Below the pieces are notes generated by a model that saw nothing but the letters and a program-made list of their open reading frames with translations, ran no database searches and was not told the origin of the DNA. From Cloacibacillus evryensis DSM 19522 (GTDB lineage Bacteria; Synergistota; Synergistia; Synergistales; Synergistaceae), in the NCBI RefSeq assembly GCF_000585335.1, contig NZ_KK073872.1, forward strand, positions 2,533,283 to 2,597,282: a DNA stretch of 64,000 nucleotides. The letters are read 5' to 3'. Shown here in pieces: positions 1 to 64,000 of the stretch. Made by a program: the position numbers and the translations under genes. How positions within the stretch are numbered: position 1 is the stretch's first letter; every line of letters begins with the position of its first letter.

Positions 1-750
1 GATCATCGCATGTTCGTTGAGGAGTATCTTTATGCCGAGAGTCTCCTCGATATACGCCTTCCACTCCCCCGCGTTGAAGTAGTACTCATGGTTCCCCAGC
101 ACACCGTAGATGCCGCGGGGCGCGGAAAGCCCGGAGAGCGGCGCGATATCGGCGCTCCTGTCGCGCACCACGCCGTCGATAAAATCGCCGGCTATGAGGA
201 CCGCGTCGGGCGAAAGCGCGTTGACGCGTTTCACGAGCTCCGCCGCGTAATCGGCGCGGCGTGAGGCGCTTATGTGTATGTCGCTGAGCAGCGCTATTTT
301 AAAGCCGCGAAGCTCCGGCGGCAGCCCCGGCAGCGAGACCTCCGTCTCGTTGACGCGCGGCAGCCGCTGAGCCTCATATGTCCCGTAGACCGAAACGGAA
401 ACGGCTATCACGGCCAATATAAGAGCCGCCCCCGCAGAGGCCGGCAGACGCGGCGCAGCAGGCAGGAATATCCTTGCCAGAGCGAGGACTATCATCAGAA
501 TATCTTTCAGCAGCGTGAATACAAAGAGCAGAAAGAGCGCCCCAAAGGCGGCCCCGTAAAGTTCGATGAGCCACCGGGGAAGCTCGGGAGAGAAGAAGCT
601 GCCTCCGACGCTGACGAAGAACTGCTGCTTGAGCGAGGCGGCGCAGAGGACGGCGAATAGGGCCGCCTTAGCCGTAAGTCCGAGCGGAAGCGGCAGAATG
701 AGCCTGAGCCATACATATATAAAGAGCGAAAGCGGTATCCACCTAAACAT
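1..750 (-). CDS. Membrane metallophosphoesterase, 3' end cut by window
   Basis: A calcineurin-like phosphoesterase; the first 250 residues are inside the window. The N-terminus has about three hydrophobic segments (near residues 5-40, 65-95 and 108-123), then the catalytic domain starts with LLSDIHIS (D157, H159), followed by GDFIDG (188-193) and GNHEYY (219-224), the usual metal-binding blocks. The layout fits YkuE-like enzymes tethered to the membrane with the active site on one face; the substrate is unknown. The ATG at 750 has no Shine-Dalgarno, and a good promoter ends only 7 nt upstream, so the mRNA may be leaderless. The C-terminal His motif lies outside the window. Confidence 0.85.
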   Translation of the reverse strand, partial: MFRWIPLSLFIYVWLRLILPLPLGLTAKAALFAVLCAASLKQQFFVSVGGSFFSPELPRWLIELYGAAFGALFLLFVFTLLKDILMIVLALARIFLPAAPRLPASAGAALILAVIAVSVSVYGTYEAQRLPRVNETEVSLPGLPPELRGFKIALLSDIHISASRRADYAAELVKRVNALSPDAVLIAGDFIDGVVRDRSADIAPLSGLSAPRGIYGVLGNHEYYFNAGEWKAYIEETLGIKILLNEHAMI

Positions 751-757
751 GAGGGCT

Positions 758-787
758 AGTATATCGGTTAGAGTTTACTCTAGTCAA
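758..787 (-). promoter_or_regulatory. Sigma70-like promoter with palindrome in spacer
   Basis: On the minus strand, TTGACT (782-787) and TATACT (758-763) are separated by 18 bp. The spacer overlaps a perfect palindrome, TAGAGT-TT-ACTCTA (769-782), a plausible operator. The expected transcription start falls at or next to the ATG at 750. Confidence 0.55.
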
Positions 788-892
788 CAGGCCGCCCGCA
801 GGCTTCACGGCAAACGCCTCAAATTTTTCGACAGAGGCTTTGGACGCCCGGCGGCGGCAGGCGGGACGAACGATGACGAATGTCCGCCGGTT

Positions 893-914
893 CGCCGCGC
901 TTGTAAGCGCGGCG
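893..914. other. Perfect hairpin upstream of 5'-nucleotidase
   Basis: CGCCGCGC and GCGCGGCG flank a 6-nt loop. It lies 72 bp upstream of the nucleotidase gene without a T-run, so it is not a convincing terminator. Role unknown. Confidence 0.3.
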
Positions 915-985
915 CTGTTTGCTTAAAATAGAGAAAGGGCGCGGCGGTTTTCTTCGTTCCCTTAAGATGGTTTTATGGAGGAGAT

Positions 986-2635
986 ATGATGAATTATAAA
1001 CAGTTGAAGAGGTCTTTGCTCGCCCTGCTGCTTTTGTTTGCCGCGGCGCTGCCTTCGCCGGCGGCGGAAAAGAGTTTTCATATCCTCATGATCAACGACC
1101 CTCACAGCTATATCCTGCCCTACTATGAGGCGGATAAGGCCGGGCTTCCGGCTGGGGCGGTCAAGGTCGGTCCGGTCGGAGGGCTGTCACGCGCGCTGCA
1201 ATTGACGGCCAACGAGAGGAAAAATATCGAGACGGCATCACAAAGCCCGATCTTCCTTTTCGAGGGCGGCGATATCATGCTCGGGAAGAAGGGCAGCCTC
1301 CAGAACGGGCACGCCGAATACGGCTCTTTAGCGGCGCTCGGCTTTGACGCGGGGGTGCTCGGCAATCACGACTTCGACGGCGGCGTTTCGGTACTTGCAA
1401 GGCTGGGGCCAACGCTCAAGTTCCCCGTGCTAGCCTCCAATATCACCTTCAAGGACGCCGTAATTGACAGCTTTTATCCCAAGACGAAAATAATCAAGAA
1501 GGGTGATGTGAGCGTGGGCGTATTTGGCCTCGTAACGCCCGGCCTGAAAGCGCTAATCTCCGATCCCGACGGCTTTGATATAGAAAGGGATATCGTCAAA
1601 AAGGCCGGTGAATGCGTGCGGGACCTCCGCGCGCAGGGCGTGGACGCCGTCGTCGCGCTGAACCACATCGGCCTCGACCTTGACAAAAAACTCGCGGCCG
1701 CGGTACCGGGAATAGACGTGATAGTCGGGGGACATTCGCACGACGCCGTCAAGGAGCCGCTGTTCATAAAAAACCCGCAGGGTTCGCGGACGCTCATCGG
1801 CCAGGCCGGCCTCAACGGGAGTTACGCCGGCAGATTTGACGTCACCGTGGACGACGGCGCTCTCGTCGCCGAAAAGTCGTCATGGAAGCTGATGACGGTA
1901 CAGCCCGGCACCACGGCGGAAAAAGAGAGTGAGGCTCTCGGGCTCGCCGCCAGGGAAATACTCGCGGCCACGCTTGACATCGCAGACCCCGCGGTCTTCT
2001 TCGCCAGGAGCATAGACGCCCGTAAGGAGGCGATGCGCACGCGTGAAAACGAGCTTGGAAATCTTGCCGCCGAGGCGCTCCGCTGGAACGGCGGGGCACG
2101 TATCGGCGTAATAAACGGCGGCGCGCTGCGCATAGGCCGCATCGTTCCGCCGGGGCCGTTTACGGCGGTCGATATGCTCGACCTCATGCCATTCGACGAT
2201 GTTCCGGTACGGCTGCTTGTGAGCGGCGCGGAGATCAGAATGCAGCTGGAAGCGGCGGCCTCCGCGCTTAAAGGGCGAAACGACGATTATGACCCGACGC
2301 GCCGTATGTCAACGGGAGAATTTTTACAGGTGGCGGGGCTGCGTTTCGATATCGACCTCGGCGAGCCCGCAGCCGTCGTGGATAACCGCCGCCTCGTCTC
2401 TCCCGGCAGCCGCGTAAAAAACATCGCGGTAGATTCCTCGCGGGGCTGGGTACCTCTCGAAGATGATAAAATTTACTCCGTCGCGGCGCTGGACTACACC
2501 GTGAAGCACTGGAACGCTCTTTCATCCGTGCCGGCCGGCAGGACGGCGATCGCCTGTTTCGACCGCTACCTGGCGAAGGTGCTGCGCCGTCGGGCCGATC
2601 CCAAGACAGACGGCAGGATAAATATTATCAACTAA
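986..2635 (+). CDS. Exported 5'-nucleotidase / UDP-sugar hydrolase family protein
   Basis: Hydrolyses phosphate esters of nucleotides outside the cytoplasm, judged by family. 549 residues. Signal peptide at residues 1-27 (hydrophobic run ending PSPAA). N-terminal metallophosphatase domain: INDPHSY (D and H ligands), GGDIMLG, GNHDFDGG, NHIGLD, GGHSHD. C-terminal 5'-nucleotidase domain with INGGALRIG and a late DYTVKHW segment. No LPXTG, lipobox or C-terminal membrane anchor was seen, so it is probably free in the periplasm. Two ATGs are adjacent (986, 989) behind TGGAGGAG. Its stop overlaps the stop of the convergent ABC ATPase gene by 3 bp. The exact substrate cannot be read from the sequence. 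Confidence 0.9.
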   Translation: MMNYKQLKRSLLALLLLFAAALPSPAAEKSFHILMINDPHSYILPYYEADKAGLPAGAVKVGPVGGLSRALQLTANERKNIETASQSPIFLFEGGDIMLGKKGSLQNGHAEYGSLAALGFDAGVLGNHDFDGGVSVLARLGPTLKFPVLASNITFKDAVIDSFYPKTKIIKKGDVSVGVFGLVTPGLKALISDPDGFDIERDIVKKAGECVRDLRAQGVDAVVALNHIGLDLDKKLAAAVPGIDVIVGGHSHDAVKEPLFIKNPQGSRTLIGQAGLNGSYAGRFDVTVDDGALVAEKSSWKLMTVQPGTTAEKESEALGLAAREILAATLDIADPAVFFARSIDARKEAMRTRENELGNLAAEALRWNGGARIGVINGGALRIGRIVPPGPFTAVDMLDLMPFDDVPVRLLVSGAEIRMQLEAAASALKGRNDDYDPTRRMSTGEFLQVAGLRFDIDLGEPAAVVDNRRLVSPGSRVKNIAVDSSRGWVPLEDDKIYSVAALDYTVKHWNALSSVPAGRTAIACFDRYLAKVLRRRADPKTDGRINIIN

Positions 2636-3693
2636 ATTTTTGAGTAGACCGTCTTCGCGCTGACCCCCGGGAACATGCCAAGTTTTCCGGAGAGGGCGCT
2701 TATCTTCTCGTTCGGCGCGTCGATTATCACGCTGATGATAGATATGTTGCGCTCCCGGTATGGCATTCCCATGCGCCCGATGATACAGTCGCTGTATTCG
2801 TGCAGCAGCCGGTTGATATTTTCCGCCGCCGCGGGGTCCTCCACGATTATCCCGATCTGTGCTATCCTCGTCTCCATTTCGATCAGCCTTTCCGTATGTG
2901 CATCCTCTCCCTCGCCGAGGGGGAGGATGCTCGTATAGTCGCGCCTGCCCACTTTAAAGCGGTGTATATGCACCGGTATCTCGAAAGCGCGCCGCAGGTT
3001 TTCTTCCGTCAGCACATTTGCCGTGCCTCCGAATATGGCGCTCTTGTCCGGCATCAGCAGCAGCGCGCGCTGTGATATATCCATCGCGTGTTCCGGGTAG
3101 TGCGTGTTTATCACCGCCGCGATGCCGCGCTCCTTGCAGAGCGTCGATATCGTCGAAAGGACCCTTTTCTGGTTTTTAAAATCCAGATTGGATTCCGGCT
3201 CGTCAAGCACCAAAAGCGATGGCTCGGCGGCGAGGGCGCGCGCGATCAGCACAAGCTGGTATTCGCCGCCGCTTATCTTGCTGCACAGCTTATCCCGCAG
3301 ATGCGCGATGCCGGCGAGCGCAAGCGCCTCGCCGGCGACGCGTTCGTCGTGCTCTTTGGGCATCGCGAGTTCGCTCATGTGCGCGCCGCGGCCAAGCAGC
3401 ACCATTTCGCGCACGGTGTAGACGAAGGAGGAGAGTTTCGCCTGCGGCACATAACCGACACGCCGCCAAAATTCCTTCGCGCGCAGACGCCGGATGTCCG
3501 TACCGTCAAGGTAGGAGGCGCCGCGGCTCCATCTGCGCAGTCCGAGCATACATTTCATCAGCGTCGTCTTGCCCGCGCCGTTGGCCCCAAGGATACAGAG
3601 AACGTCAGGCTCGCCTATGCTGAAGTTTATGTCGCAGAGGTTGTCGCAGCCCTCTTCATAGTTAAAATAACCGCCGCGCACCTCAAGGATCAT
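2632..3693 (-). CDS. Fec/Btu-type ABC transporter ATPase fused to TM1266-like ACT-fold domain
   Basis: ATP-binding subunit of a metal-chelate importer, last gene of the nitrogenase-like operon. Walker A GANGAGKTT (36-44), signature ISGGEYQ (140-146) and Walker B LLVLDEP (160-166) are intact. After the ATPase, residues 273-353 match the TM1266 family of putative regulators found near [FeFe]-hydrogenase maturation genes: IGIIVED, LLHEYSD, IGRMGMPYRE, ALSGKLG and GVSAKTVYSK. That domain has a ferredoxin/ACT-like fold and is normally a stand-alone protein of about 80 residues, so this is a fusion. The ATG at 3693 overlaps the permease stop (ATGA), which implies coupling. A longer in-frame upstream reading lies inside the permease and lacks family similarity. 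Confidence 0.88.
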   Translation of the reverse strand: MILEVRGGYFNYEEGCDNLCDINFSIGEPDVLCILGANGAGKTTLMKCMLGLRRWSRGASYLDGTDIRRLRAKEFWRRVGYVPQAKLSSFVYTVREMVLLGRGAHMSELAMPKEHDERVAGEALALAGIAHLRDKLCSKISGGEYQLVLIARALAAEPSLLVLDEPESNLDFKNQKRVLSTISTLCKERGIAAVINTHYPEHAMDISQRALLLMPDKSAIFGGTANVLTEENLRRAFEIPVHIHRFKVGRRDYTSILPLGEGEDAHTERLIEMETRIAQIGIIVEDPAAAENINRLLHEYSDCIIGRMGMPYRERNISIISVIIDAPNEKISALSGKLGMFPGVSAKTVYSKI

Positions 3694-4691
3694 GCCCTTA
3701 TCCCTCCCGTCTTTCTCAGCAGAAAGATGAAGAACGGCGCGCCGATGACGGCCGTCAGTATCGAGGCCGGTATCTCGGAGGCTGCGAGGCTGCGCGCCGC
3801 CGTGTCTATCGCAAGCATGAACAGCGCCCCGAGCGCCATGCTCGCGGGGACGACGGAACGGTTGTCGTTGCCGAAGATCATGCGCGCCGCGTGCGGGATC
3901 AGCAGCCCAACCCAACCGATGAGGCCGCACATCGAGACGACCGAAGCCGTGATCATCGCGGCTCCCGTGATCACAAGCAGCCTGATCCGTTTCACATTTA
4001 TTCCCAGAGAGACCGCCTCATCCTCGCTGAGCGTCATCGCGTTGAGCTTCCAGCGGAAGAGCCAGATCACCGCCATCCCGGCGGCGATCAGCGGCGCGCC
4101 CATCGCGAGGCTCGCGCGCGTCGTGCCGGAGAGGCTGCCCATCAGCCAGAAGGTTATCGACGGCAGCACGTCCTGCGGGTCGGCAATATACTTCACAAGC
4201 GAAACCAGCGCCGAAAAGAGCGCGCTGACGACCATTCCCGCCAGTATCATCATGATCACCGACGAAGAGCCGCGCACCCGGCTCACGAAGACGACGAGCG
4301 CGACGGCGGCAAGCCCGGCGGCGAGGGCGGAGAGCTGCACAAGGAATGACGGCAGCCCCATAAGTATGCCGAGCACCGCGCCGAAGGAGGCCCCGGTCGC
4401 GACGCCGAGCGTATCCGGCGTCGCCAGCGGATTTGAAAAGAGCGCCTGAAAGGCGCCCCCGGCGACGCCGAGCCCGGCGCCGGCGAGCATCGCGAGCAAT
4501 ATGCGCGGCAGGCGGATGTTGAGTATCACGTCGCGCACCATCTGCGGCGGCTCCGCGCCGCCAAGCCACGGAAGGAGCACGGAAAGCGTCTCGGCGAGCG
4601 AGAGCGGGAACCTCCCCGCCGTGACCGCAGCCAACGGCGCGGCGACCAGGAGCGCCGCCGTTGCCGTTACAAAGAACGTCCTCTTCTTCAT
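3690..4691 (-). CDS. FecCD-family ABC transporter permease
   Basis: Membrane subunit of a type II importer for an iron chelate, heme, cobalamin-like or related metal complex. 333 residues, normal for the family, with about ten hydrophobic helices. Family landmarks visible: RLPRILLAMLAGAGLGVAGG near residue 60, NPLATPDTLGVATGA, and the ATPase-coupling region GLIGWVGLLIPHAARMI near residue 255. It starts 3 bp after the binding-protein gene stop and ends overlapping the ATPase start, so one homodimeric permease, one ATPase and one binding protein make a full importer. The cargo is not identified by sequence. Confidence 0.92.
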   Translation of the reverse strand: MKKRTFFVTATAALLVAAPLAAVTAGRFPLSLAETLSVLLPWLGGAEPPQMVRDVILNIRLPRILLAMLAGAGLGVAGGAFQALFSNPLATPDTLGVATGASFGAVLGILMGLPSFLVQLSALAAGLAAVALVVFVSRVRGSSSVIMMILAGMVVSALFSALVSLVKYIADPQDVLPSITFWLMGSLSGTTRASLAMGAPLIAAGMAVIWLFRWKLNAMTLSEDEAVSLGINVKRIRLLVITGAAMITASVVSMCGLIGWVGLLIPHAARMIFGNDNRSVVPASMALGALFMLAIDTAARSLAASEIPASILTAVIGAPFFIFLLRKTGGIRA

Positions 4692-4694
4692 CGG

Positions 4695-5789
4695 CTATTT
4701 AATGAATCCGGCCGCCGAACCACGCCCCTGGTTGTACATCTGTTCTATCTGCCTGTCGCTGAGCGTGATGCCGTATAGCTTTTTGTAATAATTCCTTACC
4801 TCTTTGCGCATATCGACCTCTTTGAAGAGCTCAGGATAGACCTTCTGCGCCATCCACATCAGCGTCACCGGCGTGTCGACGCCGGGGGTGTAGCTCCGGT
4901 ACGTACCGAGCGGCATTTTGTAGACGGCGCGCTCCTTCACCGCCTTTACCGCGCTCCAGTCATGGCCGCCGATCTTATTGCCATAGAGGTCCTCCGGCAG
5001 CGCGGGCGTAAAGTTGGTGATAAATATGACATCGGGGTTCCATTTATAGACCTGCTCCATCGTGATGACGGCGTTGGAGTTGTCCGCCGGCACCTCTTCG
5101 GCGGCGTTCCTCGCTCCCACCGCGTCGCACCAGTACTGGCCGAAGAAGCTGCGCCCCGAGGTCACCATGCGCTTGTCGTCGTACTGGAAGAGGAAGAGCG
5201 CCTTTTTTCTGTCGGCTGGCTTGATCTTTCCAACTTTTTTCTGGATGTCGGCGTAGACTTTTTTACTGTAGCGCGAGACCTCTTTGCTTTTCGCGCTCTC
5301 CGGGAAGATCTGGCTCAGAGTCTTGATCCATTCGTCGTAAGTGCGCAGCACGTCGTAGTTCCACTTCGTCGGCGAAATGGCAACGGCGGGAAGGCCGGCG
5401 TTCTTGATCATCTTCCCCATCTCTTTGTTGCCGGCGAGATAAAATACGACGTCGGGGCGCAGCTTCATAAGCTCCTCTATGTTGAGGTCGAGTCCAGCGG
5501 TATATCCGGTCTGCGCCTTCAATATCTCGGGGAAGAGCTCGCCGAGCAGACCGGCCTTCGCCGCGCCCATCGACGCGGGAGGGATGCCCACCAGCTTCTC
5601 CGCCGAGCCTAGGAATACCGTTATCACCGAGGGAAAGGGCAGTATCCCGGCGACGGCGATCCGCTCTATCTTATCCGGCACCGTGACCTTATCGCCGGCC
5701 TCGTCGGTTATCACGCGCGAGGCCTCGGCCCCGGAGGCGCAGTTCATAAATATCAGCGCGCCTGTCAGCAGCGCGGCAAAAATTTTCAT
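4695..5789 (-). CDS. ABC transporter periplasmic metal-chelate binding protein (FepB/BtuF type)
   Basis: 364 residues. The signal peptide (about 1-25) has a cysteine in IFMNCASG, but the residues before it do not make a good lipobox, so signal peptidase I is more likely. The mature part opens with RVITDEAGDKVTVPDKIERI, typical of class III (helical-backbone) binding proteins, and contains LRPDVVF and WNPDVIFITN. It should deliver a metal chelate or tetrapyrrole to the FecCD permease encoded downstream. The ATG at 5789 overlaps the upstream component-1 gene stop (ATGA) and has an AGGGAG ribosome site at good spacing; an upstream in-frame start would add eight residues inside that gene. Confidence 0.9.
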   Translation of the reverse strand: MKIFAALLTGALIFMNCASGAEASRVITDEAGDKVTVPDKIERIAVAGILPFPSVITVFLGSAEKLVGIPPASMGAAKAGLLGELFPEILKAQTGYTAGLDLNIEELMKLRPDVVFYLAGNKEMGKMIKNAGLPAVAISPTKWNYDVLRTYDEWIKTLSQIFPESAKSKEVSRYSKKVYADIQKKVGKIKPADRKKALFLFQYDDKRMVTSGRSFFGQYWCDAVGARNAAEEVPADNSNAVITMEQVYKWNPDVIFITNFTPALPEDLYGNKIGGHDWSAVKAVKERAVYKMPLGTYRSYTPGVDTPVTLMWMAQKVYPELFKEVDMRKEVRNYYKKLYGITLSDRQIEQMYNQGRGSAAGFIK

Positions 5790-6949
5790 AGCACAAGCTC
5801 CCTTTCTATCCATTTATTAAACTCCCCGCCCATAAAGAGCGGGATATCATCCCTGAATATGCGCCCGGAATAGCCCTCGTGCGGCAGCGCGACAAAACGG
5901 CAGTAATGCTTGGGCAGCGCCGGCCTGTAGAGCGGATCGGCGATCACGAGGCGCGCCTCGCGCAGCGCGCGGAATACCTCGTCCTCGTCGGGGAAGTCAA
6001 GCGGCGCGAGCACGCGCACATTGCGCATCGCGTAGTCGCGCTCCAAAGCGCGCGCGATAGCGGCGCTCTGCACCGGCTCGCCGATCACAAAGACCTTGCC
6101 GCCCGGCTCCGTTATCGGCGCGGTCAGCGAGAGATCGCCGCCGTCTCGCGCCGCCTCGTCTATGAGCGCAAACAGCTCGCGCGTCACCGAATCGCCGACG
6201 GGAAGCCCCGTCACCGCCGGGGTGCCGTATATCTCGCGCAGCGCGGCGGCAAGCGGCGCGCCGCATGAGGAGACGACGACGTTTACATGGGCGAGGCCGG
6301 CCCGCATCAGCTCCTCCCACGGGCTGTTCATCGCCCAGCAACTGTTGACGCGAAAGCCGGCGTCCTCAAATACGCGCCTCATAGCCTCCACATTGCCGCG
6401 CCCTCCCTCTCCGATGGAAAAATCCAGCGGCGTCACGCCGAGCAGGTTGACAGAGGGACGCTCGCCCGCCTTGAGCGGCGCCGCGGCAAGCGACGGGGCG
6501 CAGAAACGGCGCGCGACGGCGGCGAGGGCCATTCCCGCGCCGCGGCTGTAGGAGTTCATGCCGTTCGTCGCAAAGCCGAAGGTCGGGATGCCGGTACGCT
6601 CTTCAATCAAGCGGGCTATTCCCTTAAAATCCGTTCCCATCATCATCGGGATCGGCGTTCCGGCAAGCGCGATAAAACGCGGCCTAAGCTCGCCGGCGGC
6701 GCGGCAGACGTCGCCGATGACCTTTTCGTCGTCGCCCATCAGCGCGTCCACCTCGGCGAGCGCGGAGATAAAAACCATCGAGGGCGTGTCATACCAGCGC
6801 GGCTCGTCGTGCGTATTGTAGGTCGAATTACAGCCGGAGGCGTCGTGCATCACCGTCATGCCGCCCATCTCATAGAGCGCCGAGCAGACGCCGGAGACGT
6901 CGGCGGCGTATGTGGAAAGGATCGCGCAGGTCTGTCTCAACAGCAGCAC
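5786..6949 (-). CDS. Nitrogenase component-1-like subunit (NifD/NifK superfamily), second in operon
   Basis: 387 residues, shorter than NifD or NifK. Early cysteines C8, C22, C40 and C82 could hold an FeS cluster at the subunit interface; C40 lies in DASGCNSTYNTHDEPRWYD, a block I associate with uncharacterised anaerobe 'nitrogenase component 1' proteins. Later landmarks: LAGTPIPMMMGTDF and FGFATNGMNSYSRG. The proposed start is a GTG at 6949 that overlaps the end of the preceding subunit gene by 13 bp. FeMo-cofactor assembly genes are absent, so it more likely works like DPOR, COR or CfbCD on a tetrapyrrole or other metallocofactor. The substrate is unknown. Confidence 0.82.
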   Translation of the reverse strand: MLLLRQTCAILSTYAADVSGVCSALYEMGGMTVMHDASGCNSTYNTHDEPRWYDTPSMVFISALAEVDALMGDDEKVIGDVCRAAGELRPRFIALAGTPIPMMMGTDFKGIARLIEERTGIPTFGFATNGMNSYSRGAGMALAAVARRFCAPSLAAAPLKAGERPSVNLLGVTPLDFSIGEGGRGNVEAMRRVFEDAGFRVNSCWAMNSPWEELMRAGLAHVNVVVSSCGAPLAAALREIYGTPAVTGLPVGDSVTRELFALIDEAARDGGDLSLTAPITEPGGKVFVIGEPVQSAAIARALERDYAMRNVRVLAPLDFPDEDEVFRALREARLVIADPLYRPALPKHYCRFVALPHEGYSGRIFRDDIPLFMGGEFNKWIERELVL

Positions 6950-8268
6950 CCCCAGCCCTTGACCTGAATTATCTTCTTGGTATCTTTTTCGTTGATCACA
7001 GCGTCGCAGACGGCCTCCGCAAGATGGACGATCCCGTCAAATCCCCAGAAACCTCCGCCCTCGAGCATATTGACGAAATGGGGCGTATTACAAAAATAGG
7101 CCGCCTTCTGGCCGATGGCGACGATCTTCTCCGATCCGCCGCCGGACGACGCCCTCGGCAGCACCCCCATCTTCGGGTGCACCGTCGCGCAGAGCTCAAG
7201 CTCGGGATACTTCGCTTGCAGGCGCTCGAAGGCGGGGCGCTCCTCTGGAATAAAAACGTCGGCGTAGACGGTGCGCACATTGACTCCGTGATCGAGCAGC
7301 AGCTCCGCAAGCCCCAGCGGACGCGGCGTCGCCGTGTAGTCTATCGCAACGGGAGTCTCTCCGAGAAGCCTCGCGGCGGTCGATATCGCCCGCTCAGCCT
7401 CCGCTTCAAGCAGCCCCGCGTCGATCATCGGGATATCAAGGCGATCGGCGAGCGCCTCAAGGTTCGCCCTGATCTCCGCGTAATCATAGCTCAGCGGCAG
7501 ATAGAGATAATCGATATCAGCCCGTTCTTTCAGATCGCGCGCCGCGGGAAGCGCGGGCGGCATATAGGCGATGTCGAGCCGGCTGTGCGCCATCTTCAGA
7601 TACTCGCGGAAGGAGCGGCAGCGCGTGATATCGCGTATCTCAAAGCCGGCGCCGCGCAGCATACGCACAAAATCCGAAGAATCCTCCGTCGGATAATTAT
7701 TGCCGATGATGTTGACACACTTTTCATCGCGTATATCCTGCCGTGAAAGAAAGCTGTAAAGCCTCATACGCATCATCGGGTCGGGCGGCGTCTTCGTCTT
7801 GCGCATGATCGGGTACATATAGCAGTCGGTGAAATAGATCCCTGGGAAGCGCCCGCACAGTTTGGCGTAGACATAATCTAGGTCGCAGCCCATAAAATTA
7901 TGTATGCAGCTCGTGAAGACGAGCACCGCCTTCGGCTCCTTCGGAAGTTTGCGCAGCACGTCTGCCACCCCGTCGATGATAAGGGATTCCATATCGCCGT
8001 CGAGAACGTTGTTCTCGCAGACGGCGATCGTTGAAAAACGCTCCTGCGCTCCCATCTCCGCCGCCGTCAGCACGACGCCGCGCAGGCATCCCTGCGCGCA
8101 GACGAATATCTGATGGCTCTCGGGCAGCAGCATCCCCGTATGGACGATGTTCCAAAGGCCGCGCGCCGGCGAGCCGTACTCGACGCCGTACTCATAGGGC
8201 GTGAGCGAATCGGCGTCTTTTATCTTTACGGAGGCCCCGCTCCAGTCGGGATCATGAAGGTCTATCAT
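6937..8268 (-). CDS. Nitrogenase component-1-like subunit (NifD/NifK superfamily), first in operon
   Basis: 443 residues. Cysteines sit in FVCAQGCLRGV (C57, C61), TSCIHNFMGCDLD and FTDCYMYPIMRK, suitable for FeS ligation with a partner subunit. The N-terminus YGVEYGSPARGLWNIVHTGM and the block ENNVLDGDMESLIIDGV resemble other anaerobe proteins labelled nitrogenase component 1. The ATG at 8268 comes 2 nt after the NifH-like stop; a GTG six bases earlier is possible. The protein ends in three cysteines (GWGCCC) because its last codons overlap the next gene's start. It probably forms the heteromeric catalytic component with the next gene product, fed electrons by the NifH-like protein. Confidence 0.82.
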   Translation of the reverse strand: MIDLHDPDWSGASVKIKDADSLTPYEYGVEYGSPARGLWNIVHTGMLLPESHQIFVCAQGCLRGVVLTAAEMGAQERFSTIAVCENNVLDGDMESLIIDGVADVLRKLPKEPKAVLVFTSCIHNFMGCDLDYVYAKLCGRFPGIYFTDCYMYPIMRKTKTPPDPMMRMRLYSFLSRQDIRDEKCVNIIGNNYPTEDSSDFVRMLRGAGFEIRDITRCRSFREYLKMAHSRLDIAYMPPALPAARDLKERADIDYLYLPLSYDYAEIRANLEALADRLDIPMIDAGLLEAEAERAISTAARLLGETPVAIDYTATPRPLGLAELLLDHGVNVRTVYADVFIPEERPAFERLQAKYPELELCATVHPKMGVLPRASSGGGSEKIVAIGQKAAYFCNTPHFVNMLEGGGFWGFDGIVHLAEAVCDAVINEKDTKKIIQVKGWGCCC

Positions 8269-8270
8269 CT

Positions 8271-9026
8271 TCACGCACCGCAGGCGGCGAGCACGCGCCG
8301 CGCAAGTTCGCGGTACTCCTCCGCCATCGGGCTGTCGGGAAAGGCTTCCAGCACCGTCTGGCGGCGCTCCTCCGCCTGCTGGACGACCGGACTGAAATTC
8401 AGCGCGCCGATCACCTTCGACGCCACATCGGAGGCCAGCTCCGCCGCCTTCTCCTCCTCGCGCGGCACATTGCGGCGGTTCAAAATCACGCCGCCGAGCG
8501 TCGCGTAGCCGCGCGAACGAAAATTGGCGACCGCTTCGGCGATGTTGGCCGCCGCGTGGATCGCCATATTCTCGCCGGAGGTGACGACGAAAACCTTTTC
8601 GGCGTAGCCTTCGCGTATCGGCATCGCAAAACCGCCGCATACCACGTCGCCAAGCACGTCGTAGATCACCGCGTCGGGGCGGTATATCTCAAAAGCCCGC
8701 TTCTCCTTCAGCTTCTCCATCGCGGCGATGATGCCGCGCCCGGCACAGCCGAGCCCGGGCGCGGGACCGCCCGCCTCCGCACAGAGCACGCCCGCGAACC
8801 CCGGCGTCACCATCTCTTCAAGCGTAAGCGCCTCGCCCCTGCTCCTGATCAGTTCGAGCACGGTCGGCACATCCCTGCCGCCGCGCAGGTTCACCGTCGA
8901 ATCGGCCTTCGGGTCGCAGCCGATCTGCATCACACGCATCCCCGACTGCGCGAAAGCCGCCGCGATATTTGAAGCCGTCGTCGACTTGCCGATACCGCCC
9001 TTGCCGTAAATTGCGATCTTTATCAT
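8271..9026 (-). CDS. NifH/BchL/CfbC-like ATP-dependent iron-sulfur reductase
   Basis: 251 residues. P-loop GKGGIGKST (8-16), switch region GCDPKADST (36-44), and both [4Fe-4S] ligands of the NifH family: C94 in GLGCAGRG and C130 in GDVVCGGF. It should be a homodimer with one bridging cluster that hydrolyses ATP to reduce the component-1-like complex. The ATG at 9026 is chosen because AGGGG lies 8 nt upstream; a GTG at 9035 is too close to that site. It is the first gene of the six-gene operon ending at 2632 and sits 15 nt behind a terminator-like hairpin. C94, C130 and the P-loop indicate an active reductase. Confidence 0.92.
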
Positions 9027-9041
9027 CTTCCACACCCCTGC

Positions 9042-9080
9042 AAAAAAATAAAAAACCCTCCGCCCGCCGGACAGAAGGAG
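9042..9080 (-). terminator. Intrinsic terminator/attenuator in leader of the nitrogenase-like operon
   Basis: On the minus strand CTCCTTCTGTCC, a GGC loop and GGGCGGAGGG form a stem of about ten pairs with one bulge, followed by TTTTTTATTTTTTT. It ends only a few bases before the AGGGG ribosome site of the NifH-like gene, with no other gene between, so it probably controls read-through. A GAAGG stretch upstream (within 9121-9131) could pair with CCTTC of the stem as an antiterminator. Confidence 0.65.
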
Positions 9081-9127
9081 ACAACGGAAACCGCCTGGGA
9101 ATCCATCTCTTTTTATGTTACGCCTTC

Positions 9128-9161
9128 CGACTCCGAACGAATCATCGTCAACTCAGAACGA
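9128..9161 (-). promoter_or_regulatory. Two direct repeats 21 bp apart upstream of the nitrogenase-like operon
   Basis: On the plus strand CGACTCCGAACGA (9128-9140) and CAACTCAGAACGA (9149-9161) match at 11 of 13 positions and start exactly 21 bp apart, two helical turns. This suits a tandem regulator site. A weak promoter-like TTGTGC-16-TATAAA lies just upstream on the minus strand. Confidence 0.4.
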
Positions 9162-9478
9162 TTTTATTTAACTTTATACTGCAGGTGAATCTTAGCACAA
9201 GACCGGAATAGGAGCAATAGTCTAATATATACTCCTGCATGGCAGAAGCATCGAGCTTTTCAATAAAAACATTGGACAGACCGCGGCTAACATTTACAGA
9301 AGGAAAACCGCAGTATTTTTCTAATACAATAAAATAAGTTTGCCCTGTTAATAAGCCGCATATACGGAGCATAACACATATACGCGGCTCCCATACGGGC
9401 TAAAGAAAAAATATCGACCGGCAAAATGACATATTGATCGCAGCCGAAGCATAAGGCGCCAAGTTACGATAATAAGAT
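9162..9478. other. Intergenic region, no supported gene
   Basis: AT-rich stretch between the nitrogenase-like operon and the Wzz-like gene. A 74-codon minus-strand reading (9148-9372) has no ribosome site and resembles nothing known to me. No clear riboswitch consensus was recognised. It probably carries the operon promoter and upstream control sites. Confidence 0.4.
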
Positions 9479-10801
9479 CTACGCCTCCTGTTCCCGCTTC
9501 TTAGAGATCATCTCCGTAAGCAGGGCCGCCGTGATCCCCATAAAAAGGCCAAGCAGGCCGGCCAGGCAGAGAATCTTTAACCCTCCGCGCGATACCGGTT
9601 TGCGCGGCAAGATAGGTTTTTCAACTATTTTGATTGGGTCTGTAGCCTCAACGGTGGTTATGCGCGACAGCTGATATTTTTTTGAAAGGTCAACATATGA
9701 ATCCTGCAATGTCTTTTTTTCCCGCTGCAGGCGTTCCACCTCTTTCTCCATTTCAAGCAACTTTGCATACATAATGGCATGTTCTTTTTTCAGGCTGGCC
9801 ATCTTTATCTTAAGATCTTTTGTTGAAGCGTTGAGCGCTGATATCTCTAACTCTGTATTTGCTAAAGTCGTCTTAAGATATAAATACTGATCATTGAGCA
9901 TCTCTTCCTCTATATTAAGCTCACGCAAACTCTTGACTTCGGCCCCGTTGAGGTTCTTGGAGAGAAAATTCCAAAGAGCCTCTTTACTCATCCCCTTAGA
10001 AAGCGATTTTGTCTCTTTTTCAAGAGCGAGAAGTTTTTTCGCAGCCTTCGCTTTGGCCTCAAGAGGCGGCAGAGAGGTAATATCTTTGTTGTATTTTGAG
10101 AGGAACTCAGAATATAGTCCCTCTGTCGTCTGTATCTGAGCCTTCAACATTGGGACGGAGTTCCCCCTTTGATAGGCTAACAACTGATCCTCCGTTTTTT
10201 CCAAATCTTCCTTAACGGTCTTTACCGACTCGCCGATGAACTCAAATGAGGAGCCTGCCCGATCGACGAAGTGCTGGGCGTTGCGCTTGATGAAGAGGGA
10301 GCTCCAGATATTCAGCGTGCTCATCGCCTTTTTAGGGTCTTTGTCTTTGAAGGAGACCGTCATCGTCATCTGATTCGGTATTTCCTTGGAAGATTCCGAT
10401 GACTTTGCAAGCTGTACCTTCATCCTTTTGCGCATATCGTCCGTCGAGGGACGCCCCTCGGCCCCTATGTCGGAATAGGCTAAGTTTATAACGTCGTCCA
10501 GCAAATCTTCCGCCGTCGCGAGGGTTATGTATGTATCAGGGGTAAGCATAACGCCGCCCCTGCTCTCATTGTCGAGCTCGGAGGGAATAGGAGGCAAAAA
10601 GAGCAAGGTGGCACGGCTCTCGTAGGCCCTTGGCGTAGCCATCAGATAGGCAATGGCTCCAATAAGGCAAATTGCAACAAGAGCCCCGATCAGCCTCTTA
10701 TGTTTCCACAAAGAATCGATTATATCGACCAGGTCTATCTCCGAATCATCGCGCCAACCGTCAAAATCATTGCGTATGGCAGGATGCAGTTCCTTTTCCA
10801 T
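9479..10801 (-). CDS. Wzz-like polysaccharide chain-length determinant (co-polymerase) protein
   Basis: 440 residues with the Wzz/GNVR architecture: N-terminal cytoplasmic EIDLVDIIDSLWKHKR, transmembrane helix about residues 34-53, a long periplasmic coiled-coil domain rich in Lys/Glu, a proline-rich IVEKPILPRKPVSR before the second helix (about 405-430), and a short KKREQEA tail. There is no tyrosine-kinase domain. Such proteins set polysaccharide chain length by oligomerising at the inner membrane. No glycosyltransferase or polymerase gene lies nearby, so it is an orphan here. The ATG at 10801 has AAGGGG nine bases upstream. The divergent XRE regulator gene suggests control. Confidence 0.85.
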   Translation of the reverse strand: MEKELHPAIRNDFDGWRDDSEIDLVDIIDSLWKHKRLIGALVAICLIGAIAYLMATPRAYESRATLLFLPPIPSELDNESRGGVMLTPDTYITLATAEDLLDDVINLAYSDIGAEGRPSTDDMRKRMKVQLAKSSESSKEIPNQMTMTVSFKDKDPKKAMSTLNIWSSLFIKRNAQHFVDRAGSSFEFIGESVKTVKEDLEKTEDQLLAYQRGNSVPMLKAQIQTTEGLYSEFLSKYNKDITSLPPLEAKAKAAKKLLALEKETKSLSKGMSKEALWNFLSKNLNGAEVKSLRELNIEEEMLNDQYLYLKTTLANTELEISALNASTKDLKIKMASLKKEHAIMYAKLLEMEKEVERLQREKKTLQDSYVDLSKKYQLSRITTVEATDPIKIVEKPILPRKPVSRGGLKILCLAGLLGLFMGITAALLTEMISKKREQEA

Positions 10802-10905
10802 AAAAATCCGCCCCTTTAAGAAAAACCCTTTTATTTCGTCAATGCGATCCTGATGGAGTTGCAATAAATACCAACCGCATTATTAGGTAATTTTTGTCGT
10901 TTGTC

Positions 10906-10980
10906 AATAACTTACTTTATTTATTTGAAGGTATTTTATTACAGACAATAACAGCTCGTATTTGTAAGGTATTTCTTACA
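10906..10980. promoter_or_regulatory. Repeated operator-like sites between wzz-like and XRE genes
   Basis: GAAGGTATTTTATTACA (10927-10943) and GTAAGGTATTTCTTACA (10964-10980) are 17-bp direct repeats 37 bp apart; the second holds the dyad GTAAG-GTATTT-CTTAC. A shorter inverted copy, AATAACTTAC, is at 10906-10915. The second copy ends two bases before the XRE ribosome site, which suits autorepression by the XRE protein. Confidence 0.5.
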
Positions 10981-10996
10981 TAGGAGTGATAGACGT

Positions 10997-11344
10997 TTGA
11001 CAATTGGAAGCAGGATAAAGGAAGTGCGTAAACTTAACAGAATGACCCAGGAAAAGCTCGCGGAACTGCTCGGCGTTTCGCGGGTAACGATCTCTTCGTG
11101 GGAGAATGACGAAAACGCTCCCACTGTGGACAATATCATTTACCTCTCCGAGACATTCCGCGTATCGACGGACTATTTATTGAAGGGCGTTATCGATCCC
11201 GGCAACGAAAAACCGGTAAAGGCATCAGCGCCGGGGCAAGATGACATCTTTCTTAATTTATTCCAAGCCTTCAGCCCGGTCGAGCGCGACGAAGTTATAA
11301 AGTTCATGCGTTATCAGGAATTTTTGTCAAAAGGAAAGTCATGA
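10997..11344 (+). CDS. XRE-family helix-turn-helix transcriptional regulator
   Basis: 115 residues. Residues 4-60 form a Cro/CI-type HTH: IGSRIKEVRKLNRMTQEKLA, then GVSRVTISSWEN as the recognition helix region. The C-terminal half (65-115) is a short extension, SPVERDEVIKFMRYQEFL. It starts at TTG 10997, supported by AGGAGTG (10982-10988) at 8-nt spacing; there is no ATG at a suitable position. It is divergent from the Wzz-like gene with repeated sites between them, so it probably represses itself and perhaps that gene. A strong terminator follows. Confidence 0.88.
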   Translation: MTIGSRIKEVRKLNRMTQEKLAELLGVSRVTISSWENDENAPTVDNIIYLSETFRVSTDYLLKGVIDPGNEKPVKASAPGQDDIFLNLFQAFSPVERDEVIKFMRYQEFLSKGKS

Positions 11345-11360
11345 TCATAAATCGTCTTTG

Positions 11361-11406
11361 AAAGAGGCAGGGGCGACCGCCTAGATGACGGTGCCCCTGC
11401 CTCTTT
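11361..11406. terminator. Bidirectional intrinsic terminator
   Basis: AAAGAGGCAGGGGC (11361-11374) and GCCCCTGCCTCTTT (11393-11406) are perfectly complementary over 14 bp, with A- and T-ends on both sides. It separates the convergent XRE and panC genes. Confidence 0.85.
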
Positions 11407-11451
11407 ATCTTTCTGCCGCCTGTTTCCCCACGGCCCGGCCGGGGCGGTTTC

Positions 11452-12297
11452 CTATTCTATAATAAAATTATCTATCAGCCGCGTAGCGCCGATATAGACG
11501 GCGACGGCACACATTACGGGCCCTTCGATGACGCTCTGCGGCCGGACGGTTCCGGGATGCACGACCGCCGTGTAATCGATGCGCGCAAGCGGTTCGGCCT
11601 CGATATGCCCGCGAACGGCGGCGATCACCGCCTCTGGCGCGGTCTCACCAGCTTCTATAAGCAAACGCCCCGCCTCTAATCCCCGGGAAAGGCAGAGCGC
11701 CGCGCGCCGTTCGTCGCCGTTCAGGTAGCGATTGCGCGAGCTCATCGCCAGCCCGTCTTCCTCACGCACGATAGGACAGCCGACTATCTCCACCGTGATG
11801 TTCAGATCGCTTACCATACGGCGGACGACGGCCAGCTGCTGGGCATCCTTTTGACCAAAATAGGCCCGATCCGGAAGGACTATATTTAAGAGCTTCGCCA
11901 CGACCGTGCAGACTCCGCTGAAATGCACGGGGCGGCTCGCGCCGCAGAGCCCCTCTTTCGGCCCGTCGCTCATATCTATATAGCAGCAAAAACCCCCGGG
12001 ATACATCTCTTCCGGTTCCGGATTGAAGATCAGATGCGCGCCGTTGGCGGCGCACACAGCCTTATCACGTTCTATGTCGCGCGGGTAGCGCGCCAGATCT
12101 TCTGTCGGCCCGAATTGCGTGGGGTTTACAAAGACGCTCACCGCCACGCGGTCGTTTTCACGCGCCGCCGCGCGTATGAGGCTTGCGTGCCCTTCGTGCA
12201 GATAGCCCATCGTGGGAACGAGCCCTACTGTAAGCCCCTCCGCGCGCCACTCCTCGACCTGGCGGCGTACTTCGTCTATCTTCTTAAAAAGCTTCAT
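11452..12297 (-). CDS. panC: Pantoate--beta-alanine ligase
   Basis: Joins pantoate and beta-alanine with ATP to make pantothenate, in the cytoplasm. 281 residues, normal length. Visible motifs: PTMGYLHEGHASLI (HxGH nucleotidyl site), SVFVNPTQFGPTEDL, FGQKDAQQL and the KMSKS-like AMSSRNRYL. The ATG at 12297 overlaps the panB stop by one base (TGATG), and panB, panC and panG are a single minus-strand operon. An upstream TTG at 12300 is unlikely. No panD is seen in the window. Confidence 0.97.
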   Translation of the reverse strand: MKLFKKIDEVRRQVEEWRAEGLTVGLVPTMGYLHEGHASLIRAAARENDRVAVSVFVNPTQFGPTEDLARYPRDIERDKAVCAANGAHLIFNPEPEEMYPGGFCCYIDMSDGPKEGLCGASRPVHFSGVCTVVAKLLNIVLPDRAYFGQKDAQQLAVVRRMVSDLNITVEIVGCPIVREEDGLAMSSRNRYLNGDERRAALCLSRGLEAGRLLIEAGETAPEAVIAAVRGHIEAEPLARIDYTAVVHPGTVRPQSVIEGPVMCAVAVYIGATRLIDNFIIE

Positions 12298-13148
12298 CAA
12301 TATTTACCCGCCTTTGACATCTCTTCCACCTGGGAGAGAACTTCGTCCGGCATCTTGAAAGAATGCTCCTCCGTCGGGAAAGAGCCGGCCTTTACTTCAT
12401 CGATATAGCCGCGGAACCCCTGACGCATCACTTCGCCCGCGTCGGCGAACCTCCGGACGAACTTGGGACACATATCGCTGTAGAGCGCCAGCATGTCCTG
12501 ATAGACCAATACCTGGCCGTCACAGCCGGCTCCAGCGCCGATGCCGATAGTGGGGATCGAGAGCCGCCGCGATATCCATTCGGCAAGCTTCGCGGGGATA
12601 CACTCAAGCACAAGAGCAAAAGCCCCCGCCTCTTCTACCGCGAGGGCGTCAAGCAAAAGCCCGTGCGCGGCCTCCGCCTCCCGGGCCTGGACCTTATAGC
12701 CGCCCAGCGCGTTCACGGACTGCGGCGTCAGCCCCAGATGCGCCATCACCGGGATAGAGGCGCGCGTAATGGCGGAGATCTGCCCGCAAACCTCCCTGCC
12801 GCCCTCGAGCTTGACCGCCTGCGCTCCGCCCTCCTGCATCAGCCGTCCGGCGTTGCGCACCGCATCCTCTGCGGAAACCTGATAAGACATAAAAGGCATA
12901 TCCGCGACGACCAGCGCGTTTTTCGCGCCGCGAGCCACCGCCTTAGTGTGGTGAAGCATATCCGCCATCGTTACGGGAATGGTACTGTCGTAGCCAAGCA
13001 TTACCATACCGAGAGAATCACCAACCAGCAGACACTCTATTCCTGCCTCATCCATTATCTTAGCGGTAGAATAATCATAGGCGGTGAGCATTGTTATCTT
13101 GTCGCCTTTTTGCTTCTGCTCCTTCAGAGTCAGCACCGTTGTTTTCAT
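12297..13148 (-). CDS. panB: 3-methyl-2-oxobutanoate hydroxymethyltransferase (ketopantoate synthase)
   Basis: Transfers a one-carbon unit from methylene-THF to 2-oxoisovalerate, giving ketopantoate. 283 residues. Family blocks: [40 protein letters not shown] (metal-binding Asp), [21 protein letters not shown] and [16 protein letters not shown]. The start overlaps the stop of the upstream reductase gene (ATGA at 13145-13148), so the two are coupled. Confidence 0.97.
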
Positions 13149-13984
13149 GCGCGCAGCACCTCTTTCATTTTTGTGTAGTCCCTTTTAGGGTTCTTCTTAT
13201 GCGCAAGCGCGAGAGTCTCGCGCGACAGAAGCCGGTAAAGCTCGGCGGTTCGCCCGTCAAGCGCCTCAAGGTGACGGCGCACCGTCTCGCAGTCGCCTCG
13301 TTCAATAGGGCCGGTAAGTGCGCGCACAGGCCCCAGCCGCCCGACGTTGGCGGCGTTTTCCGTGAAAAGGTACCTCCAGGCGTTCTCAGAAAAGTCCTCA
13401 TCCAGTCCGCATTCGGCAAAGAGCCGCGTTGCGGCGCCGGTCAGCGCGGCGGCAAAATTGCTGCAGAAGACGGCGGCGGCGTGATATTTGGCCTTCTGCT
13501 CCGGCTCTATCCGCCGTACGCGGTTCCCAATCAGCGACAGCAGCCGGCCGATGGACGGATGTTCACCGGCTCCCTCGAGCGTAAAACATACCTCGTCCAT
13601 CTTTTCAAAATTTTCCGTGACCGCGCAGAGCGGGTGCAGCGAATAACCGCAGGCCCCCGCAGCCTCGATCCCGGCGAATATTCGCGAACTGTGCAGCCCG
13701 CTGCAATGACAGACGGCCTTTCCCTCCAGCGGGAAAGCTCTCAACCCCTCCCATACCGCCGCGAGCGCGTCGTCGGGAACGGTGAGAAAGATAACGCCGC
13801 CGCGCCCGGCGACCTCAGCCAACGACAGCGCCGCCGTACCGGTCCACCGCGCGGCCGCCGCGGCGCTCTCTTCACGGCGGCTGCTATAACCGCAAACCGG
13901 GAGGCCGCGCCGCATAAAATAGCGGCCCAGCGCGCGGCCGACCTTACCCGCACCGACAAACCCCACAGAAAAATGTTCCGCCAC
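13145..13984 (-). CDS. panG: Rossmann/DUF2520 protein, probable PanG-type ketopantoate reductase
   Basis: 279 residues: N-terminal NAD(P)-binding fold ([17 protein letters not shown]; glycine-rich GxGxxG) followed by a helical DUF2520 domain ([36 protein letters not shown]). It is the first gene of an operon with panB and panC and no PanE is present. PanG, a DUF2520 protein, is a described alternative ketopantoate reductase, so this gene likely completes pantoate synthesis using NADPH. A GTG at 13984 is chosen because GAGGT lies 7 nt upstream; the GTG at 13993 overlaps that site. Position and family agree, but activity is inferred. Confidence 0.8.
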
Positions 13985-14012
13985 GTTTAACACCTCAAAA
14001 AGCTTGACTTAA

Positions 14013-14062
14013 TGACATGCGTGTCATAAAATGGGTTATATCATTAAATGACATGCGTGTCA
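14013..14062. promoter_or_regulatory. Two identical TetR-type operators
   Basis: The palindrome TGACATGCGTGTCA occurs at 14013-14026 and 14049-14062, 36 bp apart centre to centre, both flanked by TTAA-like bases. They lie between the panGBC operon and the divergent TetR gene, which is positioned to control both. Confidence 0.8.
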
Positions 14063-14086
14063 ATAAATTTATGCAGGAGGCCGATC

Positions 14087-14683
14087 ATGGCAAGGACACC
14101 AAACGAAGAACGCCGGCGGCTTAAACTTGAAACGATCCTTGAGTGCGCGTGCGCCGTCTTTTGCCGTAAAGGATTCAACAGTGTAACGATGAAGGACATC
14201 GTCGACGAATGCGGGATCAGCAGAGGCGGCATCTATCTCTACTATCATTCGGTCGAGGAGGTCTTCGTCGCCGCCGCCAAATATCATACGAAACGCAAAT
14301 ACGACGGCATCTGCAAGCTGGTTGGCACGGGCATCCCCTTCGGCGAATTGCTTGATTCCTACTTTGCGACACAGAAAGAGCGCTTCCTGCACATGGAGAA
14401 CAGCATCCTGCTGGCTACCTACGAATACTTCTTTACACATCGCGGGCCGGAGGACAGGGCCTTGCAGCAGTCGCTTGTCAGCAGCCTGCACGACACGATC
14501 GCCGAGATATTGAACCTCGGCGCGAGACAGGGAGTTCTGGCGGACAAAGGCCTGCCGGAGCTCACGGAGAATTTTCTATTTGTATTTGAGGGGATGAGCG
14601 TGCTCGCGCTGCTCGGAGGCATCAGCGAAGAGCGGATCGACAGACAGCTCGCGCTGATGAGGTCGCAGCTGCCTTTGAAATGA
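14087..14683 (+). CDS. TetR-family transcriptional regulator
   Basis: 198 residues. N-terminal HTH: ILECACAVFCRKGFNSVTMK, DIVDECGISRGGIYLYY, the classic TetR pattern, then a helical ligand domain of about 140 residues. The ATG at 14087 is chosen for AGGAGG (14075-14080) six bases before it; an earlier in-frame start would read through the operator. It is divergent from panGBC, with two palindromic operators between. It may tune pantothenate synthesis, unusual for a TetR protein, or only itself. The ligand is unknown. Confidence 0.9.
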   Translation: MARTPNEERRRLKLETILECACAVFCRKGFNSVTMKDIVDECGISRGGIYLYYHSVEEVFVAAAKYHTKRKYDGICKLVGTGIPFGELLDSYFATQKERFLHMENSILLATYEYFFTHRGPEDRALQQSLVSSLHDTIAEILNLGARQGVLADKGLPELTENFLFVFEGMSVLALLGGISEERIDRQLALMRSQLPLK

Positions 14684-14777
14684 ATCCCGATCTTGAATAT
14701 TCAAAACGGTCATGATAATGCGAAATTACCGTCTTGGGCGGTTATCTCCTTGAGGCTCGACGCCCAAGGCAAATGCG

Positions 14778-14822
14778 CAAAAAGAGACTACCGGAAATAC
14801 CGTATCTCCGGATAGCCTCTTA
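14778..14822 (-). terminator. Terminator after PF12897-type aminotransferase gene
   Basis: On the minus strand AAGAGGCTATCCGGA pairs with TCCGGTAGTCTCTT around an 11-nt loop, followed by TTTTT. A separate inverted repeat, CTTGGGCG/CGCCCAAG (14733-14740 and 14761-14768), lies downstream and may terminate the TetR transcript. Confidence 0.7.
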
Positions 14823-14878
14823 AAAACCGCCGCTCTGTTTATTGCCGCGCCGCGTCAGATTGACGGCAAAAACGAAAC

Positions 14879-16171
14879 TTAGGACGCCAGCTCCGAGATC
14901 CGTTTGTTGATCGTAACAAACTTTGCCACGACGCAGAAAACACGCATGGCTTCTTCCAATACCGCAAGCGACGCCGCGGAGGGAGCGATACGGAGATAAG
15001 TGTCATCCGGGTCCTTGCCATATGGGTGTGTGGCTCCGGCGGTGGTGACAGTTACGCCGTTTTCTTTGCAGGTTTCAAATATTTTTTTCGCGCAGCCCGC
15101 GGGAGCACGGTACATCACAAAATAACCGCCGTCAGGACGTATGCAGTCCCCCGCCCCGACAGGGACAAGCTCTTTTTCAATGGCGTTGATGACGATGTCA
15201 AAACGCGGGCGCAATATGGCGGCGTGCTTGGCCATTATGCGCATGATATTTTCTTTATTTTTCAGGAAACGCGCGTGGCGAAGCATATTTACCTTGTCCC
15301 ACCCGGTCCACATGGCGCTCATTCCCTTTATTACATGCTGGATGTTCTCTTTTGAAGCGGCAAAAAGGGCGACTCCGCCGCCGGGAAAGGTCATCTTTGA
15401 AGTTGAGCCGAACATATATACCCGGTTCGGATTACCGGCTTTTTTGCATTCATCGAGAATATTGATTATTTCGACCATCTTATATACGTAGTGTACGGCA
15501 TAGGCGTTATCATAGAAGAGCCGGAAATCACCGGCCGCTGTCTTCATATTCGCCAGGCGTCTGATAGTCTCGTCAGAATATGAGATCCCTGACGGATTTG
15601 AATACTTGGGCACGCACCACATGCCTTTTATCGTTTCATCCTTAGCGGCCAGGTCTTCCACTATATCCATGTCCGGCCCATTCTCTCCAAGAGGGACGGG
15701 GATCATCTCTATATCAAAATATTCGCAGAAACCGAAATGCCTGTCATAGCCGGGAACAGGGCACAGGAATTTGATCTTGGGATAAGCGGACCACGGCTTA
15801 GAGCCGCCGAGGACCCCCTTGCGCATCGAATGGGCGAGTATCTCGCCGATTATGCCCATCGACGAATTTCCCGCGACCATTATTTCGTCCATTTCAACTC
15901 CGAGATACTCCGAGAAGAGTGTTTTCGCTTCGACTATCCCCGTCATGTCACCGCCGTAATTTCGGCAATCCACACCATCCGAAGAGATATTGACCGTTTG
16001 GGAAGTCAGCGTATCCAGCATTTCGTTTGAAACCTCCACCTGCTCGGCGGAAGGTATCCCTCTTGCGATCAGCAGGTTCAAATCTCTCTCTTTATATGCT
16101 TTTAAAATCTCCTCAAGTTTTGCCTGTTCCGCGCGCAATTCCGCTAAATCCATATCTTTGTAGGGCTTCAT
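14879..16171 (-). CDS. PLP-dependent aminotransferase, class I/II fold (PF12897-like)
   Basis: 430 residues. Resembles the aspartate-aminotransferase-like family annotated alanine-glyoxylate aminotransferase: GNSSMGIIGEILAHSMRKG, CPVPGYDRHF, CVPKYSNPSGISYSDETIRR (the N-P pair contacting substrate or cofactor), FYDNAYAVHYVY (Asp/Tyr at the PLP ring) and the Schiff-base lysine in GSTSKMTFPGGG. It is a cytoplasmic amino donor/acceptor transferase with unknown specificity. The ATG at 16171 has GGAGGA ten bases upstream; the more upstream TTG overlaps that site. It lies at the edge of the AT-rich catabolic island and may process amino acids released there. Confidence 0.85.
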   Translation of the reverse strand: MKPYKDMDLAELRAEQAKLEEILKAYKERDLNLLIARGIPSAEQVEVSNEMLDTLTSQTVNISSDGVDCRNYGGDMTGIVEAKTLFSEYLGVEMDEIMVAGNSSMGIIGEILAHSMRKGVLGGSKPWSAYPKIKFLCPVPGYDRHFGFCEYFDIEMIPVPLGENGPDMDIVEDLAAKDETIKGMWCVPKYSNPSGISYSDETIRRLANMKTAAGDFRLFYDNAYAVHYVYKMVEIINILDECKKAGNPNRVYMFGSTSKMTFPGGGVALFAASKENIQHVIKGMSAMWTGWDKVNMLRHARFLKNKENIMRIMAKHAAILRPRFDIVINAIEKELVPVGAGDCIRPDGGYFVMYRAPAGCAKKIFETCKENGVTVTTAGATHPYGKDPDDTYLRIAPSAASLAVLEEAMRVFCVVAKFVTINKRISELAS

Positions 16172-16239
16172 GTTATATGCTTCCTCCAAGTCATGACATT
16201 ACGTTATAAAACTAGATATTCCAATGTATTTTTTACATA

Positions 16240-17436
16240 CTAACATTGTTGTAGAGACAAGAAATTTCCTATGGCAAATAAAATGGAGTCGATATCTTCT
16301 TCTGTTGTGTAATAATGCATGGAAACACGGATACCACCTGTCCAAGATGCACACCTTAATGAAACTATAATATTTTTTTCTAGTAAATAATCCATAAGTT
16401 TTTTCTCTTCTGACGATCCTCCTCCTTTAAAGCCTAAGTTAAAGGAGACTGTGGACGACATATGGGGTCTGTCTTTTGAACTGACTGTGTCTATTCCAAG
16501 CTGCCTAAGCCCCTCAGTAAACTTCAAATTCAGAGAGATAATTTTTTCTTCTATTTCCTTCAGGCCATATTCTTGTAAAACTTCAATAGCTTTTATTAAC
16601 CCCATGGCTCCTAAATAATTTCTGTAACCATTTATTTCAAATTTTTGAGCAGTATTAATCATTTCCATCTCATCAAATGGGCTTCTATCTGGATTCTCAA
16701 GGTAGGTGTCATAGTCTGGGTAGTGTTTAGGGAGCAATGCATTGAAATATGTATCATATGCTGGCTCTAATATATCAATCAATTGCTTTTTTATGTACAT
16801 AAACCCCATTCCAAAAGGTGAACCAATCCATTTTTTCGCCCCGGTACAGTAAAAATCAATTCCCATTTTTTTAACATCAACATGCATGGCGCCTACTTCC
16901 TGGACACCATCTATTGCGACATAACAGCCATATTGATGGGCTAGGTCACTTATAGCTTTCAAATCTGCACGATAGCCATTGATTTCTTGAACAGAGGATA
17001 AAATAATTAGCCGAGTATTTCTATCGATATATTTTTTAAAAATCTCAGCTGTAATTTCATTCTCTTTGCTTTTTACATGACGAATCTCAAAACCAATTTT
17101 TCTCTGTTTCCTCGTAAGGCAGAAATATGACGCCTGATACTCCAAATCACAGACTAACACATTCTCTTCAGGCTTTATATCTACAACCTCTGATACAATA
17201 CCTAATCCATGCGACGTGCTTTCAACTAAAGCAACTTCGGATACGTCACAATTAACAAGCTCTGCAACCTTATTTCTGGCCTCATCCAAAAGGCCCTGAA
17301 GAACGACGGATTGTGGGACGAGACCCGTTTGTATCTCGTTTAATAGCGCAACAAAAATTTCCGCACAAGAGAGAACCTTCTGGCTGTAAAGCCCAGTACA
17401 GGCATTGTCTAAATATACAATTCGCTTGTTTGACAT
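16240..17436 (-). CDS. Class V aminotransferase (NifS/isopenicillin-N-epimerase-like fold)
   Basis: 398 residues. YLDNACTGLYS at the start, ESTSHGLGIV, AIDGVQEVGAMHVD (PLP-contacting Asp) and the PLP lysine in YCTGAKKWIGSPFG are the class V pattern. The cysteine-desulfurase catalytic loop is not clear, so a role as epimerase, lyase or desulfurase acting on the imported amino-acid derivative is possible. AT-rich, unlike the flanking genes. It starts 33 bp after the TRAP large permease gene with an AAGGTG ribosome site, so it probably belongs to the transporter operon. Confidence 0.85.
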   Translation of the reverse strand: MSNKRIVYLDNACTGLYSQKVLSCAEIFVALLNEIQTGLVPQSVVLQGLLDEARNKVAELVNCDVSEVALVESTSHGLGIVSEVVDIKPEENVLVCDLEYQASYFCLTRKQRKIGFEIRHVKSKENEITAEIFKKYIDRNTRLIILSSVQEINGYRADLKAISDLAHQYGCYVAIDGVQEVGAMHVDVKKMGIDFYCTGAKKWIGSPFGMGFMYIKKQLIDILEPAYDTYFNALLPKHYPDYDTYLENPDRSPFDEMEMINTAQKFEINGYRNYLGAMGLIKAIEVLQEYGLKEIEEKIISLNLKFTEGLRQLGIDTVSSKDRPHMSSTVSFNLGFKGGGSSEEKKLMDYLLEKNIIVSLRCASWTGGIRVSMHYYTTEEDIDSILFAIGNFLSLQQC

Positions 17437-17469
17437 TCTTAATCACCTTATTTTGAGGAAGAGAATATT

Positions 17470-18768
17470 CTACATTCCTAAAATCAACCGCGGAAGAAAG
17501 AGCGAAAACTGCGGTATATACGTGGTGACAAGTAGCGTCGGCAGCCACGCAAAAAGCAACAGAATTACAGTTGGTTTTGCCATTTCACTTATAGGCGCTT
17601 TTGCCATATTGCCACCAAAATAAAGTAAAGGGGCACAAGGGGGAGTAATACCAGCCATACCTATATTAACAGCTAAAATTGCAGCCAACTGTACAGGGCT
17701 CACTCCGATCTCTTTAACTATAGGAACGAGAATCGGAGTACATAGCAGGACCGCACTTGTATCATCCATCAAACAGCCTAATATCAACATAAATATGTTA
17801 ATCATAATCAAAACCATATATTTGTTAGTAGACACCGCATAGAACATTTGGAGGATTTTCGATGGCAGATCTTCCATAACATATATCCGACTAAGCATCA
17901 TTACACAAAATATAAGAATCATAATACTGCCAGTTGCAGAAGCACCATGGAGCAGGCACTCTTTTAATTTTGTCCATGTCAATCCATGGTATACAAATTT
18001 GCCTATGAGGATAGAATATGCCACAGATACTGCCGCAGCTTCTGTTGGAGTCATAACTCCAGTATATATGCCACCCAACACGATCACTGGGAGCGCTAAT
18101 GCTGGCAGTGCTGCTAATTGTTTTTTCCGTTTCGCCTGACATAACAATTCTGATTCGAGATGTTCCACCATAAGCAAATTTGGATCATTCTTAAGTAAAA
18201 TGAAATTTAGCACAACAAACAGGGCTGTCAGCATCAGGCCAGGGAATACTATCGCTAAAAAAGAGGCCAATACTGACTGTCCACCAACCCATGCATATAC
18301 AATCATTAGCGCACTTGGGGGTATAAGCATTCCTAAAACTGCGGCATGTGTAAGCAACGTCGCCCTATAACCTCTTGGGTAACCGGCCTTTTCTAATCTA
18401 GGAAGCATTATAGTCCCTATACATGAAAGGGTTGCAGAAGCACTTCCAGTAATAGAGCCAAATAAAGCACAGGATACCACCGCGATAGCACCAAGTCCGC
18501 CTTTTTTTCTGCCCAGCCAAGTGTCTTCCACCAAATCAATAAGCCTGTCCCCGATATTAGCTTTAGCTATGATGCCACCAGCCATAATAAACATCGGTAT
18601 GGCAAACAGAACCACACTGCTCATCTTATTTACCCCTGTAGGTAACATAAAAGAAGGGTCATAACTGCCACTAACTAGGAAATATATCGCAGTTGTTAAA
18701 AAGGCGAAACAAACAGGCACTCCACTAAAAATACATACAAATAGTATTCCTATAGATATAAAAATCAT
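17470..18768 (-). CDS. TRAP transporter large permease (DctM)
   Basis: 432 residues, about twelve membrane helices. Family blocks: PMFIMAGGIIAKANIGDRLI, GLGAIAVVSCALFGSITGSA, GYPRGYRATLLTHAAVLGML, IPPSALMIVY and GMAGITPPCAPLLYFGG. With the DctQ and DctP proteins encoded next to it, it makes a sodium-driven importer for an organic acid, likely the amidated or N-acyl amino acid handled by the neighbouring deacylase. It begins one base after the DctQ stop. Confidence 0.95.
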   Translation of the reverse strand: MIFISIGILFVCIFSGVPVCFAFLTTAIYFLVSGSYDPSFMLPTGVNKMSSVVLFAIPMFIMAGGIIAKANIGDRLIDLVEDTWLGRKKGGLGAIAVVSCALFGSITGSASATLSCIGTIMLPRLEKAGYPRGYRATLLTHAAVLGMLIPPSALMIVYAWVGGQSVLASFLAIVFPGLMLTALFVVLNFILLKNDPNLLMVEHLESELLCQAKRKKQLAALPALALPVIVLGGIYTGVMTPTEAAAVSVAYSILIGKFVYHGLTWTKLKECLLHGASATGSIMILIFCVMMLSRIYVMEDLPSKILQMFYAVSTNKYMVLIMINIFMLILGCLMDDTSAVLLCTPILVPIVKEIGVSPVQLAAILAVNIGMAGITPPCAPLLYFGGNMAKAPISEMAKPTVILLLFAWLPTLLVTTYIPQFSLFLPRLILGM

Positions 18769-18769
18769 C

Positions 18770-19264
18770 TTATTGCACCTCTCCCCTACGCAACTCTTTG
18801 GCAGTTATAACAAAATCACGAAAATGATATACCGACATTAATACCAGCCCAAGTACAATTGCAATATAATACGAGGTCACGGGTAAACGCAAAATTAAAG
18901 TTCTTTGTGAACGTTGAAATGCAAAATCAAAGAAAGCGAAACTAAAATACGTAAAAACGATTCCTACACAGGCAGACAACAATGATGTCATAGCGTTGAT
19001 GATTTTTTGCACCTTAGGACAGTTTTTGCAAACAATATTTAGTATATCAGCAGTAATTTGGGTGCCATTATTACTGCAGTTAGCGCTGGCTATAAAATAA
19101 AGCCAGAATGCCACGCATACTTCGAGTTCGTCCATTCCTAAAACATCTCTATTAAAAATGTATCTCATAAACACCGTATACACTAAGAGAACCATCAGTA
19201 TCAGAGAACTCCAGATCATGACAAATTCTTCAACTTTTTTCAGCCAACTGGCAAAATACCGCAT
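18770..19264 (-). CDS. TRAP transporter small permease (DctQ)
   Basis: 164 residues, four membrane helices. The block YTVFMRYIFNRDVLGMDELEVCVAFWLYFIA is typical: R-x-x-x-x near the second helix and an acidic E-L-x pair. ATG 19264 is supported by AAGGAGG at good spacing. It lies between DctP and DctM. A strong hairpin separates it from DctP. Confidence 0.92.
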   Translation of the reverse strand: MRYFASWLKKVEEFVMIWSSLILMVLLVYTVFMRYIFNRDVLGMDELEVCVAFWLYFIASANCSNNGTQITADILNIVCKNCPKVQKIINAMTSLLSACVGIVFTYFSFAFFDFAFQRSQRTLILRLPVTSYYIAIVLGLVLMSVYHFRDFVITAKELRRGEVQ

Positions 19265-19294
19265 ATTAATACCTCCTTGAATATTTTTAGGCAA

Positions 19295-19324
19295 CCAGAA
19301 CCACTTATACAAAAGCGGTTCTGG
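19295..19324 (-). terminator. Hairpin between DctP and DctQ genes
   Basis: CCAGAACC (19295-19302) and GGTTCTGG (19317-19324), extended by CTT/AAG with a mismatch, form a strong stem. There is no good T-run, so it more likely protects the DctP mRNA or partly attenuates, giving more binding protein than permease. Confidence 0.55.
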
Positions 19325-19356
19325 CCAATTACATCATTCCGCCCATCTGTTGCTGC

Positions 19357-20379
19357 TTATTTCTCTAGTTTTTTGACCTCTTCACGCAATCTTCTTATCG
19401 CATCTTTCCCGGCTATGGAAGTAAGCTTCTCCCATGTTTTATTTCTCCCGTTTTCGAAAATTGGAGCTAGTTCTTTGGGAGTAAATGTGTGAATCGTTAC
19501 CCCATATTCATCATGAAGTTTCTGGCTATATAACTTATCAAATTTTTCCGCACTCACGAAGCTGTTTTTCTCTTCGATGTTGATGGCGTTCTGGATGACT
19601 TTCTGCTGTTCCGCCGTGAGGCTATTCCATGCCTTATTGCTTGCAAAGAAACACGTTGCCTCTATAAAAAGATTAGTCGCGTAATAATGCTTGATGATGT
19701 CGCCAAACCCATAGTAATTATGAATAGGGCCGCCCCCCCACCATGCATCGCAGATACCAGTCTGCAACGCCGTATAGGTCTCCGCATACGGTACAGAAAC
19801 CGTCCTAAAGCCTAAATCCTGAAGGGTGTAGACTGCGCTTGCAATACCTGAAGTCCTGATAAGCTCTGACTTTTTCACCTTTGGGTCCAAAAGCCCCTTC
19901 TCGTTCAGAGGTTTAACAGACGCGATGCCGGACATACATTCGGCACTAAAGCCAAGAAATTTCATTCCCAAATCATTGCACGCTTCATCTATGATTTTAT
20001 AAAGAACTCCGTTCTTAGCATAGATTTTTTTGGCATCATCGTATGTTTTTGCCAGAAACATCATAGACGGGAGCATCAACCTTCCATCAAGCTGATGATT
20101 AGTAGAAATCAGGGCAAAATCAATTGTTCCTTTTAGAAGCTCTTCCTGAATCTGCTGAAAATCACCAAGTTGATTAGCTGGATAAACCTTTAGTTCGATT
20201 CCTCCTTTTGTCTCTTTCAGAACCATATCTCTGATACGCAACATTTGCTTCGTTGACTCTTGATCAACGGGGTTTTGACCAGCAAAACGAAACGTTTTAG
20301 CTGCGCTTGCGGTCCCAGTACTCATGACCATAAAGGACAACACCACCATGGCACATAAACCTTTCTTAAAAACATTCAT
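19357..20379 (-). CDS. TRAP transporter solute-binding protein (DctP)
   Basis: 340 residues with a signal peptide (1-26, ending TASAA). DctP-family features: RIRDMVLKETKGGIELKVYP, GTIDFALISTNHQLDG, the ligand-binding Arg region KSELIRTSGIASAVYTLQDLG, and CDAWWGGGPIH where many relatives have an Asn-rich motif. The long DAWWGGG stretch is unusual. Binds an organic acid in the periplasm and hands it to DctQM. It has an AGGAGG ribosome site before ATG 20379. Confidence 0.93.
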   Translation of the reverse strand: MNVFKKGLCAMVVLSFMVMSTGTASAAKTFRFAGQNPVDQESTKQMLRIRDMVLKETKGGIELKVYPANQLGDFQQIQEELLKGTIDFALISTNHQLDGRLMLPSMMFLAKTYDDAKKIYAKNGVLYKIIDEACNDLGMKFLGFSAECMSGIASVKPLNEKGLLDPKVKKSELIRTSGIASAVYTLQDLGFRTVSVPYAETYTALQTGICDAWWGGGPIHNYYGFGDIIKHYYATNLFIEATCFFASNKAWNSLTAEQQKVIQNAINIEEKNSFVSAEKFDKLYSQKLHDEYGVTIHTFTPKELAPIFENGRNKTWEKLTSIAGKDAIRRLREEVKKLEK

Positions 20380-20494
20380 CGTTTCTTCCTCCTGAAATTG
20401 TATTTTTGCTTCTGACTACTTTATGGTGCTAAAAACACATAATAATTTTCTATAAGATGTAAAAAGTATCATTTTTTATTAAAATTCTAGCAAG

Positions 20495-21172
20495 TTAGTC
20501 CAACTGTGATTCAAAAAACCTTCTAAAAATTTCTTGATGGTTTGGATAAGTTTTATCACTATATTCGAATCCCAGAGAATTACAAGTTACAGGGAGTTTA
20601 TAACCATCAAGAAAATCTTTTGCTTGTGCAGGAGATATCTCAAAGTGGCATTGAAATCCCCACACAGGTTCATTTAAGAATTTATAAGCCATAATCTTGC
20701 AATTGTCTGAAGAAGCGATAATCTTTACCTTGTCCAAAGGCAGGTCAAACAATTCATACCCATGAGTGACAAAAGGAAACCAAATAGAACCTTTTTTACC
20801 TAATAATGGATCGTCATCTACGACAGTAACCTTTTCCCAACCATGATCTTCTTTTGGTTTCTGTCTCAGCTTTTCGTACCCCAATATCTCTCTAGCGATT
20901 ATTTGATGCCCATAGCATATTCCAAGTGTAGGGATACCATAATCGTATGAGCTCCTGACAAAACTATATAGCCGCGACTGCCAATCACTCTCGTAAGACG
21001 TAACCATCGAGCCGCTATAAACTAGATGTGAATAACCCTCTAGACTATTTGGCAATTCTTCAAATTCAGGACTTACAAAATCGTGTGGATAACGTTCTAA
21101 AAATGGTTTGATATGTACCTTCGGATCATATAGCGGGCTTCCAGAACAATCGACGAATAGAATCTTTGACAT
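20495..21172 (-). CDS. Class I glutamine amidotransferase-like protein
   Basis: 225 residues. The catalytic Cys lies in LGICYGHQII (nucleophile elbow) and the His in GFQCHFEIS with the Glu two residues on, so the Cys-His-Glu triad is visible. No synthetase domain is attached, so it may be a free glutaminase-type amidase like gamma-glutamyl hydrolases or yeast Dug-type peptidases. Located 19 bp after the D-aminoacylase gene and before the TRAP genes, it may cleave a gamma-glutamyl or amide derivative of the imported substrate. AT-rich like its neighbours. Confidence 0.85.
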   Translation of the reverse strand: MSKILFVDCSGSPLYDPKVHIKPFLERYPHDFVSPEFEELPNSLEGYSHLVYSGSMVTSYESDWQSRLYSFVRSSYDYGIPTLGICYGHQIIAREILGYEKLRQKPKEDHGWEKVTVVDDDPLLGKKGSIWFPFVTHGYELFDLPLDKVKIIASSDNCKIMAYKFLNEPVWGFQCHFEISPAQAKDFLDGYKLPVTCNSLGFEYSDKTYPNHQEIFRRFFESQLD

Positions 21173-21191
21173 GAATCCATCTCCCTTTTTC

Positions 21192-22775
21192 CTAAATTTT
21201 ATTTCTTTTTAAAGAGCGACCTGGCAGGGTACCAGTGGGGCATCCGTCATATAAGGCTATTTGTCCATTAACTATGACGCATTTAATACCTTCAGGAGGT
21301 GCCATGGGCATAGCGTAAGTAGCTTTATCATAGACATCAGTGTATTTAAATATGGTAATATCAGCAAAATTACCTTCGGAAAGAACCCCTCTTTTGACTA
21401 ACCCAAATCTATCGGCGTTAAATTTTGTAAGCTTATAAATTAATTTTTCTAGGCTATAACCATATTCGCGTGTTAGCCTTAGAACCTTTGCATAGCTGCC
21501 AAATGCACGCGGATGCGTATGGCTTCCACAATCCATACTATCGCTGCCTACAGTGTAATACGGTTTCTGCAAAAGAAACATAAAATCATCAAGAAGCTGA
21601 CTATTAATATTAGCTCCCGCAATTCCGTCGGCTGACGTTATCGATACCCCTAGATCGCTTTCAATTAGTACCTCTGCTAGCATATCTCCTATTTTTTGAC
21701 CGCGAATTTTAGCCACATAATCTAACGAATGCCCTTCGTATTCTGGATGATATTTCACATAGGCAAACCTGGCTGGTTTATAGTAAACAAGTGTTTCACA
21801 GTTATCTGTTATAGCTGATCTTACCTCTAAATCCTTAAGCCTTCTTATTATTTCTTCGCTAGTCCCCTCTTGCGCCCACGCTGGGAGGTAATAAATGCCA
21901 TAGGTCTGGCCTCCAAAATATGGATAACTTTCAACACTTATATCAGCTCCGTTACTAATGGATTTTTCAAATACTTCTGCAATCACCTCCGGTTTACCAC
22001 AAGTGACTGGATAGAGTGTCCTAGTGTGTAAAACATGTGTCCTTACTCCCAGCGATTCGGCGATAGAACAAACTTCCTCATTCCCTTCCATCATACTGCC
22101 ATCGACACTACTCGGGCGCACATGCGCAAGAAAAACAGCGTTCTCTTCCGCAACTACCTTATTTAAATCTGTTAACTCATCGGAGGAGATAACACTAGAA
22201 TGCGTAGGGAAATAGTCTAATCCTATAGAAAACCCCACTGCTCCCATTCTCAAATTTTCCCTAAGCAGACCTTTCATTTTTTCGGATAGCCCAGCGTAAC
22301 CTACGCAATTAAAACCACCTGCACTTATGCGCAACGGGATGTGTCCAATCGCCGCAGCAACATTAACTGCTGCACCATCTGCTTGATAAAGATAATCCTC
22401 TATGTTGGCGGCAGTGTAATTGAAATTATCCCTATACCCTACCATGCCGGAATTTAGTCTGTTGACCTCAGATCTGTATTCTTGTTGTAAAGGAACGGTA
22501 CCAAGCCCACACAGTCCTGTGATAACAGTGGTTACTCCCTGACACAAAGGAGCTACCATTTGTTTATCATAAAGAACAGTGTTATCGTAGTGCGTGTGAG
22601 GGTCAATAAAACCAGGAGATACGACATGTCCGGAGGCATCGATCTCATAAAACGCTTCATCATCAGCATTACCTATTTTGGCAATGATACCGTCTCTTAT
22701 CATAATGTTGCTTAAATATGGAGAATTACCAGACCCATCATATATATAGGCATTTTTTATTAAGATATCAAACAT
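21192..22775 (-). CDS. N-acyl-D-amino-acid deacylase (D-aminoacylase) family amidohydrolase
   Basis: 527 residues. Metal-dependent amidohydrolase of the D-aminoacylase group: GFIDPHTHYD (HxH), the FLAHVRPS region, VLHTRTLYP, GSDSMDCGSHTHPRAFGS, typical Asp/His cluster, and a C-terminal EGNFADITIF. It should remove an acyl group from an N-acyl-D-amino acid or a similar D-configured amide. Start ATG 22775 is supported by GGGAGG at 7-nt spacing; a start seven codons earlier has none. It is the core catabolic enzyme of the AT-rich island. Some relatives act on N-acyl-D-glutamate or related ureido acids. Confidence 0.88.
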   Translation of the reverse strand: MFDILIKNAYIYDGSGNSPYLSNIMIRDGIIAKIGNADDEAFYEIDASGHVVSPGFIDPHTHYDNTVLYDKQMVAPLCQGVTTVITGLCGLGTVPLQQEYRSEVNRLNSGMVGYRDNFNYTAANIEDYLYQADGAAVNVAAAIGHIPLRISAGGFNCVGYAGLSEKMKGLLRENLRMGAVGFSIGLDYFPTHSSVISSDELTDLNKVVAEENAVFLAHVRPSSVDGSMMEGNEEVCSIAESLGVRTHVLHTRTLYPVTCGKPEVIAEVFEKSISNGADISVESYPYFGGQTYGIYYLPAWAQEGTSEEIIRRLKDLEVRSAITDNCETLVYYKPARFAYVKYHPEYEGHSLDYVAKIRGQKIGDMLAEVLIESDLGVSITSADGIAGANINSQLLDDFMFLLQKPYYTVGSDSMDCGSHTHPRAFGSYAKVLRLTREYGYSLEKLIYKLTKFNADRFGLVKRGVLSEGNFADITIFKYTDVYDKATYAMPMAPPEGIKCVIVNGQIALYDGCPTGTLPGRSLKRNKI

Positions 22776-22826
22776 CCCGCACACCTCCCTGCTCAATGCA
22801 AAATAATACCGTTCACACGGATGAAC

Positions 22827-23615
22827 CTAGATAGCTTTGACCATACCGCCATCTACTAAGATAGATTGTCCTGTTATAAACGTATTAGCGGAAGAACAAA
22901 GGAACGCGGCGAGCTTTCCATATTCCTGAGGCGTACCGTATCTGCCAAGCGGGATACCCGCAAATGCTAGCTGCTGAATTTCCTCTACTGTCTTGCCTGC
23001 CTTCTCAGCGCGAACGCTATCTAGGTAGTCAATACGGGCGGTTCCAATGCGTCCGGGAGCAATTACATTAACCAGAATGTTATCTTTACCTAGTTCCTGC
23101 GAAAGCGTTTTCGCAAGCCCAACAACTCCCATTCTGAAAGTGTTTGAGAGAATAAGATTATCAAGGACAGACTTAATTGACGAAGACGTTGAATTAAGAA
23201 TCCTGCCGCCATTATTAGCTCTCATATGCGGCAGTACCTCACGAATTGTACGTATATAAGAAAGCAGCGTAAGTTCATAAGCCTTTTGCCAAGCGCTATC
23301 GTCAAAAGCATCAAAGTTCCCTGCTGCCGGACCACCAGTATTATTCACAAGAGCAAAAACGGGGCCATATGCGTCGACAGTTGTTTTTACAAGATTTTTT
23401 ATATCATCTGCGTTCGTTATACTACCGACGAATATTGAGGGGTTCTTACCTGTCTCCGAGAAGATATCTTGGCGCGCTTGTTTGAGTTCGTCTTCGAATG
23501 GACTGAACAGCATGACATTTGCACCTTCTCGCGCAAATTCGGTTGCAATTGCTTTACCAAGTCCAGCACTTGAAGCCATTACCAATGCACATTTGTCTTT
23601 AAGCCCTAGTTCCAC
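22827..23615 (-). CDS. SDR-family oxidoreductase lacking the usual Tyr/Lys pair
   Basis: 262 residues, classical short-chain dehydrogenase length. Cofactor site ASSAGLGKA (TGxxxGxG-like), LVNNTGGPAAG (NNxG), catalytic Ser region NSTSSSIKS, and a C-terminal GQSILVDGGM are present. At the YxxxK position the sequence is LSNTFRMG: Ser157 replaces Tyr and Arg161 replaces Lys. A subfamily with this change exists, so it may be catalytically different. It starts with GTG 23615 (AAGGAGG at 7-nt spacing). It is probably the first gene of the operon that continues with the D-aminoacylase, amidotransferase and TRAP genes. Confidence 0.88.
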   Translation of the reverse strand: MELGLKDKCALVMASSAGLGKAIATEFAREGANVMLFSPFEDELKQARQDIFSETGKNPSIFVGSITNADDIKNLVKTTVDAYGPVFALVNNTGGPAAGNFDAFDDSAWQKAYELTLLSYIRTIREVLPHMRANNGGRILNSTSSSIKSVLDNLILSNTFRMGVVGLAKTLSQELGKDNILVNVIAPGRIGTARIDYLDSVRAEKAGKTVEEIQQLAFAGIPLGRYGTPQEYGKLAAFLCSSANTFITGQSILVDGGMVKAI

Positions 23616-23715
23616 GAAAAATCCTCCTTATTTGATATCCGCCTCAATTAAGCATGTTTTTGAAACAGATATGTTTATTCTTGTGATACGAGAATATTAT
23701 TAGTTTTTCGCGAAT

Positions 23716-23749
23716 CAGTCCAAGACGTAATTTCAAATATTTATATTAG
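23716..23749 (-). promoter_or_regulatory. Bipartite regulatory element, copy A
   Basis: In gene orientation: CTAAT, 16 bp, then ACGTCTTGGACTG, 100 bp before the SDR gene. The second block carries a -35-like TTGGAC, and TAATAT lies 18 bp further on. Shared in form and spacing with copies B, C and D. Confidence 0.6.
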
Positions 23750-23784
23750 TAAATCATTATGAGCTTTATTTAAATTTTGTAGAA

Positions 23785-24987
23785 TTAACCTAATTTTTCC
23801 AACAGTTTCAAGGCCGCGCAAGTTATATAACGCACACCCACGGATAGAGTATCCTCATCAGGGAGGAATTTACTATTGTGAAGCGGTGGCATATCATTTA
23901 CTAAAACATGACAAGGGCAACAACCTACATACGCAAATACGCTTGGAACCTCACGAGCAAAAAAAGCAAAATCTTCACCTATTGCAGGTATCGTAGGCAA
24001 TGAGCAAAGGTTTTCATGCCCTAATATTTCCCTCGCCGCATTTTTGCATATTTCTGTAATATACGGATCGTTCATTACAGACGGACACCCTCTATCATAG
24101 TGCACATCAGCATTAGCTCCAAAAGCAGCTACCGTGTTTTTTATTGTTTGCTTTATAAGCTCTGGTAATTTGTCTCGGACGTTTTCATTAAAACTCCGAA
24201 CGGTTCCTTCTACATATACATGATCAGAAATGATATTGTATCCGTCACCACCACAAATTTTCCCCAACGTGATAACCACAGGGGAAAACGGGCTTATTCT
24301 ACGGGATACGATACTCTGCATAGCGGAAATTACAGCTGCTGAAGCAACTATTGTATCTATGCCCTCGTCCGGAATCGCCCCATGAGAAGATTTACCATTA
24401 ATCGTAAAAGATAAATGGTCTGAAGAAGAAGATGCTGGGCCTTCTTCAATGCCTATCGTTCCTACTTTTAAATAAGGCCAGACATGAAGCCCTAACATAG
24501 CGTTAACTTTTGGGTTTTCTAAGATACCGTCCGCTATCATCAGAGAGGCCCCTCCCAATGGGGGCTTTTCCTCGGCTGGCTGAAAAACGAATTTTATGGT
24601 TCCTGCCATCTCCCCTTTAATCTCACATAATACCTTAGCCGCCCCAAGGAGAATCGCCATATGGGCATCGTGCCCACAAGCATGCATAATACCATCATTG
24701 AGTGAGGAAACAGGAGACCCTGTATCTTCCTTTATTGCCAGGGCATCCATGTCGGCACGAAGTGCTATTACAGGTCCTGGCTTTGCGCCATTAAGAAGAC
24801 CAACCACTCCATAGCCACCTACATTTGTTTGGATTTCATCAAAATGTAATTTTTTTAATATGTTTATAATAAATTGTGATGTGTTCTTCTCGTCGTAGCT
24901 TAGTTCTGGATATTGATGTAAATAGTGATAAGGTTCTACAATGGAATCTCGATACTTTTTCTCAACACGGTTGATAACTGTTTTCAT
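23785..24987 (-). CDS. M20-family amidohydrolase (hippurate hydrolase/aminoacylase-like)
   Basis: 400 residues. M20D pattern: ALRADMDALAI, MHACGHDAHMAILLG (metal and dimer His), FQPAEEKPPLGGA (general-base Glu pair), LGLHVWPYLKVGTIG and TIPAIGEDFAFFA, with a late PPLHNSKF metal ligand. Two-zinc or manganese hydrolase of N-acyl amino acids or amides. The ATG at 24987 has AGGAG ten bases upstream. AT-rich, with regulatory element copy B just upstream, so it probably belongs to the same regulon as the SDR operon, and complements D-specific deacylation with an L- or broad-specificity enzyme. Confidence 0.92.
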   Translation of the reverse strand: MKTVINRVEKKYRDSIVEPYHYLHQYPELSYDEKNTSQFIINILKKLHFDEIQTNVGGYGVVGLLNGAKPGPVIALRADMDALAIKEDTGSPVSSLNDGIMHACGHDAHMAILLGAAKVLCEIKGEMAGTIKFVFQPAEEKPPLGGASLMIADGILENPKVNAMLGLHVWPYLKVGTIGIEEGPASSSSDHLSFTINGKSSHGAIPDEGIDTIVASAAVISAMQSIVSRRISPFSPVVITLGKICGGDGYNIISDHVYVEGTVRSFNENVRDKLPELIKQTIKNTVAAFGANADVHYDRGCPSVMNDPYITEICKNAAREILGHENLCSLPTIPAIGEDFAFFAREVPSVFAYVGCCPCHVLVNDMPPLHNSKFLPDEDTLSVGVRYITCAALKLLEKLG

Positions 24988-25051
24988 TACTTCCGATCTC
25001 CTCTTTTAATTCACAGTAAGACTAAAAGCATCATTAAATAAACCTGGGTAG

Positions 25052-25085
25052 CAGTCAAAGACGTATTGTCAAATGTTTATATTAG
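25052..25085 (-). promoter_or_regulatory. Bipartite regulatory element, copy B
   Basis: In gene orientation: CTAAT, 16 bp, ACGTCTTTGACTG, 64 bp before the M20 gene. The closest match to the consensus; 28 of its 34 bases agree with copy A. Confidence 0.65.
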
Positions 25086-25181
25086 TGATTTGTAATGCCG
25101 TATTTGCTTACGACGACGCGCGCCGGACGCACGGCAAAGGCAGTGCCTGCGCCGCCGCGCCGCGCCTTCCATGCCGTTTTT

Positions 25182-26159
25182 TTACTCCGCCAGAAGCGTT
25201 TTATTGACGACGTAGCACGGCGTTTGACCTTTGAAGAACAGCGCGATCTCCTGCGCCGACTTGGTGCGCAGTTCAGGCAGCGCCTCTTCTGATATCCACG
25301 CGGCGCGGGGGGTCACGATCACATTTTGCAGGGCCGCCAGTTTGTTGATGCCGACCGGGGGCTCTTTACAGAGCACGTCAAGCCCCGCTCCCGCGATGCG
25401 CTCATTGATCAGTGCGTCGTAAAGATCATCCTCGTTTATCAATCCGCCGCGTGAAATGTTTATGAGGTAGGCGGTAGGCTTCATATACGCGAGAGTCTTC
25501 GCGTTGATTATTTCCTCGGTGTTTGGCGTGAGCGGCAGGTGAAGTGAAACAAAATCCGCTGCGCGGAGAAGCTCTTCCACGCTGTCGTATTTTTTAATGT
25601 CGTTCGACTTGAAGATCGAATCCGGGATATACGGATCATGGGCGATGACTCTCATGCCAAAGGCCTGGGCCCTCTCCGCGACCATGCGCCCCGTGTTGCC
25701 GCAGCCCAGTATCGCGAATATTTTGCCGTAGTTGCGCGGCACGTTCGAGGCGACGGATGAGTCCCAGCCGCCGTTTTTCGTCTGATTTGACAATATGTGC
25801 ATCTTTCTCGAAATGCCAAGAACGAGCGCCATCGTATGGTCAGCGGTTTCGCTCTGACAGTAGTCGGGTACATTGCAGACGATGATCCCCTGATCCGTGG
25901 CCGCCGCGACGTCCACTTCATTGACGCCGACGCCGAGCCGGACAAGGATTTTACATTTTTCAAGTATGGCAAGGTTTTCCCGCGTCATCGGATTCTGATT
26001 TACGATAACGGCGTCGCAGTCCATTCCCTCCATGCAGATCTCTTTCGGAGTACCGCCGGCGGCGAGAAATATTTCCGCGTCGGCTTCGGCAAGTATCTTT
26101 CTTTCAATTTCAAGGTCAGGCCACAAAGTATCCGTTACGAACACCTTATACTTAGCCAT
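25182..26159 (-). CDS. D-isomer 2-hydroxyacid dehydrogenase family protein, catalytic His replaced
   Basis: 325 residues, like phosphoglycerate dehydrogenase or CtBP. NAD-binding ILGCGNTGRMVAERAQAFGM, substrate Arg in NISRGGLINEDDL, and acid Glu in the LCKEPP segment are present. The usual TPHxAW catalytic-histidine motif reads TPRAAW: Arg285 (codon CGC) stands where His is expected. Activity may be altered or lost. ATG 26159 is chosen for AAGGAAT upstream; the ATG at 26168 overlaps it. Probable role: reduce a 2-oxo acid from amino-acid breakdown. Regulatory element copy C lies 76 bp upstream. Confidence 0.87.
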   Translation of the reverse strand: MAKYKVFVTDTLWPDLEIERKILAEADAEIFLAAGGTPKEICMEGMDCDAVIVNQNPMTRENLAILEKCKILVRLGVGVNEVDVAAATDQGIIVCNVPDYCQSETADHTMALVLGISRKMHILSNQTKNGGWDSSVASNVPRNYGKIFAILGCGNTGRMVAERAQAFGMRVIAHDPYIPDSIFKSNDIKKYDSVEELLRAADFVSLHLPLTPNTEEIINAKTLAYMKPTAYLINISRGGLINEDDLYDALINERIAGAGLDVLCKEPPVGINKLAALQNVIVTPRAAWISEEALPELRTKSAQEIALFFKGQTPCYVVNKTLLAE

Positions 26160-26235
26160 TCTCACCATTCCTTTCTAAAAAACATTATAAAAACTTAATT
26201 TTCTAAGATGAAATTGTAATACACCACATTTATCA

Positions 26236-26269
26236 CAGTCAAAGACGTGTTTTTTATACAAGGTATTAG
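26236..26269 (-). promoter_or_regulatory. Bipartite regulatory element, copy C
   Basis: In gene orientation: CTAAT, 16 bp, ACGTCTTTGACTG, 76 bp before the 2-hydroxyacid dehydrogenase gene. It begins seven bases past the LysR stop codon. Confidence 0.6.
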
Positions 26270-26276
26270 CGGGTTA

Positions 26277-27209
26277 TTATATCATGACCTCGTTTGCGTA
26301 ATATTCTTTTACAATGTCGATGAATTTACGGGCCACGCTGGAGAGGTAGGCGTCCTTTTTATATACGGCCGCGAGCGGAGCGATGAGATCATCCGTCCGG
26401 AGGTCGAAGCATTCCAAATTTTTAGTGCCGGCGGACCAGTTAAGACCTCCGTCAGGCATGAAGGAAAAACCCATATCCTGCGCCACCAGATTGCACGCCG
26501 TCGCTTTGCTTGACGTAATGATGCGCCTTGCGGGAGAAAAATGTATCTTTTCCAGATATTTATATATCCATTCCGCACACGCCATCCCCTCTTTCATGAG
26601 GATGAAGCATTCGTCGGAGAGAACGTTTATATCTACTCTTTCATTTCGTGCCTCTGTCTCTCTCAGCCTTTTCGCCCACAGGTTATTTTTATTCGCAATA
26701 AGCAATATTTTTTCGTACTTTAAGAGTTCTGTGCTCACTATGTCGTGCTCATCCAGGGAAACGTTCATTATCGCCACTTCGACGATATTTTTTTCTATGA
26801 GGTCATAGAGCTGACGCGCGGAGTATTCATGGAGGTTGATCTGAACGTTTTTATTTTTCGCCGCAAAGATGGGGAGTATCTCCGGCAGCATCGTCGCCCC
26901 GCGCCACGGAGGAATGCCGAGATTAAGCGTATTTGCCCGCTCGCGGTTCAAGGCGTCAAAATCAGAGGTAAGCTTAGAATACAGCTGGTTGCTGGCCTGA
27001 AGGTAGTTGTAATATATCCTTCCAGCCTCGGTCAATTCTATCGGCACCTTCGAGCGGTCAAATAACTTGACGTCAAAGGAGCTCTCAAGCTTGGAAATAT
27101 ACTGGCTCAAATATGACTGCGAGACATACAATATCTCGGCTGCCTTAGATATATTGCCCTCCTTAGCAATCGTTAGAAAGTATTCAGGGTTCTTATTGAC
27201 GATCGCCAT
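26277..27209 (-). CDS. LysR-family transcriptional regulator
   Basis: 310 residues. N-terminal winged HTH: FLTIAKEGNISKAAEILYVS and QSYLSQYISKLESSFDVKLF; C-terminal periplasmic-binding-like effector domain from about residue 95. ATG 27209 has AAAGGGG well placed. It is divergent from the fumarylacetoacetase-family gene, with element D between, and its own gene sits between elements C and D. It is the best candidate to bind the 34-nt element at four promoters and activate the island in response to a catabolite. Confidence 0.93.
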   Translation of the reverse strand: MAIVNKNPEYFLTIAKEGNISKAAEILYVSQSYLSQYISKLESSFDVKLFDRSKVPIELTEAGRIYYNYLQASNQLYSKLTSDFDALNRERANTLNLGIPPWRGATMLPEILPIFAAKNKNVQINLHEYSARQLYDLIEKNIVEVAIMNVSLDEHDIVSTELLKYEKILLIANKNNLWAKRLRETEARNERVDINVLSDECFILMKEGMACAEWIYKYLEKIHFSPARRIITSSKATACNLVAQDMGFSFMPDGGLNWSAGTKNLECFDLRTDDLIAPLAAVYKKDAYLSSVARKFIDIVKEYYANEVMI

Positions 27210-27293
27210 AATAAATCCCCTTTCCAGATAAATATTCCAGCGTCTATTGATGATTCTATCACAGGCGGTATCTCATGCCCTCATTACAATTTG

Positions 27294-27327
27294 ATAATGA
27301 TAATATTAAATTTTAGGTCTTTGACGG
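27294..27327 (+). promoter_or_regulatory. Bipartite regulatory element, copy D
   Basis: ATAAT, 16 bp, then AGGTCTTTGACGG on the plus strand, 70 bp before the FAH-family gene. TAGTAT lies 17-18 bp after TTGACG as a possible -10. Same spacing as copies A-C and same orientation relative to its gene. Confidence 0.55.
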
Positions 27328-27397
27328 CGCCAACGGCAAAAGGTAGTATGCGTTTGTAAATCAAAAGCTCATCCTGTTCGAGAAAGGCTGATAAATC

Positions 27398-28321
27398 ATG
27401 AGGTTCGCAACCATTAAAACTTACGCCGGCGATATCGCGGTGGGAGAGACAGCCGCCGTTCTGACGAAAAACGGCGCCGTCCCCGTCAAGTCTATCAATG
27501 AGACTCAAAAAACATATTGGAGCACGGATCTTTTTTCGATGATCTGCAATGGGGAGATACCGAGGATCAATGAGTGGTACCTATCCGGCGGAAGAGAAGA
27601 ATTGGAAAAAGCGGCAGAGATAACGGTTCCTTTCGACAGGGTCGAATACGGGCCATTATATCGCAATCCGGGCAAAATATTCTGTATCGGACTCAATTAT
27701 CAGGCGGAGGCGGCCACGATCAACGATACCGCGGCGACAGACCTTCCCGGCAGTTTTTACAAGCCGCCGACGTCAATAATCGGAACGGGAGAAAAAATCA
27801 TCATTCCCTTCCTCCCGAAAGAGGTGGACGGAGCCGGCGATTATGCGAAAGAGGTAGACGGAGAGGCCGAGCTTGTCGTAGTTATCGGCAAAGAGGGCAA
27901 AAATATAGAAAAAGAGAACTGGCTGGATTACGTCGCCGGATTTACCACATCAATAGAATCCACTGTGATCGACGTATTCCATAAAGGCCTGCGCAAGCTC
28001 TGTATCTCAAAAAGCTATGATTCTCATTTCGCCTTCGGCCCCGTGCTTATAACGCCTGATGAAATCGACGATGTCATGAAGCTCAAGGTCAGAACGATCC
28101 ATAACGGCAGGCTTGAAGCGGAGGATTATGTTGGCAACATGATGTTCACGCCGGATTACCTCGTTTCATTCCATTCTGAAATCATGAAGTGGATGCCGGG
28201 CGACGTGATCTCGACAGGGACGCCCAAAGGCGCGATCGTCTCCGACGGGGATACCGTTACCACCGAGATAGACGGTTTCGTTCCCATAACATGCCCCGTG
28301 GCGAAGGAAAAAAGAGCTTAG
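27398..28321 (+). CDS. Fumarylacetoacetate hydrolase-family protein
   Basis: 307 residues. The FAH domain occupies about residues 90-300: KIFCIGLNYQAEA, metal-binding VDGEAELVVVIGKEGKNI (Glu-x-Glu), KSYDSHFAFGPVLITPDE (Asp) and GDVISTGTPKG. Members hydrolyse or decarboxylate/isomerise 2-oxo or acylpyruvate-type compounds with Mg2+. The N-terminal 90 residues are the usual cap. Start ATG 27398 has AAGG ten bases upstream. It is divergent from LysR and carries element D, so it is probably the downstream C-C or C-O cleaving step of the island. Confidence 0.9.
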   Translation: MRFATIKTYAGDIAVGETAAVLTKNGAVPVKSINETQKTYWSTDLFSMICNGEIPRINEWYLSGGREELEKAAEITVPFDRVEYGPLYRNPGKIFCIGLNYQAEAATINDTAATDLPGSFYKPPTSIIGTGEKIIIPFLPKEVDGAGDYAKEVDGEAELVVVIGKEGKNIEKENWLDYVAGFTTSIESTVIDVFHKGLRKLCISKSYDSHFAFGPVLITPDEIDDVMKLKVRTIHNGRLEAEDYVGNMMFTPDYLVSFHSEIMKWMPGDVISTGTPKGAIVSDGDTVTTEIDGFVPITCPVAKEKRA

Positions 28322-28362
28322 ATATCTTTTTCCGCATACGCCGAAGGATAACGCGCAAAACA

Positions 28363-28405
28363 GGCCTCCCCTTTGCATATAAAAGACGGAGGCCCGTTTA
28401 GTATT
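28363..28405 (+). terminator. Terminator between FAH-family and msrAB genes
   Basis: GGCCTCC (28363-28369) and GGAGGCC (28388-28394) flank an 18-nt loop; T-rich GTTTAGTATTTTT follows. It may serve both convergent genes. Confidence 0.6.
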
Positions 28406-28436
28406 TTTATCTAATGGAATTAAAGCTTGCCTTTAT

Positions 28437-29558
28437 CTATTCCACGTACTTTTTAAATTCTCCGTACCCCTCTTTGTCCATCTCCTCATAGGGGATGAAG
28501 CGCAGCGCGGCGCTGTTGATGCAGTAGCGCACGCCGTTCGGCGATTCGCGGTCGCCGGTAAAGACGTGGCCGAGGTGCGAATCCCCGGCGCGGCTGCGCA
28601 CTTCGGTGCGGCGCATCCCGTAGGAGGCGTCCTCTTTGCGGACCATCGCGCCGTCGTCGATGCCCTTCGTGAAGGCCGGCCAGCCGCAGGAGCTGGCGTA
28701 TTTGTCTTTAGAAGAGAATAGGGGTTCGCCCGTGACGACATCGACGTAGATGCCGCGTTCTTCGTTGTCGTAGTATTCGTTGTCGAAGGGAGGCTCGGTG
28801 GCGTTTCTCTGCGTGACCGCAAACTGCCGCTCCGTCAGCCTTTTCTTCAATTCGTCCGCGGCGGATTTCCGATAGAGCCCCGCGTCGACCTTTATCTTTT
28901 TCGCCTCATCCATCTCTTCCCGTGATATGTGGCAGTAACCGTTTGGATGTTTTGTAAGATAGTCCTGATGGTATTCCTCGGCCTCATGAAAAACCGCCAG
29001 CGGCTCGATGAGCACATGGAAACCGTCCTCGGCGCGGCCCTTTTCAATGGCGGCGACACGCCTGACGACGGCTTCGGAGGCGGCATCGGCATAGAATATC
29101 CCCGTCTGATATTGTGTGCCGACGTCGTTCCCCTGGCGGTTCTCAACACCTGGGTCGATGATCTTGAAGAAGGCGAAGAGCAACGTCTCAAGCGACACCC
29201 GCTTTGGGTCATAGACGACGCGCACCGTCTCTTTATAGCCGGTGCCGCCGGCGCAAACCTGTTCGTAGCTCACCCGCTCGCCTATTTTGCCGTTCGCGTA
29301 GCCGGATACGGCGTCAAGCACCCCGGGGATGCCCTCCATATATTTCTCCAGCCCCCAGAAACAACCGCCGGCAAGGTAAATGACATCTTCGCCCTCTTTT
29401 TTGGCATATGTCGGATCGTCAGCCATCGCCATCCGCGCCTCCTCTGCATTATTTTTTCTATTATCGCCCATGACTCCGGCGCCGTGCAGCGCAAAAGCCG
29501 CCGCCGCGGCAAGGAATATTAACGAAAATAATAAAATTTTTATTACCGGTTTTCTCAT
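28437..29558 (-). CDS. msrAB: Exported fused peptide-methionine sulfoxide reductase A/B
   Basis: 373 residues. The N-terminal hydrophobic helix (about residues 4-24) is a signal or anchor, so it should act outside the cytoplasm. MsrA domain: LAGGCFWGLEKYMEGIPGV with catalytic Cys in GCFWG, YHQDYLTKHP. MsrB domain: SSCGWPAF, EVRSRAGDSHLGHVFTGD and catalytic Cys in RYCINSAALRF. The A-then-B order is the common fusion. The protein repairs oxidised methionine of both stereoisomers. ATG 29558 is favoured by GAAGGG upstream. No partner thioredoxin-like gene is adjacent. Confidence 0.93.
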   Translation of the reverse strand: MRKPVIKILLFSLIFLAAAAAFALHGAGVMGDNRKNNAEEARMAMADDPTYAKKEGEDVIYLAGGCFWGLEKYMEGIPGVLDAVSGYANGKIGERVSYEQVCAGGTGYKETVRVVYDPKRVSLETLLFAFFKIIDPGVENRQGNDVGTQYQTGIFYADAASEAVVRRVAAIEKGRAEDGFHVLIEPLAVFHEAEEYHQDYLTKHPNGYCHISREEMDEAKKIKVDAGLYRKSAADELKKRLTERQFAVTQRNATEPPFDNEYYDNEERGIYVDVVTGEPLFSSKDKYASSCGWPAFTKGIDDGAMVRKEDASYGMRRTEVRSRAGDSHLGHVFTGDRESPNGVRYCINSAALRFIPYEEMDKEGYGEFKKYVE

Positions 29559-29713
29559 GCAGCCCTTCTTAATCATAATAGTTATTATTTTACAATATTA
29601 TTGTAGCACCAGCAACTATGATAAGAAAGGCTAAAAGACGGAAAGCCGGAGCAAGCGCGCGAACGGACGCCGTTTCGGGGCTGAAAAGATCGCGGTATTT
29701 TTGCCCGGCGGCG

Positions 29714-30142
29714 TTATCTTAAAAGAGGGAGGTCTCCGGTCAGTTTGTTGACAAGTTTTCTCGCGCCGCATATGCCGATCCCCAGATAGCTGAGTTCGCG
29801 CTCTTCCACGGACGCGGATCTTTCTATATACTCGCCGTAATTCTTGCAGCTCTGGGCGACATCGGAGAAGTCCACCGTCAGCAGTTCGGAAAATTCGGGC
29901 TCATAGAGCCGCGTCCTTATCGCGCGGAGCTTTTCTTTGCCCGCCCGCAGTATCGGCACGGGGAACTCGATGACGCCGCGGTGTGTCCGCCCGCTCTTGT
30001 CAAACACGTCGCCGCCGACAGCCTCCGGCCGGTGTTTTCCCAGAGTGATGCCGATGATCCCCGCCGTGTTCGCTATCAGCCCCAAGGGCAGCTCCTCGTC
30101 TATCACCATCACACATTTTTCGTTCAGGATCTCCATTGCCAT
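29714..30142 (-). CDS. DUF2000-family protein
   Basis: 142 residues. Family pattern: CVMVIDEELPLGLIANTAGI near the N-terminus, GGDVFDKSGRTHRGV, FPVPILRA and LGIGICGARKLVNKLTG at the end. The fold is thought to resemble peptidyl-tRNA hydrolase 2, but the function is not known. Start ATG 30142 is 7 bp after the AraC regulator stop, so the two form an operon. Confidence 0.75.
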   Translation of the reverse strand: MAMEILNEKCVMVIDEELPLGLIANTAGIIGITLGKHRPEAVGGDVFDKSGRTHRGVIEFPVPILRAGKEKLRAIRTRLYEPEFSELLTVDFSDVAQSCKNYGEYIERSASVEERELSYLGIGICGARKLVNKLTGDLPLLR

Positions 30143-30149
30143 AGTTCGA

Positions 30150-30992
30150 TCATACCTCTCTTTTTGACGAGGCGGCGTCGACGTCAAATATCCGCTGATA
30201 CTGCTTGGGCGTCACCCCGGTAAACTCTTTAAAAAAATTGGTGAAGTGGCTCTGATCGGCGAAACCGGCCATAGCCGCAGACTCTATCGGCGGCACGCCC
30301 CGCTCAAGAAATTTTTTGGACATGCCGAGCCGCACTGTTTGCAGGTAACGATATGGGGAAAGCCCTGTTTCTTTTGTAAACGAGCGTATAAGGTAGGATT
30401 TGCCATACCCAGTCAGCGCCGTGAGCTCTTCAAGCGCGATATTCTCCGCGAAATGCTCTTCCATATAACCGCAGGCCAGCCTCACCCGTTCATCGCCGCC
30501 GCTTCGCTCACGCTTGATCACGGTACATTCCTCAACGAGCTGCTCAAGCAGTAAAAAGAGAGCCTCTTCACGCTCCATCCTCGGAGAGCGGGCCGCTACG
30601 GCGTCGTAAAGCGATGCCAACGGCTGGGCGATATCGCTCCGAAAGAGCACGTTTTTCGCAAAGCACAGCTTTTCCGTGCCGGCCGCCGTCTCGCGCAGGA
30701 GCCCGGACATTACCTCCGGCGTTATATTCACGGCGCGGTAATCCAAAGGTTCTTCGTCTATCGGCGAACAGTAATGGTTGTCGCGCGGATTGAAGAGAAC
30801 GATATCTCCCGCCGCCAGCTCATATTCGGCCCCCCGGCACCAGAGGCGCCGCCGGCCTCCCATCATCACCCCGATGACGTAACAGTCGTGAAAGTGATTC
30901 GGGAATTTCTGTACCACCCCGCTGAGCCTATACGCTTCTATCTCAAGATCGCCGTCGTAATAGACGAGGCGCTCTTCCCTTTCGGCTGTCAT
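30150..30992 (-). CDS. AraC-family transcriptional regulator
   Basis: 280 residues. N-terminal cupin-like sensing domain with HFHDCYVIGVM and FNPRDNHYCSP; C-terminal AraC DNA-binding domain with two HTH motifs, LEELTALTGYGKSYLIRSFTK and ESAAMAGFADQSHFTNFFKE, ending VTPKQYQRIF. ATG 30992 is preferred because GGGAGG lies nine bases before it; the ATG at 31001 is too close. Co-transcribed with DUF2000, which may be its target or effector-related gene. Confidence 0.93.
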   Translation of the reverse strand: MTAEREERLVYYDGDLEIEAYRLSGVVQKFPNHFHDCYVIGVMMGGRRRLWCRGAEYELAAGDIVLFNPRDNHYCSPIDEEPLDYRAVNITPEVMSGLLRETAAGTEKLCFAKNVLFRSDIAQPLASLYDAVAARSPRMEREEALFLLLEQLVEECTVIKRERSGGDERVRLACGYMEEHFAENIALEELTALTGYGKSYLIRSFTKETGLSPYRYLQTVRLGMSKKFLERGVPPIESAAMAGFADQSHFTNFFKEFTGVTPKQYQRIFDVDAASSKREV

Positions 30993-31111
30993 GATCCGCA
31001 TACCTCCCCGCGCCTGTCATACTATCACGCTTTGTACCGCCTTTCTTGAAGGATATTACACCTTCGCGCGGCCCGGTCAAAATCACCGGCTTAGCCGGCA
31101 GTTTTGAGGGC

Positions 31112-31142
31112 AAACAAAAAAGAGAGGGGAAAACTCCCCTCC
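31112..31142 (-). terminator. Terminator downstream of nitroreductase gene
   Basis: GAGGGG-AAAACT-CCCCTC stem (31124-31141); on the minus strand it is followed by a T-rich run TCTTTTTTGT. Ends the two-gene hydrolase-nitroreductase operon. Confidence 0.75.
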
Positions 31143-31182
31143 CCGGTTCAAACATTGTACTCGTGCGGACCGCCGTACTCTG

Positions 31183-31722
31183 TCAACCGACCAGCGTCGT
31201 GATCTCGCTCACGTCTTTGCGGCTCTTCGGGCGCGGCGTCTCATCCGCCGGATATCCGACCGCCACGATCGCGCGCACCGTGTCGCCCGCGGGCAATCCG
31301 AAGAGCGCCTTGACCTCGGCGTCGCTGTAGGTGCCGATTATGCAGCAACCGAGTCCCTGTTCCGTCGCTTCGAGAAGAAGGAAGGCCGTCGCCATGCCGA
31401 CGTCGCCCTCGGAGAAACGCTTCGTCCCATAATGTTCGACGACGCGAGGCATCAATATCGGCTCCGCCTCCTCGACGACGACGATGAAGGCCGGGGCCGA
31501 CTCAGTCCACTTATTGAGGCCGATCTCCTGCGTCAGCTTTGAAAGCTCTCTCTTCTTGTCATCGTTCGTGACGACGACGAACTTCCATGGCTGGCTGTTG
31601 CAGGCCGAAGGCGCGAGCGAGGCCGCCTTCACGCAGCGCACTAGCAACTCGCCGTCGACCGCCTTGTCTTTGAAGCTTCGGCAACTCTGGCGGCTTTGCG
31701 CAAGTTCATAAAAATTTTTCAT
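31183..31722 (-). CDS. Nitroreductase-family FMN oxidoreductase
   Basis: 179 residues. FMN-binding arginine-serine patch SRQSCRSFKDKAVD, the AASLAPSACNSQPWKFVVV block and ATEQGLGCCIIGTYSD followed by VRAIVAVGYP near the end are standard. NAD(P)H-dependent reduction of nitro, quinone or enone compounds is expected; the exact substrate is unknown. It has AAGGAGG before ATG 31722 and begins 12 bp after the metallo-hydrolase gene. Confidence 0.92.
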   Translation of the reverse strand: MKNFYELAQSRQSCRSFKDKAVDGELLVRCVKAASLAPSACNSQPWKFVVVTNDDKKRELSKLTQEIGLNKWTESAPAFIVVVEEAEPILMPRVVEHYGTKRFSEGDVGMATAFLLLEATEQGLGCCIIGTYSDAEVKALFGLPAGDTVRAIVAVGYPADETPRPKSRKDVSEITTLVG

Positions 31723-31734
31723 CGACAGGCCTCC

Positions 31735-32430
31735 TTAAAACTCCAGCATCTGGCCGGGAGACAGTATCACGATCTCCGTTCCGAGCAGATCGGCCTCGGC
31801 GACAGCCATCGCAAAGGCTTCGGGGTCGGCCTGTATCTTCGGGAAGGTGTCATAATGCATCGGGACCGCCTTGATCGGATGGATAAAATCGACGGCGCGC
31901 GCCGCGTCGTCAATATCCATCGTGAAATAGCCGCCGATCGGCAGGCAGGCGACATCGATCTTTTCCGCCTCAAGCAGCTTCATTTCCATCGTCAGCCCAG
32001 TGTCTCCCGAATGGTAGACCTTTTTTCCGTCCACTTCAATGACAAAGCCGCACGCGATGCCGCCGTAGCGAACCTGTCCATCCTCGATGATGGGGTCGCC
32101 ATGCCACGCGGGAGTGAGTTTGACCTTGCCGAAGGGGAACCGGGCGCGTCCTCCGATGTGCATCCCCTCGGTCTTTACGCCCTTAGCTGATAGCCAGGCC
32201 GCCGTCTCGTTGCAGGTATAGACCGTCGCGCCGGTCCGCAGGGCTATCTCGACCGTGTCGCCGAGATGGTCCCCGTGGGTGTGGGTGAGGAATATCGCGT
32301 TGATATCGGTAAAATCGGCAGCCTTCGCCGCCGCTTTGGGGTTGCCTGTAAGAAAAGGATCGATGAGCCCCTTAAGTCCCGTGCCCTCGATGCAGAATGC
32401 GCTGTGTCCAAGATAACGAAGTTTTGGCAT
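31735..32430 (-). CDS. Metallo-beta-lactamase-fold hydrolase (UPF0173/YtkL type)
   Basis: 231 residues. Signature THTHGDHLGD (HxHxDH), a later SGDTGLTMEM metal-binding Asp and PMHYDTFP His. MPKLRYLGHSAFCIEG is the typical opening of this UlaG-like family. The physiological substrate is not known. ATG 32430 follows GGAGG. Confidence 0.92.
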   Translation of the reverse strand: MPKLRYLGHSAFCIEGTGLKGLIDPFLTGNPKAAAKAADFTDINAIFLTHTHGDHLGDTVEIALRTGATVYTCNETAAWLSAKGVKTEGMHIGGRARFPFGKVKLTPAWHGDPIIEDGQVRYGGIACGFVIEVDGKKVYHSGDTGLTMEMKLLEAEKIDVACLPIGGYFTMDIDDAARAVDFIHPIKAVPMHYDTFPKIQADPEAFAMAVAEADLLGTEIVILSPGQMLEF

Positions 32431-32629
32431 TACTTATACCTCCATGCACTAAATTTATTTTTAACCGCTCTTATTTAACTATTATAATATATATCAGTAA
32501 AAAACAAATATGGTATATTTGCCGATAGGGCCTTTAGCGTGATGCGTCCTTTACTGAATTTGGCTGCCGCGCCACATGACAATTTTTTAGTATATAATAT
32601 TAATATAATTATGATAGGGAGATGATAGA

Positions 32630-32893
32630 ATGTTTATAAAACCATCTACCGCTCTGCGCAACGAATACAATGAGATCGCCGAGCTCTGCAAAAAAGAGGA
32701 CTCTCCGGTCTTTCTAACCAAAAACGGCGAGGGAGACCTCGTGGTGATGAGCATTGAGCATTACACAAAGCGTGAGGCAATGCTCGATCTGCGGGATAAG
32801 CTGCTGCGCAGTGAGGCAGAACGACTTGCCGGATGCAGGAGCTATTCCGTTGATGAAGTAAGCAAGCGTTTAAAAGAGCTGATCGATGGGTAG
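32630..32893 (+). CDS. Phd/YefM-type antitoxin
   Basis: 87 residues. The N-terminal half resembles Phd/YefM DNA-binding folds (SPVFLTKNGEGDLVVMSIEHY), and the charged C-terminus would wrap the toxin. AGGGAG ribosome site; TATAAT at 32593-32598 lies upstream. The end overlaps the toxin start by 8 bp, the usual coupled arrangement. Confidence 0.88.
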   Translation: MFIKPSTALRNEYNEIAELCKKEDSPVFLTKNGEGDLVVMSIEHYTKREAMLDLRDKLLRSEAERLAGCRSYSVDEVSKRLKELIDG

Positions 32894-33188
32894 CTTCGAG
32901 GTACGCTTCCTGGAGGCCGCACTGTCTGACTTAGAGGAAATAACCATCTATATAGCGACAGAGAATAAAGAGGCAGCCAAGGAGCTGCACGCGCTGATCA
33001 TCACACGCGCCAAAGAACTTTCAACTCTTCCTTATAGGGGACCGAAAATACCTGACGAAAAAATCTCCGCGATGGGCTTTCGCTATCTTTCGATCGGAAA
33101 ATATCTTATATTTTACAAAGCGGAGAAGGACACAGTATTCATTCATCGGATACTTGACGGCAGGCGCGATTATCCGGGGCTGTTTTAA
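32886..33188 (+). CDS. ParE/RelE-superfamily toxin
   Basis: 100 residues. VRFLEAALSDLEEITIYIA at the start, GFRYLSIGKYLIFYKAEKDT and the terminal IHRILDGRRDYPGLF motif match the ParE branch. Either gyrase poisoning (ParE) or mRNA cleavage (RelE) is possible; the C-terminal RRDYPGLF favours ParE. It forms a toxin-antitoxin pair with the preceding gene. Confidence 0.9.
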   Translation: MGSFEVRFLEAALSDLEEITIYIATENKEAAKELHALIITRAKELSTLPYRGPKIPDEKISAMGFRYLSIGKYLIFYKAEKDTVFIHRILDGRRDYPGLF

Positions 33189-33314
33189 CCAATGTATGAA
33201 GAACGACGGTTCCGATAGAAATATCCTCGGGATCAAGGCGAACGCGCCGATTTTTTGATGGAAACATTGAGCAGCCCCCGCTGCAGGGAGGCGGTATTTT
33301 TGCCTCAACAATAA

Positions 33315-33342
33315 GCGGACGCCGCGTTGATGCGGCGTCCGC
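33315..33342. terminator. Bidirectional terminator between toxin and aspS genes
   Basis: GCGGACGCCGC (33315-33325) and GCGGCGTCCGC (33332-33342) form an 11-bp stem; a T-rich tail follows on the plus strand. It lies between convergent genes. The 175-bp interval also contains a short GGCG-AACG-CGCC stem with a T-run at 33237-33255. Confidence 0.7.
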
Positions 33343-33364
33343 CATTTTCTTCTATATCTTGATT

Positions 33365-35152
33365 TTACACGAGCGGCGCGACCGTCTTGATCGAGAGTTC
33401 GTCGAGCTGTTTTGTCTCGACCTCGGAGGGGGCGTCCGTCATCGGGCACTGGGCCTTCTGGTTCTTCGGGAAGGCCATGACGTCGCGGATCGACTTGCTT
33501 CCCGTCATCAGCATCACAAGGCGGTCAAGGCCGATCGCCAGTCCGCCGTGCGGCGGCGTGCCGTAGCTCAAGCCCTCGAGCAGGAAGCCGAAACGCTCCT
33601 TAGCCGCCTCGGGCGTGAAGTTGAGCGCCTGGAATGCCTTCTGCTGCATTTCGGGGTTGTGTATCCTTATCGAGCCGCCGCCGAGCTCCGTGCCGTTGAG
33701 GACGACGTCGTAGGCGCGCGAACGCACTTTGCCCGGTTCGCTGAGCAGGTATTCCATATCCTCGTTCATCGGCGCGGTAAAGGGATGATGGACGGCGGTG
33801 TAGCGCCCCGTCTCCTCGTCCCACTCAAAGAGCGGGAATTCAGTCACCCAGAGGAAGCGGAAGCTCTCTTCAACCAGGCCGCGCTCGCGTCCGAGCTCAA
33901 GGCGGATCTGCCCCAATATCTCGCAGGCCCGACGCCAGTTTCCGTCGGCCATGATAAAGAGCGCGTCGCCGTTTTCAATGCCGGAAAGCTCTTTGAGCTT
34001 CGCGATGCGTCCCTCGTCGAGGAACTTCACGAGCGGTCCCTTGAGCTCGCCCTCTTTGACCTGGAAGTTCGCCATGCCCTTCGCGCCCAGCGCCTTTGCG
34101 CGGCCCTCAAGGTCCGAAAGCTCCTTGCGCGACAGCGACGCGCCGCCGGGCAGACGCAGCCCCTTGATCGTGCCGCCCTTTTCGACCAGCGCCGCGAAGG
34201 GATTTTCGCCGCCGGCGAATACCTCTTCAAGGGCAGCCATCTCCATCTGGATGCGCAGGTCAGGCTTGTCGATGCCGTATTTGTTCATCGCCTCGTCCCA
34301 CGTCATGCGCAGGAAGGGCGTTTCGACATCCACGCCCATGATCTCTTTGAAGAGCCCCGCGAGGTAGTTCTCAACGAGCGTCATGATATCCTCTTCGGTG
34401 ATGAAGCTCATCTCGAGGTCGATCTGCGTGAACTCCGGCTGCCGGTCGGCGCGCAGGTCCTCGTCGCGGAAGCACTTGACTATCTGCATATAGCGGTCAC
34501 AGCCGCTGACCATCAGCAGCTGTTTAAAGAGCTGCGGCGACTGCGGCAGAGCGTAAAATTTGCCGGGGTTGACGCGGCTCGGCACAAGATAGTCGCGCGC
34601 GCCCTCTGGCGTCGATTTCGTGAGCATCGGCGTCTCGACCTCGATAAAGCCGTTGTCGCCGAAATAGTTGCGCGTATAGCGCGTCACATCGTGACGCGTC
34701 CTGAGGTTGGCCTGCATCGACTCGCGGCGCAGGTCGAGATAACGGTACTTCATGCGCAGGTCTTCGTTGACGCTGTCGGCGTTGTCCAGCTCAAAGGGTA
34801 TCAGCTTCGCCGGCGCGAGGACGATGAAGTCGTCTACAAGGAGCTCGACGGCGCCCGTCGCGAGATCGGGATTCTCCGTGCCCTCGGGGCGGCGGCGCAG
34901 CATGCCCTTTACCGCGAGCACGTACTCGCTGCGCAGGGCCCCAGCGCGCCCGTGCGCCTCGGCGTTCAGTTCGGGGTTGAATACCACCTGCGTTACGCCG
35001 GTCTTGTCCCACAGCTCGATAAAAATGATCCCGCCAAGGTCGCGGCGGCACCTGAGCCATCCGTTAAGTACAGTCTTTTTTCCTGCGTCCTCAAGGCGCG
35101 GAGCACCACAGTACATGGTCCTCTGCCACGAGGCGTCATAATGTCGGTCCAT
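33365..35152 (-). CDS. aspS: Aspartyl-tRNA synthetase
   Basis: 595 residues, the full bacterial length with an insertion (GAD) domain. N-terminal OB-fold anticodon domain (VLNGWLRCRRDLGGIIFIEL), class II motif 2 (FRDEDLRADRQPEFTQID), and motif 3 (GLAIGLDRLVMLM). Charges tRNA-Asp in the cytoplasm. ATG 35152 has GAGGGA at good spacing. It follows hisS by 35 bp, the common hisS-aspS operon. No gatCAB is in the window, so discrimination against tRNA-Asn cannot be judged. Confidence 0.97.
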   Translation of the reverse strand: MDRHYDASWQRTMYCGAPRLEDAGKKTVLNGWLRCRRDLGGIIFIELWDKTGVTQVVFNPELNAEAHGRAGALRSEYVLAVKGMLRRRPEGTENPDLATGAVELLVDDFIVLAPAKLIPFELDNADSVNEDLRMKYRYLDLRRESMQANLRTRHDVTRYTRNYFGDNGFIEVETPMLTKSTPEGARDYLVPSRVNPGKFYALPQSPQLFKQLLMVSGCDRYMQIVKCFRDEDLRADRQPEFTQIDLEMSFITEEDIMTLVENYLAGLFKEIMGVDVETPFLRMTWDEAMNKYGIDKPDLRIQMEMAALEEVFAGGENPFAALVEKGGTIKGLRLPGGASLSRKELSDLEGRAKALGAKGMANFQVKEGELKGPLVKFLDEGRIAKLKELSGIENGDALFIMADGNWRRACEILGQIRLELGRERGLVEESFRFLWVTEFPLFEWDEETGRYTAVHHPFTAPMNEDMEYLLSEPGKVRSRAYDVVLNGTELGGGSIRIHNPEMQQKAFQALNFTPEAAKERFGFLLEGLSYGTPPHGGLAIGLDRLVMLMTGSKSIRDVMAFPKNQKAQCPMTDAPSEVETKQLDELSIKTVAPLV

Positions 35153-35187
35153 CGGTTATCCCTCTTTATTCTGAAATATACGTTTGA

Positions 35188-36438
35188 CTACTTTAATTTG
35201 TTTATGACCTGCTCGACCGTCAGCTCTTCCTGCACGCCCTCTTTGAGGTTCTTCACGGTCACGACGCCCTTCTCGATCTCGCTCATGCCGAGGATGCAGG
35301 CGTATTCCGCCGAATTTCCCGCCGTCTTCATCTGCCCCTTCATCGCCCTGGCCATATAATCCATATCGGCCGAGATGCGGTTCATGCGCAGCGTGCGCAT
35401 CAGGTCCATCGCCTCAAGGCGCGCGTCCGGTTCGGCGGCGACGACGTAGACCTTGTTCTCAGGTTTCCGTCCGAAGCCGCAGCCCTGCGCCTCCATCGTG
35501 AGGATGACGCGCTCGATTCCCGAGGCGAAGCCGACGCCCGGCACATGCGGGCCGCCGATCGCTTCGGCTAGGTTGTCGTAACGGCCGCCGCCGCAGACGG
35601 CGTTCTGCGACCCCAGGTCGCCGGAGAGTATCTCATAGGCCGTCTTTGTATAATAATCAAGGCCGCGCACGAGGCGCTTGTCGTGCTTCACCACCGCGCC
35701 GATCTTGTCGAGGCCGCGCCGAAGCTGTTCAAAATGATCCTTGCACTCGTCGCAGAGGTGGTCCATCACCGAAGGAGCGCCCTCCGTGATCTCCTTGCAG
35801 ATCGGGCTCTTGCAGTCGAGGATACGCAGCGGGTTGCGGTCGAAGCGGCTCTTGCAGGTGTCGCAGAGTTCGTCATAACGTCCGCGCAGATAATCCTGCA
35901 GCGCCTTGCGGTAGACGGGGCGGCACTTAGGGCAGCCGACCGAGTTCAGCACCACCTGCAGATTCGAGAGGCCGAGCCGGCGGTAGAGCTCCATCGAGAA
36001 GTCGATCACTTCCAGGTCAACAAAGGCGTCCTGCGCGCCGAGCGCCTCGATGTCGAGCTGTACGAACTGACGGTAGCGCCCCTTCTGCGGGCGCTCGTAG
36101 CGGAACATCGGGCCGATGCTCCAGAGCTTCGCGGGCTGCGTGCCCTTATTCATCTCATTTTCAAGGTATGAGCGCACCATCGAAGCGGTCAGTTCGGGGC
36201 GCAGGGTGATGCTGCGTCCGCCCTTATCCGTGAAGGTGTACATCTCCTTCTCGACGACGTCCGTCGTCTCGCCGACTCCGCGGCAGAAGAGCTCTGTATG
36301 CTCGAAGATCGGAAGATGTACCTCTCTATATCCATAATCATCCGCAACATTGCGGCATATCTGCGTTACATAGGCCCATTTCCAAGACTCGTCCCCAAGT
36401 ATGTCTCTTGTTCCACGCGGCGCCTTGACTGCTTCCAT
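35188..36438 (-). CDS. hisS: Histidyl-tRNA synthetase
   Basis: 416 residues. Class II motifs: APRGTRDILGDES start, motif 2 near MFRYERPQKGRYRQF, histidine A motif RGLDYYTKTAYEI and GGGRYDNL, and the C-terminal anticodon domain. ATG 36438 follows GGGAGG; an in-frame extension upstream to 36690 runs through the promoter and lacks similarity. First gene of hisS-aspS. No T-box (no AGGGTGG-type sequence) was found in its leader. Confidence 0.97.
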   Translation of the reverse strand: MEAVKAPRGTRDILGDESWKWAYVTQICRNVADDYGYREVHLPIFEHTELFCRGVGETTDVVEKEMYTFTDKGGRSITLRPELTASMVRSYLENEMNKGTQPAKLWSIGPMFRYERPQKGRYRQFVQLDIEALGAQDAFVDLEVIDFSMELYRRLGLSNLQVVLNSVGCPKCRPVYRKALQDYLRGRYDELCDTCKSRFDRNPLRILDCKSPICKEITEGAPSVMDHLCDECKDHFEQLRRGLDKIGAVVKHDKRLVRGLDYYTKTAYEILSGDLGSQNAVCGGGRYDNLAEAIGGPHVPGVGFASGIERVILTMEAQGCGFGRKPENKVYVVAAEPDARLEAMDLMRTLRMNRISADMDYMARAMKGQMKTAGNSAEYACILGMSEIEKGVVTVKNLKEGVQEELTVEQVINKLK

Positions 36439-36810
36439 CCCAACCGCCTCCCGGTAAGTTTTTGATTGACGAACAGGGCTCGCCCGCGCGGAGATAAAAA
36501 CCGCGTCTCGCCCTTCGGAAAAAATAATTCCGTTATTCAAATGAATATAATACTTCATAAGTATATTGCAAGACAAGACAAAATAGGAAAATTTTTTGAC
36601 CTTTATCCGACTGCCGTTTCCCGCTCCCTCCCGCGGGACGGCGAACGCCGCCTTCAGCGCGCGGCCGCGCGGCGGGAAAACCAGCTTCACAAGGACCTCG
36701 CAAAGTTGCGTACTTTACCGATATTGCGGAGAAGATATCTTTATTATAAATAGGAATATGCCATTTTTATTAAAATATGATACTCTATTAGGAGTAAAGG
36801 AGGCGGTCTC
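36439..36810. promoter_or_regulatory. Divergent intergenic region with hisS promoter
   Basis: On the minus strand TTGCAA (36566-36571), 16 bp, TATATT (36544-36549) is a fair promoter for hisS-aspS, giving a leader of about 100 nt. GC-rich inverted stretches between 36630 and 36680 have no clear role. A ribosome site AAAGGAGG (36795-36802) serves the next gene. Confidence 0.5.
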
Positions 36811-37185
36811 ATGGGATATGTTTGCGGTTTGCATAAGAAGTATTTCTGCGCCATGACGGTGACGGCCTTCTACATCATTGTACAGACGTTTTTACTGCTC
36901 GCCTATGAGGGACCGTCGGTCTCCAGCCTCCAGGACCCGGGCAGCATCTACGTGATGGAGGCGATGAAGAGCATCTCTTCCACAACGCTCTCTCCGCGCA
37001 CGGCGGAGACGCGTTTCGCTCCGCTCTCCGTCAAAACGGACCCCGTGCCCAGGACCCTCTCCGAAGCCTTTTCCGAAGGGCTCAACCTTGCTGCCGAACG
37101 CACGAGCAGCCGGGCCCTCTGGGATGTATTTATCGGCGACGAACAGGAATCACAGCCTTCTTCCGATATGGTCGCAAGGAAATAG
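36811..37185 (+). CDS. Small single-helix membrane protein of unknown function
   Basis: 124 residues. One hydrophobic helix (about residues 14-32, MTVTAFYIIVQTFLLLAY) after a short cytosolic KK-containing start, then a polar tail of 90 residues likely outside. AAAGGAGG eight bases before ATG 36811 supports translation. No family recognised. It lies between hisS (divergent) and the activase gene. Confidence 0.6.
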   Translation: MGYVCGLHKKYFCAMTVTAFYIIVQTFLLLAYEGPSVSSLQDPGSIYVMEAMKSISSTTLSPRTAETRFAPLSVKTDPVPRTLSEAFSEGLNLAAERTSSRALWDVFIGDEQESQPSSDMVARK

Positions 37186-37337
37186 CCTCTATCCCCCTTT
37201 TATCTAAATACCTGAGTCTTTTTTATTGAGCCGCGCCCGCGGGGGCGCGGAGGGCCGTGTTATCAAAAAGCTGCGGCCGCCGGAGGGCGGTTCGCCGCCG
37301 CGGCATCTTTATCTACAACGATCAGGGGGGAACAGCG

Positions 37338-40300
37338 ATGGAACTTCTTCACGCGGGACTCGACATAGGCTCAACTACGGCAAAGGCTGTCGTCCTTGAT
37401 AAATATGACAAAATCGTATTTTACCGCTACAGCAGGCACTTTGCCGATATACGAACGGCGGTGGAGAGACTTGTCAGCGATATAAGGGAAAGTTTCTCCG
37501 AGGCGAAGCTCACGCTTGCGATGGCGGGTTCTGGCGCTCTGGAGATCGCGCGGGGCATGGACGTGCCCTTTACACAGGAACAGATCGCCTGTACGGCGAG
37601 CATCACGCGTTTTCTTTCGGGCGTCGACGTCTGCATAGAGCTTGGCGGCGAGGATTCAAAGATAACATTTTTTGACGAAGCGGGAGCCGAGCAGCGCATG
37701 AACGAGACCTGCGCCGGAGGCACCGGGGCCTTCCTCGACCAGATGGCCTCCCTCTTCGGCACGGACGCCGCGGGGCTCAACGAACTCGCCAAGGGGCATA
37801 AGACGATCTATCCGGTCGCCTCGCGCTGCGGCGTCTTCGCCAAAACGGACGTGCAGGCGCTGCTGAACGACGGCGCCTCGCGCGAGGACGTCGCGGCCTC
37901 GATATTTCAGGCTATCGTAAACCAGACGATAAGCGGCCTCGCCTGCGGCAGGAGGATCGCGGGGCGGGTCGCCTTTCTCGGCGGGCCGCTCTATTTCCTC
38001 TCGGAGCTGAGAAACCGTTTCACGGAGACGCTGCGCCTGCCGCTGGAGCAGTGCATCTTTCCGCAGAACCCGCACCTTTTCGTGGCTATGGGCGCGGCGA
38101 TCAGCGCCAAGATGCAGGGCGCGGTGGATGCCTCCGTGCTGCAAAGGCGCGCGGAGGATTTCTTCATCTCTCATCGCGAAGAGCGGGGCTCGAAACTGCG
38201 CCCGCTCTTTATGAACAGGGGAGAACTCGACTCCTTCCGTGAAAGGCATTCGGCCTGCCGCGCCAGGCGCGTCGAGATGCGTGATTATCAGGGCGAGGCA
38301 TTCCTCGGGATAGATGTCGGCTCCACAACGACGAAGATGGTCCTCATCGGCAGCGAAGGAGAACTGCTGTTTTCGCGGTACAGGCTGACCGGCGTCGGCG
38401 ACCCCCTCCAGACGGTGCGGGAAACGCTGTCGGAACTCTATTCGCTGATGCCGGAGGGAATCAGGATCGCGGGCAGCGGCGTGACGGGGTACGGCGAAAA
38501 ACTGATAAAAGCCGCCTTCGGCGTGGATACCGGCGAAGTGGAAACAGTGGCGCACGCGAAAGCCGCCGGCTTCGTCCTACCCGGAGCCGACTTCGTGATC
38601 GACATCGGCGGGCAGGATATGAAATGCCTGCGCATCAAGGACGGCATAATCAGCGGAGTCTTCCTTAACGAAGCCTGCTCCTCCGGCTGCGGCTCTTTCC
38701 TTCAGAGCTTCGCGAAGTCGCTGAATATGGAGATGGCGGAATTCGCCCGCGCCGCCGAGGAATCGGCCTCCCCCGTCGACCTCGGTTCCCGCTGCACGGT
38801 GTTCATGAATTCCCGCGTGCGCCAGGCGCAGAAAGAAGGGGCTCCGGTACGGGACATCTCCGCCGGGCTCGTCTATTCCGTCGTCAAAAACGCGCTTTAT
38901 AAGGTGCTGAAGATAAAGGACCCCGCGGAACTCGGCAGCCGCATCGTCGTGCAGGGAGGGACCTTCAGGAACGACGCGCTGCTGCGCGCCTTTGAGATCG
39001 TCACGGGACGCGAAGTGGTGCGCCCCGACATCTCGGAGCTGATGGGAGCCTTCGGAGCGGCGCTGATCGCCAGAGAGAGGCGGGGAGAAAAGAGCTCGCT
39101 GCTTGACGCGGAGGCGCTGAACGGCTTCAAAACGACAGTGTCCACGCAGAACTGCGGCGGCTGCGGCAACAAATGCCTGCTGACACTGACGCGCTTTCCC
39201 GACGGGCGGAAGTACGTCTCTGGCAACCGCTGCGAGCGCGGCGGCTCCGCCGAAGAGCGGGGACCGCTGCCGCCGAACCTCTTTGAGAAGAAGTATAAGA
39301 GGCTCTTCGACCACTACCGGCCGCTGCCGGCCGAGGAAGCGCCGCGCGGCGTTATCGGCATCCCGCGCGTGCTCAACATTTACGAGAATTACCCATTCTG
39401 GTTCACGCTCTTTACTGAGCTCGGCTTCCGCGTGGAACTCTCCGCGAAGGCTCCCGACGAAAACCTCGGCATAGAGACGATCCCCTCGCAGACGGTCTGC
39501 TACCCCGCGAAGCTTGTACACCGCCATATAACGGACCTGCTGGAGCGCGGCGTGAAGAATATCTTCTATCCGCTCATCCTCCATGAGAAAAGTGAGTTCT
39601 CCGAGGCGCAGAACGACTACAACTGCCCCGTCGTCACCGGTTATCCCGACGTCGCGAGGCTCAACATCGACCGCCTGCACGACGAAGGCGTGAATTTCAT
39701 CCAGCCCGCGCTCGCCATCGAAAACGAGGAGGCGCTGGTAAAGACGCTCGCCGGCGCGCTTGCCGCTTTCGGCGTCGCCAGGGGCGAGCTGCGCCGCGCC
39801 GCCAGGCTGGCAGAGGCGGCGCGCGCCGCCTATAAGTCCGACGTGACGAAATTCGGCAGGGAGGCGCTCGCCTACCTCAACGAACACGGCGGGATCGGCA
39901 TCGTGCTTGCGGGACATCCATACCACCTTTCGCCTGAGGTCAATCACGGCATCCCCGAGCTGATAAACAGCTACGGCGTGACGTTATTCACAGAAGACTC
40001 CGTCTGCGGCCTCGCCGGCGAGCTTGATGAACGCGACGAGGTGGGGGCCGTCGACCAGTGGGTATACCACTCCCGCCTCTACCGCGCGGCGATGGTGACG
40101 GCGAGACACCCGGGCTTCAAAAATGTGGAGCTGGTACAGTTCAACTCCTTCGGCTGCGGACTGGACGCCATCAGCGCGGAGCAGACGGCGGAGATCCTTA
40201 CGCGCCACGGCAAGCTCCACACGCTGATAAAGATCGACGAGGGAAAAAACAACGGCGCGGTCAAGATCAGGATACGCTCGCTGCTCGCGGCGATGAAGAC

Positions 40301-41552
40301 CGAACGCAGCGACGAGGGGGCATATACTGAATCTTCCGTGAAAAAACCGCGTCCCGCCGTCCATCACGAGGGAAGGACCCTGCTCTGCCCGCCGCTTTCG
40401 CCCTTTCATTTTCAGTTCCTGGAAACGGCCTTCGAGGGCAGCGGCACAAACTTCAAGGTCCTGCCGGAGGGAACGCGCGAGACGGTGGAGCTTGGGCTGC
40501 GTTACGTCAACAACGACGTCTGCTATCCCGCGATGATGGTCGTCGGCCAGTTCATCGAAGCGCTGAAAAGCGGCCTCTACGACCCGGAGAGGACGGACTG
40601 CCTCTACGCCCAGACCGGCGGCGCCTGCCGCGCGAGCAACTATATACATCTCCTGCGGGGAGCTCTGGATTCCGCCGGTTTTCCGCAGGTGCGCGTGGTG
40701 GCGCTCAACCGCCAGAAAGAGGGAGAGGCAGAAAGGTTCGAACTTCCGACGCGCATCGGCTGGCGCGCTATGCTCGGACTCTTCTACGGCGATCTGCTGA
40801 TGCGGCTGCTGCTGCGCACGCGCCCCTACGAAACCGAGAAGGGCGCGAGCGCGAGGCTCCATGATATATGGGTGGAGCGCATAAAGGAGAATATCCGCGG
40901 GGGAAGCTGGTTCCGCTTTAAAAGGGACGTCAGGGAGATGACGCGCGACTTCGCCGCGCTGCCGATAGAGAACGTCAAGCGTCCACGCGTCGGCATTACG
41001 GGCGAGATCCTCGTCAAATATCACGCCAACGCCAACGAACGCCTCATCGAGCTGATAGAGGATGAGGGCGGCGAGGCCGTGGTGCCGGATATGGGCAACT
41101 TCCTCTCCTACTGTCTCTTTGACCCTGTCTATGCCAACAGGCACCTCGCGGGAGGCTTATGGCCGCGCGCCGTCGGCGAGGCCGGAATGTGGGTGCTGGA
41201 CAAGATAAAGGCTCCGATCGCCGAGGCTCTGAGGGGCACGCGCTTCGGAGAACTCCACAACATAGAGGAGCTGGCGAAGCTCGGCGGCACCGTCGTATCG
41301 CAGGCGAACCAGGCCGGAGAGGGCTGGCTGCTCACCGCGGAGATGATGGCGCTGATCGAGGGAGGGGTCAACAACGTTCTTTGCGTCCAGCCCTTCGCCT
41401 GCCTGCCCAATCACATCACCGGCAAGGGCGTCATCAAGGAGCTTAAGCGCCGCTTCAAAGGAGCGAACATCCTGCCGCTCGACTATGACGCGAGCGTCAG
41501 TACGACGAACCAGTTGAACAGGATCAAGCTTCTTATGGCTACCGCCCGGTAA
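37338..41552 (+). CDS. Giant fused 2-hydroxyacyl-CoA dehydratase activase/dehydratase-like protein
   Basis: 1,404 residues. Two ATPase modules of the BcrAD/HgdC type: the first opens LDIGSTTAKAVVLD, cluster cysteines in NETCAGGTGAFLDQM and SRCGVFAKTDVQALL; the second opens GIDVGSTTTKMVLIG near residue 325, with NEACSSGCGSFLQ and SRCTVFMNSRV. A cysteine-rich linker (NCGGCGNKCLLT near 600) leads to DUF2229-like and HgdA/B-like dehydratase modules (about 670-1,400). Family members drive radical dehydration with an ATP-fuelled [4Fe-4S] electron injector; this four-part fusion is known in anaerobes but its substrate is not. ATG 37338 is chosen because homology begins there, after GGGGGGAAC. The stop lies inside a repeat element. 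Confidence 0.88.
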   Translation: MELLHAGLDIGSTTAKAVVLDKYDKIVFYRYSRHFADIRTAVERLVSDIRESFSEAKLTLAMAGSGALEIARGMDVPFTQEQIACTASITRFLSGVDVCIELGGEDSKITFFDEAGAEQRMNETCAGGTGAFLDQMASLFGTDAAGLNELAKGHKTIYPVASRCGVFAKTDVQALLNDGASREDVAASIFQAIVNQTISGLACGRRIAGRVAFLGGPLYFLSELRNRFTETLRLPLEQCIFPQNPHLFVAMGAAISAKMQGAVDASVLQRRAEDFFISHREERGSKLRPLFMNRGELDSFRERHSACRARRVEMRDYQGEAFLGIDVGSTTTKMVLIGSEGELLFSRYRLTGVGDPLQTVRETLSELYSLMPEGIRIAGSGVTGYGEKLIKAAFGVDTGEVETVAHAKAAGFVLPGADFVIDIGGQDMKCLRIKDGIISGVFLNEACSSGCGSFLQSFAKSLNMEMAEFARAAEESASPVDLGSRCTVFMNSRVRQAQKEGAPVRDISAGLVYSVVKNALYKVLKIKDPAELGSRIVVQGGTFRNDALLRAFEIVTGREVVRPDISELMGAFGAALIARERRGEKSSLLDAEALNGFKTTVSTQNCGGCGNKCLLTLTRFPDGRKYVSGNRCERGGSAEERGPLPPNLFEKKYKRLFDHYRPLPAEEAPRGVIGIPRVLNIYENYPFWFTLFTELGFRVELSAKAPDENLGIETIPSQTVCYPAKLVHRHITDLLERGVKNIFYPLILHEKSEFSEAQNDYNCPVVTGYPDVARLNIDRLHDEGVNFIQPALAIENEEALVKTLAGALAAFGVARGELRRAARLAEAARAAYKSDVTKFGREALAYLNEHGGIGIVLAGHPYHLSPEVNHGIPELINSYGVTLFTEDSVCGLAGELDERDEVGAVDQWVYHSRLYRAAMVTARHPGFKNVELVQFNSFGCGLDAISAEQTAEILTRHGKLHTLIKIDEGKNNGAVKIRIRSLLAAMKTERSDEGAYTESSVKKPRPAVHHEGRTLLCPPLSPFHFQFLETAFEGSGTNFKVLPEGTRETVELGLRYVNNDVCYPAMMVVGQFIEALKSGLYDPERTDCLYAQTGGACRASNYIHLLRGALDSAGFPQVRVVALNRQKEGEAERFELPTRIGWRAMLGLFYGDLLMRLLLRTRPYETEKGASARLHDIWVERIKENIRGGSWFRFKRDVREMTRDFAALPIENVKRPRVGITGEILVKYHANANERLIELIEDEGGEAVVPDMGNFLSYCLFDPVYANRHLAGGLWPRAVGEAGMWVLDKIKAPIAEALRGTRFGELHNIEELAKLGGTVVSQANQAGEGWLLTAEMMALIEGGVNNVLCVQPFACLPNHITGKGVIKELKRRFKGANILPLDYDASVSTTNQLNRIKLLMATAR

Positions 41553-41830
41553 ATCGGCGTAAATCGGCGTTTATACGCACCGTCTGCGTCATAACTTCGG
41601 GGTCTGCGGTCCTGCGGCAAACGCACCCGCATGCTGCGGCAATATGGATAATTTGAAAGAGTTCCCCGCCAATGGCGGGGAACATTGCCTTGCAATCGCC
41701 GTATTAATATACGGCTCCGGGCGCAGACCCCAAAGTTATTTAGCATCCGGCACGTCTGGTGAACAAACTACGCGATTCACACAAAACGCAAAACCGGCGT
41801 TTTGGTTCACTGCGTATAAACGCCGATTTA
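41550..41830. repeat. Palindromic MITE-like element R1
   Basis: Left end TAAATCGGCGTTTATACGCA (41560-41579, preceded by an extra TAAATCGGCG) and right end TGCGTATAAACGCCGATTTA (41811-41830) are inverted. Inner arms ATAACTTCGGGGTCTGCG (41591-41608) and CGCAGACCCCAAAGTTAT (41722-41739) also pair. It contains a perfect GTTCCCCGCC-AAT-GGCGGGGAAC hairpin (41661-41683) and CCGTATTAATATACGG (41699-41714). The activase gene takes its stop codon from the first bases. Confidence 0.85.
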
Positions 41831-41840
41831 TCTAAGACCT

Positions 41841-41988
41841 TTGGCTCCCTCTCCGAGGGGGCTCCGGCGAAGCCGGTGGAGGAGGGTTGACTTTGGGTTT
41901 TGTTTTTCTGGTCTGAATTAAAACAAAACCCAAGGTCAAAACTCCTCCAGTCTCGGCGGAAAAACACCGCCGAGCCAGCCCCCTCGGG
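41841..41988. repeat. Palindromic repeat element R2
   Basis: Long imperfect hairpin: CCGAGGGGGCT (41853-41863) pairs with AGCCCCCTCGG (41977-41987), and inner TTTGGGTTTTG pairs with CAAAACCCAA. It resembles the CTCCCTCT-type intergenic palindromes of gut bacteria. The IS3-family element is joined directly to its right end. Confidence 0.65.
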
Positions 41989-43432
41989 TGAACAGAGTCC
42001 CGCAAACCGGACAACGCTATAAAAGCTCCCAAGGGTATCAAAAATTTATTCAATAAAGAGACTTCGATATTGCATCGGAGCCTTTTTCAATTTTATCTGT
42101 ATCCTGTCGTTATTATAATACCTTATATATTCGTCTATAGCATCTTTGGCCTCCTCGTAGTTCTCCCATTTTACTCGGTTGACGAGTTCTGATTTAATGT
42201 GACTAAAGAAGTTTTCTGCACAGGCATTATCCAAACAATTTCCTTTCCTTGACATCGAGACCTTGAGTCCGTATCTTTGTGTCAGGTTGAAATATGCATG
42301 GCTTGTATATTGAAACCCCTGGTCGCTGTGGAGGATTGGTCCATCAGCGACCACCTTATTATTATTTTCAAATGCTTTCTTCAATGTATCGCTTACTAAC
42401 TTAATATTATTATTACGACTGATTTGATATCCCTGTATGGAATTATCAAAGAGATCTTTTATCATGGAGAGGAATATATTACCCTTTTTGTTCGTATATA
42501 TGTGATATCAGTAACCAGTTTCTGGTTTGGTCTGTCGGAACGAAATTCTCTGTTCAGGATATTCTCATAGCTGTGGATATTTCCTGACATCACTTTAAAC
42601 TTTTTCTTTTTCTTATTTCCGCTTGAAGTCCCGCTTTTTTCATAACACGCCTTCCCTCTTATTGTTTACATGAATGCCAATGAAGTTGTTGAGCCACAGA
42701 GTCATTCGCCTGTACCCATAAGTGTTTTTGTTGATATTCTGTCCCGTTCTTATTGCTTCTATGAGAGGACCGTCTTTATCTTCCATTCCACGCCGCTTTA
42801 GCCAACTGTAGTATGTCGAACGAGATACGGACAAAAATCTACACATTACACAGACAGAATGTTTTGTTGAAAATTCAAAAATGATTCTGTATTTAATATT
42901 TCTTTCTATCACCACCTTTGCAGCTCTAAGGCTTTTTTAATACATCGACCTGCATTTCCAGCTCTTTAATCTTTTCTATGCTATTTGTAACTTCCAATTT
43001 CTTATCTGGACAGTCTTGTTTTGAACTAGAAATATCCCCTTGTTCGATAAATTCCTTACACCATCGTCTTAAAAGAGAGGGACTTGAAATGTTAAAAGAT
43101 GAGGTAACATCTACCATAGTACGTCCCTCTTCTAAATGAGCCGAAACAGCTTCAAGTTTTACAGCCTTGCTGTAGGTTCTTTTTTCCTTGTATCATCCAG
43201 TAAGTCCTTCTGTCCGCTCTTATATAAAGATATCCATGTTTTAACAGAATCATGACTAACACCAAGTTCTTCAGCAATCCGCCTTCGTGGAATTCCCTGT
43301 TTGTGCATCTCAATTGCTTTTATTCTTTCTTCTGTTTTACGTTTACGCATAGAAGAGCCCCCTTTATATGTATTTAGTTTTATTATAATCCAGGGGCTTT
43401 ATTTGGCTGTCCGATTTTCGGGATGCTGTTCA
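41989..43432 (-). mobile_element. Decayed IS3-family (IS150-like) insertion sequence
   Basis: About 1.44 kb. Imperfect terminal inverted repeats: TGAACAGAGTCCCGC on the left and, read inward from the right, TGAACAGCATCCCGA. Inverted similarity continues outward into GCCCCCTCGGG (41978-41988) and its complement CCCGAGGGGGC (43434-43444), so the exact ends are uncertain. No target duplication was seen. Carries a broken transposase. Confidence 0.85.
42046..43350 (-). pseudogene. IS3-family transposase OrfA/OrfB, multiply frameshifted
   Basis: OrfA HTH remains as two blocks: RIAEELGVSHDSVKTWISLY (near 43159-43350) and SPSLLRRWCKEFIEQGD (42926-43117). OrfB remains as HSVCVMCRFLSVSRSTYYSW (42640-42915), then VTDITYI near 42500, and HSDQGFQYTSHAYF plus DNACAENFFSHIKSEL (42046-42465), so all three DDE residues are visible but in different frames. 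At least three shifts (near 42500, 42590 and 42640) break it, so it cannot make an intact transposase. Confidence 0.9.
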
Positions 43433-43537
43433 TCCCGAGGGGGCCTTTAAAGGCATAAATTAAAATCGCTGAATATCGATAAATTGTTTTTTGCGAGCGC
43501 CCGCTAAATCGCAGTTTATCGTTCCCTTCCAATCGCG

Positions 43538-43666
43538 TAAATCGGCGTTTAGAAGTGCGAGTTGCTAAATAACTTTGGGCTCTGGAACCGGAGCCGTATA
43601 TTAATACGGCGAGGACGCCAGAGCCCTAAGTTATGACGCAAATCGCGCTTATAAACGCCGATTTAT
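43538..43666. repeat. Palindromic MITE-like element R3, related to R1
   Basis: A compact relative of R1: TAAATCGGCGTTTA (43538-43551) inverted to TAAACGCCGATTTA (43652-43665); arms AACTTTGGGCTCTGG and CCAGAGCCCTAAGTT; centre CCGTATATTAATACGG. R1 and R3 flank the IS element on both sides. Confidence 0.8.
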
Positions 43667-43767
43667 CTTGTCATGCAGGCACCCGGGCTTGACCAGGGGC
43701 CCGGCAACCGTACCGCTTATTTTACAAACCGTGAGCCGCCGGCCCGGCGGCATTTTTACCTCGGACG

Positions 43768-43895
43768 TCAGGAGCTTGGCGCGACGACGCCTGACTGCGG
43801 CTGGTCATAACTGCAATTGGCCTGGTACCGAGATATATAGGAGATATAAAACGCCCAGCCGGCGAGTATCAGCGCCCCCGCTATTATTTTTTCAT
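43768..43895 (-). pseudogene. Small single-helix membrane protein, out of frame at an A6 run
   Basis: After ATG (43893-43895) with an AGGGAG ribosome site come six A's and then TAA. In the neighbouring frame the reading continues as a coherent 40-residue peptide with one hydrophobic helix (IIAGALILAGWAFYISYIS) and a polar tail RYQANCSYDQPQSGVVAPSS, ending TGA 43768-43770. One extra A would restore a protein of 42 residues. It is either a recent frameshift, a slippage-dependent gene or a sequence error. Confidence 0.4.
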
Positions 43896-44027
43896 ACCCC
43901 GCAACTCCCTTCGTCGATAAATTTTTTATTTATTGAGACTAAATGTAATTATAAAAGTTGCAGTTAATATGTCAAGCGGAAATATTGCAATTCCAGCGTG
44001 AAGTACCTCTTGAGAGAAAAGCAAACA

Positions 44028-44053
44028 GCCCGGCCCCCTATCGGGAACCGGGC
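44028..44053 (-). terminator. Possible terminator of the cyclodeaminase operon
   Basis: GCCCGGCCCCC (44028-44038) and GGGAACCGGGC (44043-44053); on the minus strand the stem is followed by TGTTTGCTTTT. Confidence 0.4.
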
Positions 44054-44129
44054 CTCGGTCGCCGGTAAAAAACGCTGATCTTTTATTTACATCAAAGCCG
44101 TGTCATATCTTGTCCTTAGCGGCAGTTAG

Positions 44130-44214
44130 GGAACCGCTGATTTCGGCTCTCCGGCCGTGATCAGCGGACGATGCGTTAGGCTTTATATGGCAAAGTGAAT
44201 TGATCAGCGGTTCC
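44130..44214. repeat. Inverted repeat flanking the cyclodeaminase 3' end
   Basis: GGAACCGCTGAT (44130-44141) and ATCAGCGGTTCC (44203-44214) are perfectly inverted, with an extra GATCAGCGG at 44159-44167. The right arm abuts the stop codon at 44215. Confidence 0.6.
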
Positions 44215-45183
44215 TTAGAACTCCACTTTCTGCCCAAGTCCCTTCTGCGCCGCCTTTTCGCAGAGATAGTCCGCCGCCGCGATGTCGAAGAGCGCCATGC
44301 CGACCGATTTGAAAAAGGTGGTATCGCTCTCCGTTTTACGTTTGCCGCCGATCAGCTCCGCGAGCGTGTGGATGTTTTCGCGCCTGAGCGCGCCGTTTTC
44401 CAGCGGCGTTATGAGGTCGCCCGTTTCGTCGAGCGCGTGGGGCGTGTCTACGTAGACGTCGCCGCCCGTGAGCCGGAAGAGGGCGTCGGGGTATTCCCTC
44501 ATCTCCGGCAGATAGGAGCCGATGCCGGTGAAGGCGTGTCCCGCGAGCAGCTTTTCGTCGTCGGGGAAGAGCGGGCTTCTGGAGGGCGTCGCCGTCATCA
44601 CCGCCTCCGTCTTTTCAAGCAGCTCGGCGGCGCTTGCCGCGATCTTCACCGTCACGCCGGGCAGCGCCGCCCGCAGCTTTTCCGCGAAGGGTGCAAGCTT
44701 TTCCGTCAGCGCGTCGTATATCCATACCTCTTTGACGCCCTTGCGCGCGGCGCAGCCGAACTGTGCCTGCCAGAAACCCTGCGCGCCCGTGCCGACAAGC
44801 CCGAGAGAGCCGATATCGGCGCGCGCCGTGTTTTTGATTCCCGCGCCGCCGACGGCCCCGGTGCGGAGCGCCGTCACCATCTTGCCCTCGAGCAGAGCCT
44901 TCGGGCCTCCGGTATTCGCGTCAAAGAGCATCACCGCGCCGTTGATGAAGGGCAGCCCCTTTTGCGGGTTTCCCGGACGCAGGGTGAGCAGTTTGCAGCC
45001 CCAGGCATCGGGCGTCACGCAGGGCATGAGCATGAGAGAGTCGCCTCCGTTAAGCGAAACGCTGGAGCGCAGCGGCATCGCAAAGTTCCCCTCATCCGCG
45101 AAGAGCATCGTCTGTTCCATCCTACCGATCAATTCTTCAAGGTCTACGGTCTCAACGAGCGTTTTTTCATTAAGTACCAGCAA
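44215..45183 (-). CDS. Ornithine cyclodeaminase / mu-crystallin family protein
   Basis: 322 residues. NAD-binding SLGLVGTGAQGFWQAQFGCA, substrate Lys/Arg region GKMVTALRTGAVGGAG, and TGIGSYLPEMREYP are family blocks. Members include ornithine cyclodeaminase, alanine dehydrogenase and Delta1-pyrroline-2-carboxylate reductase; beside a proline racemase, the last (imino-acid reduction) is the best guess. The start is probably TTG 45183 (GAGGAG nine bases upstream); TTG 45189 is too close to it. Lies 27 bp downstream of the YheO-type regulator gene, same strand. Confidence 0.88.
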   Translation of the reverse strand: MLVLNEKTLVETVDLEELIGRMEQTMLFADEGNFAMPLRSSVSLNGGDSLMLMPCVTPDAWGCKLLTLRPGNPQKGLPFINGAVMLFDANTGGPKALLEGKMVTALRTGAVGGAGIKNTARADIGSLGLVGTGAQGFWQAQFGCAARKGVKEVWIYDALTEKLAPFAEKLRAALPGVTVKIAASAAELLEKTEAVMTATPSRSPLFPDDEKLLAGHAFTGIGSYLPEMREYPDALFRLTGGDVYVDTPHALDETGDLITPLENGALRRENIHTLAELIGGKRKTESDTTFFKSVGMALFDIAAADYLCEKAAQKGLGQKVEF

Positions 45184-45210
45184 TATCAACCACTCCTCTT
45201 TTAAGGATAT

Positions 45211-45876
45211 TTATTCTTTGGAATGCACCGATCTCAGATAGGCATAGAGCGTGAATTTGCTCTTTTTCATCTCTTCCGAGAGACGTTCCATCGCCCCTTT
45301 GACGAGAAAGAAGCCCATCCCGTCGAGGCGAGCCACCACCTTCACCTTGTCGGAGCGCGGCAGCGCGGATAGGTCGCCGCCCCACTCTTTTTTGATCGCC
45401 GCGATCGAGCCGGAGACGACGTCGTCGACATCCTTTGAAAAATGCTCGCGGTACTCGGGCACGCCGGCGTTGGCGGGGTCTATACGGAAAAATTCGTCAA
45501 GCGCCTCGCGCGCGGCGCTGATTTTCGTGATATCCATGTTGATGCAGAGAAAGCCGATCACTTCCCCCAAAGAGTCTCTGATAAAACAGACGCCGCATTT
45601 GAGCAGCCTGCCGTCGTCGGTCCTCGCCCGATAGTTATAGATGCCAGTCAGTTTGCGGTATTCGGGATCTTTCAGCATCCGCAGCCCAAAATCGGTCATC
45701 GGCGAACCGACGCCGCGGCCGCTCACATGGGCGTTGGCGCAGGCGATGATCGAGCGTTCCGGATTTGAGACGTCGTGCAGCAATATCTCGCAGTCTTTTC
45801 CGAGTATCTCTCCCAGTCCCGCCACCAGGCCCTTATAGGGCAGCAGTTCCGCGGGCGTTTTATGTTTGTTCATCAT
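45211..45876 (-). CDS. YheO-type PAS/HTH transcriptional regulator
   Basis: 221 residues. An N-terminal YheO-like PAS domain (EILLHDVSNPERSIIACANAH; GLRMLKDPEYRKLTGIYNY; LGEVIGFLCINMDITKI) and C-terminal HTH (KVKVVARLDGMGFFLVKGAM, SKFTLYAYLRS). This family often controls amino-acid or D-amino-acid use. It is divergent from proline racemase and upstream of the cyclodeaminase gene, with TGTTAAT repeats in between, so it is likely their regulator. Confidence 0.92.
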   Translation of the reverse strand: MMNKHKTPAELLPYKGLVAGLGEILGKDCEILLHDVSNPERSIIACANAHVSGRGVGSPMTDFGLRMLKDPEYRKLTGIYNYRARTDDGRLLKCGVCFIRDSLGEVIGFLCINMDITKISAAREALDEFFRIDPANAGVPEYREHFSKDVDDVVSGSIAAIKKEWGGDLSALPRSDKVKVVARLDGMGFFLVKGAMERLSEEMKKSKFTLYAYLRSVHSKE

Positions 45877-45913
45877 CCGTCGCCCCCATTTTAGTCTATT
45901 CTATCATAAAAAA

Positions 45914-46073
45914 ATTGTTAATGACAATATTTTTTCTCTTTTCGCAAAAAAAATGTTAATGCCGATGATTCCTTGAATTATCTGCATTATTCAGCCCGTG
46001 TTCCAAGACGAAAAACCCTCTTAATTTCCCGTGTCATGATATAATTGACAAAATATTGTTAATAACGTATAAA
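45914..46073 (+). promoter_or_regulatory. Proline racemase promoter with TGTTAAT operator repeats
   Basis: TTGACA (46045-46050), 17 bp, TATAAA (46068-46073) is a near-consensus promoter. TTGTTAAT stands in its spacer (46056-46063). The same core occurs as ATTGTTAATGACAAT (45914-45928, a palindrome) and ATGTTAATG (45953-45961). A repressor bound at the spacer would block the promoter. Confidence 0.65.
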
Positions 46074-46108
46074 ATTATCAAGAGGCAGAAAAGGGGGGCA
46101 ACACCTTC

Positions 46109-47122
46109 ATGATGAATTTTACGAGAACTATCGACGCCATCGACGCCCACACCGCTGGCGAGCCGATACGCGTCGTCACCTCCGGCATCCCGAAGGTCGA
46201 GGGACGGACGATGCTGGAAAAGATGGAATATTTCGCGAGCCATTATGACAATATCCGCTGTATGCTACTCAAGGAGCCGCGCGGCCATAAGGACATGTTC
46301 GGCGCGGTGCTGGTGCCGCCTGTGACCGACGACGCCGACCTCGGCATCCTCTTCATGCACAACGAGGGGATGAGCACCATGTGCGGCCACGGAACGATCG
46401 GCACGGTGAAGGCCGCCGCCGAGACGGGGCTGCTCGACCTGCGCGAGGGAGAAAACACGATCAGGATAGACGCTCCGGCCGGACGCATCACCGCGGAGGC
46501 GACCGTAAGAGACGGACACGTCGAGCACGTCGCCTTCACCAACGTCCCGGCCTTCGTATATAAAGAGAGCGTGACGATACCGGTGGAAGGGACCGGCGCG
46601 GTGGAGGCGGCGGTCGTCTACGGCGGCGCTTTTTACATCTTCATCGAGGAGGAAAAGCTCGGGCTGCGCGTGCTGCCGGAGCAGACGGCGGCGCTCGTCG
46701 CACGCGCGATGGAGATGAAGCGCTGGGCAAACGCCAACCTCGAGATCCGCCACCCGGAGAAGCAGGAGATCAACGGCATCTACGGCGTGCTCATCACCTC
46801 GCCTGTCGAAAGGACGGAATATGGCTGCCGGAGCCGGCACATCTGCGTCTTCGCCGACGGTTCGGTGGACCGCTCCCCCTGCGGCACCGGGACCTCGGCG
46901 CGGATGGCGCTGCTGGTCTCGCGCAAAGAACTTGATATCGGAGAAAAATTCCAAGCCGCAAGCATCATCGACACAAAGTTCGAGGGCACGCCGCTGGCCG
47001 CCGTCACCGAGAGCGGTTACGAGGCGATAATCCCGAAGGTCGCGGGCCCCGCCTGGATAACGGGCTTCAACAAGTTCGTCCTCGACCCGGCCGACCCCGT
47101 GCCGGAGGGCTTCCTGCTCTGA
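46109..47122 (+). CDS. Proline racemase / hydroxyproline epimerase family protein
   Basis: 337 residues. Both catalytic cysteines are present: C92 in MSTMCGHGTIG and C258 in DRSPCGTGTSAR, so it is a two-base racemase or epimerase and not the Thr-type 3-hydroxyproline dehydratase. DAHTAGEPIRVV at the N-terminus is standard. It should invert proline or 4-hydroxyproline in the cytoplasm; the sequence does not decide which. AAGGGGGG ten bases before ATG 46109. First gene of a plus-strand operon with an IlvD/Edd dehydratase and an MFS transporter; divergent from the YheO-type regulator. Confidence 0.9.
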   Translation: MMNFTRTIDAIDAHTAGEPIRVVTSGIPKVEGRTMLEKMEYFASHYDNIRCMLLKEPRGHKDMFGAVLVPPVTDDADLGILFMHNEGMSTMCGHGTIGTVKAAAETGLLDLREGENTIRIDAPAGRITAEATVRDGHVEHVAFTNVPAFVYKESVTIPVEGTGAVEAAVVYGGAFYIFIEEEKLGLRVLPEQTAALVARAMEMKRWANANLEIRHPEKQEINGIYGVLITSPVERTEYGCRSRHICVFADGSVDRSPCGTGTSARMALLVSRKELDIGEKFQAASIIDTKFEGTPLAAVTESGYEAIIPKVAGPAWITGFNKFVLDPADPVPEGFLL

Positions 47123-47168
47123 GGACCGGTCAAATTTTATATGAATTTATAGAAGGGATTGAGCACAA

Positions 47169-48872
47169 ATGACATACCGCTCCAAGGAACTGGGACTTTT
47201 TTCCGGCAGGGGCTCCTCGTCGCGCCGCGCGATCTACAAGGGCTGCGGCTATGACGACGGAGACCTGGCCAAGCCGCTGATCGGCATCGTGAACACCGCG
47301 AACGACGCTGGGCTCGGCCACGTGCACCTCGACCGCCTCGCGGCGCGCGTGCGCGCGGGGATTTTACAGGCGGGCGGCACGCCCTTTGAATTCGGCACGA
47401 TCGCCACCTGCGGCGCTGTGCCGATCGGGATGCCGCACTTCCGCTACGAGCTCGTCATCCGCGACGTCATCGCCTCCTCGGTGGAGATCATGACCGGCGT
47501 ACAGCTGCTCGACGGCCTCGTGCTGCTCGCCTCGTGCGACAGCATCATCCCGGGGGTCCTCATCGGCGGCATTCGCGCCGGCGTCCCCTGCATCATGCTG
47601 ACGGGCGGCCCGCAGGAGGTATGTAAGAGCGGAGGCCGCAGCGTCGTCATGAGCGAGCTTGACCAGCTCGTCTTCGGCGCCGACTACGCGAGCGGCGAGG
47701 CGCGCGAAAAGATACGCTACCTCGAAGACCACGTCTGTCCCGGCCCCGGAGCCTGCTCGCTGATGGGCACCGCCAACACGATGCAGATACTGGCCGAGGG
47801 GCTAGGCATGGCGCTGCCAGGATCGTCGACCGTCCCCGCCGTCTACGCGGAGAAGGAGCGCTTCGCGACACAGACGGGCCGCCGCATCGTGGAACTCGTC
47901 AAAGAGGGAGTGAAGCCGAAGGACATCCTCACGCGCGAAGCGCTCTTGAACGGCGTCATCCTCACGATGGCGCTCGCCGGCTCGACCAACGCCGTGCTGC
48001 ACCTGCTCTCATTCGCGCGCGAGGTCGGCGTCGAGCTGACTCTCGACGATTTTGACAAATTATCGGAGACGATCCCCGTCATCAGCCGCGTCATCCCGAC
48101 GGGAAAAGCAACGGTCATCGACCTTTATAACGCGGGCGGCGTCCCCGCCGTCCTTGGTGAGATGAGGGACTACTTGCATAAGGAATGCCTCACCGTGTCG
48201 GGGCACACCATCGGCGAGATCGCCTCTCTGCGCCGCTCCTCCGACCATGAGACGCTGACAGCGGCTGAAAGCCCCGTCTTCAAAAGCGGCGGCATCGCCG
48301 TCATGAGGGGGAACATCACCCCGAACGGCGCGATCTGCCGCACGACGACGATTTCCGAAAAGATACGAAAATTCGCGGGACCGGCGCGCGTCTTCAACTC
48401 CGACGAGGAGGCGCACCGCGCCGTCGTGACTGGAGACATAAAAAAGGGCGACGTCGTCGTCATCCGCTACGAGGGGCCGCGCGGCGCGCCCGGAATGCGT
48501 GAGATGATGATGACCACGGACGCGTTGGTAGGAATAGGCATGGGACAGGAGGTCTTTGTGCTGACGGACGGACGCTTCTCCGGCTTCACCGAGGGGGCGG
48601 CGATCGGCCACATCTCCCCCGAAGCCGCCGTCGGCGGCGTCATCGCGATCGTCGAAGATGGAGACTTCATCAGGATCGATATCCCCGGACGCACGGTAAA
48701 CCTCGACCTGCCCGATGATGTGATCAGAGAACGCCTTGCGAAATGGAAGCTGCCGCTCAAAAAAGAGCGCGGCATCCTCGGCATCTACGCGAAGAGCGCG
48801 CTCCAGGCCCACGAAGGCGCGATGATCGACGACCGCGTGGAGGACGAGGGGCAGGTGCGCCGGGAGTTTTAG
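47169..48872 (+). CDS. IlvD/Edd-family dehydratase with Ser in place of the metal-site Lys
   Basis: 567 residues, typical length. Cluster cysteines C123 (SCDSIIPG) and C196 (GACSLMG) match E. coli IlvD C122 and C195, and the [15 protein letters not shown] segment matches the GHVHL of that type. The usual CDK reads CDS (Ser125), losing the lysine that helps bind Mg. Other blocks: [20 protein letters not shown] and the RGAPGMREM segment are intact. It probably dehydrates a hydroxy acid in the proline/hydroxyproline-linked unit and not branched-chain precursors, since no ilv genes are near. GAAGGG ribosome site. Confidence 0.88.
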
Positions 48873-49046
48873 GCGGCCGGCGGTTGATAGGGCGAGGGGC
48901 GGCGATTCTATTTAAACCAACAAATATTCAATCAATTATTGATAATATTTGATATTAAATTTATAATATATTTTAGTTTCAACACTATTTACCAAATATA
49001 TCTAACGCCGCTGAAAACAGCGCGAAAAAACGGAGAGGTGGAAACA

Positions 49047-50204
49047 ATGAAAGACAAAACTCTTTTGGGGCTTAACCTCTCCGCTTTTTTGATGATGATC
49101 GGCGTCGGGATGATCGTCGCCCTGCTGCCGCAAAGAATCATAGAATTAGACGGGAACGGCAATAATGTAGGCTACCTGGCCTCTATGTTCGCCGTCGCAT
49201 ATATCGTGCTGCAGATACCGGTCGGCGCGATGGCGGACAGATTCGGCTTCAAGCGTTTTTTGGCGTCCGGGTATTTCCTCTGTTTCCTGACCGGGCTCTG
49301 TTACTATTTTTCCACCGGCTCGGCCATGATATTTCTCTCGCGCCTGCTGCAGGGCGCTGGAGAGGCTCCCGTCTGGGCGCTCGCGCCCGCGCTGCTCTCA
49401 ATAAAGTACGCCTCTTCCAAAGGCTCCGTTATGGGGTCATATAACGCGATAATACACATCGGGCTTACCATGGGGCCGATCCTCGGAGTGTTCCTCATTA
49501 AATTCCTGGCGGCGAAAAATCTCTTTCTCATCTACGCTTTCGCCTGCCTCGCGGGGGCGCTTTTGATCGCCTGGCTGGTCGACGACATCCGCCCGGGGAA
49601 AAATGCGGAGAATATCTTCAATCTGGCGAATATTATGGCGATGATCAAAGACTCGTCCATCTTTGCCGCCCTGCTTGGCATTACTTTGTATGGGACCGGA
49701 TACGGGATATTTCTTACGACGATACCGGCCTACCTCATTGAGGAAAAGGGTTTTGACTCAACTTATATCGGCATTTTTTTCTCGCTGTTTTACATCGCGA
49801 TCAGCATCTCCCAGCTGATAACCGGAAAACTCTGCGACCGTTTCGGTGCCAAAATCTTTATGGTCTCCGGGCTCTTCCTCGCCTCACTGGGGCTTGCGGC
49901 GACACGGCTGCTCCCCGCGGCGGCCGGGATGTTGTCGGCGCTCACCATATCAAGTATCGGGCTCGGCATATTTTACCTCGCTTCAATGATTTTCTTGAAT
50001 GACGCCGTTGACGAGAGATATAAGGGCACTATCTCCGGAGCCTATTATCTGTTCTGGGGGATCGGGATGTTTTTGGGCCCGCCGTTATTATCATTATCGT
50101 CAAGGATAAACGGCGCAGACCTTTCTTTAGCCTGCTACGCCGGACTGTATTTGGCGCTCTCCGCCGCCATGGCGATACTTTTCAGCCGCAGGCAGGAGAA
50201 GTGA
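49047..50204 (+). CDS. MFS-family transporter
   Basis: 385 residues, about twelve helices with the MFS loop 2-3 motif GAMADRFGFKRF and its second-half echo GKLCDRFGAK. The R-rich loops are cytoplasmic. ATG 49047 follows GGAGAGG; a longer frame upstream starts in AT-rich non-coding DNA. It lies 174 bp after the dehydratase gene and may carry the substrate or product of that pathway. Specificity unknown. Confidence 0.93.
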   Translation: MKDKTLLGLNLSAFLMMIGVGMIVALLPQRIIELDGNGNNVGYLASMFAVAYIVLQIPVGAMADRFGFKRFLASGYFLCFLTGLCYYFSTGSAMIFLSRLLQGAGEAPVWALAPALLSIKYASSKGSVMGSYNAIIHIGLTMGPILGVFLIKFLAAKNLFLIYAFACLAGALLIAWLVDDIRPGKNAENIFNLANIMAMIKDSSIFAALLGITLYGTGYGIFLTTIPAYLIEEKGFDSTYIGIFFSLFYIAISISQLITGKLCDRFGAKIFMVSGLFLASLGLAATRLLPAAAGMLSALTISSIGLGIFYLASMIFLNDAVDERYKGTISGAYYLFWGIGMFLGPPLLSLSSRINGADLSLACYAGLYLALSAAMAILFSRRQEK

Positions 50205-50239
50205 TATTTTTCCCATCCCCGCCATGCCGAGGTAAGATA

Positions 50240-50275
50240 AAAGGCGTTCCGTCAATAAAAAAACGGAACGCCTTT
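50240..50275. terminator. Bidirectional intrinsic terminator
   Basis: AAAGGCGTTCCGT (50240-50252) and ACGGAACGCCTTT (50263-50275) pair perfectly, with A- and T-runs on both sides. Ends the MFS and M20 transcripts. Confidence 0.9.
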
Positions 50276-50321
50276 TACTTCATTTGCCCCAGACAGAGTC
50301 CAGAGGGATTCCTTATTCCAT

Positions 50322-51407
50322 TTACAGCCTCATCAATTCCAGCGCGAGGCGTGCGGTATCTTCGAGGTTTTTCACCGTTATGCGCTCGGAGGTGGTGTGC
50401 ACCTTGTCCATGCCGGTGCCGAGGACTACCGCCTTTATGCCGTTGGCGTTCATGATGTTCGCGTCGCTGCCGCCGCCGGTGGAGCCGATGACGGGCTTCA
50501 GGCCGAGTCTTTTGCAGGCTTCCACTACGGTAATGACGAGCGGCTCGTCGTCAGACTGGGTATAGCCGGTGTAGCTGGTGGCCGCCTGGCAGTCGAGCTT
50601 CGCGCCGAAGTCGCGGCAGGCCTTTTCCAGGCATTCCACCATGTGCTTCGTCTGCGCTTCGAGCTTCGCGTTGTCGCGGCTTCTCACTTCGGCCTCAATG
50701 CAGGCGCAGGGGCTGACGATGTTCGTCGCGCCAACGGCCTTGAAGGTGCCGATGTTGGCCGTCGTCTCCTCGTCGATGCGCAGCAGCTTCATCGCGGAGA
50801 CGGCGGCGGCCCCGACCTGTATCGCGCTGACGCCCTTTTCTGGGGCGAGCCCCGCGTGCGCCGCAACGCCCTTTATCTCGGCACGGATCTTCGTCTGCCC
50901 CGGCGCGGCGGTGATTATCTTGCCCGCGTCGCCGCTGGAGTCAAAGACGACCGCCTCTTTCGCGGAGAGTTTAGAATAGTCGAGGGACTTGGAGCCGATC
51001 ATGCCGACCTCTTCGCCGACGGTGAGGACCACCTCGACGGCGCGGTGGGCGATCCCCTGCTCGCGCGCCGCCGTGATCGCCTCGATGATCGCCGCGACTC
51101 CGGATTTGTCGTCTCCGCCGAGTATGGTGCTGCCGTCGGTGTGTATCACGCCGTCGGTGATGATGGGGCGGATACCTTTGCCCGGCGTAACGGTGTCGAT
51201 GTGGGCGCTCATGAGAAGCGCCGGCGCCTCTCCCGCGAATACCGCTACGACGCTGCCTGCCTCGTCTATGCGGACGCGGCAGCCAAGCGCTTTAAGGTCG
51301 GCCGCGGCGCGGCCGGCCATCGCCGCCTCGTTTCCGCTTTCGCTGTCGATCGCGAGGTATTCAAGAAAGTTTTTTAAGAGACGTTCTTTGTTTATCAAAA
51401 ATTTCAT
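50322..51407 (-). CDS. M20-family peptidase (PepT-like tripeptidase)
   Basis: 361 residues. Metal motifs AHIDTVTPGKGI, GGDDKSGVAAII and GEEVGMIGSKSLDYS, with a late HTTSERITVKNLE, are those of peptidase T/M20B. Two zinc ions expected. It cleaves small peptides or aminobenzoyl-glutamate-like amides; paired with AbgT this fits import and hydrolysis of a dipeptide-like substrate. It begins 120 bp after the AbgT stop, same strand. Confidence 0.93.
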   Translation of the reverse strand: MKFLINKERLLKNFLEYLAIDSESGNEAAMAGRAAADLKALGCRVRIDEAGSVVAVFAGEAPALLMSAHIDTVTPGKGIRPIITDGVIHTDGSTILGGDDKSGVAAIIEAITAAREQGIAHRAVEVVLTVGEEVGMIGSKSLDYSKLSAKEAVVFDSSGDAGKIITAAPGQTKIRAEIKGVAAHAGLAPEKGVSAIQVGAAAVSAMKLLRIDEETTANIGTFKAVGATNIVSPCACIEAEVRSRDNAKLEAQTKHMVECLEKACRDFGAKLDCQAATSYTGYTQSDDEPLVITVVEACKRLGLKPVIGSTGGGSDANIMNANGIKAVVLGTGMDKVHTTSERITVKNLEDTARLALELMRL

Positions 51408-51527
51408 CTTCTTTCACAGGTTTTTATCATTATACTTCCACCAGGGGTTATTTTCAGGCTATTATCGGCAAAATTATCCCGAGATGAACGATGCCGGGGG
51501 GCCGCAAGGGATCGCCTGACCCCTTAT

Positions 51528-53087
51528 TTACATAAATAACCCCGCGCCGGGACCCAGCGGCAGGCCGAAGAACATCCAGACGACGAGCAGCAGCGACCAG
51601 CCGATGAGGAAGAATATCGAGTACGGCAGCATCGTCGAGATCAGCGTGCCGATGCCGGAGTTTTCGTCGTATTCCTTCGCAAAGACGATGATCATCGCGA
51701 AGTAGGACATCAGCGGCGTGATGATGTTCGTCGTCGAGTCGCCTATTCTGTAGGCGACCTGCGTCAGCTCCGGCGAGTAGCCGAGTAGCATGAACATCGG
51801 GATGAATACCGGCGCGAGGATGGTCCACTTCGCGGAGGCCGAACCCATGAAGAGGTTGATGAAGGCGCTGAAGAGGATGAAGAGGATCATCAGCGGGATG
51901 CCTCCGATGCCCGTCGATTCGATGACGTGCGCGCCTTTTAGGGCGATGATGGTGCCGAGGTGCGTGTAGCTGAAGTAGTTGATGAACTGCGCCGCCACGA
52001 ATGAAAGGGCGATGTAGGCTCCCATCGAGGACATCGCCTTGCCCATCGCGCCGCAGACGTCTTTGTTGTCTTTGAATTTGCCGGAGGCATAGCCGAAGAC
52101 CACCGAGGGAATGAGGAAGAAGAACATGATGAGCACGATGATGCTCTGCATGAGCGGCGCGCCGGCTATAAGGCTTCCGGTCTTGGGGTTGCGCATGAAT
52201 GAGTCGGCGGGCAGGCATACGGCCACGACGATCAGGGTCATTACGAGCAGCGCGGCGTTCGCCATCCTAAGGGCTTTCCGCTCTTTTTCCGTGATCTGGT
52301 TCGATTCAAAGGCTCCCTCAAGAAATTTGCCGTTGTATTTGCCAAGGCGCGGCTCGACTATGTAGTCTGTGACGATCGTGCCGATGATCGTGATGAGGAA
52401 TGTCGAAGCGATCATGAAGTACCAGTTGGAGGTCGGCTCGACGGAACGCGCCGCGTCAAGGATGTGTACGGCCTCCGTCGAGATGCCGGAGAGCAGCGGG
52501 TCGGTGGTGCCGATGACGAGGTTGGCGGAGAAGCCGCCCGAGACGCCGGCGAAGGCGGCGGCCAGGCCGGCCATTGGATGACGCCCGTAGGCCATGAACA
52601 TCAGCGCCCCGATCGGGATGAGAACGACGTATCCGGCGTCGGAGGCTATGTTGGACATGATGCCGAGGAAGACGACGACGGGCGTGATGAGGCTGCGCGG
52701 CGTGACCGCCACCGTGCGCTTGAGGATCGTCGGGATGTAGCCGCTCGTCTCGGCGACGCCGACGCCGAGCATGGCGACGAGGACGACGCCCAGCGGGGCG
52801 AAGTTCGTAAAGTTCTTTACCGCCGAGGTGAGCATATAGACGACGCCCTCCTTGTTAAGCAGGCTTATCGCCTGGATCGTCTGCATCTCCACGGTATTTG
52901 TCGCGCGGTTGATAAGTTCGCCGGTCGCGGAGACGCCCATCGCCGCGAAGATCGCGGAGAGCGCCGCCGTCACGGCGGCAAAGATCGCAAAGAGCGCTAT
53001 CGGATGCGGCAGTTTGTTGCCCACGCGCTCAACTCCATTGAGAAAACGGTCGAACAGAGAAACCCTCTTCTTTGTTTCGGCTGTCAT
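51528..53087 (-). CDS. abgT: AbgT-family transporter
   Basis: 519 residues, about 12-13 helices. Opening RFLNGVERVGNKLPHPIALF, block SNIASDAGYVVLIPIGALMF, and NLVIGTTDPLLSGISTEA are AbgT signatures. The family carries p-aminobenzoyl-glutamate or related compounds; some export antimetabolites. With an M20 peptidase gene downstream, uptake of peptide-like amides is likely. ATG 53087 follows GGAGG. Confidence 0.93.
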   Translation of the reverse strand: MTAETKKRVSLFDRFLNGVERVGNKLPHPIALFAIFAAVTAALSAIFAAMGVSATGELINRATNTVEMQTIQAISLLNKEGVVYMLTSAVKNFTNFAPLGVVLVAMLGVGVAETSGYIPTILKRTVAVTPRSLITPVVVFLGIMSNIASDAGYVVLIPIGALMFMAYGRHPMAGLAAAFAGVSGGFSANLVIGTTDPLLSGISTEAVHILDAARSVEPTSNWYFMIASTFLITIIGTIVTDYIVEPRLGKYNGKFLEGAFESNQITEKERKALRMANAALLVMTLIVVAVCLPADSFMRNPKTGSLIAGAPLMQSIIVLIMFFFLIPSVVFGYASGKFKDNKDVCGAMGKAMSSMGAYIALSFVAAQFINYFSYTHLGTIIALKGAHVIESTGIGGIPLMILFILFSAFINLFMGSASAKWTILAPVFIPMFMLLGYSPELTQVAYRIGDSTTNIITPLMSYFAMIIVFAKEYDENSGIGTLISTMLPYSIFFLIGWSLLLVVWMFFGLPLGPGAGLFM

Positions 53088-53390
53088 TACAAAAATTCCT
53101 CCTGATAAAGATATTTATGAATAACTGCAAAGAACCCAGTTGATTCCGCCGTTGTTGGCGCTGCTCGTGTATATTTATTTGTAATAGCGCCAGTTGCTCG
53201 CCAAATAAAATAATTAAATATAACATACTTGAATATTTAAAAATTGTCAATAATTTTTTAAAACAAGCCAATATTATAAGGAGAAATGCTTCTAGTACAG
53301 TTATTAATAAATATCGTAAAAATAAACTTTACAACGCCTGCGAAACTGTTTAGAATACGTGACGAAAGCGGGAACGATTCCCGCGTGATT
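53088..53390. other. Divergent AT-rich intergenic region
   Basis: Between AbgT (minus) and the TPP riboswitch (plus). AT-rich and likely holds both promoters; no other gene or clear operator was seen. Confidence 0.4.
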
Positions 53391-53476
53391 TATGGGGAGC
53401 CTGGATATTTCGGCTGAGAGGAGGCGCGGCCTCGACCCGATGAACCTGATGTGGGTAATGCCACCGTAGGGAGAAT
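53391..53476 (+). ncRNA. TPP riboswitch aptamer (THI element)
   Basis: Conserved parts in order: GGGGAGCC, GGCTGAGAGGA, GACCCGATGAACCTGAT, GGGTAATGCC and GTAGGGAGA. This is the thiamin pyrophosphate class. It is followed by a terminator before the cytX start, so TPP should shut off the gene. Confidence 0.95.
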
Positions 53477-53489
53477 AGCTCGAATTCAG

Positions 53490-53527
53490 TGACGGCTGTC
53501 CTTCTTGGAGGGGCCGTCATTATTTTT
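53490..53527 (+). terminator. Riboswitch-controlled terminator
   Basis: TGACGGC (53490-53496) and GCCGTCA (53513-53519) close a stem that continues TGTCC/GGAGG-like, followed by TTATTTTT. Directly precedes the AAGGAGTG ribosome site of cytX. Confidence 0.85.
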
Positions 53528-53541
53528 AAGGAGTGTTTTTG

Positions 53542-54717
53542 ATGAATGAGGAAAAGAGAACGACAACGGCAAACGCGCTGATTTGGTTCGGCGCGGCGGT
53601 CTCCATCGCGGAGATATACACGGGGACGCTGATGGCTCCGCTCGGGATGGCGCGCGGCATGGGCGCGGTGGTCGCCGGACACCTGATCGGCGGCTTTCTC
53701 ATGTATCTCGCGGCGCTGATCGGCGGGCTTTCCGGGCGCGGCGCGATGGAGAGCGTCAAGCTTTCCTTCGGAGAGCAGGGGGCTAAGTTTTTCGCGGCGC
53801 TCAACGTGCTGCAGCTCGTAGGCTGGACCGCGGTGATGATCGCGGGCGGCGCGATCTCGCTCGGCCTTATCCTGAACCCGGTATTCGGCACGGACAACAT
53901 GCTTTGGTGCGGCGTGATCGGCATCATGATCGCCGTCTGGATATTGCTCGATATGAAGAACTTTGAACGCGTCAACAAGATCGCGATGGGCGCGCTCTTC
54001 ATCCTCACGCTGGTGCTCTCCTTCATCGTCTTTAAGCGCGGTGAGACGGAGGCTGCCCGCGGCGTAATGAGCTTCGCGGACGCGATGGAACTATCGGTGG
54101 CGATGCCGCTGTCGTGGCTGCCGCTGATCTCCGACTATATGCGCGACGCGCGCGAACCGAAAAAGAGCGCCGCCGTCAGCACGGCCGTCTATTCGCTGAC
54201 CAGCTGCTGGATGTATTTCATCGGACTCGGCGTCGCGCTCTACACAGGCGGCTCCGATATCGCGAAGATCATGCTCGACGCCGGGCTCGGCGCCGCGGGC
54301 GTGGTGATCGTAGCCTTCTCCACCGTGACGACGACCTTTCTCGACGCCTATTCCGCCGGCATCAGCTTCCACGTCATATTCAAAGGGATCAGGGAAAAGG
54401 CCGCCGGCGTCGCCGTCTGCTTTATCGGCACGATGATCGCCATTTTCGCGCGCTCCGACAGTTATGAGAGCCTGCTTTATCTCATCTCCTCCGTCTTCGC
54501 GCCGATGGCGGCGGTGATGGTGACCGACTTTTTTATCTTGAAGAGGAACTGCGCCGCGAGGCAGCTCTCGCCGAGGAATTTGATCCTCTGGGGCGCCGGC
54601 TTCGCGCTCTACCGGTATCTTATGACCGCCGGCAGTCCCGTGGGCGCGACGCTGCCGGTGATCGCCGCGACCGCCGCGCTGACATGGCTGGCCGGCAAAC
54701 TGATACCTGAGAAATAA
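53542..54717 (+). CDS. cytX: CytX-type hydroxymethylpyrimidine/thiamin precursor transporter
   Basis: 391 residues, NCS1 transporter with about twelve helices: ALIWFGAAVSIAEIYTGTL, GLSGRGAMESVKLSFG, MPLSWLPLISDYMRDAREP (cytosine-permease pattern) and TTFLDAYSAGISFH. The upstream TPP riboswitch marks it as a thiamin-pathway transporter, best matched by CytX. ATG 53542 follows AAGGAGTG; an in-frame GTG at 53533 lies in that site. No thiamin synthesis genes are nearby, so it serves salvage. Confidence 0.9.
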   Translation: MNEEKRTTTANALIWFGAAVSIAEIYTGTLMAPLGMARGMGAVVAGHLIGGFLMYLAALIGGLSGRGAMESVKLSFGEQGAKFFAALNVLQLVGWTAVMIAGGAISLGLILNPVFGTDNMLWCGVIGIMIAVWILLDMKNFERVNKIAMGALFILTLVLSFIVFKRGETEAARGVMSFADAMELSVAMPLSWLPLISDYMRDAREPKKSAAVSTAVYSLTSCWMYFIGLGVALYTGGSDIAKIMLDAGLGAAGVVIVAFSTVTTTFLDAYSAGISFHVIFKGIREKAAGVAVCFIGTMIAIFARSDSYESLLYLISSVFAPMAAVMVTDFFILKRNCAARQLSPRNLILWGAGFALYRYLMTAGSPVGATLPVIAATAALTWLAGKLIPEK

Positions 54718-54837
54718 TAACAAAGATAAATATTTCACTTTACGATCTTGCGTCATTTCCTTTGCAATATCCATGTATAAGGGCTACAATTAGTCTATAA
54801 GCACCTTATTATAAAAATTTCTCAGGGGGAGATTCCA

Positions 54838-56100
54838 ATGGATGTAAAGAGCAAAGCATATCAGGAGCTGCTGAAGAAGCGTCCGCTGAACGTGCAGGCA
54901 CGTTTCGGCGATACGGAGATGGGGCTTGTCAGCGGGCGTGATATCGCGGCGGCGGCCAGAGAAGTCGATTCCATCGTGCTGGCGGCGAACGCGCGTCATC
55001 CGCTCGTGATAAAGGCGGTGCTCCAGGCGGCAAAGAAAAAGAACGCGGCGGTGCTCATCGAGCTTGCAAAGTCGGAGTCGACTTACTGCGGCGCGACCTA
55101 CGACAACATTTCCGAATACGCCCTGAAGTATTCCGAGGAGATGGGACACGGCGCGGTCTTCGGGCTCCATGTCGACCATTATGCCATTAAAGGTTGGGCC
55201 GACGTGCTGAAGGGCGTGGGACATCTCACAAAGATCCTCAACAACGGCTTCACCTCGGTGGCTATCGACGCTTCACACCTGGACGACTATGACAACTTCG
55301 CCGCCACCCGCGCGCTCGCGGACTGGCTGCCCTCGGAGCTCGGACTTGAGGTCGAGGTCGGCGAGATAAAGGGCCCCGGCGAGCTTTCAACGGTCGAAGA
55401 GGCCCTCTATTATATCGGCGGACTCAACGCCTGGCAGATATTCCCCGACTACCTCGCGATCTCGAACGGCAGCCTCCACGGCACCTACGACCCGACGGCG
55501 GGACAGATGGAGGGCATCGACCTGGCGCGCACGAAGGAGATCGCCGACGCGATCGCGCCCTACGGCGTGACGATCGCGCAGCACGGCATCTCCGGCACCC
55601 CGCTCGACAAGGTCTCGACCTTCCGCAAGTACGGCATCCGCAAGGGCAACGTGGCGACGCTCTTCCAGAACGTCTACTTCGGGATCAAGATGGACCCGAA
55701 CACCGGCAACGCGATCACCGAGGGCGGCACCTATACGAAGGAGGCCGACCGCGGCATCTCCGTCGAGCTCTGGGAGAAGATCGTCGCCGCCGGCGACGAA
55801 AAGGGCATGAGCCGCAAGAGCGGAGATTATAAGAAGCTCAATCTGCCCTTCTGCGATATGATACTCGCGGAGCCGAAGCCCATCGTAGACAGGATAGTCG
55901 ACGAAATGGCCTGGTGGGCCGAACGCTTCATCGTCGCCTTCGGAGCGGAGGGCAGCGCCGAGGCGGTCGCCGAAGTTATGGCAAAGCGCGTAGACCAGAA
56001 CGCCGCTCCCGACCGCAAGGTCCTCGGCGAGAGAAAGAACTACACCGCGGCCACCGCGCCGGGCAAAGGCGGGAATGACGGCAAGAATTACGACGACTAA
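54838..56100 (+). CDS. Class II fructose-bisphosphate aldolase-family protein
   Basis: 420 residues. Zinc His in GLHVDHYAIKGWADVL, GEIKGPGE, and QHGISGTPLD with NVATLFQNVYFG are class II aldolase motifs. A long C-terminal extension (WWAERFIVAF onward) suits the larger class II group. Cleaves fructose-1,6-bisphosphate or a related ketose phosphate. A ribosome site AGGGGGAGA precedes ATG 54838. The exact sugar is not certain. Confidence 0.88.
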   Translation: MDVKSKAYQELLKKRPLNVQARFGDTEMGLVSGRDIAAAAREVDSIVLAANARHPLVIKAVLQAAKKKNAAVLIELAKSESTYCGATYDNISEYALKYSEEMGHGAVFGLHVDHYAIKGWADVLKGVGHLTKILNNGFTSVAIDASHLDDYDNFAATRALADWLPSELGLEVEVGEIKGPGELSTVEEALYYIGGLNAWQIFPDYLAISNGSLHGTYDPTAGQMEGIDLARTKEIADAIAPYGVTIAQHGISGTPLDKVSTFRKYGIRKGNVATLFQNVYFGIKMDPNTGNAITEGGTYTKEADRGISVELWEKIVAAGDEKGMSRKSGDYKKLNLPFCDMILAEPKPIVDRIVDEMAWWAERFIVAFGAEGSAEAVAEVMAKRVDQNAAPDRKVLGERKNYTAATAPGKGGNDGKNYDD

Positions 56101-56131
56101 ACATAAGACGGAAATAATTTATTAAGGGAAA

Positions 56132-56168
56132 GGCCCGCGCCGGAGATTTCCGCGCGGGCCTCTTTTTT
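56132..56168 (+). terminator. Terminator after aldolase
   Basis: GGCCCGCGC (56132-56140) and GCGCGGGCC (56152-56160) flank an 11-nt loop, followed by TCTTTTTT. Strong and placed directly before the convergent ligase gene. Confidence 0.9.
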
Positions 56169-56172
56169 GTCT

Positions 56173-57684
56173 TTATTGCTTCTCGATCTTCATCTTCCGC
56201 AGCTCGCGGCGCAGGATCTTGCCCGTGGGAGAGAGCGGATATTCGGCGACGAAGCCGATCTTGCGCGGCACTTTGTAGTGCGCCAGCCTCTCGCGGCAAT
56301 AATCCATCAGCTCTTTCGACGATGCCTCGGCCCCCTCGTTGAGGATGATAAAGGCCTTAACAAGTTCTCCGGCGACATTGTTCTTCTCGCCGACCGCGAC
56401 GGCAGCGTGCACAGCCGGATGGGCGCAGAGAGCCGCTTCGACCTCCTGCGGGTATACGTTGAAGCCGCTGACGATTATTATATCCGTCGCGCGGTCTACG
56501 ATCTTGATGTAGCCGTCGTCATCTATCTGAACGACGTCTCCGGTGTTGAACCAGCCGTCATGGAAGCGTTCCTTCGTATTTTCCTCGTCGCGGAAGTAAC
56601 CGGGAACGACGGACGGGCCCTTTACCCAGAGCACCCCCTCCTGATGGATGTCGAGCAGCCTCCCCTCGCGGTCGCGTATCTCTATCTCGTAATCCGGATA
56701 GGGACGTCCCACCGTGCCAAGCTTTTTTGCCGCCTCCGTGGAGTTTACTGCAACGACCGGCGAACATTCTGTCAGGCCATAGCCCTCAAGGATGCCGACG
56801 CCGAGATATTCACGGGAGCGCCCCTCCATCTGCACGTTGAGGCGGTCTCCGCCGGTGATGACGTGAGTGATGCCCTTCAGGTGCTGATCCTTCTTAGCGA
56901 GAGCCCCCAGCAGGAAAGCCATTATCGTCGGCACGGCGATGATCCTGTTTACCCCAGACTCCTCGATAGCCTTTATCGTATTGTCGACCGGCACAAAGCT
57001 CGGGACCACCGCCTGGCGCAACCCAAAAGCAAGCGGCATCATTCCCGCCAGGTTATAGCCAAATGTGTGGAAGTTCGGCAGCACGTTGAGAAATACCGCG
57101 TCGTCATCCAGCAGGCCGGGAACGTGCGCCTCTATCGGCGCGAGATTGCCGAGCATGTTCGAATGGAGGCAGGCGACCGCCTTCGGCAGTCCCGAGGTCC
57201 CGGACGTTGAGAAGATCACGGCGGTCTCCGCCGTATCCGGGCTTCCCTCTCTGCCTCGCCACACAGGCAGCGGCCCTTCAAGCGCCGAGGGGACGAGCGG
57301 TATGTCAGCGGGAAATCCCTCCGCCTTTTTATGGCCCTCTTCCGTAAGGATGACGGCGTTTACGTCGAGCATCTTTATAGTATCTATCAGGTTTACGGCC
57401 CCGGTACGCGCGTTGAGGGGCGCGACGGCTCCGCCGAGCCGCCAGCAGGCGACGGAGAGGGCAAGCGCCATCGGAGAGTTTGGCAGCAGTACGGCAAGGC
57501 GCTGTCCGACGCCAAACCCGGAAGCCCTCAGCTTCTCTTCGCAGTCGGCGACAAGCGTTTCAAAACGCCGCCAACTCCACCACCGCCCCTGCCACCAGAT
57601 GCAGTCCGATTCTTCTTTTCCCTGCCAGGCCGCCCTTATAGCATCATCAAGCCGGTCTTCATTGAACTTCCTTACCATCCTCAT
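56173..57684 (-). CDS. AMP-dependent acyl-CoA synthetase/ligase
   Basis: 503 residues. Signature P-loop FSTSGTSGLPKAVA, GYGLTECSPVV, WFNTGDVVQID and the C-terminal PTGKILRRELRK with catalytic lysine are intact. It activates a carboxylic (fatty or aromatic) acid with ATP and CoA. No beta-oxidation genes are near. The start may be ATG 57684 or 57678; the ribosome site is weak. Confidence 0.93.
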   Translation of the reverse strand: MRMVRKFNEDRLDDAIRAAWQGKEESDCIWWQGRWWSWRRFETLVADCEEKLRASGFGVGQRLAVLLPNSPMALALSVACWRLGGAVAPLNARTGAVNLIDTIKMLDVNAVILTEEGHKKAEGFPADIPLVPSALEGPLPVWRGREGSPDTAETAVIFSTSGTSGLPKAVACLHSNMLGNLAPIEAHVPGLLDDDAVFLNVLPNFHTFGYNLAGMMPLAFGLRQAVVPSFVPVDNTIKAIEESGVNRIIAVPTIMAFLLGALAKKDQHLKGITHVITGGDRLNVQMEGRSREYLGVGILEGYGLTECSPVVAVNSTEAAKKLGTVGRPYPDYEIEIRDREGRLLDIHQEGVLWVKGPSVVPGYFRDEENTKERFHDGWFNTGDVVQIDDDGYIKIVDRATDIIIVSGFNVYPQEVEAALCAHPAVHAAVAVGEKNNVAGELVKAFIILNEGAEASSKELMDYCRERLAHYKVPRKIGFVAEYPLSPTGKILRRELRKMKIEKQ

Positions 57685-57972
57685 GCCACCCTGCTACGCT
57701 TTATTAAGGAGGCGCTGATCGTATGCACCATCCGGTATCACTGCCGGCCTCGATGACCGAAAATCAAAGATTTCGGCTCTCATCTAATGATCAACGCCGC
57801 CAGAGCCGACCGTAATCCCCCGCAAGGGAGCTGTCAGCGACCCTCTTAGTATTATCACAGATTTTTCCGATATTATCCACTGCCGAGCATTGCCGCGTAA
57901 GATTTTTAGCGGGCGTTCATCATCGCGGATATGAGTCCGCCCTTTCGTCTTTCACAGGTTCGGCCGCCGCCG

Positions 57973-59565
57973 CTAATCCTTGCTTATCCTGACGCGCCGC
58001 TGAAATATTCCTTTGTCGTTCGCACAGAAGACTATCGCCATGGCTTTATTCAGCGGCAAGTGGCTGCGCGGGTCGATGGTCAGGGTCGCGTGCGTCAAAG
58101 CCAGATTTTTCGTGGCAAGCAGCGTGTGCCGTATCGCCTCGCCGCGAAAACCCGGCGTGCTCTGGAGAGCCGCCGCGATCCACATGACGCCGTCATAGGA
58201 GAGAATGGCGGGCATAACGTCTTCGGGCGGACAATTTTCGTTGTAAAGGCTCTTGTACTCTTTTAAAACGGAACGTATCGGCGGATCAAGCGCCGATACC
58301 TCGTTCACCCACCAACTGCCTTTGAGCGCCGCGCCCGCGTCGGCGTAGGTTTTTTCGGTGTATCCCTCACCCAGAATGGCCTCGCTGAAACCGGCGGCGC
58401 GCGCCTCCGAGATGATCTTGGCCGAGTTTTTCCCTCCGCCGGGAATTATCAGCAGGTCGGCCCCGCTCTCGGCTATCGCCCTCATCGCCGCCGAGTGGCC
58501 GCCGTCGCGCTTGCCGTTGTATGAGAGTTCCGCGACGACCTTAGAGCCAAAACCCACAGCCCACTTGCGCGCGGAAAGGTAGGTCTCCTCAGGGAGCCTG
58601 CCTGACGAGTCATAGTAAAGGGCGATCTGTTTTTTATGCAGCGCCTGCGCGGCAAAATAGGAGAGGACTTTGCCGCGCGCCTTAGCGTCGTTCACGAGGC
58701 TGAAGGTGTAGAGGTACGGCAGCGTGCCGTCCAGCAGGTCCTCTTCGCTCGGCGGTTCCGGCGACGTAATGACGAGCGGCGCCTCGACGCTTTCGGCAAG
58801 CCGCGCCAGGTCCGGGATATTCCCATTGTTGGCGCCAAGCATCATCACGAGGAAGCTCTTGTCCTTCATCGCGTTTCGGACCGCGGCCACGGCCTTCGCC
58901 GGGTCCTTTGGCAGGTCGAAGCCGATCACCTTAATCTTATATTCTCCCCGCAGCGGTCCCTGCATGTTTATGCGTTCCACCGCAAGCTGCGCCGCGCGAA
59001 GCTGCACATGCGAAAGCCGCGCCTCCGGCCCGGACATGGGGGCAAAAAAGGCGATGCGCAACTCGTCGCCGACAGGGGTACGCTGGCTGCCGATCTGAAA
59101 AAAGAGGACGCCCAGCACCAGAAGCGACGCGATCAGGATAATGCCGTTGTAGAGGGATTTTGTGCGTATTCTCGTAGTTCGCGGCCTGTTTGAGATGCCG
59201 CCGGATATCCGCCGCAGATTGCCCGGCGTCGCGACAAAGCTATCCTCCGCGGAGTTTTCTTTAGTGAACCTATCGGCGACCGCGCCGTTTATCAGCGCCG
59301 TTACATCCCGCGACTGCGCGGCGGTGAAGCCAAGCTGCTGACATAAACGTTCTTCCTGTTCCTTGTCCAGAACGGCAGTCGCCGACGCGGCGCGCCAGCC
59401 GCCTTTGAGAAGGTACCGAAGGGCGAATGTCAGGTGAAAGGCCTCCTCGGCTTCCCGCGCGCAGCGGTCTTCAAGAAATTGAGACAACCTGTCAGGGTCT
59501 TCCAGAATATTTATTCCATAACTGTCTATCAAATCGGACAATACATCCCGAATATTTTCGGACAT
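57973..59565 (-). CDS. Membrane-anchored periplasmic-binding-like protein with cytosolic N-terminal domain
   Basis: 530 residues. Residues 1-135 are cytosolic, with ILEDPDRLSQFLEDRC resembling small regulatory domains seen in signalling proteins (DSYGxxILxDPxRLxxxL pattern). A single helix (about 138-158) is followed by a class I periplasmic-binding domain like branched-chain amino-acid binders (RIAFFAPMSGPEARLSHVQL, AVERINMQGPLRGEYK). It has no cleavable signal peptide. This architecture suggests a sensor or anchored receptor, not a classic ABC subunit; no permease gene is near. ATG 59565 follows GAGGAG seven bases upstream. Confidence 0.8.
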   Translation of the reverse strand: MSENIRDVLSDLIDSYGINILEDPDRLSQFLEDRCAREAEEAFHLTFALRYLLKGGWRAASATAVLDKEQEERLCQQLGFTAAQSRDVTALINGAVADRFTKENSAEDSFVATPGNLRRISGGISNRPRTTRIRTKSLYNGIILIASLLVLGVLFFQIGSQRTPVGDELRIAFFAPMSGPEARLSHVQLRAAQLAVERINMQGPLRGEYKIKVIGFDLPKDPAKAVAAVRNAMKDKSFLVMMLGANNGNIPDLARLAESVEAPLVITSPEPPSEEDLLDGTLPYLYTFSLVNDAKARGKVLSYFAAQALHKKQIALYYDSSGRLPEETYLSARKWAVGFGSKVVAELSYNGKRDGGHSAAMRAIAESGADLLIIPGGGKNSAKIISEARAAGFSEAILGEGYTEKTYADAGAALKGSWWVNEVSALDPPIRSVLKEYKSLYNENCPPEDVMPAILSYDGVMWIAAALQSTPGFRGEAIRHTLLATKNLALTHATLTIDPRSHLPLNKAMAIVFCANDKGIFQRRVRISKD

Positions 59566-59790
59566 CGTTCCACTCCTCATCTTAATATCGATAGTATACA
59601 GCATAGGAGTTCATAAATGAATCGGGGCAGAACCATCAAGCCCTCAATTAACGAACGGAGCGGCCAGCCCTGCCGTCCGGCTGCGCCGGCGCAGCCGGCG
59701 AACTTCACGCGCCGCCCTGATATATGAATTTCATAATTTGTAAAAACCCTCTCCAGGTGATAATGTATAGCGGAAACGAGGTGAAACAAT

Positions 59791-60351
59791 ATGCATAAAC
59801 ATATCCCGGTCTTCCTGCTCTTTTTTTCTCTGCTCGGCGCCTCTTTTTTCATCGCCGCCCTGGGTTGGCGCGTCGACTCGCTGCTCCTCACCGACGACGA
59901 ACGCAACGTGCTTTTTTCTGTGCCCGTGGCTTTCGGACACCACCTTACGACGACATATATCCACTCGGTGGAGCTGACCCCTGTCGAAGACGAATATATT
60001 GTGATCGGCGGCAAGATATGGACATGGCAGGAGCGCGTAAAATCATCGAACGCGGGGATGCCCTGCCTTAAACCCGACAACGGACGCTATATAAAAACGG
60101 CCGAATGGATGATATTCCAGGGCGGCCGCCAGTCATGGGACCGCTATTATCTCCGCGTCGGCAACGATACCTTCGGCCGCAACAAGATGACGCTGCCGCC
60201 ATTCGGCACGGCATGCCTGTTCAAAGCATTTCCGGGGAAACGACTGACTGTCGCCGTTAAGAACGGCCCGCTGATGTTCGCAAAACTTTACAGGACGGAG
60301 GCCCTCTACGAACGGCTCCCCCAGCAGAGGCTCTTTTCAGCCTACAGGTAG
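59791..60351 (+). CDS. DUF1850-family protein
   Basis: 186 residues. N-terminal signal/anchor helix (about 5-24), then the family core TYIHSVELTPVEDEYIVIG and FGTACLFKAFPGKRLTVA. DUF1850 proteins are usually encoded beside TAXI-type TRAP transporters and are thought to assist them; such a transporter is encoded about 1.2 kb downstream. GAGGTG precedes ATG 59791. The 3' end overlaps the convergent membrane-protein gene by 10 bp. Confidence 0.85.
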   Translation: MHKHIPVFLLFFSLLGASFFIAALGWRVDSLLLTDDERNVLFSVPVAFGHHLTTTYIHSVELTPVEDEYIVIGGKIWTWQERVKSSNAGMPCLKPDNGRYIKTAEWMIFQGGRQSWDRYYLRVGNDTFGRNKMTLPPFGTACLFKAFPGKRLTVAVKNGPLMFAKLYRTEALYERLPQQRLFSAYR

Positions 60352-61259
60352 AGGTTTATAAGAAACAGTACGACGCCGCTGTATGAGAGGAAAAGATAAG
60401 GGGACGACTTCCAGCCGTGAGGCAGCCGCTTTTTCATATTCAGGTAGGCCGCACGTATGGGCGGGATGACGGCCGTCTGCACGACCAAGACCTTAAACCA
60501 AAAAAAGGCGAAGTCTGCGGCGTACATCGGGACGCCGGCAAGCTTCAGCGTCAGGCCGATGTTCATCGGGATGAATATCGCCGTTATTATCGCCGGACAC
60601 AGAGTCGAACGCACGGCGTCATATACCTCGAGCAGCGAGGTGTATTCCGTAAGCCCGATATCCCTGACCTTGCGGCAGGGAGAGACGACCGCGAGAGAAA
60701 AGAAAAAGAACGCCATACCAAGATGTCCCCATACGTTTGTGACGCTGGACAGCGGCATCGCGGCATAGGTGCTGAGGCTGAAGATGCTCCCAGGCACCCC
60801 AATATTTATCACGAACCAGGCAAGCGTGATGAGGACGAGCAGCAGCGCCATCGTGAATTTGAACAGTACGTTTATAAGGTTGCGGTCGATGGAAAGATAC
60901 ATTCTTTTTGAATATTGCTTGAGCCCTCTGATATAGAAATTCTGCGCCAGGACAAGCAGCGCCACAACGATCAGAAAACCGCCCTCCGCCGATATAAACT
61001 GCGGCAGCGAGCCCATCGGGATGAAAAAGTAGACGGCGATGAGAAAGAGACATGAAAGATACAGTGAGCGCGGGGGCCTCTTTTTTACGGGGAGCATCTT
61101 CCCCCCGATAAAACGTTTGAAGGGGGAAAATACAGATTCCCTCTTATCTCCCCGGATATTGAAGATCACATTTTCTATACCCATGAATAAAAGCGCTATG
61201 CTGATGATGAGGTAGATAAAAGCCGCCGCGGAAAACGGCATAACGATAAGGTCTATCAA
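60342..61259 (-). CDS. Polytopic inner-membrane protein of unknown family
   Basis: 305 residues with about eight hydrophobic helices. Some local resemblance to complex-I or hydrogenase H-type membrane subunits (EYTSLLEVYDAVR, SPYLFLSYSGVVLF), but the conserved PEAE-type motif is not present, so I do not name it. Start may be TTG 61259 (weak GGGCGAG) or ATG 61241. It overlaps the DUF1850 gene end by 10 bp. Confidence 0.5.
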   Translation of the reverse strand: MIDLIVMPFSAAAFIYLIISIALLFMGIENVIFNIRGDKRESVFSPFKRFIGGKMLPVKKRPPRSLYLSCLFLIAVYFFIPMGSLPQFISAEGGFLIVVALLVLAQNFYIRGLKQYSKRMYLSIDRNLINVLFKFTMALLLVLITLAWFVINIGVPGSIFSLSTYAAMPLSSVTNVWGHLGMAFFFFSLAVVSPCRKVRDIGLTEYTSLLEVYDAVRSTLCPAIITAIFIPMNIGLTLKLAGVPMYAADFAFFWFKVLVVQTAVIPPIRAAYLNMKKRLPHGWKSSPYLFLSYSGVVLFLINLYL

Positions 61260-61501
61260 AATACCAACTCGCCCCGTGATTTAGATTTTTATTGATACCT
61301 TAGACAAAAATATCATAACTCCGTAATATTATACAATAAAATCGCCGGTAATTTTGCCCGTATCCCCCTGAATTTCCAAATAATCAACAATAAAGAAATT
61401 TCATTTATAATGAATCCTCAGCTTTTTTGCCGGTTGTAATTATACTATCGCGTATAAATGATAAAAATCATTGATAATGCGTAAATTCATCAAAAAACAT
61501 A

Positions 61502-61532
61502 ACAAAAAGGAGCCGCCAGAACGACGGCTCCC
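61502..61532 (-). terminator. Terminator after TAXI binding-protein gene
   Basis: GGAGCCG and CGGCTCC (61509-61515, 61525-61531) flank a 9-nt loop; on the minus strand TTTTT follows. Confidence 0.8.
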
Positions 61533-61556
61533 GCAGATATTTTCAAAGTCTCAAAA

Positions 61557-62513
61557 CTACTTGATGAGCCCCTTCTCCTTGTAGAACTTCTCCGCACCGG
61601 GGTGCAGCGGCGCTGTGAGTCCGTCGAGCGCGCCCTTAAGGGTGATCTCTTTGCCCTTCGCGTGAACGGCGGCGATATCCTTAAGGTTATCGAACATACC
61701 GGTCAGGAACGCATAGATCTGGTCAGCGGGTACTGAATCGTTGGTGATGAGGATCGCCATAACGGCAGGGGTCTTCGTGTCTGTGTCGATTCCCTTATAG
61801 GTCTTCGCAGGGATCGTGCTGGCGACAAAGAAGGGATACGCCTTGTGCAGCTTCGCGAGGAAAGCGTCGTCAAAGCTCATGAGGTCGACATCCTTCGTTG
61901 TCGTAAGGTCCATGATCGAGGCTGTCGGGAAGCCGGCAACGACGAATCCGGCGTCGATCTGGTTGTCCTTGAAACGGCTCGTTACCGCGGCGAAGTCGAG
62001 GAAGTCGGCTTTCTTAAGGTCCTTGTAGGTAAGTCCGGCCAGCTTGAAGATAGCCTGAACGTCGCCCTCAACGCCTGATCCGGGAGCGCCAACGCCTACG
62101 CGCTTGCCCTTAAGGTCAGCGATGTTCTTGATTCCAGCACCTTTCGCGACGACGACCTGGACGTGCTCGGGATAGAGCGAAGCTACCGTACGGATGTTCT
62201 TAAGGGGCTTGCCCTGGAACATGAGTTCGCCATTGTAGGCCCAGTAGGTGATGTCGTTCTGTACGAACGCGATCTCGATACCCTTTGTCGCGATAAGGTT
62301 CGCATTCGCTACGGAGGCGTTGCCGGTCTCAGCCGTGCACTGGATCTTTCCGCCCTTCGTTACCGCGGCCGCGAGAGCTCCGCCCACCGCGTAATAGGTG
62401 CCGGACGTGCCGCCTGTCGCTACCGACATGTACGTCGGAGCCGCGGTGGCTACTGTTGTGAGGGAAAGTGCTGCAAGAAGTGCTACAACTGTTACGATGA
62501 TGCCTTTCTTCAT
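61557..62513 (-). CDS. TAXI-family TRAP solute-binding protein
   Basis: 318 residues with a signal peptide ending TVATAA. TAXI features: YMSVATGGTSGTYYAVGGAL, ETGNASVANANLIATKGIEI and KNIADLKGKRVGVGAPGSGV. It binds an organic or amino acid (TAXI members include glutamate-type) in the periplasm for the fused permease encoded downstream in the opposite gene order. ATG 62513 follows GGGGAGGAAAC; a longer upstream frame lacks support. Confidence 0.93.
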   Translation of the reverse strand: MKKGIIVTVVALLAALSLTTVATAAPTYMSVATGGTSGTYYAVGGALAAAVTKGGKIQCTAETGNASVANANLIATKGIEIAFVQNDITYWAYNGELMFQGKPLKNIRTVASLYPEHVQVVVAKGAGIKNIADLKGKRVGVGAPGSGVEGDVQAIFKLAGLTYKDLKKADFLDFAAVTSRFKDNQIDAGFVVAGFPTASIMDLTTTKDVDLMSFDDAFLAKLHKAYPFFVASTIPAKTYKGIDTDTKTPAVMAILITNDSVPADQIYAFLTGMFDNLKDIAAVHAKGKEITLKGALDGLTAPLHPGAEKFYKEKGLIK

Positions 62514-62648
62514 TTTGTTTCCTCCCCGAATTTTGTTTTTGAAACATGGGCTCTTTAACCTCAAGCCCGCTCTACGCCTCTTATAATACTCTTTTTTGCC
62601 CAAATACTCAATGCACAATTTCGCTCAAAGCGGCTTATCACTGATATA

Positions 62649-64000
62649 TTACGCAGCGGCATTCGCCGCCAGCTTCTTCGCTTTGGCCACCTGCACCGCA
62701 TAGATGACGACGAGCACGGCAAGTCCGGCGAGGTCGGAGGCAGTCCCCGGTATGAGCAGCCCCAGGGCTCCGGCGAAGGCAAGTATCCTCATATACCACG
62801 CCATTGGCGCTTTAAAGAATCCTATCGTGAACATCGCGAGCAGGAATACGCCGATCAGCGCCGTGCAGATCGCCTGGACCATCTCCAAAGGCACGACGTC
62901 GATAAATAGCAGCATCGGGCTATAGACGTAAATATATGGGACGAGGAATCCCGCCAGCGCGAGTTTAAAAGCCGTCATCCCCGTCTTCATCGGATCTGAC
63001 CCCGCGATGCCGGAACCCGCGTAAGCCGCGAGCGCGACTGGCGGCGTCAGGTCAGCCGCGATGCCGAAGTAGAAGACAAACATATAGGCCGCCTTAGCGG
63101 GAACGCCGAGCTGGAAGAGCGCCGGAGCCGCCATCGTACTGGTGACGATGAAGTTTGCCGTCGTCGGCAATCCCGTTCCGAGAAGGATGCTCGCGCACAT
63201 CGTAAAGACGAGGGTCAGTATCTTGCTGCCGCCCGCGGCTGACACTATCGCGCCGGCGATGCGCAGGGCAAGTCCCGTAAGCGTTCCCATACCGACGACC
63301 ATACCGACCGTGGCGCAGGCGCAGGCCACGCCGATCGCTCCGCGCGCGCCGCTCTGGAAGGCTTCAAAAATCCGTGCCGGGGTCAGGCGCGTCTCCTTAT
63401 TGAGCCAGGAGAGCACGAAGCTGACGAGGATGCCGTTGAAAGCCGCCATAAGCGGCGTGTAGCCGGCGAGCAGGAAGTAGATGATCGCGATAAGCGGGAT
63501 GAGCAGGAAGCCCTTCGACCTGAGCAGCGGCCAGATAGGCGGCAGCTGCGCCCAGGGGATTCCCTTGAGTCCGAGACGGCAGGCCTCAAAGTGTACCTGC
63601 ACCATGACGGCGAAGTAGTAAAGAAGGGCGGGGACGACGGCGGCGATCGCCACCTCGATGTACGGCACGCCGAGGAACTGCGCCATGATGAAGGCTCCCG
63701 CTCCCATGACCGGCGGCATTATCTGCCCGCCAGTGGAGGCGACGGCCTCGACCGCGCCCGCGAAATGAGGTTCATAGCCGACGCTCTTCATGAGCGGGAT
63801 CGTGAACATACCCGTCGTGCAGACGTTGGCGACCGAGGAACCGGATACCGTGCCCATCAGGCCGGAACTCACGATGGCTACCTTCGCGGGACCGCCTGTC
63901 GACCACCCTGCGAGGGCCATCGAGAGGTCGATGATGAAGCGTCCGAGCCCCGTCTTCTCAAGCACCGAGCCAAAGAGGATGAACATGAAGACGAAGGTCG
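62649..64000 (-). CDS. TRAP transporter fused permease (TAXI type), 5' end cut by window
   Basis: The visible 450 residues are the DctM-like part: MFILFGSVLEKTG, MGTVSGSSVANVCTTGMFTI, STGGQIMPPVMGAGAFIMAQ, LGTGLPTTANFIV and ADLTPPVALAAYAGSGIAG. TAXI permeases fuse DctQ and DctM (about 600-650 residues), and the frame is open past 64000, so an N-terminal part is missing. An ATG at 63986 is internal (the frame continues TFVF upstream). Works with the TAXI binding protein encoded downstream. Confidence 0.93.
   Translation of the reverse strand, partial: TFVFMFILFGSVLEKTGLGRFIIDLSMALAGWSTGGPAKVAIVSSGLMGTVSGSSVANVCTTGMFTIPLMKSVGYEPHFAGAVEAVASTGGQIMPPVMGAGAFIMAQFLGVPYIEVAIAAVVPALLYYFAVMVQVHFEACRLGLKGIPWAQLPPIWPLLRSKGFLLIPLIAIIYFLLAGYTPLMAAFNGILVSFVLSWLNKETRLTPARIFEAFQSGARGAIGVACACATVGMVVGMGTLTGLALRIAGAIVSAAGGSKILTLVFTMCASILLGTGLPTTANFIVTSTMAAPALFQLGVPAKAAYMFVFYFGIAADLTPPVALAAYAGSGIAGSDPMKTGMTAFKLALAGFLVPYIYVYSPMLLFIDVVPLEMVQAICTALIGVFLLAMFTIGFFKAPMAWYMRILAFAGALGLLIPGTASDLAGLAVLVVIYAVQVAKAKKLAANAAA

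Follow-up and report, generated by a model that had tools for sequence, protein, structure and literature searches.

A TM1266-like domain fused to an importer ATPase in a nitrogenase-like operon of Cloacibacillus evryensis and its putative link to [FeFe]-hydrogenase maturation

Introduction

Proteins of the TM1266 family are normally small, free proteins linked to the maturation of [FeFe]-hydrogenases; they are putative regulators, a label that stems from databases. In the window, i.e., the whole 64,000-nucleotide stretch of Cloacibacillus evryensis DSM 19522 that was analyzed (contig NZ_KK073872.1, positions 2,533,283 to 2,597,282), a domain of this family forms the C-terminus of an ABC ATPase encoded in an operon with nitrogenase-like proteins. 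This raises the question of why a hydrogenase maturation protein is joined to an importer and what a nitrogenase-like enzyme has to do with either. The original prediction, made from the letters alone, had proposed that the domain gates transport by sensing a metal or cofactor. The comparison with related loci suggests that the importer, the NifH/D/K-like proteins and TM1266 probably constitute one module for H-cluster assembly, in which the tail feeds back on the ATPase.

The ATPase and its C-terminal domain

The predicted coordinates of the ATPase gene are right; it is read from the minus strand of the window, from 3693 to 2632, and in the reading-frame check the plus strand was interrupted by stop codons there. 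Three features of the gene are of importance:

2632..3693, minus strand: ABC ATPase of 353 aa bearing the TM1266-like domain at its C-terminus; a core of approximately residues 1-260 is followed by a linker (261-275)
2635..2877, minus strand: TM1266-like domain of the NikR-C/ACT fold, residues 273-353 (PF21699 match and predicted structure)
2875..2892, minus strand: in-frame ATG (Met273, the former start codon) with an upstream Shine-Dalgarno-like stretch of the GAAAGG type, a possible internal start

A 5'-nucleotidase/metallophosphoesterase gene on the plus strand (986-2635) converges with the ATPase gene, the stop codons overlapping at 2632-2635.

The motifs of the ATPase core are intact (Walker A GANGAGKT, signature ISGGE, H-loop NTHYP). 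In the tail, residues 276-348 match the whole profile (1-74) of the Pfam family PF21699 (TM1266-like) with 110 bits and an E-value of 5e-32 (cut-off 27 bits), and the NCBIfam model TIGR03959 (hyd_TM1266) scores 111 bits, above its equivalog cut-off of 60.8 bits. The TM1266 structure (PDB 2nzc) is found by sequence with an E-value of 2.7e-15, and the invariant residues of the family are also present in the tail. In the Pfam search TM1266-like was the sole family above cut-off in the tail, which was recognized neither as a NIL/ACT tail as in MetN nor as a TOBE tail as in ModC. The assignment of residues 273-353 to the TM1266 family is thereby confirmed. In nearly all other loci inspected TM1266 is a free protein, whereas here it is the C-terminal domain of an ABC ATPase.

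Modeled alone with AlphaFold, the tail reached a pLDDT of 94.9 and adopts a beta-alpha-beta-beta-alpha-beta arrangement (E3-12 H15-27 E32-40 E45-55 H56-67 E72-78). Its closest structural match is TM1266 (2nzc; TM-score 0.93, rmsd 1.0 A), followed by NikR-C (TM-score about 0.86) and then by ACT domains. The ACT-like fold that had been proposed is therefore supported by the model, the tail being nearer to NikR-C than to ACT proper; neither a missing HMM match nor a fold unlike ACT/ferredoxin was found. NikR is a transcription factor. The tail shares the fold of its C-terminal nickel-binding domain at 10-22% identity, a likeness of fold only. The model of the whole protein has a pLDDT of 83; its core is closest to HI1470/MolC (2nq2; TM 0.92 by target length), and the linker 261-275 is disordered with a pLDDT below 50.

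C-terminal domains that control transport are known from MetNI and ModC, which are trans-inhibited type I importers. The original prediction had drawn this analogy, and it stands for the layout, since MetN (C2/ACT tail) and ModC (TOBE tail) carry a sensor-type domain C-terminal to the ATPase as here, and the MetN tail is also ACT-like. It does not extend to the type of importer or to the family of the tail: MetN and ModC belong to type I and carry tails of other families, whereas the importer of the window is of the type II FecCD/MolBC-like kind. Moreover, the domains are packed differently in the model of the window ATPase, where superposition along the entire length gives an rmsd of more than 11 A.

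The importer and the nitrogenase-like proteins

The operon is transcribed in the order NifH-like, NifD-like, NifK-like, substrate-binding protein, FecCD permease and ATPase, and the gene ends overlap or nearly touch. Upstream of the ATPase gene it comprises:

8271..9035, minus strand: NifH-like reductase (PF00142, Fer4_NifH, E 2e-88)
6937..8274, minus strand: nitrogenase-like subunit in the NifD position, ending in KGWGCCC (PF00148, Oxidored_nitro, E 2e-16)
5786..6949, minus strand: nitrogenase-like subunit in the NifK position with one conserved cluster cysteine, HDASGC (PF00148, E 3e-29)
4695..5813, minus strand: substrate-binding protein, Peripla_BP_2 (PF01497, E 3e-19)
3690..4691, minus strand: FecCD-family permease (PF01032, E 2e-85)

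The NifD-like gene starts at GTG 8274 or ATG 8268. With one Fer4_NifH and two Oxidored_nitro proteins next to Peripla_BP_2 and FecCD, the Pfam matches bear out the earlier description of the operon as nitrogenase-like.

A FecCD permease, a Peripla_BP_2 binding protein and an ATPase with Walker A/B, signature and H-loop are the components of a type II (FecCD/BtuCD) importer, and by its sequence the importer is of type II, with a putative substrate of the metal-chelate class. The best solved relatives of the binding protein are 4ovk and, second, MolA HI1472 (3psa); as a group, the nearest solved binding proteins are of mixed specificity. Among solved structures, MolBC-A (HI1470-HI1472), a type II molybdate/tungstate importer, comes closest with its ATPase, judged both by sequence and by fold; the identity is only 36%, and the HI1470 chain of about 250 aa has no tail. 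No riboswitch that could have hinted at the substrate was found upstream of the operon. Across seven related loci Rfam yielded a T-box leader and a 5S rRNA, two matches that are uninformative in this respect. The sole Rfam match in the window is a TPP riboswitch (RF00059, 65 bits) at 53383-53489 on the plus strand. The resemblance to MolBC-A (2nq2, 3psa) would suit an ordinary molybdate/tungstate or iron-chelate importer standing beside an unrelated nitrogenase-like enzyme, with the tail being a chance fusion with a mobile ACT-like domain. We regard this as improbable, as the distribution discussed below mostly argues against it.

For the nitrogenase-like pair, alignments showed that the FeMoco ligands Cys275/His442 and the full set of P-cluster cysteines are absent, and neither protein reaches the equivalog cut-off of NifD or NifK; by profile, the subunit in the NifK position comes closest to NifE and BchB. 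Conserved cysteines are C59, C63 and C123 (FVCAxGC, FTSCIH) together with a C-terminal cysteine tail in the NifD-like protein and C40 (HDASGC) in the NifK-like protein. In relatives whose operons are linked to hydrogenase maturation (Hyd) genes, the NifD-like protein ends in KGxGC followed by further cysteines (18/18 sequences read), whereas the C-termini without this linkage read YG[IL]VV (4/4 checked, and likewise others in the alignment). These residues lead us to infer that the reductase has a simple Fe-S cluster and that its cysteine-rich tail could bind a metal complex or pass it on. NifHEN-like genes adjoining hydrogenase maturation genes were described in Coprococcus catus, and in one sentence a role in assembling an active-site metallocluster was suggested; separately, nitrogenase-like genes beside ABC transporters were noted (Dos Santos et al., 2012, PMC3464626). 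The clade described there is nitrogenase-like, lacks the FeMoco ligands and has few conserved cysteines, which by description is close to the cysteine set of the window pair; the C. catus system is likened here by its description.

Distribution and history of the fusion

The predicted fusion is confirmed. The fused ATPase occurs in eight genomes of five genera, all of them Synergistaceae, and an assembly join or chance as its source is ruled out by this recurrence. Compared with the window protein, the tail of the fused homologues is 86-100% identical and the ATPase core 68-89%. TM1266 is found above cut-off in 85/188 Synergistota genomes, nearly always as a free protein in open frames of about 80-170 aa, and several carriers of the fusion also have a separate TM1266 gene.

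When 84,980 species were scanned with the profile of the tail, 80 loci were obtained. HydE, HydF or HydG lies within 12 kb in 69/77 other TM1266 loci, mostly of free TM1266 genes. Six clostridial loci (L092, L093, L094, L100, L120, L147) contain an operon of the window type followed by a free TM1266 gene; the sequence of L120 begins inside the gene of the substrate-binding protein. In L094 TM1266 directly follows the ATPase gene, and in the other five HydF lies between the operon and TM1266. Furthermore, HydE is encoded upstream of NifH in L093, L100 and L147, and both HydE and HydF of L100 exceed their equivalog cut-offs. The link to [FeFe]-hydrogenase maturation is thus stronger than had been supposed. 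It is seen in these clostridial relatives, the window locus itself being free of Hyd maturation genes; elsewhere the window genome has HydA, HydE, HydF and HydG.

In five further operons (L176-L180) the order is TM1266, permease, ATPase::TM1266, (HydE), NifH, NifD, NifK and substrate-binding protein. Their ATPases form a second fusion with a more divergent TM1266 tail, for which PF21699 E-values lay between 9e-18 and 2e-19 in the three ATPases that were scanned. In the tree of ATPase cores the fused ATPases of Synergistaceae group with unfused clostridial ATPases that have a separate TM1266 neighbor (fork 100/100), which shows that the fusion joins genes adjoining elsewhere. A single clade of all fused ATPases is rejected on this tree (AU p 2.7e-7); the tree of the short tail alone is undecided on it (AU p 0.26). 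At least two gains, or one ancestral gain and several losses, are needed to account for these sequences. From the recurrent linkage and the fusions on two separate branches it follows, as far as sequences tell, that TM1266 is a genuine partner of the importer ATPase.

These data also bear on the ordinary importer. More distant operons of Synergistales/Synergistota encode ATPases of about 260 aa without the tail and have no Hyd neighbors within the stretches read; importer and NifHDK therefore work without the tail in other settings. Moreover, two genomes (G014 and G029, loci L035 and L037) have the importer with neither adjacent NifHDK nor an ATPase tail. The importer of L035 lies beside a convergent 5'-nucleotidase gene of the window type, and parts may thus have been lost in place. 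Against a chance fusion stand the two separate branches, the free TM1266 gene in the operon of close relatives, the presence of HydE/HydF within related operons and the slower evolution of the tail compared to the ATPase core.

Two further TM1266-like matches were observed in the window genome. Downstream of a free TM1266 gene (L053 9100-11542, C1 at about 3.067 Mb) come first an NMT1-family periplasmic binding protein (PF09084 E 1e-26) and next HydF, so that this hydrogenase maturation locus includes a second component of an importer. The third match (L054, C1:1811673-1811897) has 21 bits, below cut-off, and the region around it contains genes resembling transposases and reverse transcriptases.

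The tail might alternatively act as a docking or dosage device: either the importer would recruit HydF, HydE or free TM1266 through it, or Met273 might be used as an internal start yielding free TM1266. Met273 and an AGG codon upstream of it are kept in 8/8 fused genes within an otherwise variable linker, with AGG accounting for 20% of their Arg codons, which leaves room for free TM1266 made from the ATPase gene. The flexibility of the linker in the model would also suit docking, and since several carriers have a separate TM1266 gene, the fused form could assemble with the free one. However, the tail of the clostridial fusion begins with a residue other than Met, and TM1266 is also encoded separately in that operon; an internal start therefore cannot explain the clostridial case. 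In addition, an amino-acid constraint on the residues TERL could account for part of the conservation at the DNA level, and the eight genes are related. Overall, we consider docking or dosage unlikely.

The module and HydG

HydG is a tyrosine lyase, the source of the CO and CN- ligands and the usual ligand-making enzyme. Its distribution was compared with that of the module in a clostridial sample of 245 genomes, evenly drawn from the order of G191, which includes some MAGs and in which species were treated as independent. HydF is present in 117 and HydG in 103 of these genomes, and a NifK-like match (E <1e-60) in nine. Eight of the nine carry the Hyd-linked module, and all eight have HydF and lack HydG; the module occurs in 0/103 HydG-positive genomes (Fisher 4.4e-9 for HydG absence among the 117 HydF-positive genomes, for a clade that was delimited post hoc). 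The remaining genome, G380, is the most distant of the nine; its operon has no Hyd neighbors and is not Hyd-linked. With every NifK-like match counted, HydG is absent in 8/9 (Fisher p 3.8e-8 among HydF-positive genomes), and HydF accompanies the module in 9/9 (p 0.001). At the level of loci, HydG is nearby at 0/6 module loci compared with 57/71 other TM1266 loci (p 1.6e-4). The HydG-lacking module genomes tested all have HydA except G344, and HydE is kept where it was read. Among four genomes reached via loci, G189, G190 and G193 lack HydG and G188 has it.

This distribution may mean that the module replaces HydG upstream of HydE and HydF by making a diatomic-ligand iron synthon, with free or fused TM1266 tuning the module; it is an explanation that we take seriously but hold, on balance, to be somewhat doubtful. 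Stated more specifically and a shade more tentatively still, the iron-CO-CN precursor of the H-cluster might come from a nitrogenase-like reductase that has an importer of its own and is under the control of TM1266; this would constitute a second biosynthetic route. The cysteine tail that ends every Hyd-linked NifD-like protein read is consistent with this. In the clade of the fused ATPase, G009 and G021 (99-100% complete) likewise lack HydG and have HydA, HydE, HydF and the module. However, HydG is present in the window genome and in G001, G020, G027 and G034, i.e., in 5/7 genomes of this clade with HydF, as it is in G188; a replacement is therefore not strict in the window genome. A degenerate HydG was considered there and ruled out, since the score of the protein exceeds the equivalog cut-off and CX2CX22C is retained at the C-terminus (by eye). 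In G004, the fused ATPase and HydA were found and neither HydF nor HydG was detected.

In Synergistota the association of HydG absence with the module is weaker (12/11 vs 12/64, p 0.0014), and HydF was undetected in 4/27 module genomes, some of them incomplete. Moreover, neither HydG nor the module was detected in 12 Synergistota and six clostridial HydF-positive genomes, many of them MAGs of untold completeness, the clostridial ones being:

G229, G247, G248, G288, G318, G439: clostridial genomes with HydF, without HydG and without detected module

One of them, G288, has a TM1266-HydE-HydF locus (L199 10103-13523) and HydA. All of these genomes count against the replacement, as do the non-independence of the species and the post hoc definition of the Hyd-linked clade. 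We also know of no chemistry for such a conversion. In G007, TM1266 lies directly upstream of a distant NifH-NifD-NifK set (L188 9542-13581; 57/23/29% identity); this genome has HydF and HydA and no HydG.

Proposed mechanism and implications

In the module that we favor, TM1266 as the C-terminal domain of a type II importer ATPase would couple transport to hydrogenase maturation. The importer would supply a metal or a metal-bearing precursor for H-cluster assembly, the nitrogenase-like reductase would act on the imported metal species by reducing it, and the product would be delivered to HydE/HydF. The tail may assemble into a dimer or tetramer of the NikR/ACT-like kind, read the state of the pathway and lower ATP hydrolysis once supply is sufficient. 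The disordered linker leaves a rigid coupling of tail and core unsupported, which speaks against this explanation, as do the more distant Synergistales operons that lack the tail and G004 with its fused ATPase and no detected HydF or HydG. TM1266 is found free beside HydG where the module is absent, which suggests that it senses something common to both routes, e.g., an iron complex or a maturation intermediate.

The association of NifHEN-like with hydrogenase maturation genes was noted in 2012, and the fusion and the exclusion of HydG appear to be new. In the parts of PMC3464626 that were searched, no TM1266 fusion, coupling of a tail to an importer or HydG exclusion is mentioned. Similarly, no description of the TM1266 tail, its repeated fusion, an operon of HydE, HydF and importer, the cysteine tail, HydG exclusion or a HydG-free natural system with the module was found in the literature searched, which subscription papers and some preprints lay beyond.

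As a summary, the fusion to one importer ATPase on two branches assigns a partner to TM1266, so far a putative regulator, together with a role that can be tested. The relatives of the operon tie an uncharacterized group of nitrogenase-like proteins to HydE and HydF, in the clostridial sample, where Hyd-linked, only in genomes without HydG. If a replacement of HydG were shown, the finding would be categorically new. Either these nitrogenase-like proteins help to build the H-cluster, or a HydG-free way of making the H-cluster is still missing.
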